NCBI GenBank assembly: GCA_030625765.1
Contig: DAOUQG010000003.1
Span: 1 to 35,250 of the forward strand
Source: Thermohalobacteraceae bacterium
GTDB lineage: Bacteria > Bacillota > Clostridia > Tissierellales > VENL01
DNA length: 35,250 nucleotides
Direction: 5' to 3'
Shown here: one piece after another, positions 1 through 35,250 of the stretch
Layout: each line of letters starts with the position of its first letter
How positions within the stretch are numbered: the stretch's first letter is position 1
Notes under the pieces: model-generated
What the model was told of the DNA's origin: nothing
Databases searched by the model: none
What the model saw: the letters and a program-made list of their open reading frames with translations, nothing else
Made by a program: the position numbers and the translations under genes

Positions 1-45
1 ACGCTCGGGTTGCACCTCTGCATAGCCCTATCCTCTTAGTTGCAT

Positions 46-82
46 TTAGAGTATAACCTTATCAGTTTTTACTATACTCTAA
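46..82. repeat. 10-bp inverted repeat TTAGAGTATA / TATACTCTAA (46-55 and 73-82)
   Basis: Read directly; 17-nt loop; no following U-tract. Confidence 0.6.
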
Positions 83-292
83 TAATTAAATATATCTGGT
101 GGTATGATTACATTTGTTGCAATTGTTTTTTCAATTCAGGAATAAAAGTTTTTGAAAAGAATAATAAAAAAGTGTTGATTTCTTGAGTAAATAAATATAG
201 GATGTTTATTGTGATTTATTTTGTATGGAGGAAATGAAGATGATGAATTAGCTGTTAAAGCAACAAAAAATAATTATATGGGGTAGATAATA

Positions 293-1300
293 ATGGAAAA
301 CTTGATAATAAAGAAAACAATTGTACATATTCTTGATAGTAATATTCAGATACCTATCTTATCCGAACAAGAGCATCCATTAGATGATAGTATCAATGAA
401 TTTCTTGAAAAACATATCATGAAAATTATGAAGGATGATAATTTGAGAGAGGCTCAGTTTATAGATTCCCAAAGTAAGATAATGCAATTATGTACATCTT
501 TTTGTGATAATAGTGAAAATTTCAATGAATTTACTTCAAAAACTGCATCAATTTTATTTGATATTATGTTGCATTATCCAGATATTCCTTCAGCTGATGT
601 GATTATTTGCTTATTTGATATAAATAATACATTATACCTTGGGATTTTAAAGCTGAATTATAGACATTCATACATTCATTATGTAGAGTCAAATGAAGAT
701 GGGAAGTTAAATACTATAATCAAACAGAAAACTACTTTACCATCAGAAAATCAGAAAATTGAGGAATGTGCTATTATAAACTTAGACGATTTAAGCATCA
801 AGCTGTTAGAAAAACAATATGAAATTAACGGCGAAAAGGTTTATTATTTTTCTAAGATGTTTTTAGAATGTGAAAGTAAAATGTCAACTAATGAAAAAGT
901 TAAGCTTTTTACAAAGGCTACAAAGAAGTTTAGTAAGAAATACTTAGATGAAGACTTTTCAAAGCAAGCTGAAATAACAAAAGCCATTGCTGAGAGTATA
1001 AATACAAAGGATTCAATAGATGTAGTGGAAGTGGCTCACAATGTATTTAGAAAAAATCCTGAATTAAAAAAAGAATATATAGATCAAATTGAAGAAACTG
1101 GGCTTAAAGAAAAAACAATTATTGTTAACGAAAAAATATCAGAAAGGAAATTCAAAAAGCAAAAGATAAAGACAGATACAGGTATTGAAATCAATCTACC
1201 TATAGAATATTATGGCGATGATGAAAAGGTTGAGTTTTTAAATAATGCAGATGGAACTATTTCGATTATTATAAAGAATATAAATAAAATAACTGATTAG
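293..1300 (+). CDS. 37-kDa nucleoid-associated protein family (NdpA/YejK-like)
   Basis: 335 aa ORF; overall pattern resembles the nucleoid-associated protein NdpA family (N-terminal IIKKTIVHILD, central ADVIICLFDINNTLYLGILKLNYRHSYIHYVE). Confidence 0.7.
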   Translation: MENLIIKKTIVHILDSNIQIPILSEQEHPLDDSINEFLEKHIMKIMKDDNLREAQFIDSQSKIMQLCTSFCDNSENFNEFTSKTASILFDIMLHYPDIPSADVIICLFDINNTLYLGILKLNYRHSYIHYVESNEDGKLNTIIKQKTTLPSENQKIEECAIINLDDLSIKLLEKQYEINGEKVYYFSKMFLECESKMSTNEKVKLFTKATKKFSKKYLDEDFSKQAEITKAIAESINTKDSIDVVEVAHNVFRKNPELKKEYIDQIEETGLKEKTIIVNEKISERKFKKQKIKTDTGIEINLPIEYYGDDEKVEFLNNADGTISIIIKNINKITD

Positions 1301-1331
1301 TATTTTTTAGATTAACATTTAATGTTTTAAT

Positions 1332-1382
1332 AAAATACGAGGTAGCCTTATTATAAATATTTATAAGGCTACCTCGTATTTT
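1332..1382. terminator. Bidirectional terminator between convergent genes
   Basis: 20-bp perfect stem AAAATACGAGGTAGCCTTAT (1332-1351) / ATAAGGCTACCTCGTATTTT (1363-1382), T-rich ends. Confidence 0.9.
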
Positions 1383-1763
1383 CTAAAGCTTAAATATTTC
1401 ACACTTAAAGTATTCATTAACTTTAAGAGCATTTTCATCGTTAGGATCAGCATTTTCAAAAATCCATCTCTCTACATTTCTCTGTGAGACTCCTGTAAGT
1501 ACAGATAAGTCTTTTGTAGTTGTTCCAGTTTCTAGCATTTTTTTATATAATACTGGATTACTAACTTCCCAAGTTTTTAATTCTCGTATAATCTTTGGTT
1601 CTTTTTTTTGCTTAGATTTTTTCTCTTTATATTGAATTCGATAATTTTTACATGCTTCACATTCAGTTTTTCCTTCTATTGCTTTTTTCCCGCATCTAGT
1701 ACATAGCCCTTTTTCCTTTCTTTTCTTTCTTAATTTTTTCATATATTCCTTAGCCTTAGACAA
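1383..1763 (-). CDS. Small Cys4 zinc-ribbon-like plus helix-turn-helix protein
   Basis: CTRCGKK...CEACKNYR motif plus C-terminal TTKDLSVLTGVSQRNVERWI HTH; TTG start preceded by AAGGAGTG. Confidence 0.6.
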   Translation of the reverse strand: MSKAKEYMKKLRKKRKEKGLCTRCGKKAIEGKTECEACKNYRIQYKEKKSKQKKEPKIIRELKTWEVSNPVLYKKMLETGTTTKDLSVLTGVSQRNVERWIFENADPNDENALKVNEYFKCEIFKL

Positions 1764-2388
1764 CTTGTGAACACTCCTTTGAAAGTCCTAATAATATTAT
1801 TATTCCATAATATTAGACAAGCTAAACATATATTTTAAAAAATTATTAGACAAGCAGAAATACCTTTATAACAAGTATATTATTAAAAGCAGGATTTTAT
1901 TATACCTATCATGATATTTTTGATGAGATTATATAACTTTAGCTAACAGAGATGACTAAAGAATTATAAAGCTGATTAATACTATTTATATTAATAAATA
2001 AACTATATAATCTAGAATTTGATCAAAAGCAACATAAAAAAACAGGGAAACAGATATCTTTGTCGAATTACTAGAATTGTTGATTAGAGTATTAAATATT
2101 TATCATTTGATATTTAACGTATCATATTGTTTCTCATGCATTATTTTTGGGCTAAAGCGTATTAACTTATAATATTTGGAAAATATACAAATATGTACTT
2201 ATTAACTTATATTACACTTTTTGTGTTTGACATATTAGAAGTTCAAAAATACATATTATACATCAATTTAATTTTTTATTTTGTGTTTTTGTCAGGCCAA
2301 GAAAAGTTGATTGAACATAGATTGGAACTAATACGAATCATTATATTGTTGAATTTTAATTAATTTCATAACAGAGAGGTGACTGATA

Positions 2389-4416
2389 ATGATAAAAAAC
2401 AATTTCACAAAGAAAAGGTTATTACTAATAATTTCATTTTTAATGGCATTGGCTCTTGTTAATAACAACTTGAATTTTGCTGAAGAGAATACAGAATATG
2501 ACATAGTAATTAAGGGTGGAAGAATTATAAACCCTGAAACTGAGCATGAGTTGAAAGGGTATAATTTAGCAATAAAAGATGGAGCAATTGTGAAGATTTC
2601 AAAGGAAAACCTGTATGGGGAAAAGGAAATTGATGCAACGGGGTTAGTAGTTTCACCTGGTTTTATTGATCTTATCTCATATGAACCTAATACTGAGGGA
2701 GTTAAATTTAAGATATTAGATGGTGTTACTAGTAACTTACTTATGCATGGTGGAACTGCTAATGCAAGTAAATGGTATAAATACTGGGGGAATGTAGGTA
2801 GAAAGGTAAACTATGGAGCATCTTCTTTTATAACAAAATTGAGATGGCCAATTATAGGATATAATATTGATAAATCAATAACAAAAGAAGAAGATATTCA
2901 AACTCTTGTTGATTCAGTTCGTAAAAATATTGAAGAAGGAGCATTGGGAATATCATTTAGCTTTGAATATATTCCAGGAATTAAATCCAATGAGGTTATT
3001 CCTTTATTAGAGTTAGCAAATGAATATAACGTACCAACTTTCTATCACTTAAGATATTCAGATGCAGAAGAGCCTGGAACTGGGATAGAAGGTATTCAAG
3101 AGGTAATTGATTATGCTAAAGAGACTGGTGCTATTATTCATATCATGCATATAAATAGTACAGGAGGAACTTTCTGTATGGATGAAGCACTGGATATGGT
3201 TGAGAAAGCAAGAGAAGAGGGATTAGATGTAACTACTTGTGTATATCCATATGATTATTGGGCTACGTATATAAACTCAGCAAGGTTTAGACCTGGCTGG
3301 CAAGAAAGATATCATATTACATATAATGATCTTCAAGTCGGTGGTACTGAGGAAAGAGTTACAGAAGAGACATTTAAGGAGTACAGATCAAAGCATATGC
3401 TAGTGGCTGCTCTTGGATCAATGCCAGAAGAAGAGCTAATAATGACATTAAAGAAACCTTATGTAATGATAGGCAGTGATACTATTATTGAACCATCTCA
3501 TAATAATCATCCTAGAGGTGCAGGTACTTATGGAAGATTATTTGGAAAGTATGTAAGAGAGGAACAGGTTCTTACTTTGATGGATGCGATAAAAAAAGCT
3601 TCATATTTACCAGCAAAAAGGCTTGAGAGTGCAGCGCCTTCTATGAAGAGAAAAGGAAGAATTGAAATTGGAGCAGACGCAGATATCACAATTTTTAATC
3701 CAGATACAATAATTGATAAAAGTACTGTTAAGAATCCTGCAATTGCATCAGAAGGTATAGAGTATGTTATTGTTAATGGTGTAATTGTGAAAGATGATAA
3801 AGGAATAGTTGAAAATGTTAACCCAGGACAGCCAATACAATCATATTTTGTTGATAAAAGTGTTGAGAATACTCCAATAAAATATGAAATAGTTTTAGAT
3901 AATACTAATGTAGATAACATTGAAAAAGTATATAGCATTAATGAAGAAAAATATGTTCCAATTAAAACAATTATTGATACCATTGATATTCCAATCGATG
4001 AAAAAATCAATGGAGAAATTGAAATAAATAATATAGTAAAATTAGAGCTTGGAAGTAGCATCGCTATTAGAAATGGAGAAGAAATCAATTTATTAGATGA
4101 GCCAATAATCTATAAAGGACAAATATATGTAAATGAAAAAGATTTAGAATCTATTTTACAGCAGTCCTATTCAGTTCAATTATTAGAAAATAAAATAGTA
4201 TTTAATACATTAGATATACCTGAAAATGAAGATGCTGAAAAGGATAAGGATACCGAAACAGATGAAAATAAAGAGGATGAAACAGAAAATGAGGATTTAG
4301 AGGAAGAGACCAATACTATGATGGATAATATTTTTATTTTTCTGTTTGTTTTAATTGTAGTATCTATTATACTGTTTATTTTCCGTACTAAAATCAAAGA
4401 AATCTTGCGAAAATAA
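2389..4416 (+). CDS. Secreted/membrane-anchored amidohydrolase, N-acyl-D-amino-acid deacylase-like
   Basis: Signal peptide, DIVIKGGRIINPET and VVSPGFIDLISYEPN, HIMHINSTGG, GSDT..NHPRGAGTYGRLFGKYVRE, SYLPAKRL motifs; C-terminal acidic linker and TM segment. Confidence 0.8.
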   Translation: MIKNNFTKKRLLLIISFLMALALVNNNLNFAEENTEYDIVIKGGRIINPETEHELKGYNLAIKDGAIVKISKENLYGEKEIDATGLVVSPGFIDLISYEPNTEGVKFKILDGVTSNLLMHGGTANASKWYKYWGNVGRKVNYGASSFITKLRWPIIGYNIDKSITKEEDIQTLVDSVRKNIEEGALGISFSFEYIPGIKSNEVIPLLELANEYNVPTFYHLRYSDAEEPGTGIEGIQEVIDYAKETGAIIHIMHINSTGGTFCMDEALDMVEKAREEGLDVTTCVYPYDYWATYINSARFRPGWQERYHITYNDLQVGGTEERVTEETFKEYRSKHMLVAALGSMPEEELIMTLKKPYVMIGSDTIIEPSHNNHPRGAGTYGRLFGKYVREEQVLTLMDAIKKASYLPAKRLESAAPSMKRKGRIEIGADADITIFNPDTIIDKSTVKNPAIASEGIEYVIVNGVIVKDDKGIVENVNPGQPIQSYFVDKSVENTPIKYEIVLDNTNVDNIEKVYSINEEKYVPIKTIIDTIDIPIDEKINGEIEINNIVKLELGSSIAIRNGEEINLLDEPIIYKGQIYVNEKDLESILQQSYSVQLLENKIVFNTLDIPENEDAEKDKDTETDENKEDETENEDLEEETNTMMDNIFIFLFVLIVVSIILFIFRTKIKEILRK

Positions 4417-4456
4417 TTAGAATTTTTATAAGTTAAGAGTACTGCAAAAAAAGAAT

Positions 4457-4516
4457 GAGTATATCAAATCTTAAATTAGAATTGTTATTTTAATAGAGGT
4501 TTGATATACTCTTTTT
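4457..4516 (+). terminator. Rho-independent terminator
   Basis: GAGTATATCAAA (4457-4468) / TTTGATATACTC (4500-4511) followed by TTTTT. Confidence 0.8.
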
Positions 4517-4585
4517 GAAATAAAGATTTAGTTTTGGTCATACTTTTTAATGTTTTTTGCCAATATATTAATAAGGGAGTAAAAT

Positions 4586-4765
4586 ATGTCTGATAATAAG
4601 AGAGTAAATTGCTTTAAATGCAAATATTTTTATATTACTTGGGATGAAAACAATCCTAGAGGATGTTCATATTTTGGCTTTAAAACCAAGCAGCTTCCTT
4701 CTATTGTAGTAAAAAAAAGCTCTGGTAAAACATGTGAGGCATTTATCTGTAAAGTAGAATCATAA
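4586..4765 (+). CDS. 59-aa Cys-rich small protein (missing from the ORF track)
   Basis: MSDNKRVNCFKCKYFYITWDENNPRGCSYFGFKTKQLPSIVVKKSSGKTCEAFICKVES; CxxC plus further Cys; AAGGGAG RBS upstream. Confidence 0.75.
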   Translation: MSDNKRVNCFKCKYFYITWDENNPRGCSYFGFKTKQLPSIVVKKSSGKTCEAFICKVES

Positions 4766-4931
4766 CCATATCTTATTATTAAATATGAAAGATACACATA
4801 TTGGTACAGGGTGCCACCTAAAGTTGCAGGTTATGTTTAATTATGGTATTCTGTTGGTGGATAGGATTATCCTTGAGTCTAATATGAATATGGACTACTT
4901 TAAAGTTTAGAGCAACAAAGGAGTGAATAAA

Positions 4932-5786
4932 ATGAGTTTAATTTTAAAAGGACAACCAGTAGTTCAAAAAATAAAGAATAAAATAAAAGAAGATGTATAT
5001 GAATTAAAGCAAAAAGGGTTGAAACCTACTTTAGGAATCATACGAATGGGAGAAAGACCAGATGATATTGCTTATGAAAAAGGCATATTAAAAAATTGTA
5101 TATCTGTTGGTATTGGGAGTAAGGTTTTTGAAATTGATAGAAAAGCTTCAATGAATGAACTAACTAAGCTCATTACTAGGGTAAATGAAGACATAAATAT
5201 TCATGGTATATTGATATTCAGACCTTTACCTGATCACATAGATGTTGAAATTATTAGAACACTTATTAGCCCCCAAAAGGATATAGATTGTATGAATCCT
5301 ATAAATTTGGAAAAGGTATTTAAAGGAGATATGGATGGATTAGTGCCATGTACTCCTAAAGCAGTAATAGAGATTTTAAAGCACTATGATTACTCATTAC
5401 TAGGTTCAAATGTAGCAGTTATAAATTCTAGTTTAGTGGTAGGAAGACCACTAAGTATGATGCTTTTAGGAGAAAAAGCAACACCTACTATATGTCACTC
5501 CAAAACTAGAGAGCTTCAAAAAATAACTTCAAGCTCAGATATTGTTGTTACCGCAGTTGGTAAAGCAAAGTTATTTGGAGCTGAATACTTTAGTGAGAAA
5601 AATATAGTAATCGACGTAGGAATAAATGATGATGGAGAAGGAAGTATATGTGGTGATGTGGATTACTACAAAGTAGAGAACAAAGTGAAGGCAATAACAC
5701 CCGTTCCTGGAGGAGTGGGCAGTGTTACTACAGCTATACTTTTAAGTCATGTGATTAAATCTTGCAAAAATTTACATAATGAATAA
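4932..5786 (+). CDS. folD: FolD family methylenetetrahydrofolate dehydrogenase (cyclohydrolase function uncertain)
   Basis: KDIDCMNPIN, VVGRPLSMMLL, ATPTICHSKT, VIDVGIN, TPVPGGVGSVTTAILL motifs; ATG 4932 behind AAAGGAG. Confidence 0.9.
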   Translation: MSLILKGQPVVQKIKNKIKEDVYELKQKGLKPTLGIIRMGERPDDIAYEKGILKNCISVGIGSKVFEIDRKASMNELTKLITRVNEDINIHGILIFRPLPDHIDVEIIRTLISPQKDIDCMNPINLEKVFKGDMDGLVPCTPKAVIEILKHYDYSLLGSNVAVINSSLVVGRPLSMMLLGEKATPTICHSKTRELQKITSSSDIVVTAVGKAKLFGAEYFSEKNIVIDVGINDDGEGSICGDVDYYKVENKVKAITPVPGGVGSVTTAILLSHVIKSCKNLHNE

Positions 5787-5830
5787 GTTTATATTTATAG
5801 TTTGATTTTTCTATAAGAGTTATATTTATT

Positions 5831-5875
5831 AAGGATATTAAACCAACAATTCAGCTGGTTTAATATCCTTTTTCC
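5831..5875. terminator. Bidirectional terminator between folD and the dehydrogenase
   Basis: 15-bp stem AAGGATATTAAACCA (5831-5845) / TGGTTTAATATCCTT (5856-5870) followed by T-run. Confidence 0.85.
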
Positions 5876-6810
5876 AAATTAACTACATTAGCTAAATCTT
5901 TTCCATTTATAAATCGTTTCATGTTCTCATAAATAGTATTATATCTTCTAATATTTCTCATCTCTGAAATCCAAGAGTTATGTGGAGTGATAATAACATT
6001 ATCCAAATTCCATAAAGGATTTTCGCTTCTTAAGGGTTCTTCTTCAAAAACATCTAAAGCGGCACCTTTGATTTTACCATTTTCTAAATAATTAATAAGA
6101 TGCTTTTCATCTATTATACTTCCTCTAGATACATTTATTAGATATGAACCATTTTTCATTGTTTCAAAAACTTCATTATTTAATAAGTGATGGGTTTTTT
6201 GAGTATATGGAATCGTAAGTACAACTATATCGCAAAGCCCGATCATTATTTTTAAATCATCTATTCCAAAACATTTATCAAAGTATTCAGTATCTTTTCC
6301 ACTTGTGTTAAGCCCTAATATTTTTACTTCGAATCCTTTAAGCCTTTTTGCAGATTCTTTTGCGATGCTTCCAGTTCCTATAAATCCAATAGTTTTTCCA
6401 TAGAGCTCTAACATGGATGTATCTATTTTCCATTTTTTATTAAATTGTTTTACATACATATCTCTACTATTTCTCAATAGTTCAAGGGCTTTCAAAACTA
6501 CCCATTCTCCAATAGGAATACTATAGCCGCCTTTATTATTTGTTAGTATTAAACCTTTTTCATTTAAATATTCTTTTGGAACTTGGTCAATACCTATACT
6601 TGATAATTGAATCCACTTTAGATTTTCTAGCTTAGAAATATCTAATGTATCAAAAGGATTATAACAGACTAGTACATCTACGTCCTTAAATTTTTCCTCA
6701 TATGTTATTCCTTTTTCTTTTTCAAATATTATGTTATAACCTAATTCTTTGATTGCATTCATTTTTTCTTCACCATAGTTATATGTAAATAATGCTTTAA
6801 TAGTTATCAC
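5860..6810 (-). CDS. D-isomer-specific 2-hydroxyacid dehydrogenase
   Basis: GFIGTGSIAKESAKRL nucleotide-binding motif; VSRGSIID, FEEEPL, TPHNSW catalytic motifs. Confidence 0.88.
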   Translation of the reverse strand: MITIKALFTYNYGEEKMNAIKELGYNIIFEKEKGITYEEKFKDVDVLVCYNPFDTLDISKLENLKWIQLSSIGIDQVPKEYLNEKGLILTNNKGGYSIPIGEWVVLKALELLRNSRDMYVKQFNKKWKIDTSMLELYGKTIGFIGTGSIAKESAKRLKGFEVKILGLNTSGKDTEYFDKCFGIDDLKIMIGLCDIVVLTIPYTQKTHHLLNNEVFETMKNGSYLINVSRGSIIDEKHLINYLENGKIKGAALDVFEEEPLRSENPLWNLDNVIITPHNSWISEMRNIRRYNTIYENMKRFINGKDLANVVNLEKGY

Positions 6811-6935
6811 CTCTTATGAATAATATGGGTTTATGTATATTATATCAGATTATTTATAATATAAACAAGAATATACTAATTACATAAAAGCACACAATTG
6901 CACTTTATATTACAAAAGAAAACATTTTTCATTGA

Positions 6936-6961
6936 AGGATACGACAACACATATAGAGAAT
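6936..6961 (+). promoter_or_regulatory. Candidate sigma-H promoter of spoIIA
   Basis: AGGATAC (6936-6942), 15 nt, GAAT (6958-6961); fits AGGAWWW-N11/12-RnnGAAT and lies about 45 nt upstream of spoIIAA. Confidence 0.6.
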
Positions 6962-7004
6962 ATGGAAAGTACAATAAATGTAAAATACAAAGGGGGGGAT
7001 ATTT

Positions 7005-7340
7005 GTGCGACTTGACCTTACAGTAGAAGGCAAAAACCTAGTTGTGAAATTTAATGGAGAATTGGATCATCACACTGCACAGCAAATCAGAGAGAAAATT
7101 GATGAAGAATATCGGAGACAGAAGCTTCAAAATATTATATTAGATCTAAAAGGTTTAAATTTTATGGATAGCTCAGGAATAGGGTTAATAATGGGAAGAT
7201 ACAAAATTTGTTTAAATAATAATGGTAAATTGGCTTTGATTCATGTAAATTCTAGGTTAGAAAAGATTTTAAAGGTATCAGGAATTTTTAAAATTGTTAA
7301 AAAATACGATAGTTTATCAGAAGCATGTCATATTTTTTAG
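7005..7340 (+). CDS. spoIIAA: Anti-sigma F factor antagonist SpoIIAA
   Basis: STAS domain with phosphorylation site [15 protein letters not shown]; followed by spoIIAB and sigF. Confidence 0.95.
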
Positions 7341-7356
7341 AGGGAGTGAAATAAAT

Positions 7357-7794
7357 ATGTTAGATAACAGTATGAAGCTAGAGTTTCCAAGTAAATCACA
7401 AAATGAGTCATTTGCTAGAGTTGTTGTTGCATCATTTGCTTCTCAGCTTGACCCTACTATTGATGAATTAGCTGATGTAAAAACAGCAGTTTCAGAAGCA
7501 GTTACAAATGCTATTATACATGGTTATGAAGATACAGAAGGAATAGTTTATGTTGAATGTAAAATTATAAATAATAAGCTAGAAATTATTATAAAAGATA
7601 ATGGACAAGGTATTAGAGATATTAATATGGTTATGGAACCATTGTATACTACAAAACCAGAACTAGAGAGATCAGGAATGGGTTTTACTGTAATGGAAAC
7701 CTTTATGGACGAATTAGAAGTAAAATCTGAGGTTGGAAAAGGAACACATATCAGAATGGTTAAAGAGTTTAAGAGTGTTTCAATTAAGGAGTAG
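7357..7794 (+). CDS. spoIIAB: Anti-sigma F factor / serine kinase SpoIIAB
   Basis: GHKL motifs [38 protein letters not shown] 7357 behind GAGGGAG, so the track start at 7294 is too long. Confidence 0.95.
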
Positions 7795-7799
7795 ATTAT

Positions 7800-8567
7800 A
7801 TGAAAACTAATTCTGCAAAAAATTTATCTCATGATTTACTTAGTCATGAGCAGACAATGGAATTGATTGAAAAGGCTCAAATGGGAGATGAAGAAGCTCA
7901 GTCTATTATTGTAAATCACAATCTTGGTCTTGTAAGGAGTGTTTTAAAGAGGTTTACAAACAGAGGATATGACTCAGAAGATTTATTTCAATTAGGTTGT
8001 ATTGGTCTTTTAAAAGCAATTCAAAAATTTGATGCTAATTATGATGTAAGATTTTCTACATATGCTGTTCCAATGATAATTGGAGAGATAAAAAGATTTT
8101 TAAGAGATGATGGAATTATTAAAGTTAGTCGTTCGTTAAAACAGACTGCAAATAAAGTTAAAATGACTAAAGAGAAATTAATCAAAAAATTTGGAAGAGA
8201 ACCTACTATTGAAGAACTTGCTGAAGAGATTAATGTGGATAAAGAAGAAATAATTATGGCGTTAGAATCTAACCATCATCCAGAATATCTATACGATGTA
8301 ATCCATCAGAATGATGGGTCACCTATTCATTTAATTGATAAGTTGGCAAATAGTAAGAATGAAGATTTAGAGGTATTAGATAGAGTAACAATAAAAGAGG
8401 TTTTAAACCAATTAAAGCCAAGAGATAGACAGATAATTGTATTAAGATATTTTAAAGATAAGACTCAAACTGAGATTGCAAAGATGTTAAATATCTCTCA
8501 GGTTCAAGTATCACGAATTGAAAAAAGAGTTCTAGAAAACATGAAAAAAATACTAACAAAGGCATGA
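7800..8567 (+). CDS. sigF: Sporulation sigma factor SigF
   Basis: Sigma-70 regions 2, 3 and 4; operon context with spoIIAA/AB. Confidence 0.95.
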   Translation: MKTNSAKNLSHDLLSHEQTMELIEKAQMGDEEAQSIIVNHNLGLVRSVLKRFTNRGYDSEDLFQLGCIGLLKAIQKFDANYDVRFSTYAVPMIIGEIKRFLRDDGIIKVSRSLKQTANKVKMTKEKLIKKFGREPTIEELAEEINVDKEEIIMALESNHHPEYLYDVIHQNDGSPIHLIDKLANSKNEDLEVLDRVTIKEVLNQLKPRDRQIIVLRYFKDKTQTEIAKMLNISQVQVSRIEKRVLENMKKILTKA

Positions 8568-8587
8568 AATTCATGTCCTTTTTTTTT
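8558..8587 (+). terminator. Terminator after sigF
   Basis: GGCATGAA / TTCATGTCC hairpin (one bulge) followed by T8-9. Confidence 0.7.
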
Positions 8588-8639
8588 GCATCAAAAAAGC
8601 AGAATAGTAAATAATAAGATATGAAATGGAGTTGATTTT

Positions 8640-8804
8640 ATGAAAATAAGAAAAAGAAAAATTATAATATTTTCAGTTTTACTTATTTTTGCAATTTCAA
8701 TAAGTTTTTTTATATATGCAAGTAATAAATCTAACAAGGAAGATCCAAAAAGGGCTATGTTTGTAAAAAGCTTTATCTTTGAAAAAGGGGTGCTGAAATA
8801 TTGA
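8640..8804 (+). CDS. 54-aa small membrane protein upstream of spoVAA (missing from the ORF track)
   Basis: MKIRKRKIIIFSVLLIFAISISFFIYASNKSNKEDPKRAMFVKSFIFEKGVLKY; one TM helix; RBS GGAG; stop overlaps the spoVAA start region. Confidence 0.65.
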   Translation: MKIRKRKIIIFSVLLIFAISISFFIYASNKSNKEDPKRAMFVKSFIFEKGVLKY

Positions 8805-9432
8805 GAATCATAATGTTTTTATTCAACTAGAACCTATAATAGAATCAAAACCAAATGAACATATTAGAGTTAAGGATATTGCAGCAGTTTATTGTGATGA
8901 TAAAGATATAGAAAAAAAAATATTAAATATTAATATTCATAAAACTTCAATAAATTTTAAAAATGAGGTAATATCAGTACTTACGATAATCAAGAAAATA
9001 AAAGAGAATGAAAAAGCTATAGACATAACAGTTTTTGGCAAATCTGAGATACTAATCAACATTAAAAATTATAACAAGTCAAATGTTGTTTTCAGATTAA
9101 TGAAAGTATCACTGGTGTGTATAATATTATTTTTGGGCGCAGGACTGGCAATAATTAATTTTCATGAAGATGTTAATATTGAGAATTCATTTAAAACCTT
9201 TCATTATCTAATAACAGGAGAGTTTAGTGAAAGACCATTATTATTGCAAATTTCTTATTCTATAGGAATAGGTGTTGGAATGATAACATTTTTTAATCAT
9301 GTTTTTAAAAAGAAATGGAAGAAAGAACCTAGTCCACTTGATGTTGAAATGTATTTTTATCAGAAAAATATTGATGAATATATAATTGATAATGCTAAAC
9401 AAAATAGTGGCTCAAAATCTAAGAAAGAATAA
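8800..9432 (+). CDS. spoVAA: Stage V sporulation protein AA, apparent ATT start (track shows only 9100..9432)
   Basis: Frame open from 8797; (M)ENHNVFIQLEPIIESKPNEHIRVKDIAAVYCDD... continues without a stop into MKVSLVCIILFLGAGLAIINFHED; RBS AAGGGGTG; first gene of the spoVA order. Confidence 0.85.
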   Translation: MENHNVFIQLEPIIESKPNEHIRVKDIAAVYCDDKDIEKKILNINIHKTSINFKNEVISVLTIIKKIKENEKAIDITVFGKSEILINIKNYNKSNVVFRLMKVSLVCIILFLGAGLAIINFHEDVNIENSFKTFHYLITGEFSERPLLLQISYSIGIGVGMITFFNHVFKKKWKKEPSPLDVEMYFYQKNIDEYIIDNAKQNSGSKSKKE

Positions 9433-9451
9433 TAGATGGTATGGTGATTGA

Positions 9452-9874
9452 ATGATAAAAACCTTCTTATTAATATTATTAGGTGTTTGTGGAGGGGCAT
9501 TAGTTGGTACTTCAGCAGCTGCATTTATTACTTTGCTAGATATTGTACCAAGACTATCACAAATAACTAACTCATCTAAATCAATCCATATTTACGAAAG
9601 AACATTAGTTATTTCAACAGTTTTTATAACACTAGCAGATTTCATAGGTTTTAGCTTAAAGCTTAATAAATATTCTCTAATACCTATAGGATTGATAGTA
9701 GGTATATTTGTGGGATTATTAGCTTCTGCACTAGCTGAAGTGCTTAATGTAATACCTATATTAACAAGACGTGTAAAGCTAGGAGATTATGTTTATTATA
9801 TTATATTTTTTATATCATTAGGGAAGGTAGCAGGATCATTTATGTATTGGATAATATTAGTAAAATACAATTAA
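9452..9874 (+). CDS. spoVAB: Stage V sporulation protein AB
   Basis: Small multi-TM protein in conserved spoVA order. Confidence 0.9.
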   Translation: MIKTFLLILLGVCGGALVGTSAAAFITLLDIVPRLSQITNSSKSIHIYERTLVISTVFITLADFIGFSLKLNKYSLIPIGLIVGIFVGLLASALAEVLNVIPILTRRVKLGDYVYYIIFFISLGKVAGSFMYWIILVKYN

Positions 9875-9901
9875 CATTAGAGTTTGAAAGGAGAAGTATA
9901 A

Positions 9902-10345
9902 TTGAAAAAAATTAATCAGAAGGACTATGCAAACTATGTAAATGAAAAAATACCCAAGCCTAAGATTGTAAAAAATTGCATATGGGCATTTTTAGTTGGA
10001 GGATTAATATGTACTTTTGGGCAGGTTATAACTAATTTTGTGATAAAGTATGGTTTGGATAAAAAAGCGGCTTCAACTGCTACTCCAGTAATATTAATAT
10101 TTTTGTCAGCATTACTTACTGGTCTAGGTGTATATGACAAAATTGGCAAAAGGGCAGGAGCTGGCTCGATCGTACCAATTACAGGTTTTGCAAACTCTAT
10201 AGTATCTCCAGCTATGGAGTTTAAAAGAGAGGGTTTTGTGTTAGGTGTTGCTGCTAAAATGTTTACAGTTGCTGGTCCAGTATTGGTATATGGAATTGGA
10301 AGTTCAGTTTTTGTAGGAATATTATACTTATTATTAAAAAAATAA
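9902..10345 (+). CDS. spoVAC: Stage V sporulation protein AC
   Basis: AFLVGGLICTFGQ, GAGSIVPITGFANSIVSPAMEFKREGFVLGVAAKMFTVAGPVLVYG; TTG start behind GAAAGGAG. Confidence 0.95.
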   Translation: MKKINQKDYANYVNEKIPKPKIVKNCIWAFLVGGLICTFGQVITNFVIKYGLDKKAASTATPVILIFLSALLTGLGVYDKIGKRAGAGSIVPITGFANSIVSPAMEFKREGFVLGVAAKMFTVAGPVLVYGIGSSVFVGILYLLLKK

Positions 10346-10357
10346 GGAGGTACTATT

Positions 10358-11377
10358 TTGGCTCATAAAAGATTAGGAAAACAAACTGTAAAGCTTCAAA
10401 ATCCTCCGTCAATAATTGCTACTTCATCTATTGTTGGTCCTAAAGAAGGAGAAGGACCTCTGAAAAATTTCTTTGATCAAATAATTCAGGACGATTTATG
10501 GGGAGAAGAATCATGGGAGAAATGTGAGTCAAAGCTACAACGTGAAGTTGTTAAATTGGCACTTAGCAACGCAAAAATAGTTGAGTCACAGGTGGATTTT
10601 TTATTAGCTGGTGATCTCTTAAATCAAATAATAGCTTCTTCTTTCGCTGCCAGACAACTAGCAATACCTTTTTTTGGATTATATGGCGCATGTTCTACTA
10701 TGGCAGAATCTTTGAGCTTAGGTTCTATGTTAATTGATGGTGGTTTTGCTGACAAAATTGCATGTGCTACTTCTAGCCATTTTAGTACTGCTGAAAGACA
10801 GTATAGATATCCACTTGAGCATGGTAATCAGAGACCTCTCACCTCTCAATGGACAGTAACAGGTGCGGGAGCATCTATTTTATCTTCTAGTGGAGGAGCT
10901 CCATATATCACTCACGTAACAACAGGTAAAGTAATTGACCCAGGTATTAAGGATGCTAATAATATGGGTGCTGCAATGGCACCAGCAGCAGCAGATGTGA
11001 TAGTACAACATTTTAAGGATACTGGCTTAAAACCTAGCGATTATGATTTGATTATTACTGGAGATTTAGCTTCCATTGGAAAAGAAATTACAGAGGAGCT
11101 GATTGCTAAGGAAGGATATAACGTCTCAAATGTCTATTCAGATTGCGGAATTGAAATATTTGATAATAAAAAACAGGATACTCATGCAGGAGGAAGTGGC
11201 TGTGGTTGTTCAGCTGTAGTTTTCAATGGATATGTTTATAAGCAGCTTCTTTCAAAAAAGCTTAATAGAGTATTATTAGTTTCTACTGGAGCTTTACTTT
11301 CTCCTACAAGTGCTATGCAAGGAGAGTCAATACCTGGGATAGCACATGCAGTATCAATTAGTAACATTATTAGCTAG
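10358..11377 (+). CDS. spoVAD: Stage V sporulation protein AD
   Basis: Thiolase-like fold, LYGACSTMAESL and HAGGSGCGCSA motifs; TTG start behind AAGGAGG. Confidence 0.95.
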   Translation: MAHKRLGKQTVKLQNPPSIIATSSIVGPKEGEGPLKNFFDQIIQDDLWGEESWEKCESKLQREVVKLALSNAKIVESQVDFLLAGDLLNQIIASSFAARQLAIPFFGLYGACSTMAESLSLGSMLIDGGFADKIACATSSHFSTAERQYRYPLEHGNQRPLTSQWTVTGAGASILSSSGGAPYITHVTTGKVIDPGIKDANNMGAAMAPAAADVIVQHFKDTGLKPSDYDLIITGDLASIGKEITEELIAKEGYNVSNVYSDCGIEIFDNKKQDTHAGGSGCGCSAVVFNGYVYKQLLSKKLNRVLLVSTGALLSPTSAMQGESIPGIAHAVSISNIIS

Positions 11378-11387
11378 GAGGATGATT

Positions 11388-11744
11388 ATGGAATATGTAA
11401 AGGCATTTTTTGTAGGAGGAATAATCTGCGTGATTGGACAGATATTGATGGATAAAACTAAGCTTACTCCTGCTCATATATTAGTAGCATTTGTTACATG
11501 TGGGGTTATACTAACTGCTATAGGAATATATGAACCAATTGTAAAATTTGGAGGGGCAGGTGCAACAGTTCCACTTCCTGGCTTTGGGTATTCTCTTGCA
11601 AAAGGCGTGATTGAAGCAGTGAATAAGGATGGAATAATAGGTGCTTTTACTGGAGGGGTTCAGGCTACTGCTGGAGGAATTGCAGCAGCAACAGTATTTG
11701 GTTATATAATGGCAGTTATTTTTAATCCCAAATCAAAAAAGTGA
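11388..11744 (+). CDS. spoVAEB: Stage V sporulation protein AE (AEB)
   Basis: AFFVGGIICVIGQ, GGAGATVPLPGFGYSLAKG; RBS TAGGAGG. Confidence 0.93.
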   Translation: MEYVKAFFVGGIICVIGQILMDKTKLTPAHILVAFVTCGVILTAIGIYEPIVKFGGAGATVPLPGFGYSLAKGVIEAVNKDGIIGAFTGGVQATAGGIAAATVFGYIMAVIFNPKSKK

Positions 11745-11750
11745 TAAGGA

Positions 11751-12338
11751 ATGATTATTATTAACAAAACAAGAAAGGTAATATTAGTCACAGATGGAGA
11801 CAAAATTGCACAAAAAGCAGTAGAGGCTGCTGTAAAAAAAATAGGAGGAAGATGTATCTCAAGATCCGCTGGCAATCCGACTCCTATTGAAGGTAAGAAA
11901 ATAGTAGAGTTAGTTATGGTTGCAAAGCATGACCCTGTAGTTATTATGGTTGATGATATTGGAAATCCCGGAAAAGGGAAAGGAGAAGATGCTTTAGAAG
12001 TGCTTTTATCACATCCAGATATTAAAGCTATAGGTATTGTAGCTGTTGCATCAAATACTGAGGGAGTAGATGGAATAAATGTTGATTTTTCAATTGATTG
12101 TACAGGCAAAATTGTTGAAAATGCTGTAGATAAAGATGGACGAGAGACAAATGAAAAAGTATTGTATGGAGATACTGTAGATGTAATAAATAATTATTCT
12201 ATTCCAATTGTAGTAGGTATAGGAGATATAGGAAAAATGAAGGGAAAGGATGACTGTAGAAAAGGAGCACCAATACTTACAAAGGCACTGACCGAGATAC
12301 TTAATAGGAGTGAGATGTGGAATGATGAGAAAAGCTAA
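11751..12338 (+). CDS. spoVAEA: Stage V sporulation protein AE (AEA)
   Basis: RKVILVTDGDKIAQKAVEAAVKKIGGRCISRSAGNPTP; conserved order. Confidence 0.92.
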   Translation: MIIINKTRKVILVTDGDKIAQKAVEAAVKKIGGRCISRSAGNPTPIEGKKIVELVMVAKHDPVVIMVDDIGNPGKGKGEDALEVLLSHPDIKAIGIVAVASNTEGVDGINVDFSIDCTGKIVENAVDKDGRETNEKVLYGDTVDVINNYSIPIVVGIGDIGKMKGKDDCRKGAPILTKALTEILNRSEMWNDEKS

Positions 12339-13794
12339 TTTTGAGAAAGTAACTAGTGAATTATCTAGAAAACTAGGAGTAGGAACAAGCTTTGATATTA
12401 TAAAAAGAGATATTATAATTGGAACTAAGAAAGCTGCATTTTTTTTTATAGATGGATTTATAAAAGATGATATTATGCTTTGGCTAATGTCAATACTACA
12501 AACTTTAGAGAGAGAAGAAATTGTACCTAATACTTTGACTAAGTTGATAGAAAAAAAGATTCCGTATGTTGAATGCGAAGCAATAGAAGAAATTGAAAAG
12601 GCTGAGCTTTTTATATTGTCGGGTTCAGCAGCATTGTTTGTAGAAGGTCTTGATAAAACTATAATTATTGATGCAAGAACGTATCCAGCTAGGTCTCCAG
12701 ATGAGCCAGAGCTAGAAAAGGTAACTAGAGGCTCAAAGGATGGTTTTGTTGAAACTATAGTTTTTAACACAGCTTTGATAAGAAGACGGTTGAGAGATCC
12801 AAACCTGAGATTTGAGCTTGTTAATGTAGGGAAAAGGTCTCAAACTGATGTTGCAGTGGCATACATTGAAGATATAACCAACACTGATTTAATAAAAAGT
12901 ATTAAGGAAAAATTAGATAAAATAGATAAAGACGCTTTATCAATGGGTGCAAAAAGCTTGGAGGAATTTATTGTTGGGAGGAATTGGAATCCATTTCCTC
13001 AAGCAAAGTTTACACAAAGACCAGATGTAGCTGCTGCTCATTTATTAGAGGGACATATAGTTCTTATAGTAGATAATACTCCTAGTGCAATGATATTACC
13101 TGCAACATTCTTTCATTTTACTCAGCATGCAGAAGATTATTATCAAAATCCAGCTGTAGGAACATACATGAGATGGGTAAGATTTTTCGCAATATTATTC
13201 TCATATGTTTTAACACCATTATGGCTGCTATTTGCATTAAATCAAAATCTTCTACCAGAATGGCTAGATTTTATTGGTCCTAAAAAGACTGGTGAAATAC
13301 CACTTGTATGGCAATTCGTAATATTGGAATTTGGAATAGATGTGTTAAGAATGGCTTCTATACATACACCGTCAGCTATGACTACTTCTCTCGGAATAAT
13401 AGGAGGACTACTACTTAGTGAATTTGCTATTAAAGTAGGATGGTTTATACCTGAAACTGTTTTGTATATGGGATTAACAGGACTTAGTATGTTTGCAACG
13501 CCAAGTCTAGAATTTTCATTAGCAATTCGTATATATAGAATGATGCTCCTAGTATTAACTGGAGTATTTGGATTATATGGATTTATTGTAGGGATTTTGA
13601 TATTCATCATTACTTTATTAAGAACAAAGTCATTTGGTGGGATTAATTATTTGTGGCCTTTAATACCATTTAACCGAAAAGCCCTGATGACTATTTTTAT
13701 GAGGAAGCCTATACCTGAGGTTAGATATAGACCCGAAGTATTAAGAGTAAAGGATATAGATTCATCTCCTCCTGATAGTGAGGTAGAGGAATGA
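12322..13794 (+). CDS. spoVAF: Spore germination protein SpoVAF (GerA family)
   Basis: GerA-like DITNTDLIKSIKEKL, RPDVAAAHLLEGHIVLIVDNTPSAMILPATFFHFTQHAEDYYQNP; probable start ATG 12322 or 12325. Confidence 0.93.
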   Translation: MMRKANFEKVTSELSRKLGVGTSFDIIKRDIIIGTKKAAFFFIDGFIKDDIMLWLMSILQTLEREEIVPNTLTKLIEKKIPYVECEAIEEIEKAELFILSGSAALFVEGLDKTIIIDARTYPARSPDEPELEKVTRGSKDGFVETIVFNTALIRRRLRDPNLRFELVNVGKRSQTDVAVAYIEDITNTDLIKSIKEKLDKIDKDALSMGAKSLEEFIVGRNWNPFPQAKFTQRPDVAAAHLLEGHIVLIVDNTPSAMILPATFFHFTQHAEDYYQNPAVGTYMRWVRFFAILFSYVLTPLWLLFALNQNLLPEWLDFIGPKKTGEIPLVWQFVILEFGIDVLRMASIHTPSAMTTSLGIIGGLLLSEFAIKVGWFIPETVLYMGLTGLSMFATPSLEFSLAIRIYRMMLLVLTGVFGLYGFIVGILIFIITLLRTKSFGGINYLWPLIPFNRKALMTIFMRKPIPEVRYRPEVLRVKDIDSSPPDSEVEE

Positions 13795-13820
13795 AAAAGT
13801 GCCCAAGTTAGGGCACTTTT
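13795..13820. terminator. Bidirectional terminator
   Basis: AAAAGTGCCC (13795-13804) / GGGCACTTTT (13811-13820). Confidence 0.85.
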
Positions 13821-13835
13821 AATTACAATAATAAG

Positions 13836-16800
13836 CTATTCATTGTTACTTTCATTCTCAGTATTTGCATTCTCATCAATGCTGTCAATAACTTCAACTT
13901 CACTATCTTCTTGATTTCCACTATTTTCCTGATTTTCATTGTCTTGTTGACTATTTGTTTCATCCTGCATATTTTCATCTTCCTGATTTTCATTATTATT
14001 GTTTCCAAATATCCAGTCTCCTAACCAATCAGTGAAGCCTTCATCTTCGTCATTAACTTCTTCAACATGCTCATCACATACTTCTGTAGGAGCTCTGTAT
14101 AGATAGTCTTCTGGTATTGTTATAATCTTATTTACTTCTCTTTCCAGCTCTTGTTTCAGCTGCTGTAGCAGTTGTAGTTGCATCTCTTGTAATACAGGAT
14201 CCTCTGGGTCATAAGGTAAATCACGTTTAATGAAAACTTTCTTCTCAACCAACTCAGGTGGACAATATTCATTAGCTAATTTACCTGTACTTGTATCTAT
14301 TTCAAGTTCTACGTGTACATCACAGAATTCTGTAGGCTGAGTACCTCTAATAAAAATCTCTTTTCTTACTTTACTTCCTCTAGGATCACGCTTGCATAAA
14401 TCAGTTGCTAACTTACCACAAACAGTACATATTTCTCTTTCAACAAAACCATCTGGAACATCAAAGCCTTTAGGGTCAAGACCTTTGTGAGCTTCTTCCA
14501 TAATCGCAGACCAAAACTCTGCTGCAATTGAACTACCAGAAGAAAGCTTAATCTGATAGGTGTCATTGCCTATCCATACACCTGAAGCATAATAAGGGGT
14601 AAATCCAACAAACCAAGCATCTCCTTTGTTTTGCGTAGTTCCTGTCTTACCTGCTGCAGGTATACTAGTGTTTTTTGCTCCATCAAACATTGCTCTTCTT
14701 CCTAAACCAGAAGATACTGTACTCTCTAATATATCTGTCATTAGATAAGCTACCTGTGGGTCTACAACTCTATGCTTTGTTGGTTTATTTTCATATAGTA
14801 TAGTTCCTTCACTATCAACTATCTTTGTAAAAGCTATTGGTTCAACATAGATTCCTTGATTTGCAATCGTACCGTATGCTGCTGTAAGATTTAGTGGAGT
14901 GATTCCTTTAGTCAATCCACCTAAAGCAAGAGCAGCAGGAATTTCATCATTATATCTTTTGTTTTCATCTTTTGTAACTATATCATCAGACAAGCCCATT
15001 TTGTCCAAATATTCCAAAGAAGTTCCTATACCGATTTGTTCAAGTACTTTTACTGCATTTACATTAACTGATTGCTCGACTGATTTTCTTAAGGTAGTAA
15101 GACCTCTATATGCATAATTGTAATATATACTGTTTTCATACCAGTTCTTTGGCCATCTGGTTCCAGATTTTTCATCAAAATGCATAATATCATCGATAAT
15201 ACTTGCAGCTGTAAACATTCCACTATCAAGTGCTGGGAGGTAAACAGAAATTGGCTTAATAGAAGAACCAGGCTGTCTTTGTGAATTAGTTGCCCTATTT
15301 AAAACTCTTCTATCTTTAACATCTCTACCGCCAATTAGAGCTTTTAGCTCTCCAGTTTTATAGTCTGTAATAACTACTGCAGCTTGAGGCTGAATGATAC
15401 CTTTTGTATAATGAGTGAAATAACCAGAATTAATAATCAAATTATTATTTTCGTCAATAGTATAGAAATCTTTATTCGCATTTAAAAAATTAGCATTAAT
15501 AATTAGCTCTCTTTTATCTCCTACTATATAATCGTTGTTTGTCAAGTTCAAGTTACCTAGTTTATAAGTAACTAAAACTTTGTTTTCATTGATTGTATAA
15601 TAATCTATGATATCTTTGTTACGTGAGTTAATTTTCCTACTAGTAATAATTAATTTTCCATCATCTGAAAAACTATAAGCACCTTTACCGATTTTTAAAT
15701 TTGAATTTTCATCAAGAATATTTTCTTTTTTATAGAAAATAATAGTTTCATATTTATCAACGATATTTCCATTTTTAATAGATGTTTCATCGATCAACCT
15801 TGGACTTATATTCCCATTAATAGGTTGTAATATTTGATCAAAGTTATTAAAAACTCCTTCAATTCTACGTTGAAGATCAGTGTCTATTGTAGAATATATA
15901 TTTAAGCCCCCAGTAAAAAGTAAGCTTTGTGCTTTCTCTTTAGAGTATCCAAGTTCATTTTCTAAGGCATCTAATACCTGTTCCCTTACATAATCTCCAA
16001 AGTAGGAAGTTATATTTTCTTCTTCTTTCTTTTGAGGATTAAGAACAGATTTAATATCTACTTCTCTTGCTTCTAAATATTCTGCTTCGGTAATGTAATT
16101 TAATTCCCTCATCTTAGATAATACTGTATTTTTACGGTTTATAACACTTTCTGAATTGTTATAGATTATTACCCATCTTGTCCCATCAATACTTATTTCA
16201 CTAATAACATCATGCTTGCTTTCATCTACATTATTAGGTGATATTGTTCTAAATAATGAGTACTTTGATGGATTTTTTGTTATTCCTGCAATCATAGCTG
16301 CCTCAGCTATGGTTAATTCACTTACATCCTTTGAGAAATAAGTTTTTGCTGCAGCCTGAACTCCATAAGCTCCTTGACCTAAAGGAATTTTATTTATATA
16401 TGCTTCTAGTATTTGATCTTTAGTAAGTTCTCTCTCGATTTGAACTGCCAAATACGCTTCCTTGATTTTTCTTGATATGTCATTAATTAAATTATCTCGA
16501 TCTACCTCTTCTAATAAATACATGTTCTTAACAAGCTGCTGAGTTATAGTACTTGCTCCCTGTATAGGTGCTCCAGCCTTTATATCTGCATACAATGCTC
16601 CACCTATTCTTTTGAGGTCAACACCTTTATGAGATCGAAATCTTTCATCCTCTATAGCAATAAAGGCATTTCGAACATGAACGGGTATTCTGTCAAGTGG
16701 AACCACAGTTCTATATTCTTCAGTGTGAATTCTCTCTATGAGATTTCCATTACTATCAAGTATTTTAGAACTTTCTGATAAGCTTGAAATAATACGAGAA

Positions 16801-16979
16801 GGATCTATCTCAGGAGAATCTTTTGCAATAGCAATTACCAAACCAGCTGTTGCACCTACTGCTATAAAACCTACCATTAAAATAGTTACTAATAAAAATT
16901 TAAAAACTGTAGAAACTATTTTTCTTTGCTTTTTATCAGATTTAGATTTACTTCTTCTACTTGTGTTATTTTTTGTCAT
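13836..16979 (-). CDS. Class A penicillin-binding protein (PBP1A type)
   Basis: EDERFRSHKGVD and QGASTITQQLVKN glycosyltransferase motifs; QPGSSIKP, SVN, GKTGTTQ transpeptidase motifs; N-terminal TM; probable start MTKNN at 16979 behind AGGAGG. Confidence 0.95.
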   Translation of the reverse strand: MTKNNTSRRSKSKSDKKQRKIVSTVFKFLLVTILMVGFIAVGATAGLVIAIAKDSPEIDPSRIISSLSESSKILDSNGNLIERIHTEEYRTVVPLDRIPVHVRNAFIAIEDERFRSHKGVDLKRIGGALYADIKAGAPIQGASTITQQLVKNMYLLEEVDRDNLINDISRKIKEAYLAVQIERELTKDQILEAYINKIPLGQGAYGVQAAAKTYFSKDVSELTIAEAAMIAGITKNPSKYSLFRTISPNNVDESKHDVISEISIDGTRWVIIYNNSESVINRKNTVLSKMRELNYITEAEYLEAREVDIKSVLNPQKKEEENITSYFGDYVREQVLDALENELGYSKEKAQSLLFTGGLNIYSTIDTDLQRRIEGVFNNFDQILQPINGNISPRLIDETSIKNGNIVDKYETIIFYKKENILDENSNLKIGKGAYSFSDDGKLIITSRKINSRNKDIIDYYTINENKVLVTYKLGNLNLTNNDYIVGDKRELIINANFLNANKDFYTIDENNNLIINSGYFTHYTKGIIQPQAAVVITDYKTGELKALIGGRDVKDRRVLNRATNSQRQPGSSIKPISVYLPALDSGMFTAASIIDDIMHFDEKSGTRWPKNWYENSIYYNYAYRGLTTLRKSVEQSVNVNAVKVLEQIGIGTSLEYLDKMGLSDDIVTKDENKRYNDEIPAALALGGLTKGITPLNLTAAYGTIANQGIYVEPIAFTKIVDSEGTILYENKPTKHRVVDPQVAYLMTDILESTVSSGLGRRAMFDGAKNTSIPAAGKTGTTQNKGDAWFVGFTPYYASGVWIGNDTYQIKLSSGSSIAAEFWSAIMEEAHKGLDPKGFDVPDGFVEREICTVCGKLATDLCKRDPRGSKVRKEIFIRGTQPTEFCDVHVELEIDTSTGKLANEYCPPELVEKKVFIKRDLPYDPEDPVLQEMQLQLLQQLKQELEREVNKIITIPEDYLYRAPTEVCDEHVEEVNDEDEGFTDWLGDWIFGNNNNENQEDENMQDETNSQQDNENQENSGNQEDSEVEVIDSIDENANTENESNNE

Positions 16980-17345
16980 ATTATACCTCCTCATCGTAAT
17001 GAAAGATACCAAAACGAAGGATTAAAAAACATTAGAATTATTATACCATAATAACTTAAGATTGAAAAATATAATGTTTATACAAGAAAATTCTGTAAAC
17101 TATAGGTAATTATATTCTTAACATCTTTAGTAATTATTATAATAAATGCGCATATTTAGGGATGTGATTGTCAATTATTATTACTAATAGAGTCTATAAT
17201 GTAAAAAAACTATTACGGCTTATTAAAGAAATTGATAATAGTTTAACTCTTTGTAATAAGTATAATGTTTGACATAAAAGTACATATAGCTGTGTTATAA
17301 TTATTATTATTAATATCTTACATGCTTTTAAGGAAGGTGACATAA

Positions 17346-17699
17346 GTGGACAGAAAGAAATTAGCTATTCAATTTTACGAAGATTTAATTGCATTAGAAG
17401 AATATGAAGGAGCACTTCCAAAACAAATATCTCAAAAAGTTAGGGAAATAGGAAAGGAAAGGTTTATCCAAGATTATCCTCTTTCAACTTTAGGAGTAAT
17501 AAGTTATAGGTCATTTTGGGAGATATGCTTTGATTTGGGTATAGTACAAAATCATTTTCATAGTGAATATAAAAACTTTAATTCATTTGAGGAAAATCTT
17601 CATAAGATAATCACATCGTTGATTCATATGAAAAATTTCAGTAAATATTCAAATGAAGATATCATAAGATTATTCCAAAAATACAAGATGTGTAGTTGA
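17346..17699 (+). CDS. Conserved-looking hypothetical protein (117 aa)
   Basis: GTG start behind AAGGAAGG; no recognised domain. Confidence 0.5.
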   Translation: MDRKKLAIQFYEDLIALEEYEGALPKQISQKVREIGKERFIQDYPLSTLGVISYRSFWEICFDLGIVQNHFHSEYKNFNSFEENLHKIITSLIHMKNFSKYSNEDIIRLFQKYKMCS

Positions 17700-17779
17700 A
17701 TGGAAACTAGTTTAGAACTATCACAAAATAAGAAGGGTTTTTAATATTTTTTATTGAATCCATATTTGAGGTGATAGTA

Positions 17780-18193
17780 ATGAGTAAGATAGAGTATAAA
17801 AAAGGATTATGTTTTAATGAAAAGCATATTAAAAAGCTATATGAGGATGCTGGATGGTATACTTATACTAAAAATATTGAAAAATTAATGAAAGCTATTC
17901 AAAATTCTCTTTATGTTATTACTGCTTGGGATGAAGATGAACTAGTAGGATTATTAAGAATAGTTGGAGATGGAGTATCTATAATATATATACAAGATAT
18001 TTTGGTGTTAAAATCACATAAGAGATGTAAGATAGGGACAATAATGCTTGAGAAAATGTTTGAAGCTTTCCCGAATATTAGACATAAAGTGCTGCTTACT
18101 GATGATTCTGAGGAAACTAGAGGCTTTTATGAAGCAATTGGGTTTACTTCCTGTGATAAAGGGAATTTGGTTGCATTCGCAAAGATTGATTAA
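17780..18193 (+). CDS. GNAT family N-acetyltransferase
   Basis: IYIQDILVLKSHKRCKIGTIMLEKM and DDSEETRGFYEAIGF motifs. Confidence 0.88.
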   Translation: MSKIEYKKGLCFNEKHIKKLYEDAGWYTYTKNIEKLMKAIQNSLYVITAWDEDELVGLLRIVGDGVSIIYIQDILVLKSHKRCKIGTIMLEKMFEAFPNIRHKVLLTDDSEETRGFYEAIGFTSCDKGNLVAFAKID

Positions 18194-18229
18194 AAGTTAA
18201 TATTGTTTCAGAAGGGATAATTTTTTTAT

Positions 18230-18266
18230 AACTCCTATTGCATGCTATGCATCTGGAGTTTTTTTG
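18230..18266 (+). terminator. Terminator after the GNAT gene
   Basis: AACTCC...TGCAT/ATGCA...GGAGTT stem followed by T7. Confidence 0.75.
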
Positions 18267-18392
18267 TTTTTGGATAAACATGGAATAATAATGTTGAATT
18301 ATGTCGCATTTTATGATATAATATTAGTAATTAACCAATATTTTTCCAGTTTGACTATTAAAGTAAAAATAATAATAAAATTTGTGGGTTAC

Positions 18393-18447
18393 ATATTGTT
18401 TAAATAATCAAATAATAATAATTATTATTTGATTATTTAAACAATAT
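18393..18447. repeat. Perfect 55-bp palindrome (27-bp arms, 1-nt centre)
   Basis: ATATTGTTTAAATAATCAAATAATAAT-A-ATTATTATTTGATTATTTAAACAATAT read base by base. Confidence 0.95.
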
Positions 18448-18673
18448 AAAGGAGAATATAAATATAATGAATAATCTAAAAATGAAGGATTATCACAATT
18501 TGCACAAGTGCTACAGCAATTAATACAAGAATTTAATATTAAGCAATTTTGAATTTTACATACAGATTGTTCTAGTATATTTTTTAAATTACAGGAAAAT
18601 ATTTTATATTTTTATTGAGATTTTTAAAATAGATAGTTTTCTAAAGCTATCTATTTTATTTTTCATTCTGGTA

Positions 18674-18725
18674 TAGACAACAATAATTATTTACACTATA
18701 ATGAACATGTGCACTTAGATGTTCA
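18674..18725 (+). promoter_or_regulatory. Promoter and candidate operator of the XRE-cupin regulator
   Basis: TAGACA (18674-18679), 17 nt, TATAAT (18697-18702); inverted repeat TGAACAT (18702-18708) / ATGTTCA (18719-18725) overlapping -10 and start region. Confidence 0.55.
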
Positions 18726-18764
18726 CGATGGTGAAAACCATCACTATACAGAAAGGAGAAAAGT

Positions 18765-19334
18765 ATGGAACTTGATATTGGGAAAAAAATTAAAGAGTTG
18801 AGAATTGAAAAGGGATTTACATTACGTGACCTTGGAGAAAAGACAAATCTATCTATTGGTTTTTTATCACAGCTTGAAAGAGGATTAACAACAATAGCTG
18901 TTGATTCATTGTCTATTTTAGCAGAGATTTTAGGTGTAGATTTGTCATATTTTTTTAAAATAAGCAAGAAAGAAAAAAAGCATTATTTAAGAAGTCATGA
19001 GAAAGAAATATTTAATATAGAGGAATCAAGATATGTTAATTATTTACTTTCTAATAATTTGTCAGACAAGGCTCTTTTACCTAGACTTATTGAATTACTT
19101 CCTAGTAATTCTGATGAAAATATTGAAGTCTATAAACATCAGGGAGAGGAATTTATTTATATTTTGGAAGGTATTCTTACCCTTTACATAGATGATCAAA
19201 AACATGAGCTGTACCCAGGGGATAGTGCACATATCAATTCAGGTTTGGGTCACAACTGGGCAAATTATACGAATAAATTAGTTAAGCTTATTGCAGTAAA
19301 TACTCCAAATAGATTTATGGAAATTAGTGAGTAG
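18765..19334 (+). CDS. XRE-family HTH transcriptional regulator with C-terminal cupin
   Basis: HTH FTLRDLGEKTNLSIGFLSQLERG; cupin HQGEEFIYILEGILTLYIDDQKHELYPGDSAHI. Confidence 0.92.
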   Translation: MELDIGKKIKELRIEKGFTLRDLGEKTNLSIGFLSQLERGLTTIAVDSLSILAEILGVDLSYFFKISKKEKKHYLRSHEKEIFNIEESRYVNYLLSNNLSDKALLPRLIELLPSNSDENIEVYKHQGEEFIYILEGILTLYIDDQKHELYPGDSAHINSGLGHNWANYTNKLVKLIAVNTPNRFMEISE

Positions 19335-19484
19335 ATTGGAGAAAAGCATGAGTAATACTATTTTTTCACTAGTTGGTAAATTGTCAGCAGGCCTTGTAGC
19401 TATTAATTAACCAATTATGTAACATCAAAAAATTATACAGACATTGAAAGTAGTTTATTAACTGTAAATATATGAGGTGAGAGA

Positions 19485-20384
19485 ATGAAAAAGGTTAAAG
19501 GAAGTTTAATTGCAGATTTATCTTTATTAATAGTGGCACTAGTTTGGGGTAGTGGATTTATAGCAACAAGATTTGGGTTAAATAGTATAACTCCATTATA
19601 TCTTATAGCATTTAGATTTTTCTTGGCATTTATTATATTGATAATTGTATTTTCAAAAAGATTAAAAATGCTAAATAATAAAAATATTATAGGTGGGTTA
19701 GTAATAGGTTTTTTTCTTTTTGGAGGATTTGCATTTCAGACTATTGGATTACTATACACTACTGCTGGAAAACAAGCATTTTTAACAGGAACAAATGTTG
19801 TTATGGTACCTTTTCTCTATTGGATTGTAAAAGGAAAGCGTCCAGATGTTTATAGTTTTATTGCAACTTTTCTAACTTTTTTAGGAATAAGCTTATTATC
19901 GTTAAACAATGGATTGACAATAAACCTAGGCGATTCCTTAACTATTTTTTGTGCATTTTTCTTTGCATGTCACATTGTATCTATTGGTTACTATGCAAAA
20001 TCAAATGATCCAATAATATTAACAATAATACAGTTTGGTACTGTTGCAATATTATCATTTATATCTGCATTTGTTTTTGAAGATATTCCAACTAATATGA
20101 CAAGAGAAGGGCTTTTTTCTATTATTTACTTAGCGATATTTAGTACATTAGTTGCTTTTTTGATACAGAATATTGCTCAAAAGCATACTTCTTCCACTCA
20201 TGCGGCTATTATGCTTAGTTTAGAGTCTGTATTTGGTAGTGTTTTAGCAACATTCATTTTAGGCGAATTATTTACTATAAGAATGGTAATAGGCTGTGTA
20301 ACAATTTTTATGGCTATAATTATTGCAGAAACTAAATTGGATTTTATAAAAAGAAAAAAAGTAAATAAAAGAATGATTAAATAG
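19485..20384 (+). CDS. EamA/DMT-family transporter
   Basis: Ten-TM pattern, ALVWGSGFIATRFGL, second EamA repeat. Confidence 0.9.
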   Translation: MKKVKGSLIADLSLLIVALVWGSGFIATRFGLNSITPLYLIAFRFFLAFIILIIVFSKRLKMLNNKNIIGGLVIGFFLFGGFAFQTIGLLYTTAGKQAFLTGTNVVMVPFLYWIVKGKRPDVYSFIATFLTFLGISLLSLNNGLTINLGDSLTIFCAFFFACHIVSIGYYAKSNDPIILTIIQFGTVAILSFISAFVFEDIPTNMTREGLFSIIYLAIFSTLVAFLIQNIAQKHTSSTHAAIMLSLESVFGSVLATFILGELFTIRMVIGCVTIFMAIIIAETKLDFIKRKKVNKRMIK

Positions 20385-20404
20385 CAATTTTGAGGAGGGG
20401 TAAT

Positions 20405-22183
20405 ATGAATTCTTATGAAAAAATTGAAAAGCTAAAAGAGTCTATGAGGACAAAGGGAATTGATGCATATATAATCCCTAGTAGTGATCCCCATCAAAGT
20501 GAATATGTATCAGAATATTGGAAATCAAGGGCTTGGTTATCTGGATTTACTGGTTCTGCAGGTACTCTTGTAATAACACTAGGAGAAAGTGGTCTTTGGA
20601 CAGATGGAAGATATTTCATTCAAGCTGAGAAGCAATTAATGGGTTCAGGAGTTAAACTATTCAAAATGGGTGAAAAAGATGTTCCAACTTACACTGATTG
20701 GTTAAAAGAAACATTGGATGAAGGAGCTTGTGTAGGGTTTGATGGAAGGGTTGTTGCTCAATCTATAGTAAGTAGAATGGAAAGCAAGTTTGAAAAAAAG
20801 AAAATATCAATCAATGATAAACATGATTTAATAAGTCCTATTTGGAATGATAGACCTGTATTAGAGTATAGTCCAATAATTAATCATGATATTCAGTTCG
20901 CTGGGAAAACGGCTAAAGAGAAACTGGAGTTAGTTAGAGAGGAAATGAAAAAGAAAGAGGCAGATTATTTCTTATTAGCTAGTCTTGATGATATTGCGTG
21001 GTTGTTTAATATCAGAGGTAATGATATACCTAATAATTCAGTAGTTTTTTCTTATGCACTTGTTTCTAATTCACAAGCATTGTTATTTTTAGATAAGAGT
21101 AAATTAACTGAGGAAGCTGATGATGCTTTAAAAAATAATAACATAGATGTATATGATTATGATGAGATTGTAGATGAAGTTCAAAGAATACATAAGAATA
21201 GCAAGGTTCTTATTGATCCAAATAGAATTAATAGATGGATATATAACGCTATACCCAAAGATTGTGTAAAAGTTGAAGGGTCAAACATTACTACTTCGTT
21301 AAAGGGCATTAAAAATGATGTTGAAATAGAAAATCTTAAGAAATGCCAAATAAAAGATGGAGTAGCAATGGTAAAATTCTTATATTGGTTAGAAAACAAT
21401 TTAGACAAGGAAACTATTTCAGAAATATCAGCTTCTGATAAGCTTGAAGCTTTTAGAAGTGAACAAGAGCATTTTATGGGTACTAGCTTTGATACTATAG
21501 CAGGATATAAAGAGCATGCTGCGATGATGCATTACAAAGCTACTGTAGAATCTGATTATTCATTTGAGTCAAATGGAATGTTCCTAGTAGACTCAGGTGG
21601 ACAGTATCTTGATGGAACGACTGATATTACACGAACTATTGTATTTGGAGATATTACAGATGAAGAAAAACGAGATTTTACTTTGACTTTAAAGGGTGTT
21701 ATTTCGTTAAGTGATGCTAGATTTTTATATGGAGCAACAGGTTCAAAGCTTGATATTTTAGCAAGATATCCTTTGTGGCAAGAGGGGATTGATTATAACT
21801 GTGGGTCTGGTCATGGTGTTGGATTTTTCTTAGGTGTTCATGAAGGACCACATGGTTTTACTAAAAATCCTAATAATGTTAAGCTTGAAGAAGGAATGAT
21901 TGTAACTATTGAGCCAGGTGTATACAAGGAAGGAAGACATGGAATTAGGATAGAAAATACATTATTAGTACAGGAAGATGTATCAACTGAACATGGACAG
22001 TTTATGAAGTTCGAAACTATTTCGTATTGTCCTATTGATTTAAATGGAATATGCACTAGTATGCTTAGTGAAAAGGAAAGAAATTGGTTAAATGATTATC
22101 ATCAGGAAGTATATAAGAAAGTATCTCCATTTTTGGATGATGAATTGAAAGCATGGTTAAAAATAAAAACTAGAAGTATTTAA
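20405..22183 (+). CDS. Xaa-Pro aminopeptidase (M24B)
   Basis: DAYIIPSSDPHQSEYVSEYWKSRAWLSGFTGSAGT; LVDSGGQYLDGTTDITRT; GHGVGFFLGVHEGPHG; VTIEPGVY. Confidence 0.95.
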   Translation: MNSYEKIEKLKESMRTKGIDAYIIPSSDPHQSEYVSEYWKSRAWLSGFTGSAGTLVITLGESGLWTDGRYFIQAEKQLMGSGVKLFKMGEKDVPTYTDWLKETLDEGACVGFDGRVVAQSIVSRMESKFEKKKISINDKHDLISPIWNDRPVLEYSPIINHDIQFAGKTAKEKLELVREEMKKKEADYFLLASLDDIAWLFNIRGNDIPNNSVVFSYALVSNSQALLFLDKSKLTEEADDALKNNNIDVYDYDEIVDEVQRIHKNSKVLIDPNRINRWIYNAIPKDCVKVEGSNITTSLKGIKNDVEIENLKKCQIKDGVAMVKFLYWLENNLDKETISEISASDKLEAFRSEQEHFMGTSFDTIAGYKEHAAMMHYKATVESDYSFESNGMFLVDSGGQYLDGTTDITRTIVFGDITDEEKRDFTLTLKGVISLSDARFLYGATGSKLDILARYPLWQEGIDYNCGSGHGVGFFLGVHEGPHGFTKNPNNVKLEEGMIVTIEPGVYKEGRHGIRIENTLLVQEDVSTEHGQFMKFETISYCPIDLNGICTSMLSEKERNWLNDYHQEVYKKVSPFLDDELKAWLKIKTRSI

Positions 22184-22188
22184 TAGTA

Positions 22189-22229
22189 AAAACCACCCAT
22201 TTGAACATGAAGTTTAGATGGGTGGTTTT
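22189..22229. terminator. Bidirectional terminator
   Basis: AAAACCACCCAT (22189-22200) / ATGGGTGGTTTT (22218-22229). Confidence 0.88.
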
Positions 22230-22239
22230 GTGTTGCTCT

Positions 22240-23076
22240 TTAATAATGACCAATATTTCCGATTGTTTTACAGTATTTTTCAACCTTATTAAGTATAAAA
22301 TACCCAATAGCTGTTCCAACGAACATAAAGAGTACTAGAATAAGCTGTTCTTGATAAAGTGGTAGTAGAGTGTTAGTTTCCAGCAATATTCCTCTAACAG
22401 AATCAAAGCCGTAGGTTAATGGTAATGCTAATGAAACTGCTAGAATTACCCTAGGAAGAATTTCGACTGGGAATCGATTACCAGATATAGAGTTTAGAAG
22501 GTAATTTGTGATATCAATTACATTGTTAGCATTATTGGTAATAAGTACTAGAGAAGCAATACCAAATCCAATTCCATATAGTGCAATTAACATAGGGAAC
22601 AAAGTGATAACTGCAGATACAATACCATTACCTATTTCAAACCCAAAGATAAGCCAAACAAGAAAAGCAACTATCAAGGAGTTTATTAAAGTAATTATTA
22701 CTGAAAAAATGGATCTACCTATCATTTGTACTAATAGGGGAACTGGTGTAAGCCAGTTTGATTCGAGCACTCCTGAATCCATTTCATTCTTTAGTGAAAA
22801 GCCCATACCCCATAGTATTGCACTTACAAAGCTGGCGATAATGCTTCCTATTATTAGAAACGCCATATAATCAGAGGTTCCAGAAAATAGTTTAAAACCT
22901 ATGTTTTCGCCGCCTATCTGAAAGGATTTTGCTAGAAAATAAACCGGTGTAATCCACATTATAGGTTCAACAATTCTAAATATTGCATTAATAGGATATC
23001 TAAAGAAGATCTTTATATCTTTTATTGTTATTGCCCATATAGTAGTCATGTAAAATTTGAGTTTTTGCCATTTCAT
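22240..23076 (-). CDS. ABC-2 type transporter permease
   Basis: Six-TM ABC-2 pattern; adjacent to paralogous permease and ATPase. Confidence 0.85.
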   Translation of the reverse strand: MKWQKLKFYMTTIWAITIKDIKIFFRYPINAIFRIVEPIMWITPVYFLAKSFQIGGENIGFKLFSGTSDYMAFLIIGSIIASFVSAILWGMGFSLKNEMDSGVLESNWLTPVPLLVQMIGRSIFSVIITLINSLIVAFLVWLIFGFEIGNGIVSAVITLFPMLIALYGIGFGIASLVLITNNANNVIDITNYLLNSISGNRFPVEILPRVILAVSLALPLTYGFDSVRGILLETNTLLPLYQEQLILVLFMFVGTAIGYFILNKVEKYCKTIGNIGHY

Positions 23077-23110
23077 ACTAAAACTCCTTTCTTAATACTA
23101 TGAATGATAT

Positions 23111-23986
23111 TTAATAATGTCCTAAAGAACCTGTTTCTTTTACTTTCTTTTGAGTGTAATTAAAGGCTAATATACCTAATGTCATGAGTATGACTCCGAA
23201 TAGTAGTAGTATCATTATATCAGTCCGTACATCACCTATTCTAGCTCCCGCTGAAATAACAGCTCTTAATGAACGTATGCTGTAAGTAACTGGTATAAAG
23301 CTTGACACACCTTTCATCCAGTTAGGTAAAATAGCTAAAGGATAAGTTATACCACAAAATACTGTTATGACACCTCTAACTAAAAACACCATAGAGTTAG
23401 CTTCTTTTACCCACATTATTATGCTTGCAAAGATAAAACCAATTCCATATATGGAAGGGATAGAAGCTACAATGATTAATAAAGCTAATAATGGATTTCC
23501 TGTAAATCTGAAATTATAAAACAACATAAACTCTATCAAGCTTATTCCCATAAATACAAAGCTATATAATAGTTGAAAAAATGAATAACCAAAAAGCAGA
23601 GTGGTTTTAGGAATTGGACATAACCAGTTAGATTCTAGTGTACCTAAAACTTGTTCTCTTCTTAAGCTGGAACCAAATCCCCAGAGCATCCAATTTACCC
23701 ACATCCACATAGTAGTACCTATGATCATATAGCTAACATAGTCAGTAGTGCCAGTTAATGCTGAAAATGTATTTATTCCAGAGCTTGCAGGACCTGACAG
23801 AGCTTTTGCAGTAAATACATAGCCAAATGGAAAGAGAACAGGCCAAATAAGCATAGATACAAACCAGGAAGGATATCTTAAAAATTGAGTTAATTCTTTT
23901 TTGAATATATAAACTATTGCTATTAAAATTGATGGGGAAGCATTAGCCTTTGAACTAACTCTTATACTTTCATATGTAGTATCCAT
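23111..23986 (-). CDS. ABC-2 type transporter permease
   Basis: Six-TM ABC-2 pattern; shares the C-terminal ...GHY ending with its neighbour. Confidence 0.85.
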   Translation of the reverse strand: MDTTYESIRVSSKANASPSILIAIVYIFKKELTQFLRYPSWFVSMLIWPVLFPFGYVFTAKALSGPASSGINTFSALTGTTDYVSYMIIGTTMWMWVNWMLWGFGSSLRREQVLGTLESNWLCPIPKTTLLFGYSFFQLLYSFVFMGISLIEFMLFYNFRFTGNPLLALLIIVASIPSIYGIGFIFASIIMWVKEANSMVFLVRGVITVFCGITYPLAILPNWMKGVSSFIPVTYSIRSLRAVISAGARIGDVRTDIMILLLFGVILMTLGILAFNYTQKKVKETGSLGHY

Positions 23987-23996
23987 TTTATCACTC

Positions 23997-25007
23997 CTAT
24001 TCTCTTAAAGATTTACCAGTCAAATTTATGAAAACATCTTCCAAAGTAGGTTCTTCAAACTTGAAATTATTGATTTTTATATTTGAGTTGGTAATAGTGG
24101 TTATTAGATTATTGATTGTTTCGTTTCCATTATTTATTTGAACTTTTACTTCCCATTTTCTGTTGTTTTCATCAAAGTATGAGTTTATATTTTCAATAGA
24201 TTTTATTTGCTGGAGCTCTTTTTCAATGACATCATTCCATCGATTTAATTCAAAAGTAATGGTGTTGGATTTATTTAAGCTTCTTTTTAAATTTTTCGGA
24301 GTATCAAGAGCTATTATTTCACCATGATCGATAATTGCTATCCTATCACTTAACTGATCAGCTTCCTCCATATAGTGTGTAGTCAAAAGTATAGTTCTTC
24401 CTTCTTCTTTAAACTCTAGAATTATTTCTCTAAGATTTCTTGCAGATTGAGGATCAAGTCCAGAAGTAGGTTCATCCAAAATTACTATAGGTGGGTCTGC
24501 AACTAATGCCTTAGCTAATGCAATTCTTTGCTTCATTCCTGTAGAGTATTTTTCAACAGTTTCGTCTGCTCTTTTATCTAAGCTAAACCTTTTTAACAAG
24601 TAATCAATTTTTTCTTTAGCTTTTTTTCCTGTAATTCCGTTCATAGCTGCAAAATATTTAAGATTTTCTCTACCAGTAAGCTTCCAATATATGCTTCTTT
24701 CACCTGCTAAAACAGTACCAAGATTTTTTAGTATCTCCATCGAATTTTTCTGAACATCTAGACCATTAATAAGGATTTTACCACAAGTAGGTCTTAACAA
24801 AGTTGAAATCATTTTAATTGTTGTAGTTTTACCAGCACCATTAGGTCCTAAAAAACCGAAAATCTCACCCTTATTTACATTAAAAGATATATCATTAACC
24901 GCAACAAAGGATTTATTTTCTTTTCTTCTCTTCCAGAAAGATACATTTTTTTTCTTTATAGCAAATTCTTTTTTCAAGTCTTGAACTTCTATAGCATAAT
25001 GTGACAT
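23997..25007 (-). CDS. ABC transporter ATP-binding protein (DrrA/NatA type)
   Basis: Walker A GPNGAGKTTTIKM, signature YSTGMKQRIALAKAL, Walker B IVILDEPTSGLDP. Confidence 0.95.
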   Translation of the reverse strand: MSHYAIEVQDLKKEFAIKKKNVSFWKRRKENKSFVAVNDISFNVNKGEIFGFLGPNGAGKTTTIKMISTLLRPTCGKILINGLDVQKNSMEILKNLGTVLAGERSIYWKLTGRENLKYFAAMNGITGKKAKEKIDYLLKRFSLDKRADETVEKYSTGMKQRIALAKALVADPPIVILDEPTSGLDPQSARNLREIILEFKEEGRTILLTTHYMEEADQLSDRIAIIDHGEIIALDTPKNLKRSLNKSNTITFELNRWNDVIEKELQQIKSIENINSYFDENNRKWEVKVQINNGNETINNLITTITNSNIKINNFKFEEPTLEDVFINLTGKSLRE

Positions 25008-25163
25008 GAAATCCCCCCCTATTATTAAAATATTTAATTATATAATTAATATATTCTAATAATACATAATTAATTATAATATGTCAATAAATAAACTAAA
25101 TAAATTAATTAATATATTACAATAATTAATAAACGAATTAAAAAAGTTAACAAATATTACGTA

Positions 25164-25202
25164 AAAAAAATAGTTGTACACAATGTGTACAACTATTTTT
25201 TT
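25164..25202. terminator. Terminator downstream of the Staygreen gene
   Basis: 18-bp stem AAAAAAATAGTTGTACAC / GTGTACAACTATTTTTTT. Confidence 0.85.
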
Positions 25203-25274
25203 AGAGATAATAACTCTATCTGAAATAAGTTTCACTTTATTCTTTGTTAATGCTTAGATATTTGTTTTAGCACA

Positions 25275-25721
25275 TTATTTATAATCAGAAGGCGTTCCCC
25301 AATACTCAACCTTGTTATATTTAGGGTATTTTGAATAAAACCGTACATAAATTGGACTATCATCTAATTCGGGGTGTTTTTCGTAAAACAATCTATCTCC
25401 ATAACGAATAGCCTCGATTGCTAAAGGAAGTTCTCTTTTAAATATTTTATATCGTATTTCAGAGGCACGTTCGAAGTATTGACCATCTACATAGGTGTAC
25501 AAAAACAAGATATATTGATTATTCACTAAACACCACTGCCCAAAAACTTCATCTCTCATTGGGTTGATTTTGTCATATACATAATCAGTTGCTACTGTTA
25601 AGAAAAGATCACCTGTGATATCAGAGTGAGTTAATGTGTATCTTCTAGGTATAACTGGGTCAATGGGAGTAACACCTTCACGAAACTCTACATATAATTT
25701 ATTAGGATTCAATCTCTTCAT
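25275..25721 (-). CDS. Staygreen (SGR) family protein
   Basis: PRRYTLTHSDITGDLFLTVA, RDEVFGQW, YKIFKRELPLAIEAIRYGDRLFYEKHPELDDSPIYVRFYSKYPKYNKVEYWG closely parallels plant SGR. Confidence 0.88.
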   Translation of the reverse strand: MKRLNPNKLYVEFREGVTPIDPVIPRRYTLTHSDITGDLFLTVATDYVYDKINPMRDEVFGQWCLVNNQYILFLYTYVDGQYFERASEIRYKIFKRELPLAIEAIRYGDRLFYEKHPELDDSPIYVRFYSKYPKYNKVEYWGTPSDYK

Positions 25722-25763
25722 TTACTTCATCTCCTAGACAAAATATTTCCTTATTACAGTATA

Positions 25764-25789
25764 TGTCGAAGGGACGGGGTTGTTGACAC
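25764..25789. repeat. Possible REP-like / transposase-associated palindromic motif
   Basis: TGTCGAAGGGACGGGGTTGTTGACAC: GC-rich island in AT-rich intergenic DNA with TGTC.AA...TT.GACA termini. Confidence 0.35.
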
Positions 25790-26005
25790 TTTACTATTAT
25801 AGAGCTAAGATGTTAATTTTGCTAGAAAAGGAAACTCAATAAGAGTAAATGTAGTAAAAAGCATAAAAAGAGATGAGAATATTTAAACAGTGATTTACTT
25901 ATTTAAATAAATTTTAGGCATAGATGTTGATTGAGTGCTTTCGACAGAATACAAAGCTGTTTTTGATATAAATATATCAAATTAAAATTGAAAGGAAGAT
26001 TAGAT

Positions 26006-26707
26006 ATGCAACAACATTTCTATCATGGATATTATCCTCAATATTTTTCTCCTCGACAATCAGGAAATATAAATCAAAGCATTCAAAATAAAAAATATAA
26101 TATTAAAGTCGAGGGTGTTGGAAAAGTTAAAGCAAAACCTGACATCGCTTCAGTTGTTATTGGTATAGAAACAGAAAATGAAGATGTTAATATTGCACAA
26201 AAAGAAAACTTAGTAAGAGCGAATAAGGTAATAAAAGCATTAAAGGATATGGGAATAAGAGATGAAGATATTCAAACAGTCTTTTACTCAGTTACAGAAG
26301 TCTATGATTATGTAGATGGAAAAAGAGTTTTTAAGGGATATAGAGTAGTAAATAGATTTAAAGTCACAGTTAGAGACGTTCAAAAGGTTGGAGAGGTAAT
26401 TGATACTGCTATTAATAATGGAGCAAATTCAGTTAGTAGTGTTGATTTTAGTTTATCAAATGAATCAATTTATTATAGGAAGGCATTAGTTTTAGCTGTA
26501 AAAAATGCTCAAGAAAAAGCAAAAGATATAGGGCGCTCATTGGGAGTAAAGGTATGTAATACTCCTACTAGAATTGTTGAAGAAAAAGTGAATTCAGCAT
26601 ACATTCCTAGAGAACCTGCATTTAGGGCTCCTGATATGGTGACTCCTATAGAGCCAGGAGAGATTGAATTTAAAGCAGAGGTTGTGGCTGAGTTTATATA
26701 TGCTTAG
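26006..26707 (+). CDS. SIMPL domain (DUF541) protein
   Basis: VEGVGKVKAKPDIASVVIGIETEN, YRVVNRFKVTVRDVQKVGEVIDTAINNGAN. Confidence 0.9.
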   Translation: MQQHFYHGYYPQYFSPRQSGNINQSIQNKKYNIKVEGVGKVKAKPDIASVVIGIETENEDVNIAQKENLVRANKVIKALKDMGIRDEDIQTVFYSVTEVYDYVDGKRVFKGYRVVNRFKVTVRDVQKVGEVIDTAINNGANSVSSVDFSLSNESIYYRKALVLAVKNAQEKAKDIGRSLGVKVCNTPTRIVEEKVNSAYIPREPAFRAPDMVTPIEPGEIEFKAEVVAEFIYA

Positions 26708-26713
26708 TCGTAA

Positions 26714-26743
26714 TTAACCCTATGTTTGAGAACATAGGGTTAA
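26714..26743. terminator. Bidirectional terminator
   Basis: 13-bp stem TTAACCCTATGTT / AACATAGGGTTAA, TGAG loop; overlaps stop of the minus gene. Confidence 0.75.
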
Positions 26744-27474
26744 ACATTACTCCCCAACACTGCCAGCTCTTGATTAAGAAGTTCAAACATTTGACCATTC
26801 CACCTTAGTAGAGTATTGACATAACCTAACGTATCAGCATTATATCTTCCAATAATACGCTGTTTAGCAAGCAAATCATACAATCCACTTTTCTCGTCTA
26901 TTACAATTGGGAACAATCCTCCAAGTGGCAAAACCTCTCCTTTGATAGGTTCAATAAGTTTTCCTTCCGAATCATATATTTGTGATAAATATTCGGGGTC
27001 TTTATTGCTAATATCAATTATATATTTCTTATTTAACGTTGTATTTACTACATTTACTTTATAATAATCCTGATAATCAACTGTATATTTATATCTTTTG
27101 TTAAATTCATTAAAATCAAAAAGTAGTCTAAGTATGTTGTTGGCGAATGAAAATATATAGTAAAATACATATCCGCCACTTCCACCTGCTTCTATGGTTA
27201 TTTTAATATCATCAATTTTGTCATCTGTGAAGTCAGCTAGAAATAGTCTAGGGAAATAACCCGCATTATATTCTAGTGGTACTTTTATAATCATACCAGT
27301 TTTTCCATCTTGAATAACTAATGTAATGTTTTCAACAAATAGACTATTTTCCCCGAAAGGTTTTTCACCTGTTAAAAATATGTTATCGATTATTTTGTCA
27401 CCATTTACGTCACCTCGTTTAAAATCAACTATGCGAGTATTACCAAACTTATTTTCAATTGTATTATTGAGCAT
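26740..27474 (-). CDS. VCBS/FG-GAP-like hypothetical protein
   Basis: GDVNGDKIIDNIFLTGEK and LADFTDDKIDDIKI calcium-loop-like motifs. Confidence 0.6.
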   Translation of the reverse strand: MLNNTIENKFGNTRIVDFKRGDVNGDKIIDNIFLTGEKPFGENSLFVENITLVIQDGKTGMIIKVPLEYNAGYFPRLFLADFTDDKIDDIKITIEAGGSGGYVFYYIFSFANNILRLLFDFNEFNKRYKYTVDYQDYYKVNVVNTTLNKKYIIDISNKDPEYLSQIYDSEGKLIEPIKGEVLPLGGLFPIVIDEKSGLYDLLAKQRIIGRYNADTLGYVNTLLRWNGQMFELLNQELAVLGSNV

Positions 27475-27771
27475 AATACCATCCTTTCTTCATTTTTTAA
27501 ATTTATTAATAATGTATAATATGCAGATTTCATATATAAGTACTAAACAATTGAGTAAGAACATATGTTGAATTCTTTTTTTGTGATTTATGTATTGAGT
27601 GAAATGATATCCATACCTTTATATATTACTTTTATTATGATAAAATTGTAACGACATAAGAATACATACAATTTTTTGTTTTTTTGGTTAAATTGCTAGA
27701 TTTAAACACTACATATAAAATTAAAGAAGAAATTTCTGATTGACTTAATAAGAATTTAGAGGATTAATTAT

Positions 27772-28803
27772 ATGGGGGAGAGTAAAGTGGATAAAATCAA
27801 AGCATTAATTAAAGATTATATTAATGAAGCTGAAGTTGCACCAGGAATTTCAATTGCATTGATGAAGAAGGGTAAGTGTATTTTTAAAGAATCTTATGGA
27901 TATGCGAATCTAGAAAATAAGATAAAAATAAACTCAAAATCAAACTTTTATCTTGCTTCGGTTTCAAAGTCATTTACTGCTGCTGCAATAATGCTATTAT
28001 CTGAGGAAGGTAAATTAGATGTCAACGAAAAAATTAGTAAATATTTTTTAGACATACCTGAGTATTGCAAGGATATCAGAATAATAAATCTAATAAATCA
28101 TACTTCTGGGTTAAAGGATTATTTCGGGTATTATCTTGAACAAAACAAGATGTATGGTTTATCCAATAAAGATGTGTATAATTATGTTTTGGAAGAGAAT
28201 TGTTTGCAATTTCCTGCCTGTACTGAATTTAAGTATTCTAATACAGGATATACATTATTAGTCATGCTAATTGAAAAAATAACTAAAACTACTTTTTCTG
28301 AATTTCTAACAAAAAACTTTTTTAAACCTCTTGGAATGAATAATACTTTTGTCTATACAGAAGATAAGTCAATCATACCTAATAGAGTATATGGTTATAG
28401 AGAGGTTGATGGTAATTACTATTCTGATGATTACATACTTTTAACAACAGGAGATGGAGGAATATATTCTTGCTTAGATGATTTGATATTATGGCAACAA
28501 GCTTTCAGAACAGAAAAAATATTTTCATCAGAGGTTATAGAAAAGATATTTACTACAGAAAATATAGCTGATGGAAAACCAGTAGGTTATGGTTATGGCT
28601 GGTTTATTCGTCAAAGAGAAAAAAGAAAAGTTGTTTTTCATGATGGTAGTGCGTTTGGTTTTAGAACATTTATAGGACAGTCGATTGATGATGATTTTTC
28701 AATGATTATTTTAACTAACTGTTATAAAAACATGTGGCAAGAAATTTACAATCGAGCATCTTACCTAATATTAGAATTAAATGATTATTATTGTGGAAAA
28801 TAA
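27772..28803 (+). CDS. Serine hydrolase, beta-lactamase class C/PBP4* family
   Basis: SVSK, YSNTGY, HDGSAFG motifs; no obvious signal peptide. Confidence 0.9.
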   Translation: MGESKVDKIKALIKDYINEAEVAPGISIALMKKGKCIFKESYGYANLENKIKINSKSNFYLASVSKSFTAAAIMLLSEEGKLDVNEKISKYFLDIPEYCKDIRIINLINHTSGLKDYFGYYLEQNKMYGLSNKDVYNYVLEENCLQFPACTEFKYSNTGYTLLVMLIEKITKTTFSEFLTKNFFKPLGMNNTFVYTEDKSIIPNRVYGYREVDGNYYSDDYILLTTGDGGIYSCLDDLILWQQAFRTEKIFSSEVIEKIFTTENIADGKPVGYGYGWFIRQREKRKVVFHDGSAFGFRTFIGQSIDDDFSMIILTNCYKNMWQEIYNRASYLILELNDYYCGK

Positions 28804-28864
28804 TGATGATACTATTTGAAACACAGTTATTATATACAATTATACTTAATACTCAAAACAAAGG

Positions 28865-30745
28865 ATGAAAAAAATGAAAGATTTTTTACCAATAAATAAA
28901 AAAGATATGCAAAATAGAGGATGGGATGAGCTAGATTTTGTAATCATAACTGGTGATGCTTATGTAGATCATCCTTCTTTTGGTACAGCTATCATAGGCA
29001 GAGTACTTGAAGGGAGAGGATATAGAGTCGGCATCATTTCTCAACCGTCATGGAAAAGTACAAATGATTTTATGAAACTAGGAAAGCCTAAGCTAGCCTT
29101 TTTAATAACAGGTGGGAACATTGATTCTATGGTAAATCACTATACTGTTGCAAAGAGGAGAAGGAAAAAAGATTTGTATTCACCTGGAGGAAAAAGTGGT
29201 CTTAGACCAGATAGAGCAACAATAGTGTATAGTCATAAAGCAAAAGAAGCATTCAAAGATGTTCCTATCATTCTTGGAGGAATTGAAGCGAGCCTCAGAA
29301 GATTTGCTCATTATGATTATTGGGACAATAGAGTTAGAAGGTCGATATTATTAGATTCAAGAGCTGATTTGATAGTATATGGTATGGGAGAAAAACAGAT
29401 AGTTGAGATAGCAGAGGCACTAGAAAGTGGTATCCCAATTGAAGAAATAACATATATTAATGGTACAGTATTTAAAACCAAGGACATATCAAGATCATAT
29501 AAACCAATAATATTACCATCATACGATGAAATAGTTAATTCTAAGAAAAAATTTGCTGAAAGCTTTATGCTTCAAAATGATAATATGGATTCAGTATATG
29601 GGAGACCACTTGTTGAGAAATATGATGATAATATCTTAATAGTGCAAAACCCACCACAATCTCCAATAGATCAAATTGACTTAGATGATGTTTATAATTT
29701 ACCGTATATGAGAACGTATCATCCAATATATGAAAAACAAGGTGGAGTACCTGCTATAAATGAGGTTAAGTTCAGCATAATTAGTAACAGAGGGTGCTTC
29801 GGGAACTGCAATTTTTGTGCTCTCGCATTTCATCAAGGTAGAGTAGTTCAAGCAAGAAGTCATGAATCAATATTAAAAGAAGCAGAGCAGATAACTAATG
29901 ATACAGATTATAAAGGTTATATTCATGATGTTGGTGGACCCACTGCTAACTTCAGACATAGAGCGTGTGAAAAGCAGATTAAATATGGAGTATGTAAGGA
30001 TAAAAAATGTCTTTTTCCCAACCCATGTAAACAGCTTAAAATAGATCATCAAGATTACTTAAATTTATTAAGAAAGTTAAGGAAAATTCCTAAGGTAAAG
30101 AAAGTATTTATTCGTTCAGGGTTAAGATATGACTATCTAATATATGATACTAATGATGCATTTTTTGAAGAATTATGCAAGCATCATGTAAGCGGACAGC
30201 TTAAGGTTGCACCAGAGCATATTTCACCTAGAGTTTTAGAAAAGATGGGAAAACCCAGAAGAGAAGTATATGAAAGATTTGTGAGAAAATATGAAAAGAT
30301 AAATGAAAAACTTGGGAAAAACCAGTTTATAGTGCCTTATCTAATGTCAAGTCATCCAGGTTCTTCATTAAAGGATGCAATAGAGCTAGCTGAATATCTA
30401 AGAGATATAGGTCATAGACCAGAACAGGTACAAGATTTTTATCCAACTCCGAGTACATTATCTACATGTATGTATTATACAGAGCTTGATCCAAGACTCA
30501 TGAAAAAGGTTTATGTTCCAAAGTCTCCTCATGAAAAAGCAATGCAGAGAGCACTTATTCAGTACACTAATCCGAAAAATTATAATCTTGTTTATGAAGC
30601 TTTGAAAAAAGCAGGTAGAGATGATTTGATAGGATATGGAAAGAAATGTTTAATAAGACCTAGAGGCGAAGAAGCAACAAAAGAAGATAAGAAGAAATCA
30701 AAAAACAGAAAAAATAAAAAGAATGTAAGAAAAATAAGAAAATAA
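28865..30745 (+). CDS. YgiQ family radical SAM protein
   Basis: [12 protein letters not shown] Fe-S motif, [32 protein letters not shown]; basic C-terminal tail. Confidence 0.95.
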
Positions 30746-30954
30746 AGATAACAAGTTCAAAAGCTAAACAAAGCTGGATGAGAGTATAAAAATTAGTTTA
30801 TAATAAATAAAAATATTTCTAAGTATTAAAATAAACTTTATTTATTCCTTGGTTAGTGTATAGTGCAACCTATATACATAATGTGGTATAATTGTATACA
30901 ATAATTAAAAATACAAAAAAATACAAAAAGAAAAAAACAAAAGGAGCTGATATT

Positions 30955-31335
30955 GTGGACAACTTAGAAAAAATGGCTTTAAAGTATTTTGATGATTGTC
31001 AAAATGGGTGCAATAACTTGATTGATGTAAAAGATTTATATGAAAAGTTAAAGCAAAACGAAGATCTATTTTTACTTGACATCAGAAAAAGAGAAGATTT
31101 TGGTAAAGAACATATCGAAGGCTCTGTTAATATTTTTTGGTATGAACTAGGAGAATTTTTAGATGTAATACCAAAAGATCAAAAAGTGATTGTTATATGT
31201 TATTCAGGACAATCTGCAGGTCAAATAGTTGGTGTACTTAAAATGTTAGGTTATGATGCATGCTCATTAAAGGGTGGTATGAATAATGGATGGCTTAAGG
31301 AAGCAATGCCAATAGAAGCTGCATGTGGTTCCTGA
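30955..31335 (+). CDS. Rhodanese-like domain protein
   Basis: FLLDIRKREDFGKEHIEGSVNI, VIVICYSGQSAGQ; GTG 30955 behind AAAGGAG, so the track start is too long. Confidence 0.88.
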   Translation: MDNLEKMALKYFDDCQNGCNNLIDVKDLYEKLKQNEDLFLLDIRKREDFGKEHIEGSVNIFWYELGEFLDVIPKDQKVIVICYSGQSAGQIVGVLKMLGYDACSLKGGMNNGWLKEAMPIEAACGS

Positions 31336-31370
31336 ATGTAGTTATACTCTAAGTTTAGAGTGAATTTGAT

Positions 31371-31408
31371 TTTTAACCCTCCTCTTTTTTATTAGAGGGG
31401 GGTTAAAA
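31371..31408. repeat. Strong inverted repeat between rhodanese and ABC genes
   Basis: TTTTAACCCTCCTCT (31371-31385) / AGAGGGGGGTTAAAA (31394-31408), one wobble pair. Confidence 0.8.
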
Positions 31409-31426
31409 AAAGATTGGGGTGGTGTG

Positions 31427-32368
31427 ATGAGTTGTAAAAATATGATTGAAGTTAGAAATTTGAGTAAATCATTTAAAGGCAGAAAGGTTATTGATGATAT
31501 TAGTTTGTCAGTTGATGAAGGAGATGTTTATGGTTTTCTTGGTTCAAATGGTTCTGGCAAAACTACAACTATTCGTATGCTGCTAAATCTTATATATCCA
31601 AATAAAGGTACTATAAAATTAAACGAATATGATATAAGTAGAGATTTTAGCAAAGCTATAAAAAGAGTAGGAGCAATTGTTGAAATTCCAAAATTTCATT
31701 CATATTTATCTGGACGTAAAAATCTTCTTCTTATGGCAAATCTTATAGATGATATTGAAAAGCATAAAGTAGATGAAGTGTTAGAGTTGGTTGGACTAGC
31801 TGACAGAGCTGAGGATAAAGTAAAGACTTATTCTTTAGGTATGAGACAACGACTTGGAATTGCAAATGCATTGTTATGTAATCCAAGACTAGTTATACTT
31901 GATGAACCAACAAATGGTCTTGATCCTCAGGGTATGAAGGAGATAAGAGATTTAATTTGCAGATTATCCTCAGAAAATAATATAACATTTTTTATTTCCA
32001 CTCATTTACTTCATGAAGTAGAACAAATGTGTAACAAGGTTGCAATTCTTAATCATGGAAAGATAATAGCACAAGGCAAAGTTGAAGATTTGGTTAACAT
32101 AGACTATGAACTAGTAGAAATATATACACCTTTAATAGATAAAGCTATAAGTGAGATTGAAAATCTTGATTTTGTGAGAAATATTAAGAAATCAACAAAG
32201 AGTATTTTTGTACAGATTGAAAAAGATCATAGTATAGATTTAAACAGGGCACTTATCAATAATAATATAGATATAAAATATTTAATTCCTCACAATCAAT
32301 CCCTAGAAGAATATTTTATAAAACTTATCAATGGGAGTGAAGAAAATGACCAGACTAATAATGAATGA
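31427..32368 (+). CDS. ABC transporter ATP-binding protein (BcrA type)
   Basis: GSNGSGKTTTIRM, YSLGMRQRLGIANAL, LVILDEPTNGLDPQG. Confidence 0.95.
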   Translation: MSCKNMIEVRNLSKSFKGRKVIDDISLSVDEGDVYGFLGSNGSGKTTTIRMLLNLIYPNKGTIKLNEYDISRDFSKAIKRVGAIVEIPKFHSYLSGRKNLLLMANLIDDIEKHKVDEVLELVGLADRAEDKVKTYSLGMRQRLGIANALLCNPRLVILDEPTNGLDPQGMKEIRDLICRLSSENNITFFISTHLLHEVEQMCNKVAILNHGKIIAQGKVEDLVNIDYELVEIYTPLIDKAISEIENLDFVRNIKKSTKSIFVQIEKDHSIDLNRALINNNIDIKYLIPHNQSLEEYFIKLINGSEENDQTNNE

Positions 32369-33119
32369 AGTTATTAAAATATTTCATCAAAAGAAAGTTT
32401 ATATATTTTTTGCAATATTATTTATTATTTCATTATTCAACTTAGCAGGTACGGCAATTACAAATAGGTATCTATCAGGAAATAACTATGGACAGACTTT
32501 TCCATTAATCCTTTTTGATGGTGTTTCAAATATCATAATTCCAATGTTTGTTATTGTTTTGATTACAAGTCTCTTCTCTGACGAGTATGCAGACGGTTCA
32601 TTGAAATTACCTTTACTTCGCAAAGTTAGTAGGAATCAATTATTACTAAGTAAAATGGGTGCGATAGGAATTGTAGTATTAATTTTCTTACTTGTATTAT
32701 TAATATTAGGATATGGATTAGGTATATCATTTTTTGGATGGGGAGATCAATTTGTTTTAAAAAGTAAGTCTTTTGAGCCATATGAAGGTGTAATGCTTAC
32801 TTTGTTTACATATGGTATTTCCTTGATTTCATACTTATCTTTTGGAATGATGATATTATTTTTGGCAGTTATTATAAATAATTCTGCTTCTGTTGTTGCG
32901 GTGAGTACAGGAATATTGTTTACATCACTTGTATCTGACTATATTATTCCAAAAGCTGCTCCATATTTAATCACTAACTATTTTAATACGTATAGACTGT
33001 TTGCTTTAGATTTTGAGTTTAAAAAGCTTTTAGCAGGGCTTATAGTTATTCTTACTTATGGTCTTGGTTTTTATCTTACGAGCATTAGTATTTTTAATAG
33101 GAAGGATATTTTGATATGA
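32346..33119 (+). CDS. ABC-2 type transporter permease
   Basis: Six-TM pattern, SLFSDEYADGSLKLPLLRKVSRNQLLLSK; overlaps the ATPase gene. Confidence 0.88.
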   Translation: MTRLIMNEVIKIFHQKKVYIFFAILFIISLFNLAGTAITNRYLSGNNYGQTFPLILFDGVSNIIIPMFVIVLITSLFSDEYADGSLKLPLLRKVSRNQLLLSKMGAIGIVVLIFLLVLLILGYGLGISFFGWGDQFVLKSKSFEPYEGVMLTLFTYGISLISYLSFGMMILFLAVIINNSASVVAVSTGILFTSLVSDYIIPKAAPYLITNYFNTYRLFALDFEFKKLLAGLIVILTYGLGFYLTSISIFNRKDILI

Positions 33120-33312
33120 TTGTAAGTTTTGCTATATTACTAGAATTAATAAGCTAAAACATAGGTAATTATTAATGTAATAAGATTATATTTTATCCGA
33201 TAGATTATGTATTTAAAATATTTCCAAGGAAATTTAGAGCAATTGAAATGAAAAATATTATTATAATTATTTACATATTTGAAAATAAGAATAATTTTAC
33301 TTTGAATAATAT

Positions 33313-33364
33313 AAAAAGACTTTTTAATTATAAGTTTCAGTTTCATAATAAAAAAAGTCTTTTT
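33313..33364. terminator. Bidirectional terminator
   Basis: 13-bp stem AAAAAGACTTTTT / AAAAAGTCTTTTT. Confidence 0.7.
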
Positions 33365-33400
33365 TATAATTATGTTAGTATTAGTAAAAAATATGTAGAT

Positions 33401-33634
33401 TTATTTTCCAAATATCTTTGAAATTATGTTTTTTAGAGAACATTTAAAACAATAATCTTTTTTCATCTTTCTAAGGTAATATTTTCTATCACGCTCTTCA
33501 GACGTTGGCATTGGAAAGGATGCACAGTTTCTCGGTGGAACAAAAGAAGAATGGTTAACACTAATATGCAAATCACGTGAAGCTATTTTCTTTCCGCATC
33601 TTTTGCAAAATTTTTCAAATTTCTTTTCAAACAT
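33401..33634 (-). CDS. Small zinc-ribbon-like protein
   Basis: CKRCGKK...CFKC; probable start MFEKKF at 33634 behind GGAGGGG. Confidence 0.6.
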   Translation of the reverse strand: MFEKKFEKFCKRCGKKIASRDLHISVNHSSFVPPRNCASFPMPTSEERDRKYYLRKMKKDYCFKCSLKNIISKIFGK

Positions 33635-33845
33635 GATTAACCCCTCCATTTTGTTATTTTTTGAGAATAGTCAATTAATTACAATTATATACTATTTTCT
33701 AATAAAAAGGAACAAAATATTGACAGAGAATTACACTAAAGAATATGTAAAGAAACTGGTAGTTTGGAATATGAATTAAACTCTTCTACTGGTGGTAAAA
33801 TAACCGTACTATATATAATATTAATATCAGTTGAAAGGAGTTATT

Positions 33846-34277
33846 ATGGAAAAAAAATCTGAAACTATTAAATCGCTTAATCAATTGTTACAGGGAGAAT
33901 ATATGGGAGTAGACGTTTTTAATATTTTTATTTCTAAAGTAGAGAATGAGAACGTAAAAAGTACTTTTAGAGAGATTCAAGGTCATCATAGAGAAAACAT
34001 TGAGACTTTAGCAAATTATATACAGGATTTAGGTGGTAAGCCTGATGAAAATCTGGGATTAAAAGGCACAATGGCTGATATGAAAATAAATATGGAATTA
34101 GGTTCAAATCCTCAAGATACGTATGTGATAAACAAGGCTATTGAAGGAGAAACTCAAGGTATAAACATGGCAGAAAAAGTTCTGAGAGGAAATCTTGATA
34201 ATCATTCAAGAGACCTTGCTGGTGAAATACTTCATCAAGATAGAAAATCTCTCGATAAATTAAAAAGACTAATGTAG
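33846..34277 (+). CDS. DUF2383 / ferritin-like four-helix-bundle protein
   Basis: SETIKSLNQLLQGEYMGVDVFNIF, QGHHRENIETLANYIQDLGGKP, EGETQGINMAEKVL; start ATG 33846 behind GAAAGGAG. Confidence 0.75.
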   Translation: MEKKSETIKSLNQLLQGEYMGVDVFNIFISKVENENVKSTFREIQGHHRENIETLANYIQDLGGKPDENLGLKGTMADMKINMELGSNPQDTYVINKAIEGETQGINMAEKVLRGNLDNHSRDLAGEILHQDRKSLDKLKRLM

Positions 34278-34292
34278 TAATAAAAATAATCT

Positions 34293-34336
34293 AAAAAACT
34301 GTTAAAAGTAAATTCTTAACCTTTTAACAGTTTTTT
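34293..34336 (+). terminator. Rho-independent terminator
   Basis: 16-bp stem AAAAAACTGTTAAAAG (34293-34308) / CTTTTAACAGTTTTTT (34321-34336). Confidence 0.9.
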
Positions 34337-34356
34337 ATTTAAAAAACAGGTAAAAT

Positions 34357-34410
34357 AATCGCGATTACAAAATAATCATGATTGAAAAATATTTAATATC
34401 ATGTTATAAT
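34357..34410 (+). promoter_or_regulatory. trxA-grdA promoter with tandem palindromic operator candidates
   Basis: AATCGCGATT (34357-34366) and AATCATGATT (34374-34383); TTGAAA (34382-34387), 17 nt, TATAAT (34405-34410). Confidence 0.7.
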
Positions 34411-34462
34411 ATAGTTAATTATTTAACATAATAAATACTATTGAGTTTTTGAAGTATTTTTC

Positions 34463-34798
34463 ATGAAAGGAGAGTTAAAAAAGATAGCACTTGATAAAAA
34501 GACATTTGAAGAAGAAGTACTTAATTATGAAGGATATGTACTAGTTGATTTTTGGAGTGAAAGCTGTGAACCATGTAAAGCTCTTATGCCTTCAATAGTA
34601 GAACTTGAAGAAAAGTATAAAGACAAGTTAAAATTTTGCAAGCTAGATATTACAAAATCAAGAAGACTTGCTATTAAACAAAAAGTATTAGGTTTACCAA
34701 CAATAGTAATCTATAAGTCTGGAGAAAAAGTAGACGAAGTTACAAAGGATGATGCATCAGCAGCTAATGTTGAAGCTATGATTATTAAATACATTTAG
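34463..34798 (+). CDS. trxA: Thioredoxin of glycine reductase locus
   Basis: VLVDFWSESCEPCKALMPS and VLGLPTIVIYKSGEKVDE; immediately upstream of grdA; true start uncertain. Confidence 0.9.
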   Translation: MKGELKKIALDKKTFEEEVLNYEGYVLVDFWSESCEPCKALMPSIVELEEKYKDKLKFCKLDITKSRRLAIKQKVLGLPTIVIYKSGEKVDEVTKDDASAANVEAMIIKYI

Positions 34799-34901
34799 TA
34801 GAAAATTACAGAGTACTTAAGGTTAACAAAAATCTTTGGCTGTGTTTATAAAGCAGGCTTGATACAGTCAAGTAAAATTATAAAAAGAAAGGATGTTATG
34901 A

Positions 34902-35250
34902 ATGGGATTATATGATGGTAAAAAAGTTATCATTATTGGGGACAGAGATGGAATCCCAGGTCCAGCAATTGAAGAATGTTTAAAGTCAACGCAAGCAGAA
35001 GTTGTGTTTTCATCAACTGAATGTTTTGTCTGAACTGCAGCAGGAGCAATGGACCTAGAAAATCAACAAAGGGTAAAGGATTTAACTGAAAAGCATGGTG
35101 CAGAAAACGTAGTAGTAGTTTTAGGCGCTGCTGAAGGTGAAGCTGCTGGGTTAGCAGCAGAAACAGTTACAGCCGGAGATCCTACATTTGCAGGTCCATT
35201 AGCAGGAGTCCAGTTAGGACTTAGAGTTTATCACGCAGTAGAAGCTGAAT
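34902..35250 (+). CDS. grdA: Glycine/sarcosine/betaine reductase complex selenoprotein A, 3'-truncated by window end
   Basis: [119 protein letters not shown] (Sec) at 35031-35033, codon 44. Confidence 0.97.

Follow-up and report, generated by a model that had tools for sequence, protein, structure and literature searches.

Probable AUU initiation of spoVAA in a Thermohalobacteraceae genome and a conserved AUA/AUC/AUU start at this gene in the order Tissierellales

The spoVAA gene in the window (the whole stretch of DNA analysed, 35,250 nucleotides of contig DAOUQG010000003.1 from a Thermohalobacteraceae bacterium) is very probably translated from an AUU codon at position 8800, and a start codon of the type AUA, AUC or AUU (hereafter AUH) at this gene appears to be a conserved trait of the order, identified as Tissierellales by its named members. 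The probability of this reading, which rests on comparison of sequences, is put at roughly 0.9. No noncanonical spoVAA start was reported in the literature searched. The features of the window concerned are as follows.

8588–8616, forward strand: promoter-like pair GCATC (8588–8592) and AATAATA (8610–8616), spaced by 17 nt, in the gap that separates sigF from the small ORF
8640–8804, forward strand: 54-aa small ORF encoding one membrane span and then PKRAxxV, conserved between sigF and spoVAA
8785–8792, forward strand: predicted Shine–Dalgarno sequence AAGGGGTG of spoVAA, from 16S tail pairing at an aligned spacing of 9, with an equivalent site in 37/38 AUH orthologues
8794–8796, forward strand: in-frame stop TGA directly 5′ of the spoVAA start, read from the sequence
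8800–8802, forward strand: probable AUU start codon of spoVAA, from AUH at the homologous position in orthologues, the infC control and the canonical neighbours
8800–9432, forward strand: spoVAA coding sequence as read from AUU, 210 codons plus stop, from the PF12164 match and identity to relatives in the order

The spoVAA frame was found to be open from the TGA at 8794–8796 and closed by a stop ending at 9432. As the first-pass annotation had claimed, it has no standard start before 9100: the sole ATG, GTG, TTG or CTG in this frame from 8797 to 9102 is the ATG at 9100, an internal Met codon, and the ORF listing gives just a 110-aa ORF (9100–9432) for the gene. The Pfam profile PF12164 (SporV_AA, cut-off 25 bits) matched the full 211-codon frame at residues 5–90 (E 4.1e-16, 59.5 bits), so that initiation at 9100 would remove the SporV_AA domain, consistent with the annotation's further statement that such a start loses the N-terminal domain. 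The window SpoVAA aligned with its relatives in the order over the whole length, from codon 8800 onward, at 38–60 % identity. This alignment and the SporV_AA match indicate that the frame 5′ of 9100 is real protein. Both in the window and at orthologous loci, spoVAA lies 3′ of sigF and 5′ of spoVAB-AC-AD.

To compare start codons, 249 genomes of the order were searched and all spoVAA loci were compared. The gene was present in 64 genomes, and the codon aligned with the window ATT was AUA in 24, AUC in 10, AUU in 4, AUG in 23, UUG in 2 and GUG in 1, giving an AUH start in 38/64 and a canonical start in 26/64; in a few genomes the start is displaced from the aligned position by one or two codons. 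Since the same position holds AUH in 38 of the 64 orthologues, its occurrence at the spoVAA start is not chance; equally, the 26 relatives with canonical starts indicate that members of the order can do without the weak start. Among the named members, AUH occurs for example in Sporosalibacterium faouarense (a member of Tissierellales), Thermohalobacter berrensis, Anaeromonas, Caloranaerobacter azorensis, Anaerosalibacter, Tissierella simiarum and Schnuerera, and the complete chromosome CP118523.1 also has an AUH spoVAA start. Canonical examples are Tissierella praeacuta (AUG) and T. creatinophila (UUG).

The AUH genes were found to be conserved among relatives beyond chance and to have no usable canonical in-frame start. 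ATG, GTG and TTG are absent between the upstream in-frame stop and codon 12 in 14 of the 38 AUH orthologues; in a further 12 the sole such codon is a GTG or TTG within the Shine–Dalgarno sequence, and in the remaining 12 the canonical candidates have a weak Shine–Dalgarno sequence or none. The closest contrast is that between one genome with ATG (L122) and three with ATA (L124, L128 and L130), in which the following codons, GAT-AAA-GAT-CAA, are identical. In the sister genomes L116 and L118 the spoVAA start is shifted one codon downstream to ATG (TAT-ATG-AAC), and their relatives L120 and L131 keep ATT.

In the window, a 7-nt spacer separates AAGGGGTG from the ATT at 8800–8802. Across AUH orthologues a strong, properly spaced Shine–Dalgarno sequence was the rule, the register of GGAGG to the AUH codon being 7–9 nt in 37/38; the window site is moderate (energy −9.0). 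Initiation at AUU 8800, one of the options raised by the first-pass annotation, thereby gained support, because 37 other genomes of the order, single-contig ones included, align an AUA, AUC or AUU with this codon and share its Shine–Dalgarno spacing. Shine–Dalgarno pairing was stronger in AUH than in canonical spoVAA genes (mean energy −11.5 vs −8.6; P 2e-4 with no correction for kinship). As a phylogenetically independent correlate of AUH, however, Shine–Dalgarno strength did not hold up, there being just 4–6 independent pairs, too few for such a contrast.

The same scan was applied to neighbouring genes and to infC. As negative controls, spoIIAA (61/61), sigF (62/62) and spoVAC (62/62) were all canonical, as were spoIIAB and spoVAD in all but one genome (L148, where no candidate scored), and no convincing AUA, AUC or AUU start was present among hundreds of neighbouring-gene instances at the same loci. 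Noncanonical calls for spoVAB, spoVAEB, spoVAEA and spoVAF were weak or shifted and look like scanner artefacts, less certainly so for two spoVAF calls; most of those printed have an ATG nearby at an off spacing. For spoVAB of L153, L143, L145, L147 and L140, which the scan called noncanonical, the ATG is oddly spaced from a GGTGGTGA site. In the window, spoVAC (9902) and spoVAD (10358) start with TTG, and the spoIIAA genes of relatives mostly do so; the region is therefore rich in starts that are non-AUG yet canonical. The positive control, infC, had an AUH start in 31/31 genomes of the order by the same method (AUU 25, AUC 3, AUA 3; loci L174–L203 plus L204, G000:C239). Outside the order, spoVAA had canonical candidates at a further 26 class loci and 17 phylum loci; among the phylum loci, L249 is a weak, uncertain spoVAA match. 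None of these loci required an AUH reading.

The history of the start codon was traced over a phylogeny of 62 genomes built from five neighbouring proteins. The distribution of AUH and canonical starts required 6 changes, against a mean of 19.4 when shuffled, and none of 500 shuffles gave so low a number. At its third position, the AUN start also changed between G and non-G 6 times, compared with 7–13 times (median 10.5) at 20 four-fold silent columns with 12–17 G tips. These columns have fewer G tips than the start codon, so fewer changes would be expected in them, yet more were seen; the start third base switches between G and non-G less often than any comparable silent site. Within the AUH genomes, A, C and T at the third base interchanged 9 times, the same as the median of 9 at ordinary Ile codons. 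Because G/non-G switching is rare and the other three bases replace one another at the rate of ordinary Ile codons, the non-G class appears to be held while the letter is free. This supports, without proving, the view that the AUH start is a slowly changing and probably selected trait, the comparison columns being few.

The small ORF upstream of spoVAA encodes a protein with a basic start, a single hydrophobic span and then PKRAxxV (PK[RK]AxxV across loci). It is kept in all 62 genomes of the order in which sigF adjoins spoVAA and also occurs in related Clostridia, for example Alkaliphilus and Natronincola. In its motif block the P and V are invariant and third codon bases are the most variable positions. 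It is unannotated and matched no Pfam or NCBIfam family above cut-off. Its stop, the TGA at 8802–8804, overlaps the window spoVAA start, and such an overlap is usual in genomes of the order, which suggests translational coupling. Coupling is not what distinguishes the AUH genes, since AUG genomes share the overlap, mostly with the same 8 nt. A constraint from this overlap was also considered as the cause of AUH and rejected: AUH genomes vary in the length and frame of the overlap, and 7 of the 38 lack it. Upstream, a T-rich sigF terminator precedes the promoter-like pair and the small ORF. By a strict pattern, a similar motif (G.AT.AAAA-N-.ATAATA) is present in 43/62 orthologous gaps, and the pair at 8588–8616 probably serves the small ORF and the spoVA genes as a promoter for a forespore sigma factor (F/G). 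RNA structure at the spoVAA start was not notable (z +0.95), and no Rfam match to a riboswitch or other RNA family was found in 8400–9000.

Several readings would dispense with AUU initiation. The first-pass annotation had raised the possibility that the T5 run at 8816–8820 misses one T, spoVAA then being an ordinary TTG-initiated ORF. The assembly is in 259 contigs and 86 % complete, and a T6 run would bring the TTG at 8801–8803, which lies in a different frame from spoVAA, into the SpoVAA frame at a similar length. However, the T5-ATTCAACTAGA stretch recurs unchanged in a relative of the same family (L126), gap-free in the SpoVAA frame; against a profile made without the window, the T6 N-terminus (MRIIMFF) scored 291.0 bits, 5.5 lower than the 296.5 bits of the AUU frame (MENHNVF); and 37 other genomes, none of which has such a TTG, require an AUH start. 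A missing T is thus highly improbable. The annotation had also offered a programmed −1 frameshift from this TTG, to which may be added a frameshift fusion of the small ORF with spoVAA. G-UUU-UUA is slippery-like, and most genomes have an overlap of the small ORF with spoVAA, but depending on the genome this ORF lies in either of the other two frames or ends 5′ of spoVAA, so that no conserved slippery site with an overlapping zero-frame ORF was found. The TTG itself arises solely from the ATTG of the window, relatives lacking such an arrangement, and RNA structure gives a frameshift no backing. It was correctly stated that the TTG overlaps a TGA, although this TGA is the small-ORF stop and not the in-frame one at 8794–8796. 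Frameshifting is accordingly given even less credence than a missing T.

Alternatively, the GTG of the Shine–Dalgarno sequence (codon −3) could be the true start of the relatives, with AUH as an internal Ile codon. In part of the AUH genomes codon −3 is indeed a GTG or TTG in frame, but in the rest, the window included, such a codon lies out of frame or is missing. It seldom has a Shine–Dalgarno sequence of its own, and the AUG orthologues L122, L133 and L149 have the same GTG upstream of their ATG. This origin for SpoVAA is about as improbable as the homopolymer error.

With AUU 8800 as the preferred start of spoVAA, the following role is proposed. Initiator tRNA-fMet would start translation at this codon, positioned by AAGGGGTG, and the window AUU would be the local form of an AUH start kept by most spoVAA genes of the order. 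IF3 destabilizes initiation at codons besides AUG, GUG and UUG (PMC5472188). Its discrimination against AUH would yield less SpoVAA per mRNA than AUG, the strong Shine–Dalgarno sequence in part offsetting the weak codon, and ribosomes ending the overlapping small ORF may aid loading at the spoVAA start. SpoVAA assists the SpoVAC-D-Eb channel, and in Bacillus subtilis deletion of spoVAA leads to premature germination (PMC11841064), a phenotype of loss rather than of excess. The weak start may be maintained so that SpoVAA stays scarce in comparison with the other SpoVA proteins, or so that it responds to IF3. That it limits SpoVAA dosage is slightly favoured here; that it responds to IF3 in the forespore is a tentative suggestion. 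Equally speculative is the wider model that, in Tissierellales, AUH and small-ORF termination beside the Shine–Dalgarno sequence would tie SpoVAA output to IF3 level and leader translation, setting germination readiness.

A serious rival to this functional half of the explanation is that AUH, though genuinely the start, makes almost no difference to fitness: clostridial ribosomes would use it well after a strong Shine–Dalgarno sequence, and the state would persist by drift. In two Clostridium species, AUU, AUA and AUC starts gave 5–20 % of AUG expression in one context, and a set including them gave 40–100 % in another (PMC9680021). Since AUH starts in clostridia can reach the latter range, the dosage effect may be small. 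The free A/C/T variation among AUH genomes is likewise in keeping with drift. Against it, neighbouring genes of the same genomes do not show AUH, AUG/AUH switches are rarer than changes at comparable silent sites, and in other prokaryotes a change from ancestral AUG to AUU was seen at 1 of 61,358 starts (PMC5622118). Near-neutrality is consequently considered possible, though unlikely.

Among known systems, infC, which encodes IF3, is similar in having AUH after a strong Shine–Dalgarno sequence with the class conserved. It differs in encoding IF3 itself and autoregulating, whereas spoVAA is a spore membrane-protein gene with a weaker Shine–Dalgarno sequence and with AUG in several clades. The Staphylococcus aureus genes ccpN (AUA) and cvfC1 (AUU) share a conserved AUA/AUU start and an extended Shine–Dalgarno sequence, with expression about 10 % of that from AUG (PMC13009471). 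They are unrelated genes with measured expression, whereas spoVAA is known by sequence comparison and has AUH across many genera of one order. In Streptomyces, sigR has a conserved noncanonical start that limits one operon protein and is repressed by IF3 (PMC5472188); this start is GTC rather than AUH, the product is a sigma factor, and IF3 repression is shown for sigR but presumed for spoVAA. The spoVAA genes of Bacillus and other Clostridia are orthologous; those sampled from outside the order start at canonical codons.

A conserved AUA, AUC or AUU start is known for few bacterial genes, and spoVAA would add a sporulation and germination gene to the class of infC, ccpN, cvfC1 and sigR. The annotation's suggestion of a regulatory novelty held in that the noncanonical start appears real and the IF3 sensitivity it raised is plausible, but the start is a clade-wide trait rather than a peculiarity of this strain. 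Gene finders limited to ATG, GTG and TTG will truncate or mis-start SpoVAA in AUH species. The AUG and AUH sister lineages constitute a natural experiment that makes the purpose of weak starts testable, and if SpoVAA output follows IF3, the level of a translation factor would be tied to spore germination in these bacteria.
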